From assembly GCA_902785065.1 (NCBI GenBank), contig CACZXH010000040.1, forward strand, positions 1 to 56,587: a stretch of DNA of 56,587 nucleotides, read 5' to 3'. The translations under genes were made by a program, and so were the position numbers. The notes below the pieces were generated by a model that worked only from the letters and a program-made list of their open reading frames with translations, had not been told where the DNA came from and ran no database searches. Shown piece by piece: positions 1 through 56,587 of the stretch. The stretch comes from an uncultured Bacteroidia bacterium (GTDB lineage: Bacteria; Bacteroidota; Bacteroidia; Bacteroidales; UBA932). Positions within the stretch are counted from its first letter, which is position 1, and each line of letters opens with the position of its first letter.

Positions 1-1
1 G

Positions 2-1162
2 GAGACGGCGGTGAAGTTCGCGCCCACCGACCTGAGCGTCGTGATCCTGGGCGAAAGCGGTGTCGGCAAGGAAAACTTCGCAAGGATCATCCACCAGTAC
101 TCGGCCCGTCGGAACAACAACTTTTTCGTGGTGAACTGCGGCGCCCTCGCCAAGGAACTCGTGAACTCCGAGCTCTTCGGCCATGTCAAGGGCTCCTTCA
201 CCGGGTCCACGGAAACCCGCAAGGGCTATTTCGAGGATGCCAACGGCGGCACCCTCTTCCTGGACGAGATCGCCGAGCTCCCGCTGGAGTCGCAGGCGCT
301 CCTGCTCCGCGTGCTCCAGTCCGGCGAGTACCGCAAGGTGGGGTCCAACAAGATCGAGCATACCGATGTCCGCATCGTTGCGGCCACGAATATCGACCTC
401 TACGAGGCGGTCCGCCGCGGCAAGTTCCGCGAGGACCTCTACTTCCGCCTGAGCGCGGCGCAGATCCGGATCCCGGCCCTGCGCGACCGCCAGGACGACA
501 TCTACCTCCTGTTCCGCAAATTCACCTCCGACTTCTCGGAGACGAGCGGAATGTGCAAGATCTCCCTCCGGCCGGACGCGATCCGGCTGCTGTGCTCCTA
601 CCGCTGGCCCGGCAACGTGCGCCAGCTGATGGGCTTCACCCAGGCCCTCACGGCCCAGGTCTCCCGGAAAGTCACGCCCACCCTCCAGCGCATCGAACTC
701 ACGGCGGAAGAACTCGCCCCGTTCATGCCGATGGAGCAGGGGGAACCCATCCCGGTGCTTTTCTCCGGCCCGCAGCCGGGGCCGCAGACCGGCGCCGGCG
801 CCCCGGCGATGGACTTGCAGCCAATCGTCAAGGCGATCTTCGACCTGAACCAGCGCATCGACGACCTCGAGGCGCGGGTGGACCGCCGCTCGCTGCCCGC
901 CCCGGCCGCCGCGCCCCGCGCGGAGGAGGCCGAGTGGCAGGGACAGGACTTCGCGGCTCCCTCCGGCCGCGTGGTCGAATCCGTCGCTGACGAACAGCCC
1001 CAGCAGGAGCCCGCGACCCTCTCCGTGAAGGAGCAGGAAGCCGAACTCATCCGCAAAGCCCTCGAAAAGCACGGCGGCAACCGCAAGCTCGCGGCCGAGG
1101 AGCTCGGGATGTCCGAGCGCACCCTCTACCGCAAGCTCCCGCCCGAATACCGCAAGAAATGA
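2..1162 (+). CDS. Sigma54-interacting transcriptional activator (5' end missing)
   Basis: AAA+ activator of sigma54 RNA polymerase. The frame is open from base 2, so the N-terminus lies outside the window and the GTG at base 11 is not a real start. Visible order: Walker A GESGVGKE, a GAFTGA-type loop written GSFTGS, Walker B GGTLFLDEI, the R-finger region (FREDLYFRL), then PGNVRQL, a Pro/Ala-rich linker (about residues 250-330) and a C-terminal Fis-type helix-turn-helix (GNRKLAAEELGMSERTLYRK). The loop keeps FTG but both alanines of GAFTGA are serine. The stop overlaps an ATG (ATGA, 1159-1162) that probably starts lptE, so the genes are likely co-transcribed. The target genes are unknown. Confidence 0.9.
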   Translation, partial: ETAVKFAPTDLSVVILGESGVGKENFARIIHQYSARRNNNFFVVNCGALAKELVNSELFGHVKGSFTGSTETRKGYFEDANGGTLFLDEIAELPLESQALLLRVLQSGEYRKVGSNKIEHTDVRIVAATNIDLYEAVRRGKFREDLYFRLSAAQIRIPALRDRQDDIYLLFRKFTSDFSETSGMCKISLRPDAIRLLCSYRWPGNVRQLMGFTQALTAQVSRKVTPTLQRIELTAEELAPFMPMEQGEPIPVLFSGPQPGPQTGAGAPAMDLQPIVKAIFDLNQRIDDLEARVDRRSLPAPAAAPRAEEAEWQGQDFAAPSGRVVESVADEQPQQEPATLSVKEQEAELIRKALEKHGGNRKLAAEELGMSERTLYRKLPPEYRKK

Positions 1163-1201
1163 AGAAGTTCCTCCTTCACGGGCACGAACATCCAGCCCGA
1201 C

Positions 1202-1609
1202 GTGAAGACGATTACGATCCCCTTCGTGGAGTACAAGGCCCTGCGGGTGAATCCATCCCTGTCCAATGACCTGACGGAAGCCCTGCAGGACAAGTTCCGC
1301 AAGCTCACCTCCCTGGAGCAGGTGGAGCAGGACGGCGACCTGGAGCTCGTGTGCGAAGTGACCGGCTACGATGTCAAGGCCACAGCCATCACCGCGGGCG
1401 AAGTCGCCGCGCAGAACCGCCTCACCGTCACGGTGAAGATCGAGTTCTCCAACCGCAAGTATCCCGAGGACGACGTGAGCCAGTCCTTCTCCGCCTACGA
1501 GGACTTCGACGCCACCCAGTCCCTCGACGCCGTGGAAGGCGGCCTGTGCGAGACCATCATCGAGAAGATCGTCGAGGATATCTTCAATGCAACTGTCGCG
1601 CAATGGTAA
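1202..1609 (+). CDS. lptE: LptE-family LPS assembly protein, signal peptide damaged
   Basis: Matches the Bacteroidota LptE family, an outer-membrane lipoprotein partner of LptD in LPS insertion. Recognisable stretches are IQPDVKTITIP, LTEALQDKFRKLTSLEQV, TGYDVKATAIT and the C-terminal IVEDIFNATVA. The family starts with a lipoprotein signal peptide followed by YSFTGTSIQPDV. Here ATG 1159 opens a frame MKKFLL that looks like the start of that signal peptide, but after about six codons the homology jumps to FTGTNIQPDV in another frame (from about 1172). The signal peptide core and lipobox cysteine are missing. The GTG at 1202 is only the first usable in-frame start and would give a cytosolic protein. 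Either a short deletion or an assembly error. It overlaps the next gene by 7 nt. Confidence 0.8.
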   Translation: MKTITIPFVEYKALRVNPSLSNDLTEALQDKFRKLTSLEQVEQDGDLELVCEVTGYDVKATAITAGEVAAQNRLTVTVKIEFSNRKYPEDDVSQSFSAYEDFDATQSLDAVEGGLCETIIEKIVEDIFNATVAQW

Positions 1610-2202
1610 ACCGTACCGATTATATCGACCTGGGCTCCCTGACGATGGACGAACTCGCTGGGGTGGTCCACCTGTACCCCTGGTTCGCCTCGGCCCGGAA
1701 GGAACTGTGCTCCCGGATGTCCCGCCTGGGCGGTGATGCCTGGGGCGTGGAACAGTATGCCGAGGAGGCCCTCTACATCGGCGACCGCCGCCAGGTGGCG
1801 GCCCTCCTGCGCGCCGGGAAAAAGGCCCGCTATGCCGACAAGGATGTGGAGCGCATCCTCCGCTCGTACATCGCGCCGGCCCCGGAGGCCGAAGCCGCCG
1901 GCAAGTCCGGCCGCGAGGTCCATGTGGTGGGCGGGGACTATTTCTCCCAGGCCCAGTACAAGGGCGTGGGCCGCGCCGACGACAACATCTTCACCCGGTT
2001 CGCGGTGAAGATCAAGTCCGACGGCGCCAAGGACGACAAGACCGGCTCGGATATCGCGGACCGCTACGCCACCGAAACCCTCGCCGAAATCTTCGCCGAA
2101 CAGGGTTGTGTGGAGGAGGCGAGACGCATTTATTCCCGTCTGATTTTGGAAAATCCGGAAAAAAGTGCTTACTTTGCAGCCCTTATCGACAAATTGAGTT
2201 AA
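1603..2202 (+). CDS. TPR-like protein between lptE and secG
   Basis: A 199-residue soluble protein, start at ATG 1603 (MVNRTDYIDL), overlapping the lptE stop. The N-terminal half is helical (DLGSLTMDELAGVVHLYPWFASARKEL) and the C-terminus has a tetratricopeptide-like helix pair (ATETLAEIFAEQGCVEEARRIYSRLILENPEKSAYFAALI). The position between lptE and secG is conserved in Bacteroides relatives, so this is a syntenic hypothetical protein. No catalytic motif is seen, and a role in envelope biogenesis is inferred from its neighbours only. Confidence 0.8.
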   Translation: MVNRTDYIDLGSLTMDELAGVVHLYPWFASARKELCSRMSRLGGDAWGVEQYAEEALYIGDRRQVAALLRAGKKARYADKDVERILRSYIAPAPEAEAAGKSGREVHVVGGDYFSQAQYKGVGRADDNIFTRFAVKIKSDGAKDDKTGSDIADRYATETLAEIFAEQGCVEEARRIYSRLILENPEKSAYFAALIDKLS

Positions 2203-2215
2203 AAGTAGTTTAGAT

Positions 2216-2566
2216 ATGAACGTCGCATTCACCATCCTGGTCGTCCTGATTGTCCTCGCGGCCATCCTGCTGATCGTGGTCGTCCTCCTGCAGAACGGCA
2301 AGGACGGCGGCCTCGCCACCAACTTCACTTCCGCGAACCAAGCCCTCGGCGTCCGCCAGACGGCCACCATCCTCGAGAAGGCCACCTGGTACCTCATCGC
2401 CTTCATCCTCGTCCTCGCCATCGCCAGCACGCTGATTATCAACCGCGGCACCGGCAAGAGCGCGAGCGAAACCGTGAGCTCCGAGATCCTCAACCAGTCC
2501 GCCCCGGCCTCCGAGACCCCGGCCTTCCCGGTGGAGATTCCCCAGGCCGATCCGACCCAGGAGTAA
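2216..2566 (+). CDS. secG: Preprotein translocase subunit SecG
   Basis: Small inner-membrane subunit of the SecYEG channel, 116 residues. Two hydrophobic helices (residues about 3-24 and 58-76) flank the conserved cytosolic loop LLQNGKDGGLATNF. The C-terminal tail is Pro/Glu/Ser-rich, as is common in Bacteroidota SecG. It lies 13 nt after the TPR gene and is probably the last gene of the lptE operon. A 120-nt gap with regulatory signals separates it from clpB. Confidence 0.93.
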   Translation: MNVAFTILVVLIVLAAILLIVVVLLQNGKDGGLATNFTSANQALGVRQTATILEKATWYLIAFILVLAIASTLIINRGTGKSASETVSSEILNQSAPASETPAFPVEIPQADPTQE

Positions 2567-2574
2567 TGTGAAGG

Positions 2575-2589
2575 CTGACAAATTGTCAG
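2575..2589. promoter_or_regulatory. Perfect palindrome upstream of clpB
   Basis: CTGACAAATTGTCAG, 7-nt arms around a central A, 98 nt before the clpB start. A weak promoter fits here: TTG at 2583-2585, about 21 nt, then TAGCGTTTG at 2607-2615 (one base longer than TAnnTTTG). The palindrome would cover the -33 box. Candidate operator for heat-shock control of clpB; the regulator is unknown. Confidence 0.45.
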
Positions 2590-2616
2590 TCATCCTCTAA
2601 AGGAATAGCGTTTGAA

Positions 2617-2650
2617 GATAGCCGTTTGCCCGGTCGGGCGGACGGCTATC
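2617..2650 (+). promoter_or_regulatory. Large hairpin in the clpB leader
   Basis: Outer stem GATAGCCGT (2617-2625) with ACGGCTATC (2642-2650), inner stem GCCCG/CGGGC (2628-2632, 2635-2639). The left inner arm can instead pair with CCGGGC at 2663-2668, just before the Shine-Dalgarno AAGGAG (about 2671). Two competing folds next to the ribosome site of a chaperone gene suggest possible leader-based control. This is inference. Confidence 0.4.
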
Positions 2651-2687
2651 ACTGCATACCCGCCGGGCGAAAAGGAGACAACACACT

Positions 2688-4847
2688 ATGGCAAATAACG
2701 AAAACTCTTTTCTGCAGCGGTTCGCAGTGAACCTCAACGAGCGCGCCTCCCAGGGCAAGCTCGACCCGGTCATCGGGCGGGACGACGAGATCCGCCGGGT
2801 GCTCCAGATACTGTCCAGACGAACCAAGAACAACCCGATCCTGGTGGGAGAACCGGGTGTGGGCAAGACGGCGATCTCCGAAGGGATCGCCCAGAACATC
2901 GTGTCCGGCCACGTGCCGGAGAACCTGAAGTCCAAGCAGGTGTACTCCCTGGACATGGGCGCCCTCATTGCGGGCGCAAAATACCAGGGTGAATTCGAAG
3001 AGCGCCTGAAAGGCGTCGTGAAGGAGGTCGTGGACTCCGCCGGCGAGATCATCCTGTTCATCGATGAGATCCATACGCTCGTGGGCGCGGGACGCACCTC
3101 GGGCGCGATGGACGCGTCCAACATCCTGAAGCCGGCCCTGGCCCGCGGCGAGCTCCGCACCATCGGCTCCACCACGCTGGACGAATACCAGAAATACTTC
3201 GAGACCGACAAGGCCCTGGAGCGGCGGTTCCAGATGGTCATGGTCGATGAGCCTTCCCCCGCGGAATCCATCGCGATCCTGCGCGGCCTGAAGGAGCGCT
3301 ATGAGAACCACCACAAGGTGCGCATCGAGGACGACGCTTTGATTGCGGCCGTGAACCTCTCGCACCGGTACATTACCTCCCGGTTCCTGCCGGACAAGGC
3401 CATCGACCTGGTCGATGAGGCCGCGTCCAAGCTGCGGCTGGAGATGAATTCCGTGCCGGAGCCCATCGACGACCTGAACAGCGCCATCCGCCAGAAGGAA
3501 ATCGAGAAGGAGGCCATCAAGCGCGAGGGCGTATCCCTGAAGATGGAGAAGCTCGATGCCGAACTCGCGGAGCTGAACGCCAAGCGGGATGTGCTGATGA
3601 AGCGGTGGAACGAGGAGAAGGACATCCTCGCCGGTCTGCAGACGGCCCGCCAGGAAATGGAGAACTACAAGATCCAGGCGGCCTCCGCGGAGCGAGCAGG
3701 CGACTATGGAAAGGTCGCTGAGCTGCGCTACGGCAAGATGGTCGCGACGCAGAAGACCATCGACGAGCTCACGGCGAAGGCGGCGGCCATCAAGGAGCCC
3801 ATCGTCACCGAAGCGGTCACCCCGGAGGACATCGCCGAGGTCGTCGCGAAGTGGACGGGCATTCCCGTGAAGCGGATGCTTGAGAGTGAAAAGGAGAAGC
3901 TCCTCCGGATGGAGGCCGAGCTGCACAAGCGGGTCGTCGGCCAGGACCGGGCCATCCAGGCCGTGTCCGATGCCGTCCGCCGCAACCGCGCGGGCCTGTC
4001 CAACGAGAAACGGCCCATCGGCTCGTTCCTGTTCATGGGCACGACCGGCGTCGGTAAGACCGAACTGGCGAAGGCCCTGGCGGAGTTCCTGTTCAACGAT
4101 GAGAACATGATCACGCGTATCGACATGTCCGAGTACCAGGAGCGGCATACCGTGTCCCGGCTCGTGGGCGCGCCTCCGGGATACGTGGGCTATGACGAGG
4201 GCGGCCAGCTCACCGAGGCCGTGCGGCGGAAGCCGTACTCGGTGGTTCTGCTGGACGAGATCGAGAAGGCCCATCCGGACGTGTTCAACGTCCTCCTGCA
4301 GGTGCTGGATGACGGCCGGCTCACCGACAACAAGGGCCGCACCGTGGACTTCAAGAACACCATCCTTATTATGACCTCCAACGCCGGCTCGGACATCATC
4401 CAAAGCTACATGGAGCGCCTGCCCGAGGTGGACGGGGTCGATGCCCAGGCCATCGCGCAGCGCCGGTCCCTGCTGGACGAGTGCGGCGGCAAGGTGCTGG
4501 ATGTCCTCAAGCAGACGGTGCGTCCGGAGTTCCTGAACCGTATCGACGAAATCATCATGTTCGATCCGCTCTCCAAGGCCGACATCCGCGACATCCTGCA
4601 CATCCAGATGGACGACCTTACAAAGAAGCTCTCCGAAAACGGTATCACGGTGGTCTTCACCCCGGCCTTCGAGGACTATATGGTCGAACACGGCTACGAG
4701 CCGTCCTACGGCGCCCGTCCGATCAAGCGGCTGATGCAGCGCGAACTGGTGAACCTCCTGGCGAAAGCCATCCTGGACGGCACCGTCCACCGCGACAGCG
4801 CCATCACCGTCGACTCCGCCGGCGGCCGAATTCTTCTGCGGAACTAA
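2688..4847 (+). CDS. clpB: ClpB disaggregase lacking the N-terminal domain
   Basis: AAA+ unfoldase that rescues aggregated proteins with DnaK. It has 719 residues, against about 860 for full-length ClpB. The mobile N domain is absent; the protein starts just before the first AAA+ module ([12 protein letters not shown]). NBD1 Walker A GEPGVGKT is at residues 54-61, with Walker B ILFIDEIH. The coiled-coil M domain is complete ([12 protein letters not shown] to [14 protein letters not shown]). NBD2 has Walker A GTTGVGKT, the pore motif GYVGYDEGG and Walker [12 protein letters not shown]. The M domain rules out ClpA and ClpC. The start ATG 2688 has AAAGGAG about 10 nt upstream. Its length resembles the short ClpB isoform made from an internal start in E. 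coli, but here no longer form is encoded. Confidence 0.93.
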
Positions 4848-4849
4848 AG

Positions 4850-4879
4850 AAAAATGCCCGGTCAAAACCGGGCATTTTT
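4850..4879 (+). terminator. Rho-independent terminator of clpB
   Basis: Stem AAAATGCCCGGT/ACCGGGCATTTT with loop CAAA, followed by a T-run ending at 4879; begins 2 nt after the clpB stop. Confidence 0.9.
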
Positions 4880-4958
4880 GTCATTTCGAGCGAAGCCCGA
4901 AGCGAAGTCAATTCTGTCATTTCGAGCGAAGCCCGAAGGACGAAGTCGAGAAATCTGC
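4879..4958. repeat. Two copies of the TTTCGAGCGAAG dispersed repeat
   Basis: Two direct copies starting at 4879 and 4915, both reading TGTCATTTCGAGCGAAGCCC and then diverging. The second ends GTCGAGAAATCT and directly abuts the fabG stop codon. The same element recurs at 12464-12491 (inverted) and twice inside aroDA (55952-56027). It fills the whole space between the clpB terminator and fabG. Confidence 0.8.
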
Positions 4959-5705
4959 CTAGCAGTAGAGGCCGCCGTTGACGGCGATGACCTGGCCGGT
5001 CACATAGGACGAGAGGTCGGATGCCAGGTAGAGGGCGGTGTTGGCGATTTCCTCGACGGTGCCGCCGCGCTTGAGCGGGATGCTCTTGATGTATTCCTCG
5101 CGGACGGCCTCCGGGAGGGCGTTGGTCATCTCGGAGACGATGAAGCCCGGGGCGATGGCATTGGCCCGGATGCCGCGGGAGCCCATTTCCTTGGCGACGG
5201 TCTTGGCCATGGCGATCAGGCCGGCCTTGGAGGAGGCGTAGTTGATCTGGCCGGGATTGCCCATCTGGCCCGCGATGGAGGCCATGTTGATGATGGAGCC
5301 GCCCTTCTGGCGGGCCATCGACGGAATCACGGCGTGGATGAAGTTGAAGGCCGATTTGAGGTTCACGGCGATGACCGCGTCCCACTGCGCCTCGCTCATC
5401 CGGAGGACGAGGCCGTCCTTGGTGATGCCGGCGTTATTGACCAGGATGTCGATGTGTCCGAATTCCTTGAGGATTTCCTCGACGACGGTGTGCGTCTCGT
5501 CGAAGTTGGCGGCGTTGGAGGCGTAACCCTTGACTTTGTGCCCGAAGGCGGCGATTTCAGCGATGGTTTCCTCGGCGGCTTCGTTGATGACGAGGTCGGT
5601 GAAGGCGACGTCGGCGCCTTCCTGCGCGAATTTCAGTGCGATGGCCTTGCCGATGCCGCGCGCGGCGCCGGTGATGAGGGCCACCTTTCCGTCTAACATA
5701 CCCAT
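4959..5705 (-). CDS. fabG: 3-oxoacyl-ACP reductase
   Basis: NADPH-dependent beta-ketoacyl-ACP reductase of fatty-acid elongation, 248 residues, the usual length. Short-chain dehydrogenase signatures: TGAARGIG cofactor loop at residue 12, NNAG near 90, catalytic Ser in INMASIAG, YASSK with the Tyr/Lys pair, and PGFI after the active site. The C-terminus YVTGQVIAVNGG is typical of FabG. Start at 5705 (MGMLDGK) or two codons later (MLDGK). A TATCTTTG box lies upstream at 5733-5740 on this strand. Transcribed divergently from ahcY. Confidence 0.93.
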   Translation of the reverse strand: MGMLDGKVALITGAARGIGKAIALKFAQEGADVAFTDLVINEAAEETIAEIAAFGHKVKGYASNAANFDETHTVVEEILKEFGHIDILVNNAGITKDGLVLRMSEAQWDAVIAVNLKSAFNFIHAVIPSMARQKGGSIINMASIAGQMGNPGQINYASSKAGLIAMAKTVAKEMGSRGIRANAIAPGFIVSEMTNALPEAVREEYIKSIPLKRGGTVEEIANTALYLASDLSSYVTGQVIAVNGGLYC

Positions 5706-5732
5706 AAGTTCAGCGTTTTAGTAAATGGACTG

Positions 5733-5769
5733 CAAAGATAGGAAAATACTCCGGAATTCGGTAACTTTG
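5733..5769. promoter_or_regulatory. Divergent -7 boxes for fabG and ahcY
   Basis: TATCTTTG on the minus strand (5740 to 5733) faces fabG; TAACTTTG on the plus strand (5762-5769) faces ahcY. Both fit the Bacteroidota TAnnTTTG consensus. No clear -33 boxes were found. Confidence 0.6.
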
Positions 5770-5789
5770 CAACCTTAAACGCATTGCCT

Positions 5790-7031
5790 ATGTCCAGCCA
5801 CATCCGAGACATCAACCTGTGGGAGAGCGGCGCACTGAAGATCCAGTGGGTCCGGGACCACATGCCCCTGCTCGCGGGCATCGAAAAGGATTTCATGGAA
5901 ACCAAGCCCTTTGCAGGGATGAAGGTCGCGCTGAGCGTCCACATGGAGGCGAAGACGGCGCGCCTGTGCCTGTGCCTCGCCGCCGGCGGCGCCGAAATGT
6001 ATGCCACCGGCTGCAACCCGTTGTCCACGCAGGACGACGTGGCGGCCGCTTTGGTCCATGAAGGACTGAACGTGTTCGCCATCCATGGGGCTACCATGGA
6101 CGAGTACGAGGCGGACCTCCGCCGCGTGCTGGAAGTGGGCCCGAACATCATCATTGACGATGGGGGAGACCTGGTGACCCTGATGCACAAGGAGTTCCCG
6201 GAGCTCATCCCGAACGTGATCGGCGGCTGCGAGGAGACGACCACCGGCATCCTGCGCCTCAAGGCGATGGACCGCGCCGGCACCCTCCGGTTCCCGATGA
6301 TGCTCGTGAACGACGCGGACTGCAAGCATTTGTTCGACAACCGCTACGGCACCGGCCAGAGCGTGTGGAACGGTATTAACCGCACCACGAATCTGATTGT
6401 GGCCGGGAAGGATGTCGTGGTCGCGGGCTACGGCCTGTGCGGCAAGGGCATCGCCCTCCGCGCGAAAGGCCTCGGCGCCCGCGTCATCGTCACGGAAGTG
6501 AATCCGGTCAAGGCCCTCGAGGCGGCGATGGACGGCTTCCGCGTGATGAAGATGGCAGACGCCGCTCCGCTGGGCGACCTTTTCATCACCGCGACCGGCT
6601 GCAAGGACGTGATTACGGCCTCGGAACTGCTGACCATGAAGGACGGCGCCATCTGCTGCAATGCCGGCCACTTCGATGTGGAAGTGGACGTGGCGTGGCT
6701 GCGCGGGAACGCCGTGGCGAAGCGCGAGGCCCGGCAGAACATCGAAGCCTTCACTCTGGAGAATGGCCGTACGGTCTACATCCTCGGCGAGGGCCGGCTT
6801 GTGAACCTCGCCGCCGGCGATGGCCACCCGGCCGAGATCATGGACATGTCCTTCGCCATCCAGGCGCTCAGCGCCCGCTACCTCGTCCAACACCAGGGCG
6901 CCCTTCCGCAGAAGCTCAACAATGTCCCTGCTGAAATCGACACCGAAGTCGCTTTCCGCAAGCTTGCCTCCGAAGGGATTTCCATCGATACCCTTACCCC
7001 GGAGCAGCATTTATACATTTACGGGGAGTAA
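5790..7031 (+). CDS. ahcY: Adenosylhomocysteinase
   Basis: NAD-dependent hydrolysis of S-adenosylhomocysteine to adenosine and homocysteine, which clears the product of methylation reactions. 413 residues, the shorter bacterial form. Motifs: HMEAKTA and CNPLSTQDDV near the N-terminus, EETTTG, the active-site block NRYGTGQS, the NAD fold VVVAGYGLCGKG, and CNAGHFDVEVD. The C-terminus ends LYIYGE, shorter than the KPDHYRY end of the long form. ATG 5790 is preferred over the TTG at 5784. Monocistronic, with a strong terminator after it. No SAH or SAM riboswitch is visible in the 85-nt leader. Confidence 0.95.
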   Translation: MSSHIRDINLWESGALKIQWVRDHMPLLAGIEKDFMETKPFAGMKVALSVHMEAKTARLCLCLAAGGAEMYATGCNPLSTQDDVAAALVHEGLNVFAIHGATMDEYEADLRRVLEVGPNIIIDDGGDLVTLMHKEFPELIPNVIGGCEETTTGILRLKAMDRAGTLRFPMMLVNDADCKHLFDNRYGTGQSVWNGINRTTNLIVAGKDVVVAGYGLCGKGIALRAKGLGARVIVTEVNPVKALEAAMDGFRVMKMADAAPLGDLFITATGCKDVITASELLTMKDGAICCNAGHFDVEVDVAWLRGNAVAKREARQNIEAFTLENGRTVYILGEGRLVNLAAGDGHPAEIMDMSFAIQALSARYLVQHQGALPQKLNNVPAEIDTEVAFRKLASEGISIDTLTPEQHLYIYGE

Positions 7032-7068
7032 GCTGCCGAGCGTAAGAAACACATAAAATACATACTGA

Positions 7069-7105
7069 AACAACACGAGTTATCCACAACCCGTGTTGTT
7101 TTTTG
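7069..7105 (+). terminator. Terminator of ahcY
   Basis: Perfect 9-bp stem AACAACACG/CGTGTTGTT, 14-nt loop, then TTTTTG. Confidence 0.85.
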
Positions 7106-7116
7106 TTTGTGCGGCC

Positions 7117-7124
7117 TATCTTTG
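7117..7124 (+). promoter_or_regulatory. Candidate -7 box upstream of comF
   Basis: TATCTTTG; a TTG at 7096-7098 lies 18 nt upstream, slightly short. If used, the comF transcript would carry the REP-like array in a leader of about 200 nt. Between here and the array lies GC-rich sequence with the small palindrome CCCACCCCGGGTGGG and no gene. Confidence 0.4.
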
Positions 7125-7206
7125 GTCTCCCACCCCGGGTGGGCGTGTGCGCCTCGCCTTCGCTCGGGTGCCGTGACCATGCCCTCGGGCGAGGTGATGG
7201 GTTGAA

Positions 7207-7306
7207 GCACGTGCCGGGGCACGAATAGGGCCCCAAACGTTCCCTCAGCCGTGCTGGAGCACGTGTGGCGGCACGAAAACGCACAAAAACGTTCCCTCAG
7301 CCGTGC
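7207..7306 (+). repeat. REP-like tandem pair, array A
   Basis: Two 52-nt units (7207-7258, 7259-7306). Each begins with AGCACGTGCCGGGGCACG or a variant and ends with ACGTTCCCTCAGCCGTGCT. The end half is a diverged inverse of the start half (AGCACG, 5 nt, GGG, 1 nt, ACG), so neighbouring units meet as a hairpin: CGTGCT GG AGCACG. Same family and orientation as arrays B and C, which flank the transposase gene. Confidence 0.85.
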
Positions 7307-7338
7307 CAGTAAAAGGTTGGGCGAGCGCGTTCAGTACA

Positions 7339-8367
7339 ATGAAAATGATCTATGGAACAATGCGGATGATGGACTTTGTAATCGCCCTCGGCGATTTGTT
7401 TATGCCGCGGGCATGCCTGGCCTGCGGCTGCAGGCTGGGCATGCGCGAGCGGCTTTTGTGCCTCTCGTGCGCGGCCGACGTGCCTTACACGCGTTTCTGG
7501 CTCGCGGCGCACAATCCGCTCGCGGACCGCTTCAACGCGGTCCTGGAGCGGCACCGGGGGACCGAGCCCATGGACTATGCCTATGCGGCCGCGCTGCTCT
7601 ATTACAAGGGCGCCTACCGGTCCATCCCGCGTGCCTTGAAGTATCAGGGCAACCTGGCGGCCGGGCGGCATTACGGCGCCCTCCTGGGCCGCCGCCTCGC
7701 CACCGCCCCGCACTTCGCGGACATCGACCTGGTCATCCCCGTTCCCCTCCACTGGACCCGCCTCCGCTCCCGCGGCTACAACCAGGCCGAAGTCCTTGCC
7801 CGCGCCCTGGCCGATGCCTTCCGCGCCACCTCTGGCCCTGGTGCCCCTGGCTCCGTCGCCCTTTCGACCGCGTCCTCATCCGGCACGTCCGAGAGATGGC
7901 CGGTCGGCGCCGGCCATGACGAAAAGTCCATCCCCACAATCGCCTCTCCGAGCACCCCTTCCACTGTCCTTCTGGGCACCCCTTCCACCGTCATTCCGGG
8001 CTTGACCCGGAATCTCCCCGAGGTCCGGACGGACCTCCTCGTCCGGGCCCGCCGCACGCGCACTCAAACCCGCGTCTCCGTGGACCAGAAGGCCCAGAAC
8101 GTGGCCTCCGCCTTCCAGGTCCCCGAACGCTTTCCCCTGTGGGCACGCCTGACCTCCCGGCTTGACCGGGAATCTCCGGCGATGATTCTCGCATCGGCCC
8201 GACACATCCTCCTCGTGGACGACACCTTCACGACTGGCGCCACCTTGTACGCCTGCTACGCCGCCCTCCGCCCCTTCACCACCGCCCGCATCTCCATCGC
8301 CACCCTCGCCGCCGTCGAGGGCACCCCTTCCATGGAAGGCCCCCCTTCGGGGACCGGTGGCTCGTAA
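7339..8367 (+). CDS. comF: ComF-family phosphoribosyltransferase-like protein with repeat insertions
   Basis: ComF-type protein of DNA uptake or processing. N-terminal zinc-ribbon cysteines CLACGCRL and CLSCAADVP, then YYKGAYRSIPRALKYQG, VIPVPLHWTRLRSRGYNQAE, and the PRPP loop ILLVDDTFTTGATL near the C-terminus. Family members run directly from NQAELLA to VRARRTRTQT; here about 70 extra residues lie between them, partly encoded by a palindromic repeat at 7991-8017. A second insertion before ILLVDD reads SRLDRESP, from the repeat at 8154-8177. Both keep the frame. The C-terminal tail after AAVEG is also low-complexity. Start uncertain: ATG 7339, 7345, 7366 or 7369. Confidence 0.8.
   Translation: MKMIYGTMRMMDFVIALGDLFMPRACLACGCRLGMRERLLCLSCAADVPYTRFWLAAHNPLADRFNAVLERHRGTEPMDYAYAAALLYYKGAYRSIPRALKYQGNLAAGRHYGALLGRRLATAPHFADIDLVIPVPLHWTRLRSRGYNQAEVLARALADAFRATSGPGAPGSVALSTASSSGTSERWPVGAGHDEKSIPTIASPSTPSTVLLGTPSTVIPGLTRNLPEVRTDLLVRARRTRTQTRVSVDQKAQNVASAFQVPERFPLWARLTSRLDRESPAMILASARHILLVDDTFTTGATLYACYAALRPFTTARISIATLAAVEGTPSMEGPPSGTGGS
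7991..8017. repeat. ATTCCGGG palindromic element in comF (copy 1)
   Basis: Core ATTCCGGG CTTGA CCCGGAAT at 7993-8013, a perfect 8-bp hairpin with a 5-nt loop, preceded by TC and followed by CTCC. Read in frame as VIPGLTRNLP. Related to 8154-8177 and to 10006-10026. Confidence 0.8.
8154..8177. repeat. Palindromic element in comF (copy 2)
   Basis: CCCGG CTTGA CCGGG core followed by AATCTCC; read in frame as SRLDRESP, the peptide also produced by the copy in the metal ATPase gene. Confidence 0.7.
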
Positions 8368-8397
8368 TCCCGGGTAAGTGGTGACGCGAAACCCCAA

Positions 8398-8499
8398 GCA
8401 CGTGCCGGGGCACGTTAAAGCCCTGAAACGTGCCCTCAGCCATGCTGGAGCACGTGCGGGAGCACAAATAGTACCCCAAACGTTCCCTCAGCCGTGCTG
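8398..8499 (+). repeat. REP-like tandem pair, array B
   Basis: Two units (8398-8449, 8450-8499), same structure and orientation as arrays A and C; ends 57 nt before the transposase ATG. The unit junction reads GCTGGAGCACGTG. With array C it brackets the transposase gene. Confidence 0.85.
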
Positions 8500-8556
8500 T
8501 GACGAACTTTGACAAGAACAATCCCTGCGAGGAGCCGGGAAAAGAAATAGATCGAA

Positions 8557-9468
8557 ATGGATAAAAGACAGAAAAGAAGAGCCGAGTACAAATCCTGGAA
8601 GAAGGGCTATTACCATCTTTGTACGGATGGAAAGAAAGGGACAATCTGCCACGACGAAGCGGAATATGTGTATCTGGTGAACACGATATCCCTGCTGGAC
8701 CTGCTGTTTCCCGTGAAAGTGCACTTCTATGAGGTGATGCGAAGTCATGTCCACCTGCTCCTTTCAGGGCGGGGGGAACACTGTGTGGCCGTATTCGATT
8801 ATGTGAGAAGCCGGATTAACAAGCGGCTGGTAGCAGATGGACATCCCCCGCTTCCGAAAGATTATGATTTTAAATTGATTCCTGTCGAGGATGAGGATCA
8901 GATGCGGAATAATGGCATATACATCGCGCGGAATGCTTCCGAAGTAATGAACATCCGCCCGGGGGGATACTTGTTCGGTTCGTCCATGGCATTCTATTCC
9001 GATCTTCCCCGCCTGTTCGAGACGATCCGGGCGGGCGACTTGTCCGTACGAACGCGGAGAAAAATGTTTCAGACGCACGTGCCCATCCCTCCCGACCGCT
9101 TGATTCACCCGGGATTGGGAATGGTATTGCCGCAAAGCTTCGTGGATATGGACGTTTTGTATAAGGTGTTTCCGGCGGCGAAGGATTTTGAGACCCGCCT
9201 CGTGAAGGATTACGAAACTTTCGTCGAAATCGCTGACCAGATGGGGGAGGAGATAACGTTTTCTGTGGAGGAGGCAAAAGACATCGTCAAGCAAGAGTTG
9301 ATGATGGAGGGCCGAAAACTGTCCGAACTCTCCAACGACGACCGTTGTGCCTTGGCGGTCCGGCTGAACAGGAAATACAGGTTGGATGCGGTCACCTTGT
9401 CACAAGCCGTTTTCATCCCGGCTCGTATCATTTCCCAGGCGCTCAAGTCGAAAAAGTATAAAGAGTGA
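8557..9468 (+). CDS. REP-associated Y1 (HUH) transposase
   Basis: Single-strand DNA transposase-like protein of 303 residues, Y1_Tnp/RAYT type. The HUH motif is in RSHVHLLLSG (near residue 62). The candidate catalytic Tyr is in NNGIYIARNAS, followed by PGGYLFGSSMAFYSD, which corresponds to the NPV...WSSY region of RAYT proteins. The C-terminal about 70 residues (EEAKDIVKQELM, LSNDDRCALAVRLNRKYRL, LSQAVFIPARIISQAL) look like a helix-turn-helix DNA-binding extension. The gene has no IS-type ends; instead tandem REP-like repeats flank it on both sides, and its TGA directly abuts array C. Base composition is clearly less GC-rich than the neighbours, suggesting transfer. Probably generates or spreads the flanking repeats. 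Confidence 0.88.
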   Translation: MDKRQKRRAEYKSWKKGYYHLCTDGKKGTICHDEAEYVYLVNTISLLDLLFPVKVHFYEVMRSHVHLLLSGRGEHCVAVFDYVRSRINKRLVADGHPPLPKDYDFKLIPVEDEDQMRNNGIYIARNASEVMNIRPGGYLFGSSMAFYSDLPRLFETIRAGDLSVRTRRKMFQTHVPIPPDRLIHPGLGMVLPQSFVDMDVLYKVFPAAKDFETRLVKDYETFVEIADQMGEEITFSVEEAKDIVKQELMMEGRKLSELSNDDRCALAVRLNRKYRLDAVTLSQAVFIPARIISQALKSKKYKE

Positions 9469-9570
9469 GCACGTGACGTGGCACGAATAGGGCTTCAAAC
9501 GTTCCCTCAGCCGTGCTGGAGCACGCGAGAGGGCACGCTGACCCACCAAAACGTTCCTCCAGCCGTGCTG
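9469..9570 (+). repeat. REP-like tandem pair, array C
   Basis: Units 9469-9520 and 9521-9570; the first starts on the base after the transposase stop codon. The junction CGTGCTGGAGCACG is a perfect 6-bp stem with a GG loop. In the second unit GAGGGCAC can also pair with GTTCCCTC of the first. The following 99 nt to the ATPase stop contain no gene. Confidence 0.85.
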
Positions 9571-9669
9571 AACGGTTGGGGGAACGGGATAGGCAGGATT
9601 ATGTGGGGCTCCCGAGAGCGAGGAGGCCTCCGTTTCATTCGGGCTGACGGGAAGCCTGGCCGACAGGGC

Positions 9670-11665
<1,996 letters not shown>

Positions 11666-11769
11666 AGTTCAGTTCATTTTCCGAAGGCAAAGGTACGGCG
11701 CTCCGCGTGCAACCGGGTTGCAATATTCGCGGGGATTGGCTAACTTGCAGGACTTAAACGAGAATCGAA

Positions 11770-12465
11770 ATGCGTAAAAACGCCATCTGGTACATTCCCT
11801 GCGCCTTTTTCCTGGTCGCCTGCGTCCTGAATCTCATCGGATGCATCCAAGGGACGAACCTGTCCGATACAGTGAAACCGGCCCTCCTGCCGTTGCTTTC
11901 CGCTACCACGCTGGCCTTTCTCCTGGGCCGGGACGTGCCCGACTACCGGCAAGTCGGGCTTCTCGTCACCGCACAATTGCTCGGCTGCACGGGCGACGTC
12001 CTCCTTATCCCGGACGGCTTCGCTTTCTTCGTCGCCGGCATCGCGGCCTTCCTCGTCGGCCATCTCTTCTACATGTGCCTCTTCGGCGGGTTGTCCTGGA
12101 AAGGCCTTAACGTGTGGCAGTGGATTCTCTCATTTTTCGCTATGGTCGCCATCGTGCTGGGCCTGGTGAAAGTCATCGGCATTGAGGGCCCGTTGTTCTG
12201 GCCCATGCTCATGTACGGCTTTATCCTGATGCTGCTCATCTTCAGCGCCCTTGCTGGCGTGCTCCGCATGCCCCGCGGCAGCCGCACGACCTGGTGGATC
12301 CTCCTCGGCGGCGCCCTTCTCTTCGCTTTTTCCGATTCCTGCATCGCGATGGGCACCTTCGGGGTGATGACCTTCCCTCTGCGCCACTTCGTGGTCATGA
12401 TCACCTACCTGGCCGCGCAGTCGCTGCTGGCGGTCGGGGGAATTCGTCTCATTCTGGGGAAATAG
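11770..12465 (+). CDS. YhhN/TMEM86-family membrane protein (lysoplasmalogenase-like)
   Basis: Integral membrane protein of 231 residues with about eight hydrophobic segments. YhhN-family landmarks: KPALLPLLSAT, LLGCTGDVLLI, FLVGHLFYM and LGGALLFAFSDS near the C-terminus. Animal members hydrolyse the vinyl-ether bond of lysoplasmalogens; bacterial function is less settled. Divergent from the metal ATPase gene. The weak -7-like TAACTTGC sits about 25 nt before the ATG. Its stop codon TAG overlaps a dispersed repeat by 2 nt. Confidence 0.85.
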   Translation: MRKNAIWYIPCAFFLVACVLNLIGCIQGTNLSDTVKPALLPLLSATTLAFLLGRDVPDYRQVGLLVTAQLLGCTGDVLLIPDGFAFFVAGIAAFLVGHLFYMCLFGGLSWKGLNVWQWILSFFAMVAIVLGLVKVIGIEGPLFWPMLMYGFILMLLIFSALAGVLRMPRGSRTTWWILLGGALLFAFSDSCIAMGTFGVMTFPLRHFVVMITYLAAQSLLAVGGIRLILGK

Positions 12466-12491
12466 ATTTCTCGACTTCGCTCGAAATGACA
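12464..12491. repeat. TTTCGAGCGAAG dispersed repeat between convergent genes
   Basis: Inverted orientation: AGATTTCTCGACTTCGCTCG then AAATGACA. It fills the entire space between the YhhN stop and the dtd stop and can form an imperfect hairpin, so it may act as the shared 3' end. Confidence 0.75.
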
Positions 12492-12492
12492 A

Positions 12493-12945
12493 TCATTCTT
12501 TATTCTTCGTGTCGATGCAGATCGTCACGGGGCCGTCATTGACGAGCGAGACTTGCATGTCGGCGCCGAAGGTGCCGGTGGGTACGGGCTTGCCCAGGGC
12601 TTCCGAGAGGGCGGCGCAGAACTGCTCGTACAGGGGAATCGCGATTTCGGGCCGGGCGGCGCGGATGTAGGCTGGCCGGTTGCCTTTCTTCGTCGAGGCG
12701 AGCAGCGTGAACTGGCTGACGACGAGGGCGTCGCCGCCGGCGTCGCGCACATCGACATTCATCACGCCGTCCGCGTCGTCGAAAATGCGCAGGCCGGCGA
12801 TCTTTTTCACGAGCCAGTCGATATCTTCGGCCCCGTCTTCATAGCCGATGCCCAGAAGCACGAGCAGGCCTGGGCCGATGGCGGCCGTCACCGTGCCGGA
12901 AATGGACACGGAGGCCTCCAGGACACGTTGGATGACGACTCTCAT
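12493..12945 (-). CDS. dtd: D-aminoacyl-tRNA deacylase
   Basis: Removes D-amino acids (classically D-Tyr) from mischarged tRNA. 150 residues, the normal length. Both diagnostic motifs are present: SQFTLLA near residue 78 and the C-terminal NDGPVTI. The N-terminus [15 protein letters not shown] is typical. It overlaps the start of the mutT-like gene by 4 nt (ATGA), so the two are translationally coupled. Confidence 0.95.
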
Positions 12946-13328
12946 AGGTGTTCAGCGAGTTTGGGCAGCAGGCCGTAGTCGGCCGGCAGCCAATGGACGG
13001 ACAGCAGTTCGCCGGCGGAGAGCCAGCGCGCCGCTTCATGTTCATTCAGGTGCGGCGCCTCCCCATCCAGCGCGCACAGAAAGCAATGCATCGTGAGATG
13101 GAACTCGGGGTAGTCCCATTCGACCGTGTCCAGCAGGTCGCCCACGACGATGGCGCAGGAAAGCTCCTCGGCGATTTCCCGGCGCAGGGCGTCCTCCCGG
13201 CTTTCGCCGGGTTCCATCTTCCCGCCGGGAAACTCCCACCAGTCTTTCCAGGGCCCGTAGCCCCGCTGGGTGGCAAAGACGCGGCCCTCCTTGATGATGA
13301 GGGCCGCGACGACTTCGATCCGTTTCAA
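12942..13328 (-). CDS. mutT: NUDIX hydrolase, MutT-like 8-oxo-dGTP diphosphatase
   Basis: 128 residues. Probably hydrolyses oxidised nucleotides such as 8-oxo-dGTP. The NUDIX box runs GGKMEPGES to RREIAEEL (residues about 36-58) with the metal-binding EE pair. The Gly normally after the EE pair is Ser here (EELSCAI). The N-terminal [17 protein letters not shown] and WEFPGGK fit the MutT subgroup. Upstream partner of dtd in a two- or three-gene operon with the nitroreductase (4-nt gap). Confidence 0.9.
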
Positions 13329-13332
13329 GGGA

Positions 13333-13947
13333 TTACAGTTCGATGACCAGGTCCTCGAGGGGCTTGCGCTGGTCGTGCAGTTCGGTGGGCCTGCCTTCGC
13401 CGGCGGCGGGGTGGCCGATGGCGAGGAGGCCGTAAATGCCGTGCTCCCGGGTCTCGGGCAGGACTTCCCGGATCTTGCTCGGGTTGAAATCCCAGATCCA
13501 CATATTCGCCAGGCCCACGTCCGTGGCGGTGAGCATCAGGTGCGTGAGGACGACGGCGGCGTCCGTCTTCGCGGCGTTGATGCCGTCGTACGGACGCACC
13601 CAGGCTTCCTCGTTCCGGCAGCCGACGATCAGGACGACCGGCGCACCGTAGCAGGGATGGACCTGGTGCAGTTTGGCCAGGGCCTCTTCGCTCTTGACGA
13701 CCCAGATACGGGCGGGCTGCATATTCGCGGCGGACGGGGCCATCCGGCCGGCGTCCAGGATCATCTGGAGCTTGGATTCGGAGACAGGATGGTGGGTGAA
13801 GGCGTGGCAGGAATAACGGCTTTCCAGGATTTGCATGAAGGCGTCGGAGCCGTACTTGTATTTCTTGATCTGGTGCTCCATGTCGGAGAAGGCGGCGCGG
13901 CGCGTGATTTTGGAAATGTCGGTGAGTTTTCGCAGGAGTTTGTTCAT
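13333..13947 (-). CDS. Nitroreductase-family flavoprotein
   Basis: FMN-dependent NAD(P)H oxidoreductase fold of 204 residues. Landmarks: ESRYSCHAFT (RRSxRxF position), LDAGRMAPSAANMQP, the central AAVVLTHLMLTATDVGLANMW and the C-terminal HDQRKPLEDLV. The substrate is unknown. ATG 13947 is supported by a TATCTTGC -7-like box about 25 nt upstream on this strand; later starts (MEHQIKK, MQILESRY) would give the more usual length. First gene of the run leading into mutT and dtd. Confidence 0.88.
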   Translation of the reverse strand: MNKLLRKLTDISKITRRAAFSDMEHQIKKYKYGSDAFMQILESRYSCHAFTHHPVSESKLQMILDAGRMAPSAANMQPARIWVVKSEEALAKLHQVHPCYGAPVVLIVGCRNEEAWVRPYDGINAAKTDAAVVLTHLMLTATDVGLANMWIWDFNPSKIREVLPETREHGIYGLLAIGHPAAGEGRPTELHDQRKPLEDLVIEL

Positions 13948-14005
13948 CGGGTCACAGTTTTATGTGTCGAGGGCAAGATAATAAAAAATCGGGAAAAATA
14001 ATTGC

Positions 14006-14013
14006 TATATTTG
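14006..14013 (+). promoter_or_regulatory. -7 box of the cytochrome bd operon
   Basis: TATATTTG, 18 nt before the DUF4492 gene start; no good -33 match. Confidence 0.6.
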
Positions 14014-14030
14014 CGGATAACGAGGAAAAG

Positions 14031-14312
14031 ATGGCGGGTTTGCTGAAAAAAGTCTGGCTTTTCTACCGGGATGGCTTCAAGAACCAGACCTGGGGCCGTC
14101 CGCTCATCTGGCTTGTCGTCCTGAAATTCTTCATCCTTTTCGCCATCCTGCGCGTCTTCTTCTTCCGCCCCGTCCTGGCCGGGAAAACCGACGCCGAAAA
14201 GAGTGAGGCGGTCGGGGAGAACCTGACTAGAAACCACAAAAACACCGAAACTTATAACTTGACTGAGCAATCATGGAAACAGTCTTCTGGTCCCGACTCC
14301 AGTTTGCCGTAA
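14031..14312 (+). CDS. DUF4492 small membrane protein of the bd oxidase operon
   Basis: Short protein with one membrane segment (IWLVVLKFFILFAILRVFFF) preceded by the characteristic VWLFYRDGFKNQTWGR. In Bacteroidota this family sits directly before cydA, so an accessory role in cytochrome bd assembly or stability is inferred. Start ATG 14031. It is about 93 residues, longer than I expect for the family, because its end runs 40 nt into cydA; the last 15 or so residues are probably a by-product of that overlap. Confidence 0.82.
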   Translation: MAGLLKKVWLFYRDGFKNQTWGRPLIWLVVLKFFILFAILRVFFFRPVLAGKTDAEKSEAVGENLTRNHKNTETYNLTEQSWKQSSGPDSSLP

Positions 14313-15713
14313 CCGCCGCCTACCACTGGCTCTTCGTCCCCTTGACGTTGGGCCTGGCGCTTGTCATGGCCATCATGGAAACCTTGTACGTCGTCAAGAA
14401 AGACGACTTCTGGAAAAAGGCCGCCCAGTTCTGGATCAAGGTCTTTGCCATCAATTTCGCCGTGGGCATCGCCACCGGCATCATCCTCGAATTCGAGTTC
14501 GGCACGAACTGGAGCAATTATTCCTGGTTCGTCGGCGACATGTTCGGCGCACCGCTCGCCATCGAAGGCATCCTGGCCTTCTTCATGGAGGCGACCTTCT
14601 TCGCCGTGATGTTCTTCGGCTGGCACAAGGTCTCCAAGCGGTTCCACTTGGCATCGACCTGGCTCACCGGCATCGGCGCCACCATCTCCGCGTACTGGAT
14701 CCTCGTCGCGAACGGCTGGATGCAGAATCCCGTAGGTACGACTTTCAACCCGGACACCGTCCGCAGCGAAATGGCGTCGGCCCAGGCCTTCTGGGAGGTG
14801 GTCACGAACCCCGTGGCCGTGTCCAAGTTCTTCCACAGCGTCACCAGCGGCTGGGTCACCGGCGGCGTCTTCGTCGTCGCGGTGAGCGGCTGGTACCTGT
14901 TGAAGGGTCGGGAGAAGGAGTTCGCCCGGAAGAGCATGCTCATTGGCGCGATCGTGGGCCTCGTGGGCACCGGCGCCGTGATGCTGTCCGGCGATTCCTC
15001 CGGTGTCCATGCCGCCAAGTACCAGCCGATGAAGCTGGCGGCGGCCGAAGGCCTCGAGAACGGCGGCCCGCGTGCGCCCTTCTCCATCGTCCCGGGTGTC
15101 GAAGTCCCCGGCATGCTGTCCATCCTCGCCACCCATGACATCGACGGAATGGTCCCCGGCATCAACGACATCCTGAATGGCTACACGGACAACGAGGGGA
15201 ACATCATCCCGCCCGTCGCCGAGAAAATGGCGCGCGGCCGCAAGGCGTTGGATGCGCTGGCCGTCTATCGGGAATTGCGGGAATCCGATCTGGACTCCGC
15301 CGCCGTCGCCCGCAAGGTCCTGGACGAGAACGTCCAGTACATGGGCTACGGCCACCTGGAAAAGCCGGAGGACTTGATTCCGCCTGTCCCCGTGGTGTTC
15401 TGGGCCTTCCGCCTGATGATCGGCCTGGGGATGCTCATGGGGCTGATGCTGCTCCTGGCGCTCTGGTTCTCCTGGAAGGACAAGCTGGAGAGGAAGAACT
15501 GGTTCTACCGGTTCGCCTTGTGCTGCATCCCGCTCGTGATCATCTGCGGGCAGTGCGGCTGGATCGTCGCCGAGGTGGGCCGCCAGCCCTGGACCATCCA
15601 GGGCCTGCTGCCCGTGAACGTCGCCATCTCCAGCCTCAGCGCTCTTCCTCGTGATCGAAATCCGCATCATGCTGGGCGCTATCAAGAAAGGACCGCAAAT
15701 TACGGAGGGATAA
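14273..15713 (+). CDS. cydA: Cytochrome bd ubiquinol oxidase subunit I (frameshifted near 15640)
   Basis: Haem-carrying quinol oxidase subunit. RLQFAVTAAYHWLFVPLTLGL contains the haem b595 His; further landmarks are GDMFGAPLAIEG, FHSVTSGWVTGG and the quinol-loop and haem region up to GWIVAEVGRQPWTIQGLLPV. The frame changes after NVAISSLSA (15643). The normal C-terminal end LFLVIEIRIMLGAIKKGP is present from 15642 in another frame, ending at TAA 15711-15713, 3 nt before cydB. The family has about 15-17 residues between the two parts, most of the last membrane helix, so roughly 50 nt appear deleted. Without correction the protein would read 130 nonsense residues into cydB (to 16036). Confidence 0.88.
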
Positions 15714-15716
15714 GCC

Positions 15717-16856
15717 ATGACGTACGAATTCCTGCAAAACTACTGGTGGATCCTCGTCGCCCTGCTGGGCGGCCTGCTCGTGGCCCTGATGTTTGTCCAG
15801 GGTGCCAATATCCACCTGGTCAACCACCGCCTGGACGATGTCCAGAAGCGGATGATCCTCAATTCCACGGGCCGCAAGTGGGAGCTCACATTCACGACGC
15901 TCGTGACCTTCGGCGGGGCGTTCTTCGCCTCCTTCCCGCTGTTCTACAGCACCAGTTTCGGCGGCGCCTACTGGGTGTGGGTGCTCCTGCTGGTGACCTT
16001 CGTCTTCCAGGCTGTCTCTTACGAGTTCCAGAATAAGAAAGGCAATCTGCTGGGTGTGACGGGCTTCCGCATCGCGCTGCTCGCGAATGGCGTCCTGGCC
16101 CCGTTCCTCGTGGGCACGGCCGTCGGCACCTTCTTCACGGGCTCCGGCTTCACCGTGGACAAGACCGCCATCGCGAATCCGGCGTCCCCGGTGATCAGTA
16201 CCTGGCAGAGTCCTTGGCATGGCCTGGAGGCCCTCGGACAGGGACACGCCGTCTTGCTGGGCCTTACGGTGGTTTTCCTGGCCATCATCCTGGGCGCGTT
16301 GTATATCCTGAACAATGTGGACGACCACGCTGTGCGGAAGCAGATGCGCGGCACGCTCAAGATCGCCGCCATCCCGTTCCTGCTGTTCTTCGTGGCCTGG
16401 TTCGTCATCCTGATGCTGAAGGATGGTTTTTCCGTGGATGATGACGGCGTCGTGTCGATGGAACCGTACAAATACCTGCAGAATTTCCTGCACCAGCGGT
16501 TTGTGTTCTCCCTGTTCACCGTCGGTGTCCTGCTTGTCCTCGCGGGCATGTACCTGGGCATTTTCACGAAACACCGCCGGGGCTTCTGGTTCGCCTTCCC
16601 CGGCACCGTCCTTGTCGTGATGGCCGTTTTCTTCCTGGCCGGATTCAACGGTACGGCCTATTATCCGTCCCTCACCGACCTCCAGAGTTCCCTGACCATC
16701 CGGAACAGTTCCTCCAGCTATTTCACGTTAAAAGTGATGTCCTGGGTCTCCCTCCTCATTCCGTTCGTCGTCGCTTATATCACCTACGCCTGGCATTCTA
16801 TGGACAAGCATAAGATTACCCGGGAGGAGATCGAGAAGACGAGGCACAAATACTAG
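15717..16856 (+). CDS. cydB: Cytochrome bd ubiquinol oxidase subunit II
   Basis: Membrane partner of CydA, 379 residues with about eight to nine helices. It begins YEFLQNYWWILVALLGGLLVALMFVQGAN and carries conserved stretches GAFFASFPLFYSTSFGGAYWVW, GVLAPFLVGTAVG and SPWHGLEAL. It has no frameshift. Begins 3 nt after the shifted cydA end and is clearly co-transcribed. Together with cydA it forms a microaerobic terminal oxidase. Confidence 0.93.
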   Translation: MTYEFLQNYWWILVALLGGLLVALMFVQGANIHLVNHRLDDVQKRMILNSTGRKWELTFTTLVTFGGAFFASFPLFYSTSFGGAYWVWVLLLVTFVFQAVSYEFQNKKGNLLGVTGFRIALLANGVLAPFLVGTAVGTFFTGSGFTVDKTAIANPASPVISTWQSPWHGLEALGQGHAVLLGLTVVFLAIILGALYILNNVDDHAVRKQMRGTLKIAAIPFLLFFVAWFVILMLKDGFSVDDDGVVSMEPYKYLQNFLHQRFVFSLFTVGVLLVLAGMYLGIFTKHRRGFWFAFPGTVLVVMAVFFLAGFNGTAYYPSLTDLQSSLTIRNSSSSYFTLKVMSWVSLLIPFVVAYITYAWHSMDKHKITREEIEKTRHKY

Positions 16857-16870
16857 TTCTCATCGGATAG

Positions 16871-16901
16871 AAAAAAACGGGCGGCCCCGAGGGGTCGCCC
16901 G
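16871..16901 (-). terminator. Terminator of the first SusCD operon
   Basis: Hairpin CGGGCG.CCCC/GGGG.CGCCCG at 16878-16901. The T-run is on the minus strand (A-run 16871-16877), so it serves the susD gene; it may also stop cydB transcription weakly. Confidence 0.8.
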
Positions 16902-16925
16902 AATTCGTAGTCGGGGAAGAGGTCC

Positions 16926-18935
16926 TTACTTGATCGCCCACCACAGCGGGGTGATGGTGTTCTCGTTGGTCATGCCCATCAGGGAGAGCGCGTTCTGATA
17001 CTGCTCCGGGCTGGCGTTCTTGAAGGAGTTCGGGTAGTTCATGCGCTGGGCATAGCAACCCGGCTTCTGGCCAGTCTGATAGGCGGTCTTGGCGCCTTCC
17101 ATCAGATACGGGAAGTCCGTGGTGGTCACGGCCAGCTCCCAGAACGGCAGGCCCGTACGACGGTGGTCGCACCAGTTCTCCTGGGGCAGCCAAGGCGTGT
17201 TGGCGATGTACTTCTGGGTGATGATCTTGGTGAGCTGGTCGTTGAGCTTCTTGCCCTTGTACAGGATCTTGTTCGCATCCGGGTACTTGTACTCGGTCGT
17301 CTTGACGTCGCCGGAGACCGGATCCAGGTAGTTGATCGTGTAGTTGGCCGGCTCGGCCGTGTGGGTGAACTTCACGGACGTGCCCACGCGGTTGTAGTCC
17401 TCGGAGTTGATGTAGGCCTCGTAGTTGGCGTCCACGTTCAGGTACTCGAAGCTGGCCTTGATGCCGGCCTCATAGGCGGCCTGGGCACCCATGCCGGCGT
17501 TCCAGCCGCGGACGGCGGCCTCGGCCAGGAGGAAGTAGGTCTCCCAAGGGCCGAAGAACACGCGGAACTCCTTGCTGTTGCGATAGCGCTCGGCGAGGGC
17601 CGGGTAGGTCTTGCCGTAGTTGCCGCCGCTGGCGTCGACCAGGCCGTTGCCCTTGGCCTTGTCGTCGCGGCCGTAGCCGGCGATCAGGCCGTTCCAGGCG
17701 AAGGAGGTGTTGATCTGGAGCGAGTTGTTGGCCTTGTCCAGGGCGACATTCAGCGGAGCCGTGGAGTTCGGGAAGCTGGCGTAACCGGTCTCGATGCGGT
17801 TGCTGTAGTCGCTAGGCAGGGTGAAATACACCAGGGCGCGGGGATCCAGCTTGGACGGGATGCCGTCGAAGAAGTAACCCCAGGTCGGGCTGTCGGTGTT
17901 GGACTCGTACAGGTTGTTGCCGTCCTTGTCCACCATATGGACACCCAGGTAGGTGGAAGCGTCCTTGATGTACGGACCATACGTCTCGGCAACCACCTCC
18001 GGCTTCAGGGGAGCGTTCTTGTAGAAGCGCTTGCCCGGATCCTTGAGGATGTCCTCAGCCTTCGCGCCGCCCAGGTTGGTGGTGAGGTTGGCGAAGGTGT
18101 GGGAGGCTTCCTGCCAGTCCCAGGTACGGCTCATCACGCCGGCCAGGTCGTTCCAGGCGTTGCGCTCCTCGATGCGGAAGATGCCGTCCGTGGTCCGGAT
18201 GCCCGGGCCGGCGGCGACGGCGGCCTCGAAGTTGGACTTGGCCTTGGCGGCGTCCACCTCGGAGAGGCGCATCGCGCAGCGCATCCACATCGAGATGCCG
18301 AAGTTCTTCCACTTGGTGGCGTCCAGCTGGAAGGCGGCGTCGGCGTCCTTCTCGGTGGAGGACTCGCCGGAGTAGGCCGTATTGATGGCGGGAACCGCCT
18401 CGCTCAGCTCCTTGAGCATGAAGTCGTAGCATTCCTCGACGCTCTTGTATTCGGGCGTGTTGGCCTCGAAGTCGAAGGTGAAGGAGCCGAAGGAATCGAC
18501 GAACTCGGTCATCAGATAGACTCTCCAGATGCGGGCGAACTGTTTCACGTTGGCGAACAGGCCGGCCTCGTGCTCACCGAGGTTGCCTCCTTCGAGGGCG
18601 GCGTCGGCGATCTTGATGGCGAGGTTGGCGGAGTTCACGCAGTTGCGGGTGAGGTTGTACAGGCAGCCGGCCCACTCATCGTTGGATCCGCCCACGGAGC
18701 GGCCGCTGTTCTCACCGTCCTGGCGGGCGATGTCGGCCCAGTAGAGGACGAAGACACGCTCGGCGTCGTTCGGGTTCTGCTGGTCGCTCATGATGGCCTT
18801 GTTCAAGGCCCAGTAGGGCATCAGGTCCTCTGCGTTGGCGGCTTTCGGGTTCTTGTTGATCTCCTCGAAATCGCTGCAGGAGGCGAAGAGGGCGACGACG
18901 CCCGCGGTCAAAGCAAGTATTTTGTTCAATTTCAT
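16926..18935 (-). CDS. SusD/RagB-family glycan-binding lipoprotein (pair 1)
   Basis: Surface lipoprotein that caps the SusC transporter. Start ATG 18935: MKLNKILALTAGVVALFASC gives a lipoprotein signal with LFASC as lipobox; the reading frame extends further upstream but without a signal. At 669 residues it is longer than the common SusD (about 500-550) and is closer to the SusD/RagB variants starting FEEINKNP. It ends with PQENWCDHRRTGLPFWELAV and an NSFKNASPEQYQNALSLMG block typical of that group. Lies 13 nt after the SusC gene. The target glycan is unknown. Confidence 0.9.
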   Translation of the reverse strand: MKLNKILALTAGVVALFASCSDFEEINKNPKAANAEDLMPYWALNKAIMSDQQNPNDAERVFVLYWADIARQDGENSGRSVGGSNDEWAGCLYNLTRNCVNSANLAIKIADAALEGGNLGEHEAGLFANVKQFARIWRVYLMTEFVDSFGSFTFDFEANTPEYKSVEECYDFMLKELSEAVPAINTAYSGESSTEKDADAAFQLDATKWKNFGISMWMRCAMRLSEVDAAKAKSNFEAAVAAGPGIRTTDGIFRIEERNAWNDLAGVMSRTWDWQEASHTFANLTTNLGGAKAEDILKDPGKRFYKNAPLKPEVVAETYGPYIKDASTYLGVHMVDKDGNNLYESNTDSPTWGYFFDGIPSKLDPRALVYFTLPSDYSNRIETGYASFPNSTAPLNVALDKANNSLQINTSFAWNGLIAGYGRDDKAKGNGLVDASGGNYGKTYPALAERYRNSKEFRVFFGPWETYFLLAEAAVRGWNAGMGAQAAYEAGIKASFEYLNVDANYEAYINSEDYNRVGTSVKFTHTAEPANYTINYLDPVSGDVKTTEYKYPDANKILYKGKKLNDQLTKIITQKYIANTPWLPQENWCDHRRTGLPFWELAVTTTDFPYLMEGAKTAYQTGQKPGCYAQRMNYPNSFKNASPEQYQNALSLMGMTNENTITPLWWAIK

Positions 18936-18948
18936 GGTAGTGCAGAGA

Positions 18949-21900
18949 TTAGAATCCGAAGGAAACATTGAAGACATAGGCTCGGGAAGTCGGCGCGGCG
19001 CCGTACTCGAAGCCGATGGCGTTGGTGGAGGTGGCGAAGATGGATTCCGGATCCAGACCGCGCATCTTGCTGTAGATCATGAAGACGTTGGTGCAGGAGA
19101 AACCGACCTTCACGGACTGGAAGATGTTCTGGCCGGAGAGGAGGCGCTTCGGCAGGGAGTAGGCGATGGAGATGTTACGCAGACGCACGTTGGTGGCATC
19201 GTACAGGTTCTCCTCGGTAATGCCCAGGTTGGAGCCGGCGGCGCCGGAGATCTGCTTCCAATACTTTTCGCCGGTGGTCTCGGTGGTGTTCACCTTGTAG
19301 CCGTCACCGTCCTTCTGGACGCCGTCGACGAGCATCTTGTCGCGGTTGTCCACGGTCCAGGCGGCGGTACCGGCATACTCCATGGTGCCGAGGGTGCCGG
19401 AGAACATCTTGCCGCCGATGCGGGCGTCCACCTGGAAGCTCGCGGTGAGGTCCTTCCACGTGAAGCTGTTGATCCAGCCCAGCTGCGCGACCGGGTTCTG
19501 GTTGCCCAGGAACTGGCTGGAGCCGTCGGACGTCGGGAGACCGTCGGTGTTCAGGATGAGCTTGCCGAAGTACGGGCTGCTCTCGTCCTCGACGCGGGCG
19601 TACTTGGTGCCGTAGATGTCACCGTAGCCGCCGCCCACATGGGCCTTGATGCTGAGCTTGTCATAGCCGCCGAGGTTGTAGTCCTCCACGCCGTCTGCGA
19701 GCTCGAGGATGGTGTTCTTGTTGGTGGAGAAGTTCACGGTGGAACGCCACAGGAAGTCGCGGGTGCGGACGGGCTCCACATTCAGGACGGCTTCCCAACC
19801 GGTGTTCTGGATGTTACCGGCGTTGACCTTCTTGCTGGAGTAGCCGATGGCGGCGATGGGGAGGTTGATGAGCTGATTGGTCGCGTTGGTCTTGTACCAG
19901 GAGAGGTCGAGGCCGACGCGGCTGTCGAAGAAGCGGAGGTCGAGACCGGCTTCCCAGGACTTGATGAGCTCGTTCTTCACGTCGGCGTTGTACAGGGTAC
20001 CCTGGGAGTTGATGACCGGCTTCGCGTCGGCGCGGGCGTCGGTGCCCATGGTGTACACGTTGTAAAGCTGGTAGGGACCCATGTCGTTACCCACTTCCGC
20101 ATAGGAGACGCGGGCTTTGGCGAAGGAGAGCCAGCCGGGGAGGCTGGAGTACTTGCCGATCATGTCGGTGATGACCCAGGCCAGGGAAACGGACGGATAC
20201 AAATAGGAGCGGTTCTTCGGGCTCAGGGTGGAGGTCCAGTCGTTGCGGAGGGTCGCATCGAGGAAGATCCAGCCGCCGTAGTTGATCTGGGCCGATCCGA
20301 ACAGGGAGTTCATCTTGCGGTGGGAGTAGCTCTCGGAGACACCCGGCTTGTCGCTCTTGGCATTGCCCAGGTCGAACAGGTTCGGGATGAGGAGCTGGCT
20401 CTGGGAGGCGGAGAGGCCGCGGTTCTCGCGGTCCATCAGGTTGCCGCCGAAGGTGGCGGAAGCGCCGAAGTCGCCGAAGATGTTGTCCTGCTGGGCCTTG
20501 AGGAGGAACGAGAAGTTGTTCTCGTAGAAACGGCTCTCGCCCACGCCGTAGGAACCGGTCACGGAACCCGCGATCTTGTTGCCCGCATAGAACTTGTTCT
20601 CGGTCTCGGTGAAGTACATGTCGGTACCGGCCTTGAGTTCCAGGCTCAGCCACTTGGTGAAGTCGTAGGCGAGGCTGGCGTTCATCAGGAAACGGTTACG
20701 GACGTCCTGGTTGGTGCTGTACTTGGCATACCACCAAGGGTTGGAACCCATACGGTCCTTGTTGCCGAAGAAGAACATCTCGCCGTTGGCGTCGACAGCA
20801 TCCTTGAAGTCGAGGATGTCCACGGACACCGGCAGGGTGTACATCTTCAGCATATAGTTCGCGTTCACGTTGGAACCGGAGATCGGACGGTTGTTGGCCT
20901 GGATCCGGATGTACTGGATCTTGCCGTCGAAGTGCCACTTGTCGTTCTTGCCGAAGGTGGAGGTGCCGCGGAGCATCATGTTGTTACGGCCGAGCGTGGC
21001 GCCGGGGACCTGGCTCTTGTCGTTGGTGCGGGTCCAGGAGGCGTAGATGCCGGTCTTGCCGTACTGCTGGGAGAAAGTGATGTTCTCGGTGTCGGTGATG
21101 CCGGTGTCGAAGAAGCCCTTCACGTTGTCGAAGGCCTGGAGCGGCGCGGTGGTGCCGTCCCACTTGGTCACGGACTGGCCGGTGATTTCCGGGCCCCAGC
21201 TCTGGGAGTCGGCATTGTCGAACACGCCCAGGGAGCCCTGGCCGAACCGGGACTGCATAGCCGGACGGGTGAATTCGGTGGTGAAGGCCACGGTGCTGTT
21301 GATCGTGATGCCCAGACCCGGAGTCTGACGACCCTTCTTGGTGGTGATGAGGATGACGCCGTTACCGGCGCGGGAGCCGTAGAGGGCCGCGGCGGAGGCG
21401 CCCTTCAGGACGGTCATGGACTCGACGTCTTCCGGGTTGATGTCCTGCAGGCCGCTACCCATGTCGGCGGAAGGATTCCAGAAGTCGTTGTTGGAGGCGC
21501 CCACGAAGTTGTCCATCGGCACACCGTCCACGACGATGAGCGGCTGGTTCAGGCTCGTCAGGGAGTTGTTGCCGCGGAGGACGATACGGGAGGAAGCGCC
21601 CGGACCATTGGAGGAACGGATGATTTCCACACCGGCGACCTTACCGGTCAGCGCGTTGGCGAGGTTCGCCTCGTGCGCGTCGAGGAGGGTGGCGCCGCCG
21701 ACGTCCTGGATGGCATAACCCAGCGTCTTCTTTTCGCGGGTGATGCCGAGCGCGGTGACGACGGATTCCGTCAGGAACTCGGAGTCGGGCTGGAGGACCA
21801 CGTCGATGGTCCTTCTGCCGCCCACGGCGACCTCCTGGGTCTCCATGCCGATGAAGGAGAATTCGAGGATCGCAGCAGGGGCGCAGGTAATGGAGTAATT

Positions 21901-22074
21901 ACCGTCAATGTCGGTGGAAGTGCCCTGGGTGGTGCCCTTCACGATAACGCCGGCCCCGATGACGGGTTCGCCGGTGTTATCCTTCACCGTACCGTTGACC
22001 GTAATGTTCTGCGCATTCAAGCCCAGGGCCACGAGGAGCCCCGCAAGGGCGAGAACAAATCTTTGTTTACGCAT
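18949..22074 (-). CDS. SusC/RagA-family TonB-dependent transporter (pair 1)
   Basis: Outer-membrane TonB-dependent importer, 1041 residues. Signal peptide MRKQRFVLALAGLLVALGLNA, then a CarboxypepD_reg-like domain (NGTVKDNTGEPVIGAGVIVKG), a plug domain with VVDGVPMDN and SMTVLKGASAAALYGSRAGNGVILITTKKG, and a 22-strand barrel ending in the aromatic VFNVSFGF. The TonB box should lie around ESVVTALGI. A 210-nt spacer to the divergent esterase gene holds an imperfect minus-strand -7 box TATCTTCG (22164-22171) and the small inverted repeat AATGC TGGC GCATT (22193-22206). Confidence 0.93.
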   Translation of the reverse strand: MRKQRFVLALAGLLVALGLNAQNITVNGTVKDNTGEPVIGAGVIVKGTTQGTSTDIDGNYSITCAPAAILEFSFIGMETQEVAVGGRRTIDVVLQPDSEFLTESVVTALGITREKKTLGYAIQDVGGATLLDAHEANLANALTGKVAGVEIIRSSNGPGASSRIVLRGNNSLTSLNQPLIVVDGVPMDNFVGASNNDFWNPSADMGSGLQDINPEDVESMTVLKGASAAALYGSRAGNGVILITTKKGRQTPGLGITINSTVAFTTEFTRPAMQSRFGQGSLGVFDNADSQSWGPEITGQSVTKWDGTTAPLQAFDNVKGFFDTGITDTENITFSQQYGKTGIYASWTRTNDKSQVPGATLGRNNMMLRGTSTFGKNDKWHFDGKIQYIRIQANNRPISGSNVNANYMLKMYTLPVSVDILDFKDAVDANGEMFFFGNKDRMGSNPWWYAKYSTNQDVRNRFLMNASLAYDFTKWLSLELKAGTDMYFTETENKFYAGNKIAGSVTGSYGVGESRFYENNFSFLLKAQQDNIFGDFGASATFGGNLMDRENRGLSASQSQLLIPNLFDLGNAKSDKPGVSESYSHRKMNSLFGSAQINYGGWIFLDATLRNDWTSTLSPKNRSYLYPSVSLAWVITDMIGKYSSLPGWLSFAKARVSYAEVGNDMGPYQLYNVYTMGTDARADAKPVINSQGTLYNADVKNELIKSWEAGLDLRFFDSRVGLDLSWYKTNATNQLINLPIAAIGYSSKKVNAGNIQNTGWEAVLNVEPVRTRDFLWRSTVNFSTNKNTILELADGVEDYNLGGYDKLSIKAHVGGGYGDIYGTKYARVEDESSPYFGKLILNTDGLPTSDGSSQFLGNQNPVAQLGWINSFTWKDLTASFQVDARIGGKMFSGTLGTMEYAGTAAWTVDNRDKMLVDGVQKDGDGYKVNTTETTGEKYWKQISGAAGSNLGITEENLYDATNVRLRNISIAYSLPKRLLSGQNIFQSVKVGFSCTNVFMIYSKMRGLDPESIFATSTNAIGFEYGAAPTSRAYVFNVSFGF

Positions 22075-22255
22075 TACTGTTGGTTTTTTGGTTAATGAAA
22101 TAGGTTGGTGGTTATAAATAGTAGTTAGTTGCGTGCGTATTGAGTGGTTTTCTTAATATTGGGCGAAGATAAATAAATTTTTTGAATGCTGGCGCATTCT
22201 CTCAAAAAAACGTCATTTTCTTTTGTTTTTCGTTCACGGAAGTGGGAAAAAAGCG

Positions 22256-22263
22256 TACATTTG
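22256..22263 (+). promoter_or_regulatory. -7 box of the alpha/beta hydrolase gene
   Basis: TACATTTG, 21 nt before the start codon. No -33 box at standard spacing. Confidence 0.5.
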
Positions 22264-22284
22264 TTGACCTAAAACATAAAAACG

Positions 22285-23442
22285 ATGAAACGTACCCTTC
22301 TTTTTGTCCTCCTGTGCGCATTCCCGGTCCTGTCGCTGTCCTATGCCTGCGGATCGAATGGAAACCCGGGGAGCGATCCGGAAAATGATGCTTACGAGCC
22401 CGACCTGAGCACCCTTGAAGGTCAGTGGCGGGATTCCGTCCATACGGCCTTGTCGTATGCCTATCGGGGGCACGTCCTCCAGATCGGCCAGAACAAGATG
22501 CCCATCTGGTGGACCGTCTACGGCAACAAGCCGGCGGGAGGCCGGTCCCTGTACATCTCCCTGCACGGCGGCGGCGCCACAGACGCTTCGGAGAATGACG
22601 GTCAGTGGGAGAACCAGAAACAGCTTTATACCCCGTCCGAGGGCGTGTACCTGTGCCCCCGGGCCATCACCAACACCTGGGACCTGCATTTCCGCCCCGA
22701 ATCGGACGCGTTCTATGAGCAGATCATCCAGATGGCCGTCGTGTTCCTGGACGTGAATCCGAACAAGGTGTATTTGATGGGCTATTCCGCCGGCGGCGAC
22801 GGCGTGTGGCAGGTGGCGCCGCGGATGGCGGACCACTGGGCCGCCGCCTCGATGATGGCCGGCCACCCGAACGGCGTGCGGCTGGAATCCCTCCGGAATC
22901 TCCCGTTCATGATCTGGTGCGGGGCCGAGGATTCGGCCTATAACCGCAACAAGGTCTGCGCCGAATATATCGGCAAGCTGGACGCCCTGCAGGCGGAAGA
23001 CCCGGATGGCTACGTACACGAGGGCCATATCGTGGCCGGGAAGGGGCACTGGATGGATGGCAAGGACGCCGCCGCCGTTCCGTGGATGGCGAAATACGCC
23101 CGCAACCCCTATCCGAAGAAGGTAGTCTGGGTCCAGGGCGACGTGACGAAGGAATACTTCTACTGGCTGGGCGTCCCCGCCGGAGAAGCCAAGAAAGGGA
23201 AGACGCTTTATGCCGACATTGATGGGAACACCATCACCATCGGCGATTGTGACTATTCCTCCGTCCAGATTTACCTGAACGAGAAGATGGTGGACCTCAG
23301 CAATCCCGTCAAAGTCGTCCATGAGGGTAAGACCCTCTTCGAGGGCAAGCTTACTCCTTCCGACGCCCTCCGCAAGAAGACCCTCTACACCCGCAACGAC
23401 CTCTCCTACTCCTTTCCCTGCATGGTGGAGGTGAAACTCTGA
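22285..23442 (+). CDS. Secreted alpha/beta hydrolase (esterase-like)
   Basis: 385-residue exported protein; signal peptide MKRTLLFVLLCAFPVLSLSYAC with an Ala-Cys that could be a lipobox. The serine-hydrolase core shows the oxyanion region SLHGGGATDAS, the nucleophile elbow GYSAGGDGVW, a likely acid in WCGAEDSA and the His in AGKGHWMDG. It resembles the PHB-depolymerase-like and feruloyl-esterase-like group. The C-terminal about 80 residues (GDVTKEYFYWLGV, NTITIGDCDYSSVQIYLNEKMVDLSNPV) form a beta-rich accessory domain. Probably deacylates a plant or host glycan, given the adjacent SusCD; the exact substrate is not readable. Confidence 0.82.
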   Translation: MKRTLLFVLLCAFPVLSLSYACGSNGNPGSDPENDAYEPDLSTLEGQWRDSVHTALSYAYRGHVLQIGQNKMPIWWTVYGNKPAGGRSLYISLHGGGATDASENDGQWENQKQLYTPSEGVYLCPRAITNTWDLHFRPESDAFYEQIIQMAVVFLDVNPNKVYLMGYSAGGDGVWQVAPRMADHWAAASMMAGHPNGVRLESLRNLPFMIWCGAEDSAYNRNKVCAEYIGKLDALQAEDPDGYVHEGHIVAGKGHWMDGKDAAAVPWMAKYARNPYPKKVVWVQGDVTKEYFYWLGVPAGEAKKGKTLYADIDGNTITIGDCDYSSVQIYLNEKMVDLSNPVKVVHEGKTLFEGKLTPSDALRKKTLYTRNDLSYSFPCMVEVKL

Positions 23443-23462
23443 GTGTTCGTTTCGGTTGAATC

Positions 23463-23493
23463 AAAAGAGGCTCTAAGAGGGCCTCTTTTTTTG
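23463..23493 (+). terminator. Terminator of the hydrolase gene
   Basis: Stem AAAAGAGGC/GCCTCTTTT (23463-23471, 23481-23489) followed by T; its T-run doubles as the -33 region of the next promoter. Confidence 0.8.
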
Positions 23494-23521
23494 CTTTGTT
23501 GCGAATAATGTTATATATTTG
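23490..23521 (+). promoter_or_regulatory. Promoter of the RHH/PIN module
   Basis: TTTG (23490-23493), 20-nt spacer, TATATTTG (23514-23521); matches the Bacteroidota consensus. Confidence 0.7.
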
Positions 23522-23538
23522 CGAAAAGTGTTATCATT

Positions 23539-23820
23539 ATGGGCTCGACAACGCGCATACAAACGGCCTTCCGCTTACCGCCAGAACTGCTGGAACGGAT
23601 GAAATGGGAGGCTCAGAAGAGAAATGTTTCTTTAAACAAATGGGTGGAGGATGCGGTGGAGCAAGCCTTGCGGCCGAAGCAGCCATCCTTTTCGTGGGAT
23701 ACTCCCATTTCCGATGAAATACGGCAATTGCGCTGCCTGGAGTTAAAACGTCCTACAGACGAAGAGTTCGCCGCTGATCCCAAGTTGGAATATCTCTGGA
23801 AAAAATATGTTGACTATTAA
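23539..23820 (+). CDS. Ribbon-helix-helix antitoxin
   Basis: 93-residue protein. The N-terminal 45 residues fit an Arc/CopG ribbon-helix-helix: TRIQTAFRLPPELLERMKWEAQKRNVSLNKWVEDAVEQAL. The rest (EEFAADPKLEYLWKKYVDY) is the likely toxin-binding tail. It overlaps the PIN toxin gene by 14 nt, the usual antitoxin-first layout, and probably autorepresses the module promoter. The module is more AT-rich than its surroundings. Confidence 0.85.
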   Translation: MGSTTRIQTAFRLPPELLERMKWEAQKRNVSLNKWVEDAVEQALRPKQPSFSWDTPISDEIRQLRCLELKRPTDEEFAADPKLEYLWKKYVDY

Positions 23821-24301
23821 GGTTTTTTTGGACACAAATGTCCTTATCGACGTGTTGTCCGTGGCGGAACGGCCCGCTACGGAATATTCCATCCGAATAT
23901 TCCAGGAAATCCGTAATTTCAAGTTGGAGGGGGTCATTACTGTCCAGAGTGTCGTGGATGCCGCATACGCTTTCCGTCGTGACCTCAGGACGCAGAGCCT
24001 TTTTCGTGACAGGATCCTTCAAATCAAGAATTATGTCAATTTGGAGCCGCTGAATGCTTTTGACCTACAGGACGCACTGCTTTCCGGAGCGCCGGATTTT
24101 GAAGACGAATTGCAGTATTACCACGCATTCAATGCCCGATGTGATTATTTCATCACCTCTGACCGAAAACTGTTGAATAGGCACAATTCTTCCATGATGC
24201 AAATCTGCACCCCGGAAGATTTCGTTCAGAAGATGAACACAATGCCGCTTGAGGAGCGAACCAAGGGATCATTGAGTCCCGAGCGGACACGCGAAGGCTA
24301 A
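23807..24301 (+). CDS. PIN-domain toxin (VapC-like ribonuclease)
   Basis: 164-residue PIN-fold protein. The first acidic residue is in VFLDTNVLIDVL, then a conserved acid in DLQDALLSGAPDFEDELQYYHA, and ITSDRKLLNRH with the C-terminal acid. Expected to cleave RNA and be held inactive by the upstream RHH protein. The last 15 residues are polar and may be non-essential. Its stop overlaps the stop of the convergent fucosidase gene by 4 nt. Confidence 0.85.
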   Translation: MLTIKVFLDTNVLIDVLSVAERPATEYSIRIFQEIRNFKLEGVITVQSVVDAAYAFRRDLRTQSLFRDRILQIKNYVNLEPLNAFDLQDALLSGAPDFEDELQYYHAFNARCDYFITSDRKLLNRHNSSMMQICTPEDFVQKMNTMPLEERTKGSLSPERTREG

Positions 24302-25671
24302 AGACTGAACTTCAGCGCAACGGGTTCGTTCGCCAGCCCCTTCGGGAGCTTGACCGTCACTTTACCGTCCTTGACCACGGCTTTCACTTTCCTGCCGTTG
24401 TTGAGGACGGTTATCTTACCCTTCGGAAGATTGCCGCTCCAGGACAGTTCCGTCGGCAGGCTCTCCCCGTCGGGGAGGGCGTAGATGGCGTACAGCGTCT
24501 TGCCGTCCTTGGAGGCGTTGAACCAAAGGTTTCCGTCGTTGTAGTTGTCCGTGATGCGGGTGTTGTAAATGGCCTCGCCGCAGCGGCGCAGCCAGGCGCC
24601 GATCTCCTGCAGGATGACAATGGCTTTGTCCTCGATGACGCCGTCCGGGGTCGGGCCCACGCCGAGCGCGAGGCAGCCGCCCTTGGCGGTAATTTCGGCG
24701 AGCGTGCCGATGACCCGGCGGGCGGTCTTGAAGCGCGGGTCCGGGGTCCATCCCCAGTCGGTGCCGAGCGTCATGCAGGACTCCCAGGGGTGCTTGAGCT
24801 GCGTTTTCGGGACGGACTGTTCCGGGGTCTGGTAGTTCTCGTTCGGGCCCTGGATGGTGCGGTCCACGCAGATGAGCCCGGGGCTCACATTCCGGGCCTG
24901 GGGCAGGACCTCGTTCAGGCCCACCTGGTCGCCGGTGATCCAGCCGCCGTCCAGCCAGAGGATGTCCAGCTTCCCGTAGCGGCCGCCCGTGAGCTCCGTG
25001 AGCTGGTTCTTCGTGAAGTCCACGTAGTTCCGCCACCAGTCGGGATGCAGTTCTACCGAGTAGTTGATGCCGCGGCGCGCGGTGGCATAGTAGGGGTTCC
25101 AGAACCACTCGCAGTGCCAGTCGGGCTTGGAAAAGTAGGCGCCGATCATGAAGCCTTTCGGGCGGAAAGCGTCAAAGACGTACTTGGCGATATCCTTTTT
25201 GGGATTGCCGGCAAAAGGGCCGGCCTTGGCCACGGAGAAATCCGTGTATTCCGTGTCGAACATGCAGAAGCCGTCGTGGTGCTTGGTCGTGAAGATCATG
25301 TACTTCATGCCCGCATCCTCGAACACGTCGGCCCACTGCTCCGGGTTGAAGTTGACCGGGTTGAACACCTTGGAAAGGCCCCAGTACCACTGCTTGTAGC
25401 CCTCATAGGTGGTGCCTTCCGGCCGGACGACCCAGTCCTCGTTGCAGAGGTTCCAGGACTCCACGATGCCGGGGACGCTGTACAGACCCCAGTGCATCAG
25501 GACGCCGAACTTGAGGTCCTGCCACTGGTCCAGCTTCTCAAGGACGGCCGGGTCTTCGGGCCAGACGTAACCGTCGGACTGTCCGTGGACAAAACTGTTC
25601 TGGGCAAAGAGGGCTGCGGCCGCGAAGAGGCCCGCCAGGGAGAGAAGCATCTGTTTCATAGTGGTCAGCAT
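24298..25671 (-). CDS. Alpha-L-fucosidase, GH29
   Basis: Secreted retaining fucosidase of about 455 residues. Signal peptide MKQMLLSLAGLFAAAALFAQ (start at 25659; MLTT-extended start at 25671 possible). GH29 landmarks: KFGVLMHWGLYSVPG, YMIFTTKHHDGFCMF, the nucleophile Asp in DILWLDGGW, and SWESCMTLGTDWGW-like (HPWESCMTLGTDWGW). It ends with a small beta-sandwich domain (KGKITVLNNGRKVKAVV). Removes terminal fucose from host or plant glycans in the periplasm or at the surface. Divergent from the small secreted protein at 25719. Confidence 0.92.
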   Translation of the reverse strand: MLTTMKQMLLSLAGLFAAAALFAQNSFVHGQSDGYVWPEDPAVLEKLDQWQDLKFGVLMHWGLYSVPGIVESWNLCNEDWVVRPEGTTYEGYKQWYWGLSKVFNPVNFNPEQWADVFEDAGMKYMIFTTKHHDGFCMFDTEYTDFSVAKAGPFAGNPKKDIAKYVFDAFRPKGFMIGAYFSKPDWHCEWFWNPYYATARRGINYSVELHPDWWRNYVDFTKNQLTELTGGRYGKLDILWLDGGWITGDQVGLNEVLPQARNVSPGLICVDRTIQGPNENYQTPEQSVPKTQLKHPWESCMTLGTDWGWTPDPRFKTARRVIGTLAEITAKGGCLALGVGPTPDGVIEDKAIVILQEIGAWLRRCGEAIYNTRITDNYNDGNLWFNASKDGKTLYAIYALPDGESLPTELSWSGNLPKGKITVLNNGRKVKAVVKDGKVTVKLPKGLANEPVALKFSL

Positions 25672-25705
25672 TTATACAAATATCGGCAATTTTGCGGAAA
25701 AACCC

Positions 25706-25713
25706 TATATTTG
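25706..25713 (+). promoter_or_regulatory. -7 box upstream of 25719 gene
   Basis: TATATTTG, only 5 nt before the ATG at 25719, implying a very short or absent leader. Confidence 0.5.
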
Positions 25714-25718
25714 TGGGT

Positions 25719-26378
25719 ATGAAAAAGATAGTTCTGCTGCTGGCCCTTTTGCTTGCGGGCGGAGCGGCCTTCGGCCAGGAGGCCCGGGGCGACATGCCCG
25801 CCGATGTCTTCTACCTGCTGCCGGAATTCCGGCAGGGGATGGTCTATTTCTCCGACCAGGGCCCCGCGCAGGGAGAGCTGAACATCTGCGCGGTGGACCA
25901 GACGCTGCGGTTCATGGACAAGGGCCAAGAGCTCTCGTCCAAGGCCGACAACATCAACCGGGTCGTCGTGGACGACATCGTCTTCGTCCGCATCGACGGC
26001 GTCTTCTACCGGCTCTATCCCATCACCGACGACCTGACGGTGGCCTACCGGCGCGACGTGGAGATCCTCCGCGACGTCAAGACGGGCGCCTATGGCATCC
26101 AATCCCGCACCAGCGCCATCCGGGAAGTGGGCTCGCTCCAGTCCGACGGGATGATGTACACCCTCCAGTCGTCCAAGAGCTATCCTTACAACGTATCCGA
26201 GTCCTGTTTCCTGTATCAGGCCGGCAACGTCACCGCCATTTCGAAGCGTAGTCTCCGGAAGCGTTTCCCGGACCGGAAGGACGACCTGGACGCGTGGCTC
26301 AAGTCCCACGCCCTTCCCAAGACCCTCGACGATACCCGGAATTTCCTTTCCCGCCTGACGACCGGGGAGGAACTCTGA
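25719..26378 (+). CDS. Secreted protein of unknown function
   Basis: 219 residues with a clear signal peptide (MKKIVLLLALLLAGGAAFGQ). The mature part is beta-rich, e.g. NICAVDQTLRFMDKGQEL, INRVVVDDIVFVRIDGVFYRLYPI and DVEILRDVKTGAYGIQS. The C-terminus is helical and charged (SKRSLRKRFPDRKDDLDAWLKSHALPKTLDD). I do not recognise a family with certainty. It ends 1-28 nt before the phosphatase-esterase gene, so the two are likely expressed together. Confidence 0.75.
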   Translation: MKKIVLLLALLLAGGAAFGQEARGDMPADVFYLLPEFRQGMVYFSDQGPAQGELNICAVDQTLRFMDKGQELSSKADNINRVVVDDIVFVRIDGVFYRLYPITDDLTVAYRRDVEILRDVKTGAYGIQSRTSAIREVGSLQSDGMMYTLQSSKSYPYNVSESCFLYQAGNVTAISKRSLRKRFPDRKDDLDAWLKSHALPKTLDDTRNFLSRLTTGEEL

Positions 26379-26379
26379 T

Positions 26380-28561
26380 ATGACGAACCGACAAATACTC
26401 CTTGGCATGAAAAAGAGATTCCTGCTCCTGGCCGCCCTCGCGGCCCTGACTGTCTGCGCTGCCGCGCAGGAGGTCAAAATCGGTATGGTCAATGACGGAA
26501 CCCGGCGGTTCCTGGAAGAAGTGGATTATACCGCCGACACCGCGTATGTCGTTTCCTGCGCCCGGGAATACCGGAAGAACCTGGGGGCGTCGGACCGGCC
26601 GAAGCCGGTGACTGTCTCCTGGAAGGAAGGCAATGCTGTAAAGGTGCTGGTGTCCCGTTCCCCGCTTTTCGAGGCGGCGACCGAGGTCCCGTTCGAGGCG
26701 GAAGAGGCCAAGATCTATAACCTGGTACCGGGGGTGAAGTACTTCTACAAGGTGCTGGACGGCGAAGGAAAGGTCCTGACATCGGCCAGCTTCACGCCCG
26801 TCGGCCCGCTGCGCATGATTGCCGGCGTTGCGTCGAACATGCGCGACCTGGGCGGCTGGAAAGCCGATGGCGGGCACATCGCCTATGGCAAACTGTTCCG
26901 GGGCGCCGCGCTTAGCAGCCGCCGGACGACGGACCGCGCCAAGGAGATCTTCAAGGATGACCTGGGCATTTCCGTCGACCTGGACCTCCGCGGCATCAAG
27001 GAGAGCGAGGCGAATGTGGGCCCGGTCGTGGAAGGCGTGGAGTATATCAAGTTCCCCGTGGAGAAGAACCTCGGCCGCGGCACCGGCAATACGCAGGAGC
27101 TCTACCAGCAGGCCATCCGGGCCATCATCGGCTATCTGGGCGAAGGCCGGGCGGTGTATTTCCACTGCGCCGGCGGCGCGGACCGCACCGGGACCCTGGG
27201 TTTCCTGATCGAAGCGCTCCTGGGCGTGTCCGAGAGCGATATGTCCAAGGATTATGAGATTACGACCTTTGCCGGTCCGAACACCCGCCTGCGGAATTTC
27301 CGCGACGACGGGAAGGAGACGCATATCCTGTATGAGGCCGTCCAGCATCTGCGTAAGTTCGGATGGCCCGAAGTGACGGACATCCACCAGCTCGTGTACA
27401 ACTGGGCGACCACCCGGCATTCCGCCAGCGTGGACCCGCTCACGCCGGAGGAGATTGCACGCCTGCGGTCGTATCTCATCGAAAAGGAGACGGTCGGCGT
27501 CCTCACCGAACCGACGCCTGCAACAACGAACCTGCCCGGGAAGGCCTACCCGATGGTCTATCCGGACCTTTCGGCCGTTTTCCGCAACGACTATCCGGAG
27601 GCCCAGGCGGTCACCGTGAACGTGGGCGGCAAGAACTATCCGATGGTGAAGGGTGCAGACGGGATCTGGGAAGCCAAGTCCGACCCCCTCGTGCCCGGTT
27701 TCCACTACTACACGCTGAATGTGGACGGGAAGCGGGTCTCCGACCCGAACAGCCGGCTGTTCTTCGGCTCCGGTTTCTGGTCCAGCGGCATCGAGATCCC
27801 CGAGGCGGGCGTGGACTATTACCTGGAGAAGGACGTCCCGCACGGCGAGATCCGCATTGAGAAATACAATTCCGCACTCACCGGGGCGGAGCGCACCTGC
27901 TATGTCTATCTGCCGCCGCAGTACGCGTCCGAGCCGGCGCGCCGCTTCCCGGTGCTGTACCTGATGCACGGGGCCGGCGAGGATGAGACCGGCTGGGCCA
28001 CCCAGGGTGCGCGACATCATGGACAACCTGATTGCCGAAGGCTCCTGCGAGCCGATGATCATCGTCTGCGAGCATGCCGTGGCGACGCTCGCCGGCGCCC
28101 AGCCCGCGGGCGGCTTCAACCTGTTCAATTTCGACGCCTTCGAAAAGGTGACCATAGAGGAGACCGTCCCGACCTTCGACGCCCGTTTCCGCACGCTCAC
28201 AGACCGTGACCACCGCGCCATTTGCGGCCTGTCGCTGGGCGGTTTCCAGGCTTATACCATCGGCCTCGATCATCCGGAACTGTTCGGTTGGATCGGCGGT
28301 TTCAGCGGCTCCGGCCGCGGTCCGGGCGACCGCCGCGACGCTGAAATGTATCCGCAGTCCCTGAACGACGATTATCATCTGCTGTACATCAGCATCGGTA
28401 CGGACGAACCCGCGCAAATGTACGCCGGTATCCGCGACCTGCACCTTGCCCTGGACAAGCTGGGCGTCAAGCATTTCTATTACGAATCCCCGGGCACGGG
28501 CCACGAATGGCTCACCTGGCGCCGCTCCCTGCACCAGTTCGCCCCGATGCTTTTCCGGTAA
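26380..28561 (+). CDS. Secreted tyrosine phosphatase-esterase fusion (frameshifted at 28006)
   Basis: Start ATG 26407 gives a good signal peptide (MKKRFLLLAALAALTVCAAA). An Ig/Fn3-like segment (residues about 50-130) precedes a tyrosine-phosphatase domain of the Y_phosphatase3 type: VASNMRDLGGW, GKLFRGAAL, the P-loop HCAGGADRTGT (CX5R). After about residue 380 follow a small beta domain (NDYPEAQAVTVNVGGKNYPM, FHYYTLNVDG) and an esterase-D/feruloyl-esterase-like domain: FPVLYLMHGAGEDETGWATQG, MIIVCEHA, nucleophile GLSLGGFQA, and His in GTGHEWLTWR. The frame breaks right after ATQG; VRDIMDNLIAEG continues from 28007 to the stop at 28561. Family spacing suggests loss of 2 or 5 nt. Confidence 0.85.
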
Positions 28562-28578
28562 TGGTTTGAACCTGAACT

Positions 28579-28989
28579 ATGAAGAATATGAAACGGATCC
28601 TGTTCCTGGCGGCTTTTGCCGCCCTCTTCCTCTCCGCGGGCCTGGTCGGACGCGCCGGCGGCCCGCGCACCGGCGTGAAGGCGCCGGCCGACACCCTGGT
28701 CATCAGCACCACCGAGCTCTGCAAGGACGTCATCGGCTATGACGGCCCTACGCCCCTGGTCATCAAGGTTGTGGGCGGGGTGGTCGCCTCCGTCGAGGCG
28801 CTCCCGAACACCGAGTCGCCGAGCTACTTCGAACGAGTCATCAAAGGCGGCCTCCTGAAGGCCGTCGTGGGCAAGAAGGTGAGCGAAGCCGCCAAAATGC
28901 CCCTCGACGCCGTCTCCGGGGCCACTTACAGTTCCGAGGCGGTTATCGAAAACCTCCGCACCGGCCTGAACGAGGCGATGCGGAGGTAA
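28579..28989 (+). CDS. Small exported FMN-binding-domain protein
   Basis: 136 residues with an N-terminal signal or anchor (MKRILFLAAFAALFLSAGLV). The rest is a minimal FMN_bind domain: VIKVVGGVVASVEALPNTE, FERVIKGGLLKAVVG and the flavinylation motif VSGATYSSEAVIENL, in which a Thr of SGAT(Y) receives FMN covalently in family members. No redox partner domain is attached. It may serve as an extracytoplasmic electron carrier; a flavin transferase (ApbE) would be needed but is not in this window. Lies 17 nt after the phosphatase-esterase gene. Confidence 0.85.
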   Translation: MKNMKRILFLAAFAALFLSAGLVGRAGGPRTGVKAPADTLVISTTELCKDVIGYDGPTPLVIKVVGGVVASVEALPNTESPSYFERVIKGGLLKAVVGKKVSEAAKMPLDAVSGATYSSEAVIENLRTGLNEAMRR

Positions 28990-29007
28990 ACCGGAAAAGG
29001 CGGGGGA

Positions 29008-30864
29008 TTACTTGCTCTCCAGCAGGGAGCGCAGGTAGTCAATGTCGAAATACTTCGAGTAATCCTTGACCTTCAGGGAGTTCTCTTCGGAGAGCTTCAC
29101 CTCGACAGTTTCGTCGGCAGCGATTGGAATGTCCGGGGTGACACCGCCGTCGATGTTGTCGCCGTCCAGCGAGTTCAGCCGGGCGCGGAAGGAGGAAATC
29201 TGGAAGCAGAAACCGTCGGCCGTGCACATGGCCTGGATGGCGCAGGCGCCGCCGCCGGAGGTCGCGCCCAGCACGGGAATGCCGTTGTCCTTGAGGATGG
29301 ACGGGAACAGGTTGCCGCAGGAGAAGGACATGCCGGACGTGAGGACGGCGAAGTTGAGGTCATAGTGGACATTCTTGTCCGCCGCATCGAACACGCCGTT
29401 GAAGTTGCGGTCCACCTCGTATTCCACAATCGAACGCTGACCCGTGAGGGCGTTGTCCTGGCTGATATAGCTCTTGTCCAGGATGAGGGAGGTCATTGCC
29501 AGGACGATGTCCGCGGAGCCGCCGCCATTGGCGGTGATGTCGATGACGAAGTTCTTCACCTCGGGATCGGCAGCTGCCTTTTTCAGCGCGTCCAGGAAAA
29601 TGACCATATCGTCGTTCGGCGCGTTTTCAGCGGTGGGCATCGGGCCTTTGCCGGCATAATAATCCTTCCAGGCCTGTTCGTTCCGCTCATTGAACGAGTC
29701 GAACACGCAGACGACCGTATCCCCTTTCTTGACGTAGGTCACGCCCTCCCCATAGACTTTCGGGCGCAGCGCCTCGACAGCCTGTCCGTCCGCCACCATC
29801 GTCTGCATGGACGCGATCGCGCCCATGACCAGGGCCAGGACATCCTGGTGCGCCATCAAGCCTGCCTGGTATTCCTGGAATAATTCAGGATGGTCCGTGG
29901 TCTTTCCGAGGGCCGAGGTAATGGCCATGGCCGTGTGACCGTCGAAATAGACGCCCGTCAGGCCCATCATGCCAACCAGGTAATCGGAGAGTTTCTCCGA
30001 GAGCAGGAGTTTCTTGATGGAGGGGCCGCAAGCGACATCCTCTTCCAGGACCTTGTCCAGGCCCTTGGCCTTGAGGGCATCATTGTACTGGACGCGTCCC
30101 GGGTAGCCGTAGAAATGGTCCATCGCGAAGCACAGCTCCTTGTAGTTGAAGTCCGCCAGGTCGGCCGGACGGGTGGTCCGGGCCACGAGGGGCTTGTTGT
30201 AGTCGGGGTCGATTTCCGAGAGCTCGACTTCGTTGACCGACAGGTTGGCCACCACCTTCTCGCCGTTGAAGCCGGCATGGTGGTAGTACAGGTCCGTGTA
30301 CATGTCCGCGAGGGTGGCGAAGGGGAAATAGACGGCGCCCTTGCCGTCGGCGTGGAGGTCGATGCCATAGGCGCCCATATCGAGCGTCGTGGTCGCCTTG
30401 AGCGGGAAGTAGGAAACGCTCTTGTAGCGGACGAACGGCATGCCGTCATAATAGACATTGGCCATGCCGGGCTGCAAGAGGCCCATCTGGTTCGTGAACG
30501 CCTCGAACTGGTCGGAGACGAACACGTCGTCGTTGATGTTGACGGTCGCGGTCGCATCGGCATTGGCAAGGGTGTACTGGCCTGCGCCCGTGTGCGTGAC
30601 GGTCATTGTGGAGCCGGGGAGGACGATGGACTGGAAGTCCGCCGCCGAAATGTAGGCGACATTCGGCATGTTGTCATAGAAGCGGAGCGTCACCTGGCCG
30701 TCCGGGGCGATCTTGGTGACCACGGGTACGACTTTCTCGGTGTAGCTGCCTCCGTCGGGCATTTCGTCCGGAACGCGGTTCCGGCTGGCGTAGTACTTCG
30801 GGCTGCAGGAAAAGGTGGTCATCGCGGCCGCCAGCAGCAGAAGGGAGAGGGATCTGGTTTTCAT
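29008..30864 (-). CDS. S41-peptidase-like lipoprotein
   Basis: 618-residue lipoprotein (MKTRSLSLLLLAAAMTTFSC, lipobox TFSC). The N-terminal 350 residues are beta-rich and unassigned. The C-terminal third resembles the S41 tail-specific protease core: NFVIDITANGGGSADIVLAM, TSGMSFSCGNLFPSILKDNG with the likely nucleophile Ser, and ATSGGGACAIQ. No PDZ domain is apparent. Promoter on this strand: CTTG at 30934-30937, 19 nt, TAACTTTG at 30907-30914. Convergent with the FMN-binding gene and divergent from SusCD pair 2. The substrate is unknown. Confidence 0.8.
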   Translation of the reverse strand: MKTRSLSLLLLAAAMTTFSCSPKYYASRNRVPDEMPDGGSYTEKVVPVVTKIAPDGQVTLRFYDNMPNVAYISAADFQSIVLPGSTMTVTHTGAGQYTLANADATATVNINDDVFVSDQFEAFTNQMGLLQPGMANVYYDGMPFVRYKSVSYFPLKATTTLDMGAYGIDLHADGKGAVYFPFATLADMYTDLYYHHAGFNGEKVVANLSVNEVELSEIDPDYNKPLVARTTRPADLADFNYKELCFAMDHFYGYPGRVQYNDALKAKGLDKVLEEDVACGPSIKKLLLSEKLSDYLVGMMGLTGVYFDGHTAMAITSALGKTTDHPELFQEYQAGLMAHQDVLALVMGAIASMQTMVADGQAVEALRPKVYGEGVTYVKKGDTVVCVFDSFNERNEQAWKDYYAGKGPMPTAENAPNDDMVIFLDALKKAAADPEVKNFVIDITANGGGSADIVLAMTSLILDKSYISQDNALTGQRSIVEYEVDRNFNGVFDAADKNVHYDLNFAVLTSGMSFSCGNLFPSILKDNGIPVLGATSGGGACAIQAMCTADGFCFQISSFRARLNSLDGDNIDGGVTPDIPIAADETVEVKLSEENSLKVKDYSKYFDIDYLRSLLESK

Positions 30865-30906
30865 ACCTTGTATCGTTTATTCGTGTATTAGCACATTAAT
30901 ACACCG

Positions 30907-30937
30907 CAAAGTTAAGGATGTTTTTTCAATATGCAAG
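30907..30937 (-). promoter_or_regulatory. Promoter of the S41-like gene
   Basis: Minus strand CTTG, 19-nt spacer, TAACTTTG, about 43 nt from the ATG. Confidence 0.6.
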
Positions 30938-30981
30938 AAAAAAAGCGGAAAAGTTACGAGCGGGGTGAAAGCATGCGCCTT

Positions 30982-31013
30982 TTTGGATAATCCGGGAATT
31001 CTTGCTACCTTTG
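30982..31013 (+). promoter_or_regulatory. Promoter of SusCD pair 2
   Basis: TTTG (30982-30985), exactly 20 nt, TACCTTTG (31006-31013): a consensus Bacteroidota promoter, giving a leader of about 45 nt before the ATG at 31065. Confidence 0.75.
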
Positions 31014-31064
31014 GTTTCAGATATGTCTCATTATTAGGCAATTAACCTCACTAACCTATCATCT

Positions 31065-34000
31065 ATGATGTTGTCAACCAATATGAAAGCGCTGTGGAGA
31101 AAGCTTCTTCGCAGCGGCGCGCTGTTGCTGGCCGGCTTCCTTTTCCTGGGAACGGCCTGGGCGGCGCCCACACGTCTCCAGGGTGTCGTGACCGACTCCC
31201 AGACGAATGAGCCCGTCATCGGGGCCGGTGTGGTGGTGAAAGGCACCAACATCGGCGCCGTCACCGACCTGGACGGCCGGTTCTCCCTGGAGGTCCCCTC
31301 CCTGCCGGCCACCCTCGTGGTCTCCTGTCTGGGCTATGCCGACCAGGAAGTACAGGTCGCGTCCGCCGGCACCATCCATGTTTCCCTGGAGGCCGAATCC
31401 GTCCTGATGGACGAAGTTATCGTCACCGGTTACGGTACCTTCAAGAAATCGGCCTATGCCGGCTCGGCATCCAACGTGAAACAGGAGAAACTGGCCGACG
31501 TCCCGGCCGTGTCCTTCCAGGACATGCTGCAGGGCAACGCACCCGGCGTCCAGTTCAGTCAGGCCTCCGGTCAGCCGGGTTCCGCTACCTCGCTGAACAT
31601 CCGCGGCATGGGATCCTTCAACGCCAGCAATTCCCCGCTCTATGTGGTGGACGGCATTCCGATCCGCAGCGGTGACATCGGCGTGGCCGGCGGCGACGCC
31701 GGTCTGGATATCATGTCTACCCTGAACACCAGCGACATCGAAAGCATCACCATCATCAAGGATGCGGCGGCGGCTTCCCTGTACGGCTCCCGCGCCGCGA
31801 ACGGTGTCATCGTCATCACCACCAAGAAAGGCAAGACCGGCAAGCCGCAGGTGAGCCTGAAGGCCGACTGGGGCATGACCGATTTCGCGATGCCGTTCCG
31901 TCCTGTGATGAGCGGCGAACAGCGCCGGGAATATATGTGGACCGGCCTGTACAACGACGCCATCCGGGGCGGCGAATCCGACGCCGACGCCAAGGCCTAT
32001 GCCGACGCGAACATCGACGACTACGCCCCCGTTCCCTGGTGCGGCTATGTGGACTGGGACAAGATCCTGTTCCGCAAGGGCAAACACGCCAACTATGAAG
32101 CATCCATCGCCGGCGGTACCGACCGCGTGAAGTACTTCACTTCCTTGAACTATATGAACCAGGAGGGTATAACGCCCACGTCCGCAATGGAGCGCATCTC
32201 CGGCCGCGTGAACGTGGAATACCGGGCTTCGGACCGTCTGACCCTGGGTGCGAACATCCTGTTCTCCAAGGTGAACCAGGACCTCTACAGCGAGGGTACC
32301 TCCTACACCTCCCCGTTCTACAGCTCCCGTAACTGCGTGGTCCCTTCCGACGCCGCCTACAACGAGGACGGCACCTGGAACCGCGCCTTCATCCGCAACG
32401 GCGACCGCAACCCGCTCCTCGCCCAGACCTACGACTACAAGAAGAACTGGGTGACCCGTTCCTTCGACACCGCCTGGGCGCAGTACGAGTTCATTCCCGA
32501 CCTCAAGTTCAAGTCGACCGTCGCCTACGACTTCGTGTTCACCAAGGGTAAGGACTGGGCCGACCCCCGCACCTCCAACGGTGACGACGTGATGGGCGAA
32601 ATGTCCGCCAGCTTCTACGAGATGGACAAGCTCGTGTGGACCAACCAGCTCACCTATGCGAAGACCTTCTCCGGGGTGCACCACCTGGACGCCCTGCTCG
32701 GCTTCGAGATCGACGACCAGTACCGCGACTACCTGTCCGGCGACGCGTCCTACTTCGCGACGGCGTCCCGCCAGGACATCAGCAACGGCCAGAAGACCGA
32801 AGGCGTGGGAGGCAACCAGACCGAGAGCCGCCTGGTTTCCTACCTGGGCCGCGTGAACTACGACTATGACAACCGGTACTACCTGGGCGGCAGCTACCGT
32901 GTGGACGGCAGCTCCCGCCTGCACCGCGACAACCGCTGGGGCCACTTCTGGTCCGTGTCCGGCGCCTGGCGGGTTATCCGCGAGGCATTCATGGACCCGG
33001 TCCAGGACTGGCTCACCGACCTCAAGCTCCGCGCTTCCTACGGCGTGAATGGCACCCTTCCTTCCGACTATTACGGATATATGGGCCTGAGCTCCATCAG
33101 CGGCGGTTACAACCTGGAGCCCGCCATCGGCATTTCCCAGATTGAGAACAGGAACCTCAAGTGGGAGACCAACTACAACCTGAACCTGGGTGTGGACCTC
33201 GGCCTGTGGAACCGCGTCAACCTGACTGTGGAATACTACTCCCGCAACACCCGGAACCTGCTGATGGACCTTCCGATTTCGATGACGAACGGCCTGAGCT
33301 CCTACCTGACCAACATCGGCCAGGTGCGGAACAACGGTGTCGAGCTGGAACTCAACACCCTGAACGTCTCGACCCGTGACTTCACCTGGAACACCACCTT
33401 CAACCTGGCCCACAACCAGAATAAGATCGTGGTCCTGGACGGCGAGCAGACGGAGATCATCGACGGTCAGTTCAACCACGTGGTGGGACACCCCTACGGC
33501 ACCTTTTATATGATTGAGTTCGCCGGCATCAACCCGGATACGGGTGCGCCCCAGTTCTACACCAACGACCTGGATGCGAACGGCAACTATGTCAAGGAAA
33601 TCACGGAGAACAGCTCCAAGGCCAATGCCATCCTGCTGGACAAGCATGCCGAGCCCGTCCTGACCGGCGGTCTCTCCAACACCCTGCGCTACCGCTGGTT
33701 CGACCTCAGTTTCCTGTTCTCCTACCAGTTCGGCGGTTACTCCTATGACAACTGGGCCCAGAAGACCGAGCACGGCGGCAACGACATGGAGGCCAACATC
33801 CCGACCTACTATGCCGACAACTGGAAGAAGCCCGGCGATATCTCCCAGTACGAGATCTTCATCGACACGCCTACCGAGGCGATGAACAAGGTGACCACCG
33901 ACCGCCGGCTGCACAGCTCCGACTTCATCCGGCTGAAGACCCTCACCTTCGGCATCACCCTGCCCCAGAACTGGACCAAGCCGGCCGGCATCCAGACGGC

Positions 34001-34142
34001 CCGCGTGTTCTGCGCTGCGAACAACCTGTGGACCTGGGCCAAGTACGACTACTACGATCCGGAAGCCGTCGTGGGCGGCAAGGCCATCTGGGGTACGCCT
34101 CCGCTGAAGACCCTTACCTTCGGTGTCAATGTCAACTTCTAA
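31065..34142 (+). CDS. SusC/RagA-family TonB-dependent transporter (pair 2)
   Basis: Outer-membrane importer of 1025 residues. Signal peptide with cleavage near GTAWAA, CarboxypepD_reg-like domain (GVVTDSQTNEPVIGAGVVVKG), TonB-box-like DEVIVTGYGTFKK, plug with LYVVDGIPIRSGD and SITIIKDAAAASLYGSRAANGVI, barrel ending LKTLTFGVNVNF. ATG 31065 and the in-frame ATG 31080 are both possible. The gene is intact and pairs with the SusD gene 12 nt downstream. Confidence 0.93.
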   Translation: MMLSTNMKALWRKLLRSGALLLAGFLFLGTAWAAPTRLQGVVTDSQTNEPVIGAGVVVKGTNIGAVTDLDGRFSLEVPSLPATLVVSCLGYADQEVQVASAGTIHVSLEAESVLMDEVIVTGYGTFKKSAYAGSASNVKQEKLADVPAVSFQDMLQGNAPGVQFSQASGQPGSATSLNIRGMGSFNASNSPLYVVDGIPIRSGDIGVAGGDAGLDIMSTLNTSDIESITIIKDAAAASLYGSRAANGVIVITTKKGKTGKPQVSLKADWGMTDFAMPFRPVMSGEQRREYMWTGLYNDAIRGGESDADAKAYADANIDDYAPVPWCGYVDWDKILFRKGKHANYEASIAGGTDRVKYFTSLNYMNQEGITPTSAMERISGRVNVEYRASDRLTLGANILFSKVNQDLYSEGTSYTSPFYSSRNCVVPSDAAYNEDGTWNRAFIRNGDRNPLLAQTYDYKKNWVTRSFDTAWAQYEFIPDLKFKSTVAYDFVFTKGKDWADPRTSNGDDVMGEMSASFYEMDKLVWTNQLTYAKTFSGVHHLDALLGFEIDDQYRDYLSGDASYFATASRQDISNGQKTEGVGGNQTESRLVSYLGRVNYDYDNRYYLGGSYRVDGSSRLHRDNRWGHFWSVSGAWRVIREAFMDPVQDWLTDLKLRASYGVNGTLPSDYYGYMGLSSISGGYNLEPAIGISQIENRNLKWETNYNLNLGVDLGLWNRVNLTVEYYSRNTRNLLMDLPISMTNGLSSYLTNIGQVRNNGVELELNTLNVSTRDFTWNTTFNLAHNQNKIVVLDGEQTEIIDGQFNHVVGHPYGTFYMIEFAGINPDTGAPQFYTNDLDANGNYVKEITENSSKANAILLDKHAEPVLTGGLSNTLRYRWFDLSFLFSYQFGGYSYDNWAQKTEHGGNDMEANIPTYYADNWKKPGDISQYEIFIDTPTEAMNKVTTDRRLHSSDFIRLKTLTFGITLPQNWTKPAGIQTARVFCAANNLWTWAKYDYYDPEAVVGGKAIWGTPPLKTLTFGVNVNF

Positions 34143-34154
34143 ATCGTCCGGACC

Positions 34155-35609
34155 ATGAAAACATACAGAATCCTTTCCCTCATCACCCTTTGCGCCGCCG
34201 CCGTATCGTGCGGTGACAAATGGCTGGACCTGGAGCCTTCCACCCGTGTTCCGTCCGAGACGAGCGTCCAGCTGGTATCCGAGGCGGTGTTCGCCCTGAA
34301 CAGCGTCTACAACACGATGCAGGACCCGTACGCCTATTCCGGCCGCCTGGTCTATTACGCCGACGTGACCGCCGACGACATGATCGCCGTCTCCTCCACC
34401 AAGCGTACCGGCAACTACTACCGGTTCAATTTCTCCCGGGACAACGCCCCCTCCACGCACTGGTACTATCTGTACAACATGATTGCCAACTGCAACATCG
34501 TGCTGTCCAAGATCGACGGCCTGCCCACGCAGGACGATGCCGAGAAGAAGCTCCGGGACAATGTCAAGGGTGAGGCCCTGTGCCTCCGCGCGCTGGCGTA
34601 CTTCGACCTGCTCCGAATCTACAGCTATCCGTACACCAAGGACAACGGAGCCTCCTTCGGCGTCCCGCTGGTGATCGACGAGCTCCCCGACATCGAAAGA
34701 AAGCCGGAGCGCAGCACGGTGGCCAAGTGCTACGAGCAGATTATCAGCGACCTCACGAGCGGCATCAACCTCATCGGCGACACTTTCCAGAAGGGTCACC
34801 TCAACAAGTGGGGCGCCCTCGCGCTCCTGAGCCGGGTGTACCTGTACAAGAATGACAACGTGAGCGCCTTCAAGGCCGCCGAGGATGCCATCAAGGGCGC
34901 CGAGGCCGCCGGCTATGCGCTCTGGACCAACGAGGAATATCCCACGGCCTGGTCCGACGACTCCAGCGCGAACAAGCCGGGCGAAGTCCTGTTCGAGATC
35001 ATCAACCTCACCACTGACAGCCCCGGCAAGGAAGCCCTCGGCTACCTGTCCGGCACCGGCTACAAGGACTACTGCGTCACCGCATCGTTCTATAACCTGC
35101 TCGCCAGCGATTCCAAGGACGTCCGCAACAAGATCTTCAAGGTCTCCAGCAAGATCGCGTATGTGAACAAGTACCAGCCGCAGGAAGGTGAAGTGGTCCA
35201 GGATGCCAACATCCCGCTCATCCGCCTGTCCGAGGTCTATCTGAACGCCGCCGAGGCCGCTGTCAAGAACAGGGACAACGCCAATGCTGTCAAGTACCTG
35301 GATCCCATCGTGAAGCGCGCGAATCCGGACAAGACGGTGGCCGGGGAAGACATCACGCTGGACCGCGTGCTCCTGGAGCGCCGGAAAGAGTTGGTGGGCG
35401 AAGGACACCGCCTGTACGACCTGATGCGCAACAACCTGCGGGTCGAGCGCGTGGATGAGACCGCCCCCTCCAAGGTGAGCAGCATCCCCAAACACTACGC
35501 CAAGGACCTGAGCTTCGACTGGAGCTTCTACAAGATCGTCCTGCCCATTCCCAAGGCCGAAATGGATGCCAATCCCAGCCTGGCTGGCCAGCAGAATCCG
35601 GGGTATTGA
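34155..35609 (+). CDS. SusD/RagB-family glycan-binding lipoprotein (pair 2)
   Basis: 484 residues; lipoprotein signal MKTYRILSLITLCAAAVSCG. Typical SusD blocks: LDLEPSTRVPSE, the TPR-like GEALCLRALAYFDLLRIYSYPYT, LIRLSEVYLNAAEA, and ERRKELVGEGHRLYDLMRNN, ending in IPKAEMDANPSL. Binds oligosaccharide and forms the lid of the SusC barrel. The target glycan cannot be read from the sequence. Followed by a strong terminator. Confidence 0.93.
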   Translation: MKTYRILSLITLCAAAVSCGDKWLDLEPSTRVPSETSVQLVSEAVFALNSVYNTMQDPYAYSGRLVYYADVTADDMIAVSSTKRTGNYYRFNFSRDNAPSTHWYYLYNMIANCNIVLSKIDGLPTQDDAEKKLRDNVKGEALCLRALAYFDLLRIYSYPYTKDNGASFGVPLVIDELPDIERKPERSTVAKCYEQIISDLTSGINLIGDTFQKGHLNKWGALALLSRVYLYKNDNVSAFKAAEDAIKGAEAAGYALWTNEEYPTAWSDDSSANKPGEVLFEIINLTTDSPGKEALGYLSGTGYKDYCVTASFYNLLASDSKDVRNKIFKVSSKIAYVNKYQPQEGEVVQDANIPLIRLSEVYLNAAEAAVKNRDNANAVKYLDPIVKRANPDKTVAGEDITLDRVLLERRKELVGEGHRLYDLMRNNLRVERVDETAPSKVSSIPKHYAKDLSFDWSFYKIVLPIPKAEMDANPSLAGQQNPGY

Positions 35610-35629
35610 TTCCGGACCAGCCTGCATGC

Positions 35630-35664
35630 AAAGGAGGCGACCCGCAGGGGCCGCCTCCTTTTTG
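35630..35664 (+). terminator. Bidirectional terminator between SusD pair 2 and the GH51 gene
   Basis: Stem AAAGGAGGCG/CGCCTCCTTT with an 11-12 nt loop and flanking T-run (plus) and A-run (T on minus). The convergent GH51 gene ends at 35666. Confidence 0.85.
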
Positions 35665-35665
35665 C

Positions 35666-37050
35666 TTAGCGGACCGGCTTGAGCCGCAGGATGGCAATGG
35701 CGTTTTCCGGCAGCGTGAAGTCGAAACTGCCCTTCACCGTACCCAGCGCCTTGGTGTGCGGGACCACGGGTTCGTTGTACTTGACCTGGCGGCCGAAGCG
35801 GAAGGCCATTTCGCGGAGGCCCGGGCGCTCGGCCGCGCCGGGGCCGCCGAAGGAGGCCGGCGCAGCGTAGTCCGGATGGCTGGAGTAGTAGTTCTGGTCG
35901 CCCTGGTTCTTGATGGACGTGTCGTGCGAGGAAACGAACTCCAGCGTGGCCTCGTAGGTCAGACCGGTACCGGTCTGGACGGTGAAGATCTTGTCCACCG
36001 CCTCGGCATTGACCATTTTGATAAAGATTTCACCCGTCTTGGTGTCGATGGTGGGGGAACTGTAGATGCGCTCGTCCACGGCGTCTCCGTTCATCGCCGG
36101 TGACATCGAAAAGGCGCGGTCGCCCGCCACGGAGAAGAGCTGCTGGTACCAGTAGTTGCAGCTGCGCCACATCCCGCGGTTGTCGAACCAGATCAGGTTC
36201 GAGTTCCATTTGCTGAGCCAGTAAGCCGCCTCGGCCATCGCGGAGGAGTAGGCATTGTTGGCACGGTTGTTCGCGAACTCACCAACGAACACGCGCGTAG
36301 GTTTCGCGCGGTCGTAGGTATTGCCGTCCTTGCCGCGCACCTTGCCCGGCTCATAACGGTCGCCGTGGGAGTAGAACCAGTCGTCGCCCTTGTAGTAGTG
36401 CTCGTCCACGATGGTGTCGGGGTATTTCGCGTCAATCTCTGACATGTTGGCGTCGAACTCGCGGCCCGCATCGGCTGAACCGGCGGTGGAGACGATGACG
36501 ATCTCGGGATGGGCGGCCTTGATGGCCTTGTACATGATGTCGAAGCGCTCCCAGAACTCGGGCCCCTGGTTCTCGTTGCCGATGCCCAGGTACTTGAGGT
36601 TGAAGGGATCCGGATGGCCCATCTGCGCCCGCCTGGCACCCCACTCGGTGTCGGTCCCGCCGTTGCAGAACTCGATGAAGTCGAGCGCGTCCTTGACGAA
36701 AATGCTGTAGAAGCGGTCGCGGTCGGCCTTCGTCTCGAGCGGCGCGATGTACTGGTGGCCGGCGAACTGGCAGGTGACGCCGTTGTTCAACACCGGCAGC
36801 GGCGTGGCGCCGAGGCCTTCCGCCATCAGCAGGTACTCATAGAAACCGATGTACTGCGAGGTCCAGTAGGCCCAGTGGTTGCGGAAACCCACCCGCTCCT
36901 CGCGCGGACCGATGGAATTCTTCCAGAACACCTGCCCGAAGTAGTTGGTTCCCTCGGAGGCGCAGCCGCCGGGGAAACGCATGAAGGTCGGATGCAGGGC
37001 CTCCAGCGCTTCCAGGAGGTCCTTGCGGAAAGGACCGTATTGGCCGCCCT
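35666..37050 (-). CDS. GH51 alpha-L-arabinofuranosidase, catalytic part (3' segment of a frameshifted gene)
   Basis: In-frame with KGGQYGPFRKDLLEALEALHP upstream and MRFPGGCASEGTNYFGQVFWK. The acid/base Glu is in LKYLGIGNENQGPEFW; the nucleophile Glu is probably in TIVDEHYYKGDDW. It ends with the C-terminal beta-sandwich of GH51 (GTVKGSFDFTLPENAIAILRLKP). It is continuous with the reading frame of the preceding segment on the DNA, but a frame change at 37048-37055 separates the two. Releases terminal arabinofuranose, for example from arabinoxylan or arabinan. If the frameshift is real, this half lacks its own start and would not be made. Confidence 0.88.
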
Positions 37051-38462
37051 TCCACAGCGATGACCAGCCGGCTGTCCACCGAGCGCTCCGCTTTCAGCGT
37101 GCCGGTGTACTGCTTCCAGTCCTTGGCCGGCCGGGTGATGGCGACAATGTTGGAATTGATGTTCCCGTCCTTGTCCTCGAGATAGACCGAGACGGTTCCC
37201 CGGTATTTGTTTGCCAGCAGGTACAGGCCTAGGTCATAGCTCACGCCCTCCTTGACCGGAATGGACGCTATCTGCGTATTGTTGGAATACAACTGGCCAG
37301 GGCCGCGCTTGTATTCGGAAATGCCGTAACCGTTGGCGGCAATGCCGAAGCCTTCGCCGGGATCCTGGATGTCGAAGCGCACACTGTACTGGGTGTAGCG
37401 CAACTCGTCGTCGTATTTGTCGTCCGGGTCGAAGTCGTACCAGCGCTTGAGCTTAGGGACCAGCGGCTTGTCGGCCACGGCGTGGGCTGTGCCGACGGCG
37501 CCGTCCTTCCGGACCACCGTCCAACCGAAGAATACGGTGTCACACTGGGAGAACTCGTTGTCTCCCGGCGCCTCCGGGACGTTGTACGCCTGGAAGGAGT
37601 TGTTCTGGATGAGCTGAGCGCAGATGCCGCCGTCGACGCTCTGGTTGATGTCCTCGAAGAAGATGCCGGCCAGGGTGGGGCTGATCTGGATGCCAAGCTT
37701 GTCCGGCTGCAGGGCCAGGGTGCGCTTCTCGGGCTTCTTCCAACCTTCGAGCTGGAGCATCTTGTCGGCCATCCGGTAGCCCATCAGGCGCATGCCTTCG
37801 GTGCTGAAATGGAACTGGTCGCCCGTGCTCTCGCAGCCCAGGGGGATGTCGTCGGGGTTGAGGCCCAGCTCGGCGCAGAGGTCGTCATGGATCTTCTTCA
37901 CGCGGCCCGGCCAGGCGGGATCGTCCGGGTTGGACTCGCCCTGGTGCAGCAGCATTCCCTTGATCACGCCGTCCTTCTGGGCGATGCGCGCGATTTCCAG
38001 CAGGCGGTGGTAAGGGCTGCCGCCGTACTGCGCGACGATGGCCTTCATCCAGTCACGCTCGTTGTCGATATACTCCTTGTAGGCATCCTTGTCCCAAAGT
38101 TCCAGTTTGGCGCCCGCGACGGACACGTTGATGACGCCCACGCGGATGTTCGGCGGCAGGTTCTCGATCATTTTGCGGCCGAAGAAATCGACCGGCCCCA
38201 GGTTGTTGCCCTCCCGGCAGATGGGCGGCGTGGCCGTGTACCAATGACCCTTCTCCCGTCCGTAGCGGGGCATATCGACCGCCGCCATGAACTGGAAGCG
38301 CGGGTCGTTGAAGCCCTCGTCCTGCGGTGCCGGCCGGGCGCCGGCCTCCATATTGGACTGCCCGAAGCAGAGGTAGATGTGGAAATCGGGATCGGGCCCC
38401 TGTGCGAAGGCCTGCAGCCCCAGGGACAGGGCCGCCAGGGCCAGGATGAAACGTTTGAACAT
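37048..38462 (-). CDS. SASA acetylesterase joined to the N-terminal part of GH51 (5' segment)
   Basis: Signal peptide MFKRFILALAALSLGLQAFAQ. SASA-type esterase: FHIYLCFGQSNMEAG with the nucleophile Ser, DPRFQFMAAVDMPRYGREKG, GVIKGMLLHQGESN and DQFHFSTEGMRLMG with the His. The usual stretch between DDIPL and GCES (about 35 residues, with AGE...G) is missing in frame near 37840. Then KLGIQISPTLAGIFFEDINQSVDGG starts a GH51 domain with its inserted carbohydrate-binding-like segment (DWKQYTGTLKAERSVDSRLVIAVEG). After VEG the frame is lost at a TGGAAGGG sequence. Such an esterase-arabinofuranosidase fusion would deacetylate and debranch arabinoxylan-type glycans. Confidence 0.85.
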
Positions 38463-38504
38463 ATCGATGCGGTTGAGTTAGCGATGCTTGTGTGCGTTGT
38501 CTCA

Positions 38505-38536
38505 CAAAATTACGTACATCGCGGCAAAAATGCAAA
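38505..38536 (-). promoter_or_regulatory. Promoter of the SASA-GH51 gene
   Basis: Minus strand TTTG (38536-38533), 20-nt spacer, TAATTTTG (38512-38505). The spacer reads CGTACATCGCGGCAAAAATG on the plus strand and is nearly identical to the spacer of the tlpA-like promoter at 50691-50721. Confidence 0.7.
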
Positions 38537-38617
38537 GCCGGAGAGAAACCCGAAACTGAATATGGATATTTATTATTCAGATTTATTCACTAACTTGCCG
38601 TGCAAATCGAAACGGAA

Positions 38618-41600
38618 ATGATCAGTCAACGTCTTTCATACCTTCTCATCCTCTGCCTGCTGCTGCTCTCCGCCCCCTGGCTGGCGGCGCAGCGCGGGTT
38701 CACGGTCACCGGCGTCGTCACGGACGCGGGGGGCGAGCCCGTCACCGGTGTGAGCGTCGTCTGCGGCGCCAACCGGCAGGGGACCATCACGAAAGGGGAT
38801 GGGTCCTATTCCATCCTGGCGGCTTCGAAAACCGCCGAACTGGAGTTCTCCTTCCTCGGCATGAAGACGCAGACGGTCCGGATCGACGGGCGGAGCCGGA
38901 TCGATGTCGTTCTGGAAGATGATGCGGAGACGCTGGAGAACGCCCTCGTCGTGGGCGCTTACGGTGTCAAGCAACGGCGTGAAGACATGGTCGGCAGCGC
39001 CTTCCAGGTGAATTCCACCGACCTCCAGTTCAAGCCCAAGGCCCGGGTGGACAACCTGCTGGAAGGCCTCATCCCGGGCATGAGCATCGAGAATTCCTCT
39101 GACTCCGGCGGCAGCACGCGCGACCGGTTCAATGTCCGGATCCGCGGCCAGTCCTCCCTGTACGGCTCCAGCGCCCCGCTCTGGGTGGTGGACGGTGTAC
39201 CCCTGTACACGGGCTCCGCTTCCGGGCAGATGCCCGGCGTTTCCCAGACCGTGTCGCCGATCGGCATGCTGGACCCGAACGACATCGAGAGCATTACCGT
39301 CCTCAAAGATGCAGACCAGACCACCATCTACGGAGCCAATGCGGCCGGCGGCGTCATCCTCGTGACGACCAAGCGGGGATCGGCCGGAAACGAGCCGCTC
39401 AAGCTCAGCGCCACGCTCAACTACGGTGTGTCCATGCCGGACAAAAGCACGATGGTGAAGCTGATGAACGCGGAGCAGTACATGGAGATTGCGAAGGAAG
39501 CGTGGACCAACGCTGGCAACTCCCTGTCCAGTTTCCCGTACCAGGACAACGATTACAACTCCTACAGCACCACGTCCACCGACTGGTTCGACACCTATAT
39601 CGGCCTGGGTTCCACCCTCTACGCCTCGCTCTCGGCCACCACCGGAACCAAGAAGGCGAAGACCTACGTGACCGGCTCCTACTACCGGAACGCGAACATC
39701 ATCCAGTCGGACCTGAGCCAGCGGTATTACGTCCGCATGAACAATACCTACAACCCGGTGGACAACCTCCGGGTGGGGCTCTCCCTGGGCGCCATCCTCA
39801 CGGACGACGACATGTTCCAGATCGGCCACGACTACATGGACATCCTCCCCATCTTCTCGCCCTATCTCGAGGACGGGAAGACGTACCGGCTGTTCAACAA
39901 GGTCTGGGACGATACGAAAGAGGAGTGGGTCATGAAGAAGCACCTGGACAACAAGCTCCCCGACCGGGAATACAACCAGAACAACCAGCGGTCCGTCAAG
40001 ACGACGATGAACGCCGACGTGGACTGGGAGATTGTCAAGGGACTCAAACTGAGCAGCACGTTCGAGATCGACTACCAGCACTCCCACGAGGATGTCTACG
40101 ACTCCCGGAAGACGCTGGACGGCCTGGGGGACAACCTCCAGCCGCGGGGCTATTCCTCGAAGTATGAATCGGGTTTCACGAACTGGACCAACGTGGACAA
40201 GATTTCGTACGAGAACACCTTCGGGCGGCACAAGATGATGCTGTATGCGGGACTCGAGCTGCACGAGGTGCTGCGCAAGTCCACGTCCGCCTCCGGCAGC
40301 GGTTTCATGAATGACAACATCCGGGAAATCAGTTTTGCCGACGAGAGCACACGCAAGGGAACGTCCTCCTATTCCATGAGCCGGACCATGTCCTATTTCA
40401 CCCGGGCGCAGTATTCCTTTGACTCCCGGTACTACCTGTCCGCCAACTTCCGGCGGGACGGCAGTTCGGCTTTCAGTATCTACCAGCAGTGGAACAACTT
40501 CTGGTCGGTGGGGGCATCCTGGAATATCCACAAGGAACCCTTCTTCCATGCCGACTGGGTCAAGATGCTCAAGCTCAAGGGCTCCTACGGCATCGTGGGC
40601 AATTCCCGCGTGGACAATTCCTACCGGGCCGGCACCTATACGTATTCGAACTCCTATTCCTATGGGGCATCGGCGGGCGCCGTCCTTTCCTCCGTCCCGA
40701 CGGAGGGCCTGACCTGGGAGACCGTGAGCCGGAGCAACGCCGGCCTGACCTTCAACCTGGGCGGCATCCTGGACGGCGAGATCGAATACTATTACAACAA
40801 GACCCGGGACATGATCAGCAAGATCTATGTCTCCCGCATGATCTCCGACGACCGGCTCTACGCCAATGTGGGCTCGATGCAGAACACGGGTATCGAACTC
40901 AACCTGACCAGCCACAATATCAAGACGGCGGACTTCTCCTGGTCCACGACCCTGAACGCCACGCACAACGAGAACAAGATCCTGGAACTGCACGGGGACA
41001 TGACCACCGGGTTCTTCACCTACCTGTATGCACCGGGCTATGATTCCCATACCTGGTACCTGGTCAAATGGGCCGGCGTGGACCCTGCGGACGGTATGCC
41101 GATGTGGTACGACAAGGAAGGGAACGTCACCAAGACCTTCACCTATGACAACCGGGAGATCACGGGCCTTTCCCGCACGCCCATCGTCTATGGCGGCCTG
41201 GTGAACAGCTTCACCTGGAAGAACTTCGCCCTCTCCTTCCAGGTCAATTACAATATCGGCGGCTGGGACATCCCCACATACGCGGCCATCTACTTCAGCG
41301 ACGGATACGACATCTTCACGCAGAACCAGGCGGTCGAAACCTACCTGTACCGCTGGCGGCAGCCGGGTGACGTGTCCACGTATCCGCGCGTGTCCACCAC
41401 GTCGACGAAGTCCAACATGGACTCCACCCGGAACCTGTACAGCATGACCAAGTTCAACCTGACGAACCTCACGCTGAGCTGGAACCTGCCCCGCCGCTGG
41501 CTGAACCGGATCCACATGGACAGTGCGTCCATCTCCCTGACCGGTTACAACGTGTATCTCTTCACGCCGGACCAGAGCCGGACGCTCAACTCGTACAAGA

Positions 41601-41662
41601 CCCTCTCGAACGGGTTCCCGGTCAACCGGAACTTCACCCTGGGTCTCAACGCATCATTCTAG
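38618..41662 (+). CDS. SusC/RagA-family TonB-dependent transporter (pair 3)
   Basis: 1014 residues from ATG 38618 (MISQRLSYLLILCLLLLSAP signal). CarboxypepD_reg-like domain FTVTGVVTDAGGEPVTGVSV, plug with LWVVDGVPLYTGS and ESITVLKDADQTTIYGANAAGGVI, barrel to NRNFTLGLNASF. The plug motif has IYGANAAGG where the others have LYGSRA.NG, marking it as a different SusC subgroup. -7-like TAACTTGC at 38591-38598. First gene of a five-gene operon. Confidence 0.92.
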   Translation: MISQRLSYLLILCLLLLSAPWLAAQRGFTVTGVVTDAGGEPVTGVSVVCGANRQGTITKGDGSYSILAASKTAELEFSFLGMKTQTVRIDGRSRIDVVLEDDAETLENALVVGAYGVKQRREDMVGSAFQVNSTDLQFKPKARVDNLLEGLIPGMSIENSSDSGGSTRDRFNVRIRGQSSLYGSSAPLWVVDGVPLYTGSASGQMPGVSQTVSPIGMLDPNDIESITVLKDADQTTIYGANAAGGVILVTTKRGSAGNEPLKLSATLNYGVSMPDKSTMVKLMNAEQYMEIAKEAWTNAGNSLSSFPYQDNDYNSYSTTSTDWFDTYIGLGSTLYASLSATTGTKKAKTYVTGSYYRNANIIQSDLSQRYYVRMNNTYNPVDNLRVGLSLGAILTDDDMFQIGHDYMDILPIFSPYLEDGKTYRLFNKVWDDTKEEWVMKKHLDNKLPDREYNQNNQRSVKTTMNADVDWEIVKGLKLSSTFEIDYQHSHEDVYDSRKTLDGLGDNLQPRGYSSKYESGFTNWTNVDKISYENTFGRHKMMLYAGLELHEVLRKSTSASGSGFMNDNIREISFADESTRKGTSSYSMSRTMSYFTRAQYSFDSRYYLSANFRRDGSSAFSIYQQWNNFWSVGASWNIHKEPFFHADWVKMLKLKGSYGIVGNSRVDNSYRAGTYTYSNSYSYGASAGAVLSSVPTEGLTWETVSRSNAGLTFNLGGILDGEIEYYYNKTRDMISKIYVSRMISDDRLYANVGSMQNTGIELNLTSHNIKTADFSWSTTLNATHNENKILELHGDMTTGFFTYLYAPGYDSHTWYLVKWAGVDPADGMPMWYDKEGNVTKTFTYDNREITGLSRTPIVYGGLVNSFTWKNFALSFQVNYNIGGWDIPTYAAIYFSDGYDIFTQNQAVETYLYRWRQPGDVSTYPRVSTTSTKSNMDSTRNLYSMTKFNLTNLTLSWNLPRRWLNRIHMDSASISLTGYNVYLFTPDQSRTLNSYKTLSNGFPVNRNFTLGLNASF

Positions 41663-41674
41663 GAGGACTGCCGT

Positions 41675-43117
41675 ATGAAGAAGATCATTCGAAACATCGT
41701 CCTGGCGTTCTGCCTGCCGTCCTTCATCACGGGCTGCCATTTCCTCGAGGTGGAGCAGCTGGGCAAGAGCGACATCCAGACCTATTTCTCGGACATCGAA
41801 TCGGTGGAACCGTCCATCCTGGGCGCGTATAACCTGCTTTTCAGCCTGTATGACCATTACGCCGTCATGTATCCGGAAGTGGCGGGCGACCTGCTGTACC
41901 TCTCGGCGACGAACACCGAGTGGTGGAAGACCTACGAATTCACGTCCACCTACGAGGAGGAATCCTCGCCGGTGGGCCTGATCTGGAAGCGGGGGTACAA
42001 CCTCATCATGGACCTGGACTACCTGCTGTACTTTGTCCCGAAGCTCCGGGACCAAGATCCCGAGCTGGTGGACAACACGCTGGCCCAGGCCTATCTGGTC
42101 CGGGCGCTGGCGTTCTTCCAGCTGTGCAACGTGTACGGTCAGACGTACACTTTCACCCCGGACGCCTCCCATTGGGGCGTCGGCCTGATGACATCGATCC
42201 CGAGCATCACGGACCATATGATCCGGTCGACGACGAAGGCCACCTATGAGCAGATCCTTTCCGATATCCAAGCGGCGAGGGAGCTCTTCACCGACAACTT
42301 CAAGTTCGACCGCTACAAGGCCTCTCCGGCTGCCTGCGATGCCCTGGAAGCCCGGGTCCGGCTGTATATGGGCGACCATGAAAAGGCGCTGGAACTGGCC
42401 TCCGGGCTCATCGGCCGCTTCTCCCTGGCGCCCCGCAACAAGTATGTGGCGATGTTCTGCACCCGGGCAGGAAGCCCCGAGGAGGACATCTTCCGCCTCA
42501 ACGGCTTTTACCAGAGCGGCGGTTCGCTCGGGAAGTGGTTCCGGTATGACAACCCGTCGGCCCGGCCTTCCCAGAAGCTGAAGGCCCTGTACAAGTCCGG
42601 CGATGTGCGCACGGACCTGTTCAGCTATTACGGCAAGGACGGGAACGGGCAGATGAAGCAGTTTTCGGACATCTGCATGAAGTATTACTGCACGGAGGAC
42701 ATCGCCGACGTGGAGCGGCATTACGACCCCGTCGTGTTCCGGGCGTCGGAAATGTACCTGATCGCCGCCGAGTGCGCCTGCGCGCTGGGCCGCCTGCCGG
42801 AAGCCGAGGGGTACGTCCGCATGCTGGAAGCACGGGCGCTTGGCGTGGCCGAATCGTCCGTCCAGCTCTCCTATTCGGGCAAAGACGGGCTGATGGAGCT
42901 CATCGAGCAGGAACGGATGAAGGAACTCTGTTTCGAGGGGCACCGGCTATACGACATCACCCGCCGTCACCAGGACCTGAAGCGGGATTCCGGCTTCAAC
43001 ACCCAGGTCCTGACCGTCCGCTATCCCGACTACCGGTTCGTCCTCCCGATCCCGATCATCGAGACGGAGACGAATCCGGATATCCAGCAGAACCCTACCA
43101 GCAACGCCGGCCTATGA
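41675..43117 (+). CDS. SusD/RagB-family lipoprotein (pair 3)
   Basis: 480 residues. Lipoprotein signal MKKIIRNIVLAFCLPSFITGC. SusD blocks: FLEVEQLGKSDIQTYF, DLDYLLYFV, QAYLVRALAFFQLCNVYGQTYT, FRASEMYLIAAECACALG and EQERMKELCFEGHRLYDITRRH. Partner of the SusC gene 12 nt upstream; its stop overlaps the next start (ATGA at 43114-43117). Confidence 0.92.
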   Translation: MKKIIRNIVLAFCLPSFITGCHFLEVEQLGKSDIQTYFSDIESVEPSILGAYNLLFSLYDHYAVMYPEVAGDLLYLSATNTEWWKTYEFTSTYEEESSPVGLIWKRGYNLIMDLDYLLYFVPKLRDQDPELVDNTLAQAYLVRALAFFQLCNVYGQTYTFTPDASHWGVGLMTSIPSITDHMIRSTTKATYEQILSDIQAARELFTDNFKFDRYKASPAACDALEARVRLYMGDHEKALELASGLIGRFSLAPRNKYVAMFCTRAGSPEEDIFRLNGFYQSGGSLGKWFRYDNPSARPSQKLKALYKSGDVRTDLFSYYGKDGNGQMKQFSDICMKYYCTEDIADVERHYDPVVFRASEMYLIAAECACALGRLPEAEGYVRMLEARALGVAESSVQLSYSGKDGLMELIEQERMKELCFEGHRLYDITRRHQDLKRDSGFNTQVLTVRYPDYRFVLPIPIIETETNPDIQQNPTSNAGL

Positions 43118-43581
43118 AACTGAAGTACATCCTCTTGCTCGCAGCGGCCGTCCTCCTGGCGGGATGCGCCAAGAACGAACTGCCGCTCTTTGACGAACCC
43201 TTCGTGTACGTGGAAACGTCCACGGGATCCAATGTGTCCGTGGTCGGCGCCGACATGAAAGCGACCGTTACCTATTACATCGGCATCAGCTGCCCTGCCT
43301 TCACGGATCCGATTGTCGTGAACTTTGCCGTCACTTGCGGCAGCGGCGTGGCGGAAGGAGTCGACTATGATGTCGTCACTCCGGGTGGCGCGGTGACTTT
43401 CCTGCCCGGCATCTGGCGGATGCCCGTCCGCATCCAGTGGAAGGACCACGCCATCGACGAGTCCAAGGACAACACGGTCACTATCGCAATCACTGGCACA
43501 TCCCCTGGAACCTTCACCATTGGTTTCCCGGGTCCTGCGGCCAAGGGAAGCAAACTCGTGATTACCAAGAAGAATCTTTAA
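43114..43581 (+). CDS. Surface lipoprotein in SusCD operon (Calx-beta/DUF4843-like)
   Basis: 155 residues; signal MKLKYILLLAAAVLLAGC with lipobox LAGC. The mature part is an all-beta, Ig-like domain (VYVETSTGSNVSVVGADMKATVTYYIGI, DPIVVNFAVTCGSGVAEGVDYDVV, NTVTIAITGTSPGTFTIGFPG), resembling Calx-beta or DUF4843 proteins often encoded after susD. Likely a surface glycan-binding or scaffold protein. Start overlaps the SusD stop by 4 nt. Confidence 0.82.
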   Translation: MKLKYILLLAAAVLLAGCAKNELPLFDEPFVYVETSTGSNVSVVGADMKATVTYYIGISCPAFTDPIVVNFAVTCGSGVAEGVDYDVVTPGGAVTFLPGIWRMPVRIQWKDHAIDESKDNTVTIAITGTSPGTFTIGFPGPAAKGSKLVITKKNL

Positions 43582-43594
43582 CGCTATAAAACGA

Positions 43595-45385
43595 ATGCTT
43601 ATGCAAAAGAACAGAATCTGGGTCGTCGCTGCCGCCCTCGCGGGCGCCGTGGCGCTTTCCGTCTCCTGCCAGGAGAAGGAGATCATCAATCCGCCGTCCC
43701 TGACGGCATTCAGCTTCAAGGCCGCGGACAACGCCGTCCTTTCCGAGGATTACGTGGCGACAGTCTCCGGCACGGACATCAATGTCGCCCTGCCCGATGT
43801 GGACAAGTCGGCCCTCGTGGCCACCTTCACCGTGGCGGAAGGCAACATCGTCAAGGTGAATGGCGCCGAGCAGACCAGCGGCAAGACCGTCAACAACTTC
43901 GAGTCCGCCATTACGTATGTCGTGACGGATTCGCACGGCGAGAACCCCGTCTCGTACAAGGTCAACGTGAGCCTCGCTCCGGACAAGCATCCGGCGCTGA
44001 CTTTCTTCTCCTTCGACGGGGACAAGAACGCCAAGGCGCTCGGCAAGACCCTCGTCGGTGAGATCAAGGGCTCCGAGATCGGTGTCGCCGTCCCGCAGCT
44101 CGCGGACATCACCGAACTGGTCGCCTCCTTCACGACCGGCGCGGGCAACAAGGTGACCGTGAACGGCGTGGAACAGGTGAGCGGTGTGACCGTCAATGAC
44201 TTCTCCAACCCGGTCGACTACACGGTCACGAACCTGGACGGCTCCGTGAACGCTATCTTCTCCGTCACCCTGAACCGCCAGAAGGGCGAGTGGACCGCTG
44301 CTCCCACCTATGAGGCCGTTCCGGTCCACGCCGGCGCCCGTATCCTGGTGAATCCGGTCGACGATGTTCCGTTCGTCGCCTTCAAGCGCCACCAGCCTAC
44401 CGAGGCGGATGCCCGCGATCCCGAAAAGGATGAGAAAATGTATGCCCTCAAGTTCGTGGACGGCGCCTGGCAGAACATCGGCGAGGCCTTCAGCGACAAG
44501 GTGGGCTCCGACTACGATTTCACCCTCTCTCCCTCCGGCACGCCTTTCATCGCCTTCAAGAACGGTGCGGTGAGCCCGCAGGTCACGACGGTGATGACGT
44601 ATGCCGGCGGTTCCTGGAGCACGGTCGGCGAGAATATCGGCACGGCCGCCACCAGCAAGATCCATCTCCACGCCATCGCCGACAACAAGGTGGTTGTCTG
44701 CCAGATCATGTCCAACAAGACCTTCGTGGGCATCTGGGACGGTTCGTCCTGGACCACCGGCGGCATCGACGCCCTCGACGGGAACCCGCGTCCTTATGAG
44801 ATCCGGATGGCCGGCGACGGCGCGAACGCCTACATGTTCAGCATCAACCGGGCGAAAGCGCTCAATGACGTGAACTACGGCCACAATGTGATGAAGTTCG
44901 ACGGCACTTCCTGGTCCGGTCTCCGCCAGAACTATCTCCGGGAGGGCGCTACCCAGACCAGTATCGTGGGCTACGACATCACCGTCGCCCCGGACGGGAC
45001 GGTCTACCTCGTGACCGGTGACAACGCCGAGGACAATGAGAATTACCACCACCGGGTGGAGAAGTACAACGCGGACGGCACCTGGTCGCAGGTCGGCGGC
45101 ACGATCGACTATGTCCTGAGCTCCCGCTGCTACTCCAAGATCGCCGTCGCTCCGGATGGAACGGTTTTCGTCGCCTATCCCAACGAGGGCGCTTCGCCCA
45201 AGACCATCGACGTGGTCTATTTCGATGCGGCGACCAAGCAATGGTCTGCTCCGGTTTCTCTCGGCAACGGTGACGGCGTCGAATACACCGGCGACCCGAA
45301 CCTGAGCTTTGTCTTCGATTCCAAGGGCAAGGGTTACCTGACCTGGATCGAGGACAGCAAGCTGCTGATGTACAACTTCCAGTAG
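43595..45385 (+). CDS. Surface lipoprotein with two DUF5018-like repeats and a propeller-like region
   Basis: 596 residues; lipoprotein signal MQKNRIWVVAAALAGAVALS with lipobox SVSC. Two tandem about 95-residue beta modules (SLTAFSFKAADNAVLSEDY..., ALTFFSFDGDKNAKALGK...) share DITELVASFT/DKSALVATFT, VNGVEQVSG/VNGAEQTSG and DFSNPVDYTVT/NFESAITYVVT. The remaining about 370 residues carry repeated strand units with FVAFK, SPSGTPFIAFK, APDGTVYLVTG and APDGTVFVAYP, suggesting a beta-propeller. Likely the SusE/F-type surface glycan-binding protein of this operon. Confidence 0.82.
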   Translation: MLMQKNRIWVVAAALAGAVALSVSCQEKEIINPPSLTAFSFKAADNAVLSEDYVATVSGTDINVALPDVDKSALVATFTVAEGNIVKVNGAEQTSGKTVNNFESAITYVVTDSHGENPVSYKVNVSLAPDKHPALTFFSFDGDKNAKALGKTLVGEIKGSEIGVAVPQLADITELVASFTTGAGNKVTVNGVEQVSGVTVNDFSNPVDYTVTNLDGSVNAIFSVTLNRQKGEWTAAPTYEAVPVHAGARILVNPVDDVPFVAFKRHQPTEADARDPEKDEKMYALKFVDGAWQNIGEAFSDKVGSDYDFTLSPSGTPFIAFKNGAVSPQVTTVMTYAGGSWSTVGENIGTAATSKIHLHAIADNKVVVCQIMSNKTFVGIWDGSSWTTGGIDALDGNPRPYEIRMAGDGANAYMFSINRAKALNDVNYGHNVMKFDGTSWSGLRQNYLREGATQTSIVGYDITVAPDGTVYLVTGDNAEDNENYHHRVEKYNADGTWSQVGGTIDYVLSSRCYSKIAVAPDGTVFVAYPNEGASPKTIDVVYFDAATKQWSAPVSLGNGDGVEYTGDPNLSFVFDSKGKGYLTWIEDSKLLMYNFQ

Positions 45386-45388
45386 CGG

Positions 45389-46609
45389 ATGCTTCTGACG
45401 CGAATCAGGCCGGGCATTGTCCCGGCCTTTCTGACCGCCGTGCTCCTCCTGGCCGCGCAGCCGGGAGGAGCGCAGCGGCTTCGCGTCGCATTCGTGGGCG
45501 ATCCGCAGGTGGACAGCGAAACGGAGCTCGCCTATGCCCGGAAGTCCGTCTACGGCGAACTGGGAAGCCGGAAAGATGTGGATTTCGCCATCTTCCTGGG
45601 CGACCTCGTCAATGACAAGATGGATCTCCTGGCGCCTTCCCGTACCACGTTGGATTCGCTGCCGTTTCCCTGGGCCTGCGTCCCGGGAAACCATGACCGG
45701 GACGTGTATGGGCGGGGCCGCAGCCGGGATATGGCCTCCTACCGTCGCATCATCGGCCCGACCGATACGACCTTTGTCCGGGGCGGTGTCCGCTTCATCC
45801 TGATGGATGATGTCCGCGGGAAGGGTGCCCAAGGCTACGAGGCCGGTTTCCGGGAGGACCAGAAAGCCTGGCTCTCCGCGGTCCTGGCCGAGACCCCGCC
45901 GCAGACGCTCGCGGTCCTGTCGGCCCATATCCCTTTCTCCGAATTCAAGGCCCTGGACTCCCTGGAGACGATTCTTTCCCGGCATCCCCGGCTCCTGCTG
46001 ATGAGCGCGCATACCCATACGATGGCCCGCCATACCCTCGTTCTCCCGGCCGGACTGGCCGTGGAAGAAGTGCTGGCGGGGGCCACCTGCGGCTCGTGGT
46101 GGCGGGGCGTACCGGACGAGCGGGGCATCCCGCGGTCTTACCAGAATTGCGGCGCTCCGCCGTGCTATTACCTGGCCGATTTCTCGGGAGGGGAGTATCG
46201 GCTGGATTACAAGACCCTCGGCCGTCCGGCCTCGGAAAAGGCATCGGCCTGGGTGGTCGACTCCTCCCGGCTGGTCCTGAACGTCTATGGCGGCGCCACC
46301 GGCGGGACGGTCCGGGTGAAACTGCCTGGCCGGCTCCGCTGGATTACGGTCCTTGCCAGTGCGGAAGCGGCCCCTGAGCAGATCGTCGTGGACCGCTTCA
46401 ACAAGACGCTGGACGCCAAAGGCCGCGCCCGGAACCCCCTCCACATCCCCATGCGACTCACCGCCTCGCCCCATGTCTGGGCCATCGACCTGAACGACTC
46501 TCCCCGGCTCCTTTCCGCCCTTCGGCGTTCCGCCGGGAAGCGGGTGAAAATCCGTTACAGCGATCCCTCGCTGTCTTTCTCGACCAACGTGGAAGTTTCC
46601 GTGCTGTAA
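45389..46609 (+). CDS. Secreted calcineurin-like metallophosphoesterase
   Basis: 406 residues, exported (signal ending QPGGAQ). All metal-binding motifs of the calcineurin fold: FVGDPQVDS, FLGDLVND, PGNHDRD, SAHIPF and SAHTHT. The C-terminal about 130 residues (LDYKTLGRPASEKASAWVV, RLVLNVYGGATGGTVRVK) correspond to the C-terminal domain of the MPE family common in Bacteroidota. Only 3 nt after the lipoprotein stop, so it belongs to the SusCD pair 3 operon. It could remove phosphate from a phosphorylated glycan or a phosphodiester, but the substrate is unknown. Confidence 0.87.
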   Translation: MLLTRIRPGIVPAFLTAVLLLAAQPGGAQRLRVAFVGDPQVDSETELAYARKSVYGELGSRKDVDFAIFLGDLVNDKMDLLAPSRTTLDSLPFPWACVPGNHDRDVYGRGRSRDMASYRRIIGPTDTTFVRGGVRFILMDDVRGKGAQGYEAGFREDQKAWLSAVLAETPPQTLAVLSAHIPFSEFKALDSLETILSRHPRLLLMSAHTHTMARHTLVLPAGLAVEEVLAGATCGSWWRGVPDERGIPRSYQNCGAPPCYYLADFSGGEYRLDYKTLGRPASEKASAWVVDSSRLVLNVYGGATGGTVRVKLPGRLRWITVLASAEAAPEQIVVDRFNKTLDAKGRARNPLHIPMRLTASPHVWAIDLNDSPRLLSALRRSAGKRVKIRYSDPSLSFSTNVEVSVL

Positions 46610-46635
46610 TCTGGCGGCATTTTCGCCAAAATCCC

Positions 46636-46643
46636 TATATTTG
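46636..46643 (+). promoter_or_regulatory. -7 box upstream of preA-like gene
   Basis: TATATTTG, 18 nt before ATG 46662. Confidence 0.55.
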
Positions 46644-46661
46644 TGGAAACTAGTAACTTCC

Positions 46662-48110
46662 ATGCCCATGAATCAGCTCCATCTCAAGCAGGAAGCCGTC
46701 CGGTGTCTGCTTTGTGAAAACGCCCCTTGTTCCGCCGCCTGCAGCCAGGGCGATCCTGCCCGCGCTGTCCGGGCCGTCCGCTTTGACAATCAAGCCCTGG
46801 GCGCCCGCCTGTTCGCCGCCTGCAGCGAAGCGGACCTGGAGGCCGCCGAGAAGGCCTGCATCCACTACGACCGGCCTGTCCGTCTGCGGGAAATCGCCAA
46901 GTCGCTGCCGGCCCCCACGCCCGAGACGGAACTGCCTTCCTTGGAAATCGATTTCTGCGGCCTGCATTGCGAGAATCCATTCTTCCTCGCTTCTTCCGCC
47001 ATCTGCACAAACTACGAGATGGTGGCCTCAGCCCTGGAAGCGGGCTGGGCAGGCGTATTTTACAAGACCATCTGTCTGCAGGAGATCAACGAAGTCTCTC
47101 CCCGTTTCGACGCTGTAAAACGGGCCGACAACAGTTTTGCCGGTTTCCGCAACATGGAACAGTTGTCGGAGAATCCGGTGGAGATGGACTTTGACATCCT
47201 CAAGCGTCTCAAGCAGAACTATCCCTCCAAGATCATCGTCGCCTCCATCATGGGGCAGACGGAGGAGCAGTGGATCGAGCTGGCCCAAATGGCCGAGGAG
47301 GCAGGTGTCGATGCCGTGGAGCTGAACTTCTCCTGCCCGCAGATGCGCCTCGCCGGCATGGGCAGCGATGTGGGCCAGAACCCCGAACTTGTCACCTTCT
47401 ATACCGCCTATGTCAAACGGTCCGTCAACATCCCCGTCATCCCCAAGATGACGCCGAATGTTGCGTCTATGACCCAGTTCGCCCTGGCCGCGCATTTCGC
47501 CGGGGCCGACGGCATCTCCGCCATCAACACCATCAAGTCCGTGACCCTGGGCGCCGAGGTGAACGGCCAGCGGATCGTCTCCGGTTACTCCGGCTCGGCA
47601 GTCAAGCCTATCGCCCTCCGGTTCATCCTGGAGATGGCGGACAACCCGATCATGCCCGGCCTTCAGCTGTCCGGCATCGGTGGCATCACCACCTGGCGTG
47701 ACGCGCTGGATTTCATCCAGTTAGGGTGCCAGAACGTGCAGGTATGCACGGCCGTGATGCAGTACGGCTACCGGATTATTGACGACCTGATCGACGGATT
47801 GAAGAACTATATGGCCTCCCGGGGCGTTTCCCGCGTGGAGGATCTGGTAGGCGAAGAGCTTCCCTATTTTGTCCGCGCCTCGGACCTGGACCGCTCGACG
47901 GTCGTGTTCCCGGTCATTAACCGGGACACCTGCATCGGTTGCGGCCGCTGCTACATTTCCTGCCGGGACGGCGGGCACCAGGCCATCACCTTCGGCGAGG
48001 ATCGCAAGCCCCATATCGTAGGCGCCAAGTGCGTCGGTTGCCACCTTTGCTACCTCATCTGCCCCACCGATTCCATCGGCCTTTCCAAGCGCGTCCCCAA
48101 GCGGAAATAG
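46662..48110 (+). CDS. preA: PreA-like dihydropyrimidine dehydrogenase with extra N-terminal Fe-S domain
   Basis: 482 residues. N-terminal CLLCENAPCSAACSQGDPARAV resembles the Fe-S domain found at the start of DPD, GltD and PreT. The middle is the FMN TIM barrel of DPD/PreA: IDFCGLHCENPFFLASSAIC, VIVASIMG-type strand, VELNFSCPQMRLAGMGSDVGQ with the active-site Cys, and SGIGGITTWRDA. The C-terminus carries two 4Fe-4S motifs, CIGCGRCYISC and CVGCHLCYLIC. The FAD/NADPH domain of full DPD is absent and no PreT gene is nearby, so electrons must come from another donor. Expected to reduce uracil/thymine or a related base; substrate inferred from the family. Confidence 0.88.
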   Translation: MPMNQLHLKQEAVRCLLCENAPCSAACSQGDPARAVRAVRFDNQALGARLFAACSEADLEAAEKACIHYDRPVRLREIAKSLPAPTPETELPSLEIDFCGLHCENPFFLASSAICTNYEMVASALEAGWAGVFYKTICLQEINEVSPRFDAVKRADNSFAGFRNMEQLSENPVEMDFDILKRLKQNYPSKIIVASIMGQTEEQWIELAQMAEEAGVDAVELNFSCPQMRLAGMGSDVGQNPELVTFYTAYVKRSVNIPVIPKMTPNVASMTQFALAAHFAGADGISAINTIKSVTLGAEVNGQRIVSGYSGSAVKPIALRFILEMADNPIMPGLQLSGIGGITTWRDALDFIQLGCQNVQVCTAVMQYGYRIIDDLIDGLKNYMASRGVSRVEDLVGEELPYFVRASDLDRSTVVFPVINRDTCIGCGRCYISCRDGGHQAITFGEDRKPHIVGAKCVGCHLCYLICPTDSIGLSKRVPKRK

Positions 48111-48129
48111 CCGGGAAGGCTATTTCCGC
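48101..48129. terminator. Perfect 12-bp hairpin joining two convergent gene ends
   Basis: GCGGAAATAGCC (48101-48112), loop GGGAA, GGCTATTTCCGC (48118-48129). Each arm contains the last codons and the TAG of one of the two convergent genes. No T-run, so termination efficiency is uncertain. Confidence 0.7.
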
Positions 48130-49184
48130 TCGAGTTCGAAGCGCTGGGGCTTGTCGAAGTGACGGCGGGAGTAGTAGGTGACGCTCCGGTTGGTCAAATT
48201 CATGACCATCGTCCACGCGGTTCCCAGCCGGTCTCCCTGGGCCGGCGGCTGGGACACGGAAGCGATGACCGTCGTCAACTGTCGAAGATCCATCTTGCCG
48301 CCCGCTTCCTGCAGTTGCCGGCGCAGGAAATCATATCGACGGTCTCCTTCATACAGGCCGACATTCAGCTTCTGCTCACACAGGTAGTGGTTGGTGACGG
48401 CGGGGGAGTCCACGACCACCATCTCGTTGTCGACATATTCCACCACGACGCTCTTGCCGGAAGCATCGGCCATGGCATAATGATGGGCGGAGCCGATGTC
48501 CGAGTGCATGTCGATTTCCTGCAGCAGTTCCAGCGCCTCGTCGACAGTGGCGGCATTCTTCAGCAGATAGCTGATGGCCGATGTCGTCGTCAGCGCCGGT
48601 TTCCCGGTTTCCTGGTGCGTGACCGCATCGTCTCCGGCCATCAGGTCCGCGATTGCAAGGCCTTTCTCGTTCATCCCGTCCAGCGCGAAGAAGAGGCTGC
48701 CCAGGGCCAGATACTGGTTGACGAACCCTTCCGGGAGCCAATCGTCGCCGAAGCCGAGAAACTCCACATTGAAGGTGGTGATGGTCTCGTAACCGCGTTT
48801 GGGGATGGTGTGCAGGATCAAACCGGTGGCGGAGGAAAAGTCGAAGTTCCGGCCCATCAGGACGCCGTTTTCCGGCGTGCGGGCCGTCAGGGCCGAACAG
48901 CCGTATTGGGCCGGCGCTGGCGTGATGGCTGGATGGTAATAGCCCTTCGACAGGAAGGTCATTACATACTCCGCCAGTTCCGCGGAGGTTTTTCCGCCGC
49001 CCTGGGCGATCAGCTCGTCAAAGCCGTCGTCGCCCTTGTACTCCATGTAGTACAGGCCGTCGTCCAGTTTCTTGACGGACATCGCGCCCTTGACCAGAGA
49101 ACCGAATTTCGACCATGTGCCGATTCCGGCGAGGAGCACCAGGGCGAGCAGGCTCCATAAGACTATTTTGAGGACTCTTTTCAT
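48120..49184 (-). CDS. Ntn-type linear amide C-N hydrolase (choloylglycine hydrolase family)
   Basis: 354 residues from ATG 49184: MKRVLKIVLWSLLALVLLAG is an N-terminal membrane anchor or signal. The candidate nucleophile is the Cys in YGCSALTARTPENGVLMGRNFDF, which must become N-terminal by processing, as in penicillin V acylase/BSH relatives. Other landmarks: FFALDGMNEKGLAIADLMAG, TTTSAISYLLKNAATVDEALELL and HYAMADASGKSVVVEY. Hydrolyses a non-peptide amide; bile salt, N-acyl amide or lactone are all possible. Overlaps the wHTH regulator gene by 4 nt. Confidence 0.85.
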   Translation of the reverse strand: MKRVLKIVLWSLLALVLLAGIGTWSKFGSLVKGAMSVKKLDDGLYYMEYKGDDGFDELIAQGGGKTSAELAEYVMTFLSKGYYHPAITPAPAQYGCSALTARTPENGVLMGRNFDFSSATGLILHTIPKRGYETITTFNVEFLGFGDDWLPEGFVNQYLALGSLFFALDGMNEKGLAIADLMAGDDAVTHQETGKPALTTTSAISYLLKNAATVDEALELLQEIDMHSDIGSAHHYAMADASGKSVVVEYVDNEMVVVDSPAVTNHYLCEQKLNVGLYEGDRRYDFLRRQLQEAGGKMDLRQLTTVIASVSQPPAQGDRLGTAWTMVMNLTNRSVTYYSRRHFDKPQRFELERK

Positions 49185-49471
49185 TTTCCGGAAGATAAGT
49201 ATTCTTGCAGGGCATTGACATAACCTCGGAAGGCCTCCTGGCCCGTCGGGGTGATCTGGCAGGTGGTGCGGGGCATCTTGCCTTTGAAGCCTTTCTCCAC
49301 CGTGATGTAACCGGCGGCGGTCAGCTTGTCGATCTGCACGCTGAGGTTCCCGGAGGTCGCGCCGGTCTGCTTCTTGAGGTAGGTGAAGTCGGCCTCGTCC
49401 ACCCCGGCCAGGATGGACATCACCGCCAGCCTGAGCTCCGAATGAAGGAGCGGATCCAACTTGGGGAACAT
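49181..49471 (-). CDS. Winged-helix transcriptional regulator
   Basis: 96-residue single-domain winged helix, the transcriptional-regulator group related to MarR/ArsR folds: LDPLLHSELRLAVMSILA, FTYLKKQTGATSGNLSVQIDKL as recognition region, the wing GYITVEKGFKGKMPRTTCQIT and a C-terminal helix. It lies between a membrane protein and an amidohydrolase, overlapping the latter by 4 nt. It probably represses its own operon through the TAAAC/GTTTA sites at 50094-50115. Confidence 0.88.
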   Translation of the reverse strand: MFPKLDPLLHSELRLAVMSILAGVDEADFTYLKKQTGATSGNLSVQIDKLTAAGYITVEKGFKGKMPRTTCQITPTGQEAFRGYVNALQEYLSSGK

Positions 49472-49474
49472 GGC

Positions 49475-50022
49475 TTACTTGTTCTGAAGTTTCATGAGGG
49501 CGCCGGTGACGAGCAGGAGGATGCCGCCCAGGGTGAAGATCAGCAGCTGCGCCTCGCTCTTGACCCCAGGAGGAAACCACAGATGATGATGGGCCAGTTC
49601 TTCAGCAGGACGCCGGACATGCATTCCGCGAGGCCCAGGATGATGACGATGATGAGCGACACGTTCATCGGCACCAGGAAGATGGCCAGGGCGCTGAGCG
49701 TGATGGCGAAGACGCCGAAGACACGCCACACGCCGGAGAGCATCTTGCTGACCTCGTTCTGCGGGACGGCCACGTCATATTTGCCCATGAGCGCGGCGAG
49801 GGGATAGCCGATGATCGGCATCGCGAACCACAGGAAGTTCCACTGCGGCTTCCCGGTCAGGTTCCAAAGCAGATAGATGACCAGGGAGACGGCGGTAAGC
49901 AGCGCGCCCCAGAGGAGGAAGTACTTGGCGCTGTTGCGGAGGATGCCCTTTCGGCTCTTGTTGAAGGTTTCCGTGATGATCTGAAGGCTCTGCTGAGCGC
50001 TCATTTCGTTGTTCTGTTCCAT
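49475..50022 (-). CDS. Multi-spanning membrane protein (frameshifted near 49564)
   Basis: First frame: MEQNNEMSAQQSLQIITETFNKSR..., helices KYFLLWGALLTAVSLVIYLL, FLWFAMPIIGYPLAALMG, VFGVFAITLSALAIFLV, VSLIIVIILGLAECMSG and WPIIICGFLLG. After FLLG the frame is lost; a second frame supplies VKSEAQLLIFTLGGILLLVTGALMKL, a plausible last helix ending at 49475, 3 nt before the regulator gene. A few residues between the two parts appear lost. This membrane protein plus wHTH pair is common in Bacteroidota; function unknown. Confidence 0.75.
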
Positions 50023-50087
50023 TGTATCAATGATTTAACTTGTTTTCGGAGTCCGTTGCGGCTGCGCAGTCCGTCCGGATCCCGATG

Positions 50088-50118
50088 CAAATATAAACAA
50101 GTTTACATTATAAACAAA
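50088..50118 (-). promoter_or_regulatory. Promoter with embedded inverted repeats
   Basis: Minus strand TTTG (50118-50115), 19 nt, TATATTTG (50095-50088). The spacer holds GTTTA CATTA TAAAC (50101-50115), and TAAAC AA GTTTA (50094-50105) overlaps the -7 box. Three half-sites inside the core promoter suggest repression by the operon's own wHTH protein. The region 50119-50165 is AT-rich with no further feature. Confidence 0.65.
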
Positions 50119-50165
50119 ATTTTATATAGATTTTTTTGCCGCATGCTGGGGCGGGGGAGGGTGAG

Positions 50166-50669
50166 CTACTTGAACAACGTCCGCAGGAGGGCGTCGATGC
50201 CCTCGCCGCGCATGCCCTGCTGAACGATCTTGCCGTCAGGACCGAATAGGAACAGATGTGGGATGGCCGACACGCCGAACTCGCCGGCGAGCGCGATGGA
50301 CGGATCCAGCAGCTGCGGGTAGTAGATGTCCATGTTGGCCATCGCCTTCTTCGTGGCGTCAGTCTTGTCTCGCACGGCGATACCGATGACGACGAGGCCT
50401 TTGTCCTTGTAGTCGTTGTATGCTTTCACCACGAACGGGGTCTCTTCGCGGCATGGGCCGCACCACGAGGCCCAGAAATCGACCAGGACATACTGGCCCT
50501 TGCCCACGAAATCGTCCAGGCAGCCCGTGGCCTCGGAAATGGTACCATCGGCCTGCAACTGGATGAGGGGGCCCTTGGTTGAACGCGGGGTGGCGGAATA
50601 GCCGGCGACCGCGAACAGGAGGGCGGTGGCGACGAGAAGGATAGCGGGGAGTAATCTGTGCTGTCTCAT
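50166..50669 (-). CDS. TlpA/ResA-like thioredoxin
   Basis: 167 residues, exported or anchored (MRQHRLLPAILLVATALLFAVAG). Thioredoxin core: YVLVDFWASWCGPCREE with the CGPC redox pair, VIGIAVRD, the cis-Pro site SAIPHLFLFGPDGKIV. Probably a periplasmic thiol-disulfide reductase, for example for cytochrome maturation or exported enzymes. Single gene; its promoter is described separately. Confidence 0.92.
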   Translation of the reverse strand: MRQHRLLPAILLVATALLFAVAGYSATPRSTKGPLIQLQADGTISEATGCLDDFVGKGQYVLVDFWASWCGPCREETPFVVKAYNDYKDKGLVVIGIAVRDKTDATKKAMANMDIYYPQLLDPSIALAGEFGVSAIPHLFLFGPDGKIVQQGMRGEGIDALLRTLFK

Positions 50670-50690
50670 AAGTCAATGCTGCTGTGTACG

Positions 50691-50721
50691 CAAAAATACG
50701 CACATCGCGGCAATAATCCAA
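50691..50721 (-). promoter_or_regulatory. Promoter of the TlpA-like gene
   Basis: Minus strand TTG (50721-50719), 20-nt spacer, TATTTTTG (50698-50691). Plus-strand spacer CGCACATCGCGGCAATAATC, almost the same as at 38513-38532. Confidence 0.7.
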
Positions 50722-50751
50722 GAAAGGCGCCCCGCATGGGATGCCTTCCCG

Positions 50752-51144
50752 TCAGATCCTCGGCTTTTGGATTACGCGGATAATCAGGGAGATGAAGTAG
50801 ACGATGAAGCCGTAGAAGGTCGGAATCAGGGTCACTTTCAAGCCGCCGCAGAGGACGGCGGGACTGACATCGCCGAACATCTGCAAGACATCCAGAATCT
50901 GGAGAATGCCCATCAGCGTTCCGAAGATGGCGAAGATCAGGGCACCGATGCCGATTTCCCGCACCCAGCGGGGTGCTTTCCAGGCGGCGATGAGCAGGGC
51001 GATGAGAAACAGGGAAATGCCGATCATCCAGTGCAGGCCGCCCTCCATGAAGAGTTGCGGAAGCGTTACGCGGGCACGTTCGATGGTTTCCGGATGGGCG
51101 ACTCCCAGGGAGTCCACCACATAATAGGTTTCTTCAGAGATCAT
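50752..51144 (-). CDS. MotA/TolQ/ExbB-family proton channel protein
   Basis: 130 residues from ATG 51144 (MISEETYYVVDSLG). Three membrane segments (HWMIGISLFLIALLIAAW, IGIGALIFAIFGTLMGIL, VTLIPTFYGFIVYFISLIIRV) with the family signature GTLMGILQILDVLQ...SPAVLCGGLKVTLIPT. Much shorter than typical ExbB/TolQ, and no ExbD partner lies next to it. Promoter TTTG-N21-TACCTTTG at 51170-51202 on this strand. Confidence 0.82.
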   Translation of the reverse strand: MISEETYYVVDSLGVAHPETIERARVTLPQLFMEGGLHWMIGISLFLIALLIAAWKAPRWVREIGIGALIFAIFGTLMGILQILDVLQMFGDVSPAVLCGGLKVTLIPTFYGFIVYFISLIIRVIQKPRI

Positions 51145-51169
51145 GGTGCTTGTGTTTTTTGGTTTGATG

Positions 51170-51202
51170 CAAAGGTAAGGCGTACGTGCGGAATTCTCCA
51201 AA
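51170..51202 (-). promoter_or_regulatory. Promoter of the ExbB-like gene
   Basis: Minus strand TTTG (51202-51199), 21 nt, TACCTTTG (51177-51170). Confidence 0.65.
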
Positions 51203-51250
51203 GTAGAAACCTGCTCCAGGCCTGTCAAATCCCACTGCAGGGCTTTTCAA

Positions 51251-51282
51251 CTTGTTTACACAAGGGTTTTTGCCTATTTTTG
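51251..51282 (+). promoter_or_regulatory. Promoter and inverted repeat upstream of the LytTR gene
   Basis: CTTG (51251-51254), 20 nt, TATTTTTG (51275-51282). CTTGT TTAC ACAAG (51251-51264) covers the -33 box and may be an autoregulatory site. The box ends 7 nt before the ATG, so the message is probably leaderless. Confidence 0.6.
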
Positions 51283-51289
51283 TCCTGAA

Positions 51290-52000
51290 ATGAGACGGCT
51301 CGGAAAGATCGCCTACTGGCTCGCGGCGCTTACGCTGCTCTCGGCCATCCTGGTCAGCCTGGACTATTCGCTGGTCCAGGCGGTCCTGATCAGCCTGATC
51401 TTCGGCCCCTGCGCCCTCGCGCTTGAATACCTGATGCCCAAGGCCCGCAAGCCGATGGACAAGGTCTATCTATCCCTGGCCGTCCTGGTTGCGGTCATCG
51501 TCCTGATCCTGTTCCTTCATTACTCGGTCTGGTCGAGGATCAACCAGTTCGGGAGTCAGGAAACGAAGAACGTTGCCCCGATGCTGATCAACCCGGTTTT
51601 CCTGGGGCTGATCCTCACCGTGCTGTCCATCGGCGATTATTACTGGTCCAAATGGCTGGACCGACGGTACAAGGCGCAAGACCGGACCGTCACTTTCTTC
51701 TCCGAGCGGAAAAGCGTGACATTGCGCCTCTTTGACATCGCCTATGTGGAGTCTAACGACACCGAGGTCCGTATCGTCACGGCCGCCGGCGACTCCTATC
51801 GCAACAAGACCGGCATCTCCCAGTGGGAAAACCTCTTGGGCGACGGTTTTCTACGCATCCACCGCGCCTTCCTCGTCAATGTGGCCGCAGCTGTCCTCTC
51901 CTCGCCGGATGTCGTCACCGTTGCCGGTAAGGAACTGCCCGTCTCACGGAAATATAAGGAAAACGTCAAAACGGTCCTGGAAACTGCGCATGGCAATTGA
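51290..52000 (+). CDS. Membrane-anchored LytTR transcription regulator
   Basis: 236 residues. The N-terminal half has four hydrophobic segments (IAYWLAALTLLSAILVSL, AVLISLIFGPCALALEYL, VYLSLAVLVAVIVLILFLHY, VFLGLILTVLSIGDYYW). The C-terminal half is a LytTR DNA-binding domain: KSVTLRLFDIAYVESNDTEVRIVT, WENLLGDGFLRIHRAFLVN and ELPVSRKYKENVK. Without a receiver domain it would respond directly to a membrane signal. No kinase is adjacent; the divergent ExbB-like gene is a possible target. Confidence 0.87.
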   Translation: MRRLGKIAYWLAALTLLSAILVSLDYSLVQAVLISLIFGPCALALEYLMPKARKPMDKVYLSLAVLVAVIVLILFLHYSVWSRINQFGSQETKNVAPMLINPVFLGLILTVLSIGDYYWSKWLDRRYKAQDRTVTFFSERKSVTLRLFDIAYVESNDTEVRIVTAAGDSYRNKTGISQWENLLGDGFLRIHRAFLVNVAAAVLSSPDVVTVAGKELPVSRKYKENVKTVLETAHGN

Positions 52001-52007
52001 CGGCGGC

Positions 52008-52364
52008 TTATGGCTTAGCATGCCCCCCGCTCATGATTGCTTCAACCTGTTCTTTGAGGAGGGGGACATCCACCAGGGCAGTATGCCAAAGCAGTTCCGG
52101 AAGAATGGTTGCATAGCCATGCACGAGGACGTGCCGCATACGGATGATGTCGTTCCAGGGTATGTGACTCCACTTTTCCTTAAACTCCAGCGAAAGCATG
52201 TAGGCCGCTTCCCCGATGATTTCCACGTTCTTGACGACGGCGAAATAGCGAAGTTTATCGGAGGATAACTGTTCTTGCGTGTGTCCTTCAGTGAAGGATA
52301 GGATGTTGTTCGCGGCTTGAATAATGTCTTGCAGCCGGCCGTAGTCGCGTTCAGGCTCTCTCAT
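52008..52364 (-). CDS. HepT-like toxin
   Basis: 119 residues from ATG 52364 (MREPERDYGRL); an upstream ATG at 52391 is also in frame. All-helical HEPN protein with the RX4HXY motif in RMRHVLVHGYA, the RNase site of HepT. It overlaps the nucleotidyltransferase gene by 14 nt. In characterised HepT/MntA systems the nucleotidyltransferase AMPylates a Tyr of HepT and silences it. Lower GC than neighbours. Confidence 0.85.
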   Translation of the reverse strand: MREPERDYGRLQDIIQAANNILSFTEGHTQEQLSSDKLRYFAVVKNVEIIGEAAYMLSLEFKEKWSHIPWNDIIRMRHVLVHGYATILPELLWHTALVDVPLLKEQVEAIMSGGHAKP

Positions 52365-53121
52365 AAACGAGTACTTTGTCGCGGTTGACACTCTCCTGAG
52401 CGAAGGGCTTTATGCTGTCTTTTGCCACTAGGTCGACCTTGCGGCCCAGCAAGGCTTCCAGCCGGTTGATCATTCCGGCATACTGCAGAAGCCCGATGGG
52501 GGAGGAAGTGTCCAGATCGACGAGTATATCGACATCGCTGTCCGGCCTTTCCTCCATTCTTGAGAAGGAACCGAAGACCCAGGCTCGTTTCACAGGTTCC
52601 TGCCGGAAACAATCTTGAATGGTACGGACCGTGGCAATCCGGTTCTGGTCGATTCGATCCAGCCGGCTGCGGATTTCTTCCTTCTTCCCCTTTCTGCCGG
52701 CATACCGGAGCAGTCGGGACGTATTGATGGGGTACAGTTCAAATGCCCGTTGGAATTCTCGCTGGATGTCTTGGTCTGTCAGGGTGGCGTACTCTTTGTC
52801 TGCGTCATAGTCCACCAGGCGCTTTTCCAGATTCGGTATCAGGACACCATCATTCTCAAAAACCGGGGATTCGGTAATGAGAGGCTTCACCAAGATGAAG
52901 TCATGCAGATCCTCCATCATCGGATAGGCGTTACGAATCAGCGCGACATCCTGGAAGCGCTGCTTCAGAACGGACCTGACCGATTCACACTTACTTTTGG
53001 GAATCTCCACAATCAGATTCCTGCCAGTATCCGTGATGCAATGATCCATTCCGACAAAGGCCTCTTTCAGCGAATCCGCCACGGCCCTCATCCTGGGTGT
53101 TATGATGCACTTGTATTCCAT
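52351..53121 (-). CDS. MntA-like nucleotidyltransferase antitoxin with long N-terminal domain
   Basis: 256 residues from ATG 53121 (MEYKCIITPRM). The minimal nucleotidyltransferase lies in the C-terminal 95 residues: AWVFGSFSRMEERPDSDVDILVDLD has the GS and DxD metal-binding residues, followed by LLQYAGMINRLEALLGRKVDLVAKDSI. The N-terminal 160 residues (CITDTGRNLIVEIPKSKCES, EDLHDFILVKPLITES, ELYPINTSRLLRYAGRKGKKEEI) are unusual for MntA and look like a DUF6577-type, partly helix-turn-helix region. Consensus promoter at 53137-53167. Confidence 0.82.
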   Translation of the reverse strand: MEYKCIITPRMRAVADSLKEAFVGMDHCITDTGRNLIVEIPKSKCESVRSVLKQRFQDVALIRNAYPMMEDLHDFILVKPLITESPVFENDGVLIPNLEKRLVDYDADKEYATLTDQDIQREFQRAFELYPINTSRLLRYAGRKGKKEEIRSRLDRIDQNRIATVRTIQDCFRQEPVKRAWVFGSFSRMEERPDSDVDILVDLDTSSPIGLLQYAGMINRLEALLGRKVDLVAKDSIKPFAQESVNRDKVLVYERA

Positions 53122-53136
53122 GTCTATGTTTTGGAA

Positions 53137-53167
53137 CAAAGATAAACGTTTTTGGCAATATTTCAAA
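53137..53167 (-). promoter_or_regulatory. Promoter of the HepT/MntA module
   Basis: Minus strand TTTG (53167-53164), 19 nt, TATCTTTG (53144-53137), about 15 nt from the ATG. Confidence 0.7.
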
Positions 53168-53205
53168 GAAATTGCCAACAGTCGTTTTGAAGGAGTATGC
53201 TACAG

Positions 53206-53283
53206 GTAACAAAAACCTTTGAAAACGTTCCCTCTGGCGTGCTGGAGCATTCCGGAGGGAACAATATGGGCCTTTTTTGTTAC
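53206..53283. repeat. Isolated REPIN-like inverted element
   Basis: Core GTTCCCTC ... TGCT GG AGCA ... GAGGGAAC (53227-53262), the same half-site as the repeats flanking the transposase at 8.5 kb, here as a symmetric inverted pair. It is enclosed by a further inverted repeat GTAACAAAAA (53206-53215) and TTTTTGTTAC (53274-53283), giving a 78-bp foldback, MITE-like. Confidence 0.75.
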
Positions 53284-53334
53284 TTGCGGCGTGCTGCGAG
53301 TCAGATTCTTCTCTTGTTTCCCCGAGAGGTGCCC

Positions 53335-53408
53335 GTATAGGTCCATCGATTGGACCTGTATGAGCAAAAAGGACGAAAATCGCTTGTATAGGTCCACCGA
53401 TTGGACCT
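53335..53408. repeat. Tandem pair of AGGTCCA/TGGACCT hairpins
   Basis: AGGTCCA TCGAT TGGACCT (53339-53357) and AGGTCCA CCGAT TGGACCT (53390-53408), 51 bp apart, each preceded by GTAT and separated by an AT-rich spacer. No gene is apparent here. Confidence 0.7.
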
Positions 53409-53478
53409 ATGAAAGCACGCGTGCGGTCGAAAAACGGAAAATCGCCAGCGCAACTGGAAAACGGTGACGGGAGGGGGG

Positions 53479-53526
53479 CTGGGGGTCTTCCCCCAGTCGC
53501 CCCCTCGGGGGCAGCCGCGAAGCGGC
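53479..53526. repeat. Three consecutive GC-rich hairpins
   Basis: CTGGGGG TCTT CCCCCAG, GCCCCC TC GGGGGC, GCCGC GAA GCGGC within 48 nt, downstream of tRNA-Leu. Possible structured 3' RNA or recombination target. Confidence 0.6.
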
Positions 53527-53554
53527 GGGGGGTGGAAGGGCCCATCTGGGCACC

Positions 53555-53583
53555 AAAAAAGACCGCCACCAGCGGTCTTTTTG
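53555..53583 (-). terminator. Terminator of tRNA-Leu
   Basis: Stem AAAAAGACCGC/GCGGTCTTTTT with loop CACCA; on the minus strand followed by a T-run, 3 nt after the tRNA. Confidence 0.85.
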
Positions 53584-53585
53584 CG

Positions 53586-53670
53586 TGCCCAGAGCGGGGC
53601 TCGAACCCGCACGTCTTTAAGGGACACTGGATTTTGAGTCCAGCGCGTCTACCAATTCCGCCATCCGGGC
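53586..53670 (-). tRNA. tRNA-Leu (anticodon CAA)
   Basis: 85-nt class II tRNA. Acceptor GCCCGGA/TCTGGGC (one G-T pair) with discriminator A, D-arm GGCGGAATTGGTAGAC, anticodon stem CTGGA/TCCAG with loop CTCAAAA (anticodon CAA, reads UUG), a long variable arm, and T-arm GCGGGTTCGAGCCCCGC. The CCA end is not encoded. Promoter at 53699-53729, terminator immediately downstream. Confidence 0.95.
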
Positions 53671-53698
53671 AGGGAGCGGTCTCAAGGGAGACGGACTG

Positions 53699-53729
53699 CA
53701 AATTTACCGTAATTTCCGGTATTTGCAAA
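53699..53729 (-). promoter_or_regulatory. Promoter of tRNA-Leu
   Basis: Minus strand TTTG (53729-53726), 19 nt, TAAATTTG (53706-53699). Confidence 0.65.
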
Positions 53730-53739
53730 ATATTTCCCG

Positions 53740-53747
53740 TATCTTTG
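53740..53747 (+). promoter_or_regulatory. -7 box of aroB
   Basis: TATCTTTG ending 6 nt before the ATG; aroB mRNA is probably leaderless. TTTG at 53722-53725 is only 14 nt upstream, so the -33 box is not clear. Confidence 0.6.
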
Positions 53748-53753
53748 TAGTCT

Positions 53754-54806
53754 ATGGAAAAGGAGTACAGCGTCATCATGGATGGGAAAGTGGCCGGCCG
53801 GGTGGTCGGCCGCGAACGGCTGGGGGATATCACCCCGCTGGTGGCGGAAGAGTCCGAAGTGTTCGTCGTTTATGATGCGAACGCGGCGGAGGTGGCAGCC
53901 GAGGTGATCGAGGCCGTGCCATGCGTGCGGGGATGCATCGCTCTCGAGACGTCCGAGGAGGACAAGTCCATGGACACGGTTCTGCTCATCGCCCACTCGC
54001 TGCTGGAGGCGGGGGCGTCCCGGAAGGCGCTGGTGCTCGCTGTGGGCGGCGGGATCACGACGGACCTCGCGGGATTCGCTGCATCCATTTACAAACGAGG
54101 TATACGGTATGCCAATGTTCCGACCACCCTGCTCGCCCAGGTCGATGCGGCCGTAGGCGGCAAGACGGGGGTGAATTTCGACGACTATAAGAACATGCTG
54201 GGCGTGATTGTCCAGCCCGTCTTCACGTTCGTGTGCGCCGATGCGCTGCGCACGCTGCCGCACCGCGATTTCCTGTCCGGGGCTGCGGAGTTGCTGAAGA
54301 CCTTCCTGATCGAGAACGAAGACGACCACTACGGCCGCGCGGTGCGCTGGCTGGCCGAAGGCGGCGCCGCGGCCGAGCTCCAGGAGCTCGCGCTCGCCGC
54401 CGCCGGCGTGAAGGCCGCCATTGTCTCGCGCGACCCGTTCGAGGCAGGCGAACGCCGGAAGCTCAACCTGGGCCACACGTTCGCCCATGCCATCGAGCAC
54501 GAGGCGCTCCGGCGGGGGGACGACATCACGCATGGCGAAGCCGTCGCGATGGGCATCGTCCTCGCCGCCCGGCTCTCCGACGCGCTGGGCGTGTCGGCCG
54601 GCCTGGAGGCCCGCCTCGCGGCGGACTTCGCCGCCGCCGGCCTCCCCACCCAGGCCCCCTACCCGGTGGAAACCCTCGCCGGCGCGATGGATAAGGACAA
54701 AAAAGCCGAGGGCGCCCTCGTGCATTTCGTCCTTGCGGAGCGCATCGGCTCCGTCCTCATCCGCGACCTGACCGTCGCAGAAGCGCTTAAAGCATTGACA
54801 ATATGA
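53754..54806 (+). CDS. aroB: 3-dehydroquinate synthase
   Basis: Second shikimate-pathway step, converting DAHP to 3-dehydroquinate, NAD and metal dependent. 350 residues. Motifs: VLAVGGGITTDLAGFAASIYKRG (NAD site), PTTLLAQVDAAVGGKTGVNF, the metal ligands in SGAAELLKTFLIENED, NLGHTFAHAIEH and THGEAVAMGI. Its stop overlaps the ATG of the aroDA fusion (ATGA at 54803-54806), so the two proteins are translationally coupled and carry consecutive pathway steps. Confidence 0.95.
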   Translation: MEKEYSVIMDGKVAGRVVGRERLGDITPLVAEESEVFVVYDANAAEVAAEVIEAVPCVRGCIALETSEEDKSMDTVLLIAHSLLEAGASRKALVLAVGGGITTDLAGFAASIYKRGIRYANVPTTLLAQVDAAVGGKTGVNFDDYKNMLGVIVQPVFTFVCADALRTLPHRDFLSGAAELLKTFLIENEDDHYGRAVRWLAEGGAAAELQELALAAAGVKAAIVSRDPFEAGERRKLNLGHTFAHAIEHEALRRGDDITHGEAVAMGIVLAARLSDALGVSAGLEARLAADFAAAGLPTQAPYPVETLAGAMDKDKKAEGALVHFVLAERIGSVLIRDLTVAEALKALTI

Positions 54807-56587
54807 TTTGTACATCCATACAAGGCAAGACGCTGGAGGAGATCCTCGGGATCCTGGAAAGCGGGGAAGTGGAGATGGCGGAAATCCGGCTGGACCTCTG
54901 CGACCTGGACGAGGAGGAAATCGAAGAGCTCTTCACGCAGTCCGACGTACCGCTCATCGCGACCTGCCGGATTGCCAGCCTCGCGCAGCGCGTCGCCGCG
55001 GAAGAAGACCTGCTGGACGATGCCGGCAAGGTGCTCTCCGAGCAGGGGCTCTATGCCTCCCAGCCGCGCAAGGGCCGCAATCCGGCCGAGGAACTCGCTG
55101 AAAACCAACTGCTCAAGGCCATTGAGGCCGGCGCCAAATATGTGGACCTGGAAGTGGAGGCCCCGCCCATGATGGGCCGCAAGATCCGCCAGGCCTGCCA
55201 GGAATACGGCACCATGCTCATCCGCTCGTTCCACGATTTCGAAGGAACGCCGCCGGAAGCCACGCTGCTGTCCCTCCTGGAAAAAGGCCGACGCTTCGGG
55301 GGTGAAGTGGTCAAAATCGTGACCACGGCCACTTGCAAGGCCGATGTGGACCGCGTCCTGGCCCTCTACCGGGAGGCCGAGCCCGGTACGTTGGTGGCGT
55401 TCTGCATGGGCCCTGAAGGCCGGGAGTCCCGGCTGGATGCCCTCAAGCAAGGTGCGCCCTTTACCTACGCCTGCCTGACGGCGGACGAGGCCACTGCCCC
55501 GGGCCAGTGGACCGCCGCCGAAATGGACGAAGCCGTGTACGGCGATTTCCGCTTCATCGGCACGGACGAAACGCTCGAGATGCCGGCGTCCAAGAGCTTC
55601 GCGCAGCGGGCAATCGTTGCCGCCGCGCTCGCCCAGGGTACCTCGCACCTGACCGGCTATTCCCCCTGCGGGGACAACGAATCGGCCCTCGCCGCCGCCC
55701 GGAAACTGGGCGCGCGGGTGACCGTGAAGGGCTCCGAGTTGGAAATCACCGGCATCGGCGCCTTCGAGAACTGCCTGTCCATCAGCGAGATGCCGGTGGG
55801 CGAGTCGGGTTTCCTCACCCGGATGCTTATCCCGGTCCTGTCGGTCGTCGCCGACGGCCCGGTCCGCGTGACGGGCGAGAAGACCCTCCTCGGCCGGCCC
55901 CTCGCCGGGGCGCATGACATCATGGCCTCGTTCGGGGTGCGGCTGGTTCCGGAGATTTCTCCACTCGCTCCGCTCGGTCGAAATGACAAGGATTGTTCTG
56001 TCATTTCGAGCGAAGTCGAGAAATCTCATGTCGCTCGCAAGAGCGACTGTTATATCCCGCTCACGGTCAAGGGTCCGCTGGTCCCGGGCCGGGCTGATGT
56101 GTCCGGCAAGGGCGGCTCGCAGCTCATTTCCGGCCTGCTGGCGGCCCTGCCGCTCGCCGGGAATCGGTCTACGGTCTATGTCCATGACCCCCGCAGCATC
56201 CCTTACATGTTCATTACCGTGGACGTGCTCCGCAAGTTCGGCGTCGAGATCGGCTCGGAGATGGAGGGTGGCGACGATTTCCTGCAGACGCAGGACTGGA
56301 CCCTGTGCACCGGCCTGACCTTCAAGATGCGCGGCCAGCAGCATTACCGTGCGGCTGACTTCCGCATCGAAGGCGACTGGTCCGGCGCCGCGAACTTCCT
56401 CGTGGCCGGCGCCATCTTCGGCGACGTGGAGGTGGAAGGGCTGGACACCCAGTCCCTCCAGGCCGACATTTCCATCATGGACATCCTCATGGACGCCGGG
56501 GCGAGCATGTCCCAGCTGGAAGGCGACACGCCCACGACCGGGCCCATCCATGTGGCCCGCGCGCCGCTCTGCGCCTTCGAAACCGAC
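54803..56587 (+). CDS. aroDA: Fused type I 3-dehydroquinate dehydratase and EPSP synthase (3' end missing)
   Basis: Open for 595 codons to the window edge. Residues about 1-225 are type I dehydroquinase: MAEIRLDLCDL, His in RSFHDFEGTP, Schiff-base Lys in GEVVKIVTTA. From about residue 245 the EPSP synthase domain starts (MPASKSFAQRAIVAAALAQG), with GESGFLTRMLIPVLSV, GRPLAGAHDIMASFGVR, GKGGSQLISGLLAALPLAG and GDWSGAANFLVAGAI. A 32-codon insertion (55952-56047) made of inverted dispersed repeats lies between FGVRLVP and CYIPLTVKGPL without breaking the frame. About 100 further residues are expected beyond the window. Catalyses steps 3 and 6 of the shikimate pathway; the shikimate dehydrogenase and kinase are not in view. 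Confidence 0.92.
   Translation, partial: MICTSIQGKTLEEILGILESGEVEMAEIRLDLCDLDEEEIEELFTQSDVPLIATCRIASLAQRVAAEEDLLDDAGKVLSEQGLYASQPRKGRNPAEELAENQLLKAIEAGAKYVDLEVEAPPMMGRKIRQACQEYGTMLIRSFHDFEGTPPEATLLSLLEKGRRFGGEVVKIVTTATCKADVDRVLALYREAEPGTLVAFCMGPEGRESRLDALKQGAPFTYACLTADEATAPGQWTAAEMDEAVYGDFRFIGTDETLEMPASKSFAQRAIVAAALAQGTSHLTGYSPCGDNESALAAARKLGARVTVKGSELEITGIGAFENCLSISEMPVGESGFLTRMLIPVLSVVADGPVRVTGEKTLLGRPLAGAHDIMASFGVRLVPEISPLAPLGRNDKDCSVISSEVEKSHVARKSDCYIPLTVKGPLVPGRADVSGKGGSQLISGLLAALPLAGNRSTVYVHDPRSIPYMFITVDVLRKFGVEIGSEMEGGDDFLQTQDWTLCTGLTFKMRGQQHYRAADFRIEGDWSGAANFLVAGAIFGDVEVEGLDTQSLQADISIMDILMDAGASMSQLEGDTPTTGPIHVARAPLCAFETD
55952..56047. repeat. In-frame insertion made of dispersed palindromic repeats
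   Basis: Arm 1 (55952-55988) and arm 2 (55999-56027) are inverted copies of the TTTCGAGCGAAG element; then GTCGCTC GCAA GAGCGAC (56030-56047) adds a perfect 7-bp hairpin with a GNRA loop. Total 96 bp, exactly 32 codons, encoding a polar peptide that includes VISSEVEKSH. Confidence 0.8.

Follow-up and report, generated by a model that had tools for sequence, protein, structure and literature searches.

What occupies the loop in the EPSP synthase domain of an uncultured Bacteroidales bacterium where a stretch of the gene reads like two inverted copies of a dispersed repeat? The window, that is the whole stretch of 56,587 nucleotides analyzed, is the entire contig C40, and the gene in question lies at its 3' end. 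The sequence comparisons described here make it very probable that a variable surface loop in the EPSP synthase domain has received a head-to-head TGTC-tagged REP-like pair as an in-frame insertion, as the first-pass annotation had proposed in outline.

The repeat pair in the aroD-aroA fusion gene

Pfam searches of the fusion protein placed DHquinase_I at 3-244 and EPSP_synthase in two stretches. The reading frame is open up to the window end, around 540 bp 3' of the insert. The preceding gene, aroB (3-dehydroquinate synthase, 53754-54806), overlaps the start of the fusion by 4 nt. A separate in-frame insertion was seen in the linker between the AroD and AroA domains of a related gene, L023 (from G068; the same as L179), where it contains short palindromes (CGACGACAAAAAC...).

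The repeat pair spans 55952-56027 (76 nt) and consists of two inverted units lying in frame in the EPSP synthase half, after the strand ending GVRL and before the strand beginning IPLTV (Table 1). Its ten outer bases are perfectly complementary. Compared with sister L012/L173, 81 bp of the window replace 18 bp, a net gain of 63 bp or 21 codons. The insertion is thus in frame as first described, but the size given then, 96 bp or 32 codons, was too large and included the native RKSD codons (56036-56047). A GNRA hairpin had also been counted as part of the element. This hairpin is perfect (z -3.7; 0 of 200 shuffles folded equally well), but we ruled it out as a piece of the element and left it out of the repeat because native RKxDC codons, present in uninserted sisters, make up its loop and 3' arm. 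No target duplication was recognisable when sister loops were compared, because these differ in sequence.

Folding of the 76-nt pair yields -22.2 kcal/mol, where shuffles average -9.5 (z -6.0, DNA parameters). Single units, left or right, folded no better than shuffles, and the right unit by itself forms a weak hairpin. Five of six reading frames are open in each of the right and left units, which 730 and 928 of 5000 composition shuffles, respectively, also reached; in the pair four of six are open, as in 173 of 5000 shuffles. The units show no sign of coding-friendly design.

Table 1. Positions of the fusion gene, the repeat units and other proteins containing a unit (window coordinates unless a locus is named)
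Feature	Position	Strand	Remarks
AroD (type I 3-dehydroquinase)-AroA (EPSP synthase) fusion	54803..56587	+	Pfam; 3' end lost at contig end
Left repeat unit	55952..55988	-	class with AC after TTTCG; minus-strand reading TGTCATTTCGACC...GAGAAATCTC; translates to EISPLAPLGRND
Spacer separating both units	55989..55998	+	10 nt
Right repeat unit	55999..56027	+	TGTCATTTCGAGCGAAGTCGAGAAATCTC; translation falls within SVISSEVEKS
Stretch replacing 18 bp of sister L173	55955..56035	+	81 bp; net +21 codons
GNRA-type hairpin, outside repeat	56030..56047	+	loop and 3' arm are native RKxDC codons
Incomplete intergenic copy	4880..4914	+	intact head, different tail
Intergenic copy	4915..4956	+	extended centre
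Copy identical to right unit	12464..12491	-	overlaps end of upstream ORF
MnmG	L086:758-2680		in-frame unit; G003 gene lacks residues 237-259, site empty
CysRS	L063:435-1910		unit falls between the catalytic domain and the DALR domain; codons at this place differ in G003
IspG	L073:1036-2304		unit in a stretch with no counterpart in the solved enzyme
MFS transporter; outer membrane efflux protein; kelch protein			contain a unit
Sigma-54 response regulator; GH43			units in linkers
THUMP-like protein			unit just ahead of domain

The repeat family in the genome

Three further copies had been reported in the window. Those at 4.9 kb proved to be one full and one incomplete copy, the copy at 12464-12491 was recovered, and the repeat is genome-wide. 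The right AroA unit and the 12464-12491 copy are identical over 28 of 28 letters; no match to the right unit at up to 3 mismatches turned up in 100 shuffles of the window. Two bases of that copy belong to the TAG stop codon that ends the upstream ORF (11770-12465). We searched the genome (2.74 Mb, 50 contigs) with the pattern TCATTTCGA-N4..30-GAGAAATC, taking the reversed pattern as a control, and obtained 47 + 38 = 85 matches, a few of them nested, against 0 + 0 for the control. Across a genus sample the pattern was present in 46 of 101 genomes (25 of the 47 near-complete ones); matches per genome ranged from 1 to 85, with 15 in sister G003.

The tag end reads TGTC in all 82 non-nested copies, for which the pattern had fixed TC, not TG. 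In sixteen of these, TTTCG is followed by AC or a pyrimidine pair; the remaining 66 form the other class, and the AroA pair of the window combines one unit from each. Close pairs (gap <150 nt, in fetched loci) stood head to head in 8 of 8 cases. The unit stem has 5 bp and a bulge around a centre of 7 nt or more, with AT at the stem base, a feature that is part of the search pattern. The repeat is a TGTC-tagged, REP-like dispersed family.

These counts bear on the objection that an ordinary variable loop resembles the repeat by chance or through shared codon use. Of the 101 genus genomes searched, 93 had a match and 90 loci were fetched, the fragments G002, G020 and G048 being excluded; the loop was reached in 89, the window's own among them, since the G087 locus ends short of it. 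Between fixed anchors the loop measured 15 to 49 aa, and long loops without repeat units also occur, as expected of an ordinary loop; a same-length, sequence-unrelated loop shared by all relatives, the pattern named at the outset as fatal to an insertion, was not found. With 28 identical letters against none in shuffles, and 85 genome copies against a control of 0, a chance resemblance is scarcely conceivable. The loop is naturally variable in length, so that 'insertion' and 'variable loop' are both true descriptions.

Thirty-eight of 89 repeat rows fell inside an ORF (7 nested doubles included), a figure obtained with a crude gene caller that over-extended several starts. When 19 other ORFs with an internal unit were run against Pfam, 9 matched a family and 10 matched none (Table 1). 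Odd predicted peptides in such bacteria, among them VISSEVEKS, RFLDFARND and CHFERSREI, are explained as translated repeats.

The genome encodes two Y1_Tnp (IS200-like transposase) genes, at L009:539-1982 (contig C15) and L010:1216-2389 (contig C36). Both are flanked on either side by a long hairpin family of their own, in a REPtron-like layout. No complete TGTC unit was found within about 1.5 kb of these two genes, where a lone 9-mer TCATTTCGA occurred in L009. A RAYT was rejected as the mobiliser, as the two genes have their own flanking hairpins instead of the TGTC repeat.

The loop in relatives with and without the insert

A second set of relatives came from a scan of 405 species genomes, of which 80 were kept (Bacteroidales or Bacteroidia, many ruminant-derived). 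One of them, L172 (CAMNGM010000011.1, 30.7 kb), carries the same insert pair in a gene with 93% nucleotide identity to that of the window. Short-read assemblies break at repeats and the contig ends close downstream of the insert, which would suit a misassembly or chimera at the repeat. However, the same insert in this independent record, in a gene otherwise 7% diverged, makes such an artefact very unlikely, and L175 and L176 have parts of the insert at the same codon. L175 combines the left unit with a rearranged right half; in L176 only the left unit is present, and L177 has a degenerate right unit. The alignment of AroA proposed at the outset showed the insert to be missing in L173, L174, L185 and L178-L182. 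In all compared relatives the gene is open, whether it contains the pair, one unit, a remnant or an empty site. These close relatives form a natural series in which the gain, decay and cost of a coding palindrome are measurable.

Between the window and L172 the insert differs by five synonymous changes and one nonsynonymous change over 27 codons, a short stretch that makes for a weak selection test. As five of the six changes are synonymous, the comparison supports translation of the insert; the gene is under purifying selection on both sides of it. Mapping on a structure, another check suggested beforehand, placed the insert in a predicted disordered loop of an intact and otherwise confident AlphaFold2 model of the EPSP synthase fold, and on this model the inserted loop seems to be tolerated by an essential enzyme.

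The unit cores are unchanged between the window and L172, all six changes lying in the spacer and tail. Together with the strong folding of the pair, this is what one would expect if the repeat were kept for a role of the DNA or RNA (an RNA hairpin, protein binding or replication) and the peptide were incidental. An Rfam search of the gene gave no match at E up to 1, however, and half units, remnants and losses occur in close relatives, so the repeat is dispensable; we regard such a role as improbable. Under the preferred reading of a tolerated in-frame insertion, the repeat would spread as DNA through some mobiliser and insertions in genes would mostly be lost or purged. The survivors would have an open frame, a length divisible by three and a position in a loop. 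Their peptide would be a harmless by-product without further role, and may be reduced to a single unit or a remnant, or be lost altogether.

The simplest history for the TTTCGA clade is a single ancestral insertion, with the present states produced by descent, deletion and erosion and with no renewed insertion, conversion or exchange. The left unit does begin at the identical codon in the window, L172, L175 and L176, and the insert is followed by ARK in the carriers, whereas [GSN]RK stands at this point in most sisters without it. Against this history, the left unit is identical over 37 nt in the window and L176 although the genes are 83% identical, and differs by one change from that of L175 at 82.5%. 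Several non-carriers have a common ExxPxxxRK loop, which looks ancestral rather than like a deletion scar. In a tree of 25 AroD-AroA genes with the loop columns removed (9 of 22 inner branches weak), carriers were interleaved with non-carriers, requiring at least 6 state changes for 7 carriers. Forcing the window and L172 into a clade gave a p-AU of 0.02, and forcing all five TTTCGA carriers gave 1e-43, the groups being defined by the insert. Given this scatter and the result for the window and L172, simple descent fits poorly, and we consider a single insertion rather unlikely. Any of four explanations may lie behind this pattern: renewed insertion of the unit, conversion by copies in the genomic pool, recombinational exchange, or a constraint on its DNA.

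Other repeats occupy the same loop elsewhere. By eye, repeat units were recognized in 4 of the 89 genus loci, window included, with loop DNA inspected only for loops of at least 28 aa (15 loci), and in 7 of 81 in the species-genome set plus window, which overlaps the genus set; L195 is a possible eighth. The loops of G019 (= L208) and L209 each hold a head-to-head CCGG-type pair; of the four units, three are tagged CGTC and one TGTC. In the G019 genome the loop DNA finds 46 matches, itself counted, and three CCGG-type units stand in tandem at 38-bp spacing at G019:C26:50948-51052. The loop of G024 contains CGTC units with 21 matches in its own genome, itself counted. That of G039 has one unit-like stretch, which was not counted as a proven unit because its genome offers a single other match, a partial one. 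Longer loops of 42 aa in a sister clade (L186-L188, L190, L191, L194, L196, L198, L199, L232 and others) contain one or two short TAACA..TGTTA hairpins. The pattern GTAACA-N3..5-TGTTAC had no match in five genomes (control 0 to 4 per genome), and with the looser TAACAANNNTGTTA matches numbered 1 to 11 per genome (control 0 to 3); on these counts we did not accept the hairpins as a dispersed family.

A scripted unit search over 129 distinct genes (from 171 rows, the others being duplicates or lacking anchors) counted 11 units within the loop (10,104 nt in total) and 10 elsewhere in the genes (253,770 nt), an enrichment of around 28-fold; some of those outside the loop may be ordinary codons. 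Without the TTTCGA units, 5 remained in the loop (around 13-fold), from two lineages. The script was designed after the loops had been inspected, it missed G039, and sister genes are non-independent. It also detected two CGTC-type units in L114 (G091), a QPGNDGKDQPGDDGKDQPGND stretch in a different EPSP synthase loop, after GCLKDYP. From the unit sequences we infer that at least two different families entered the AroA loop (TTTCGA in the window, CCGG in G019/L209), and G024 is likely a third entry. It is this occupation of one enzyme loop by different repeat families that makes the locus interesting. A wider reading, put forward tentatively and with some doubt, is that the loop is a recurrent landing site in the genus: two or perhaps as many as four stem families of TGTC/CGTC-type repeats, at a minimum two, would have entered it independently, and one clade would have seen the same unit re-inserted, or copied from the genomic pool, at the identical codon. 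If so, an essential enzyme would carry a steadily renewed, translated selfish segment.

Comparison with known repeat systems

The published systems are compared here from excerpts of their descriptions. In searches that covered the literature in part, two 14-letter stretches of the repeat retrieved no paper, nor did intragenic REPs together with Bacteroidales; among the matches listed for EPSP synthase with palindromic repeats, and for REP with rumen Bacteroidales, the present case was not reported.

RAYT-linked REPs and BIMEs are short dispersed units in inverted pairs, as is the window repeat, and REPs of subclass 2.4 lie in frame inside a transposase gene, according to the excerpted account (PMC6006769). 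Unlike these REPs, the window repeat has the foot TGTC and no GT[AG]G, and the Y1_Tnp genes are flanked by other hairpins.

The excerpts on CGTC-tagged REPs describe a CGTC or TGTC tag, a stem of 8-9 bp beginning with AT and a loop of 4-5 nt, in four families (Di Nocera et al., 2013; PMC3733652). Members of this super-family are mostly head-to-head dimers, often of unlike units, and in these excerpts have no link to a transposase gene; intragenic units, as dimers, add 20-30 residues, and Bacteroidetes are among the five phyla concerned (PMC3733652). The window family shares the TGTC tag, the AT stem base, the head-to-head pairs and the intragenic units, and has no complete unit near a transposase gene (the two Y1_Tnp genes tested). 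However, the bulged 5-bp stem and the centre of at least 7 nt are unlike the stem and loop described, and we therefore call the repeat CGTC-like rather than a member. The units of G019 and G024, with 8-bp stems, come closer to the described CGTC shape.

Rickettsia palindromic elements (RPEs) are dispersed palindromes of 105-146 bp found in frame in conserved proteins (Ogata et al., 2000, 2002, as cited in the excerpts of PMC2229807 and PMC3733652), and RPE-4 and RPE-6 of R. conorii have been classed as CGTC repeats (PMC3733652). The parallel with them that was drawn at first reading is borne out by the absence of the insert in close sisters, its presence in a second assembly and its position in a predicted disordered loop. 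Like an RPE, the repeat lies in frame inside conserved proteins; the window pair, at 76 bp, in Bacteroidales and with a different sequence, is not an RPE. According to the excerpted account (PMC2229807), a guanylate kinase of Rickettsia that contains an insert is active, its affinity for substrate being altered, and a mild effect of the AroA insert is therefore possible. In-frame palindromes in proteins are already known from Rickettsia and some other bacteria, as are REP-decorated proteins, which the present cases extend to AroA, MnmG, CysRS and IspG of uncultured Bacteroidales.
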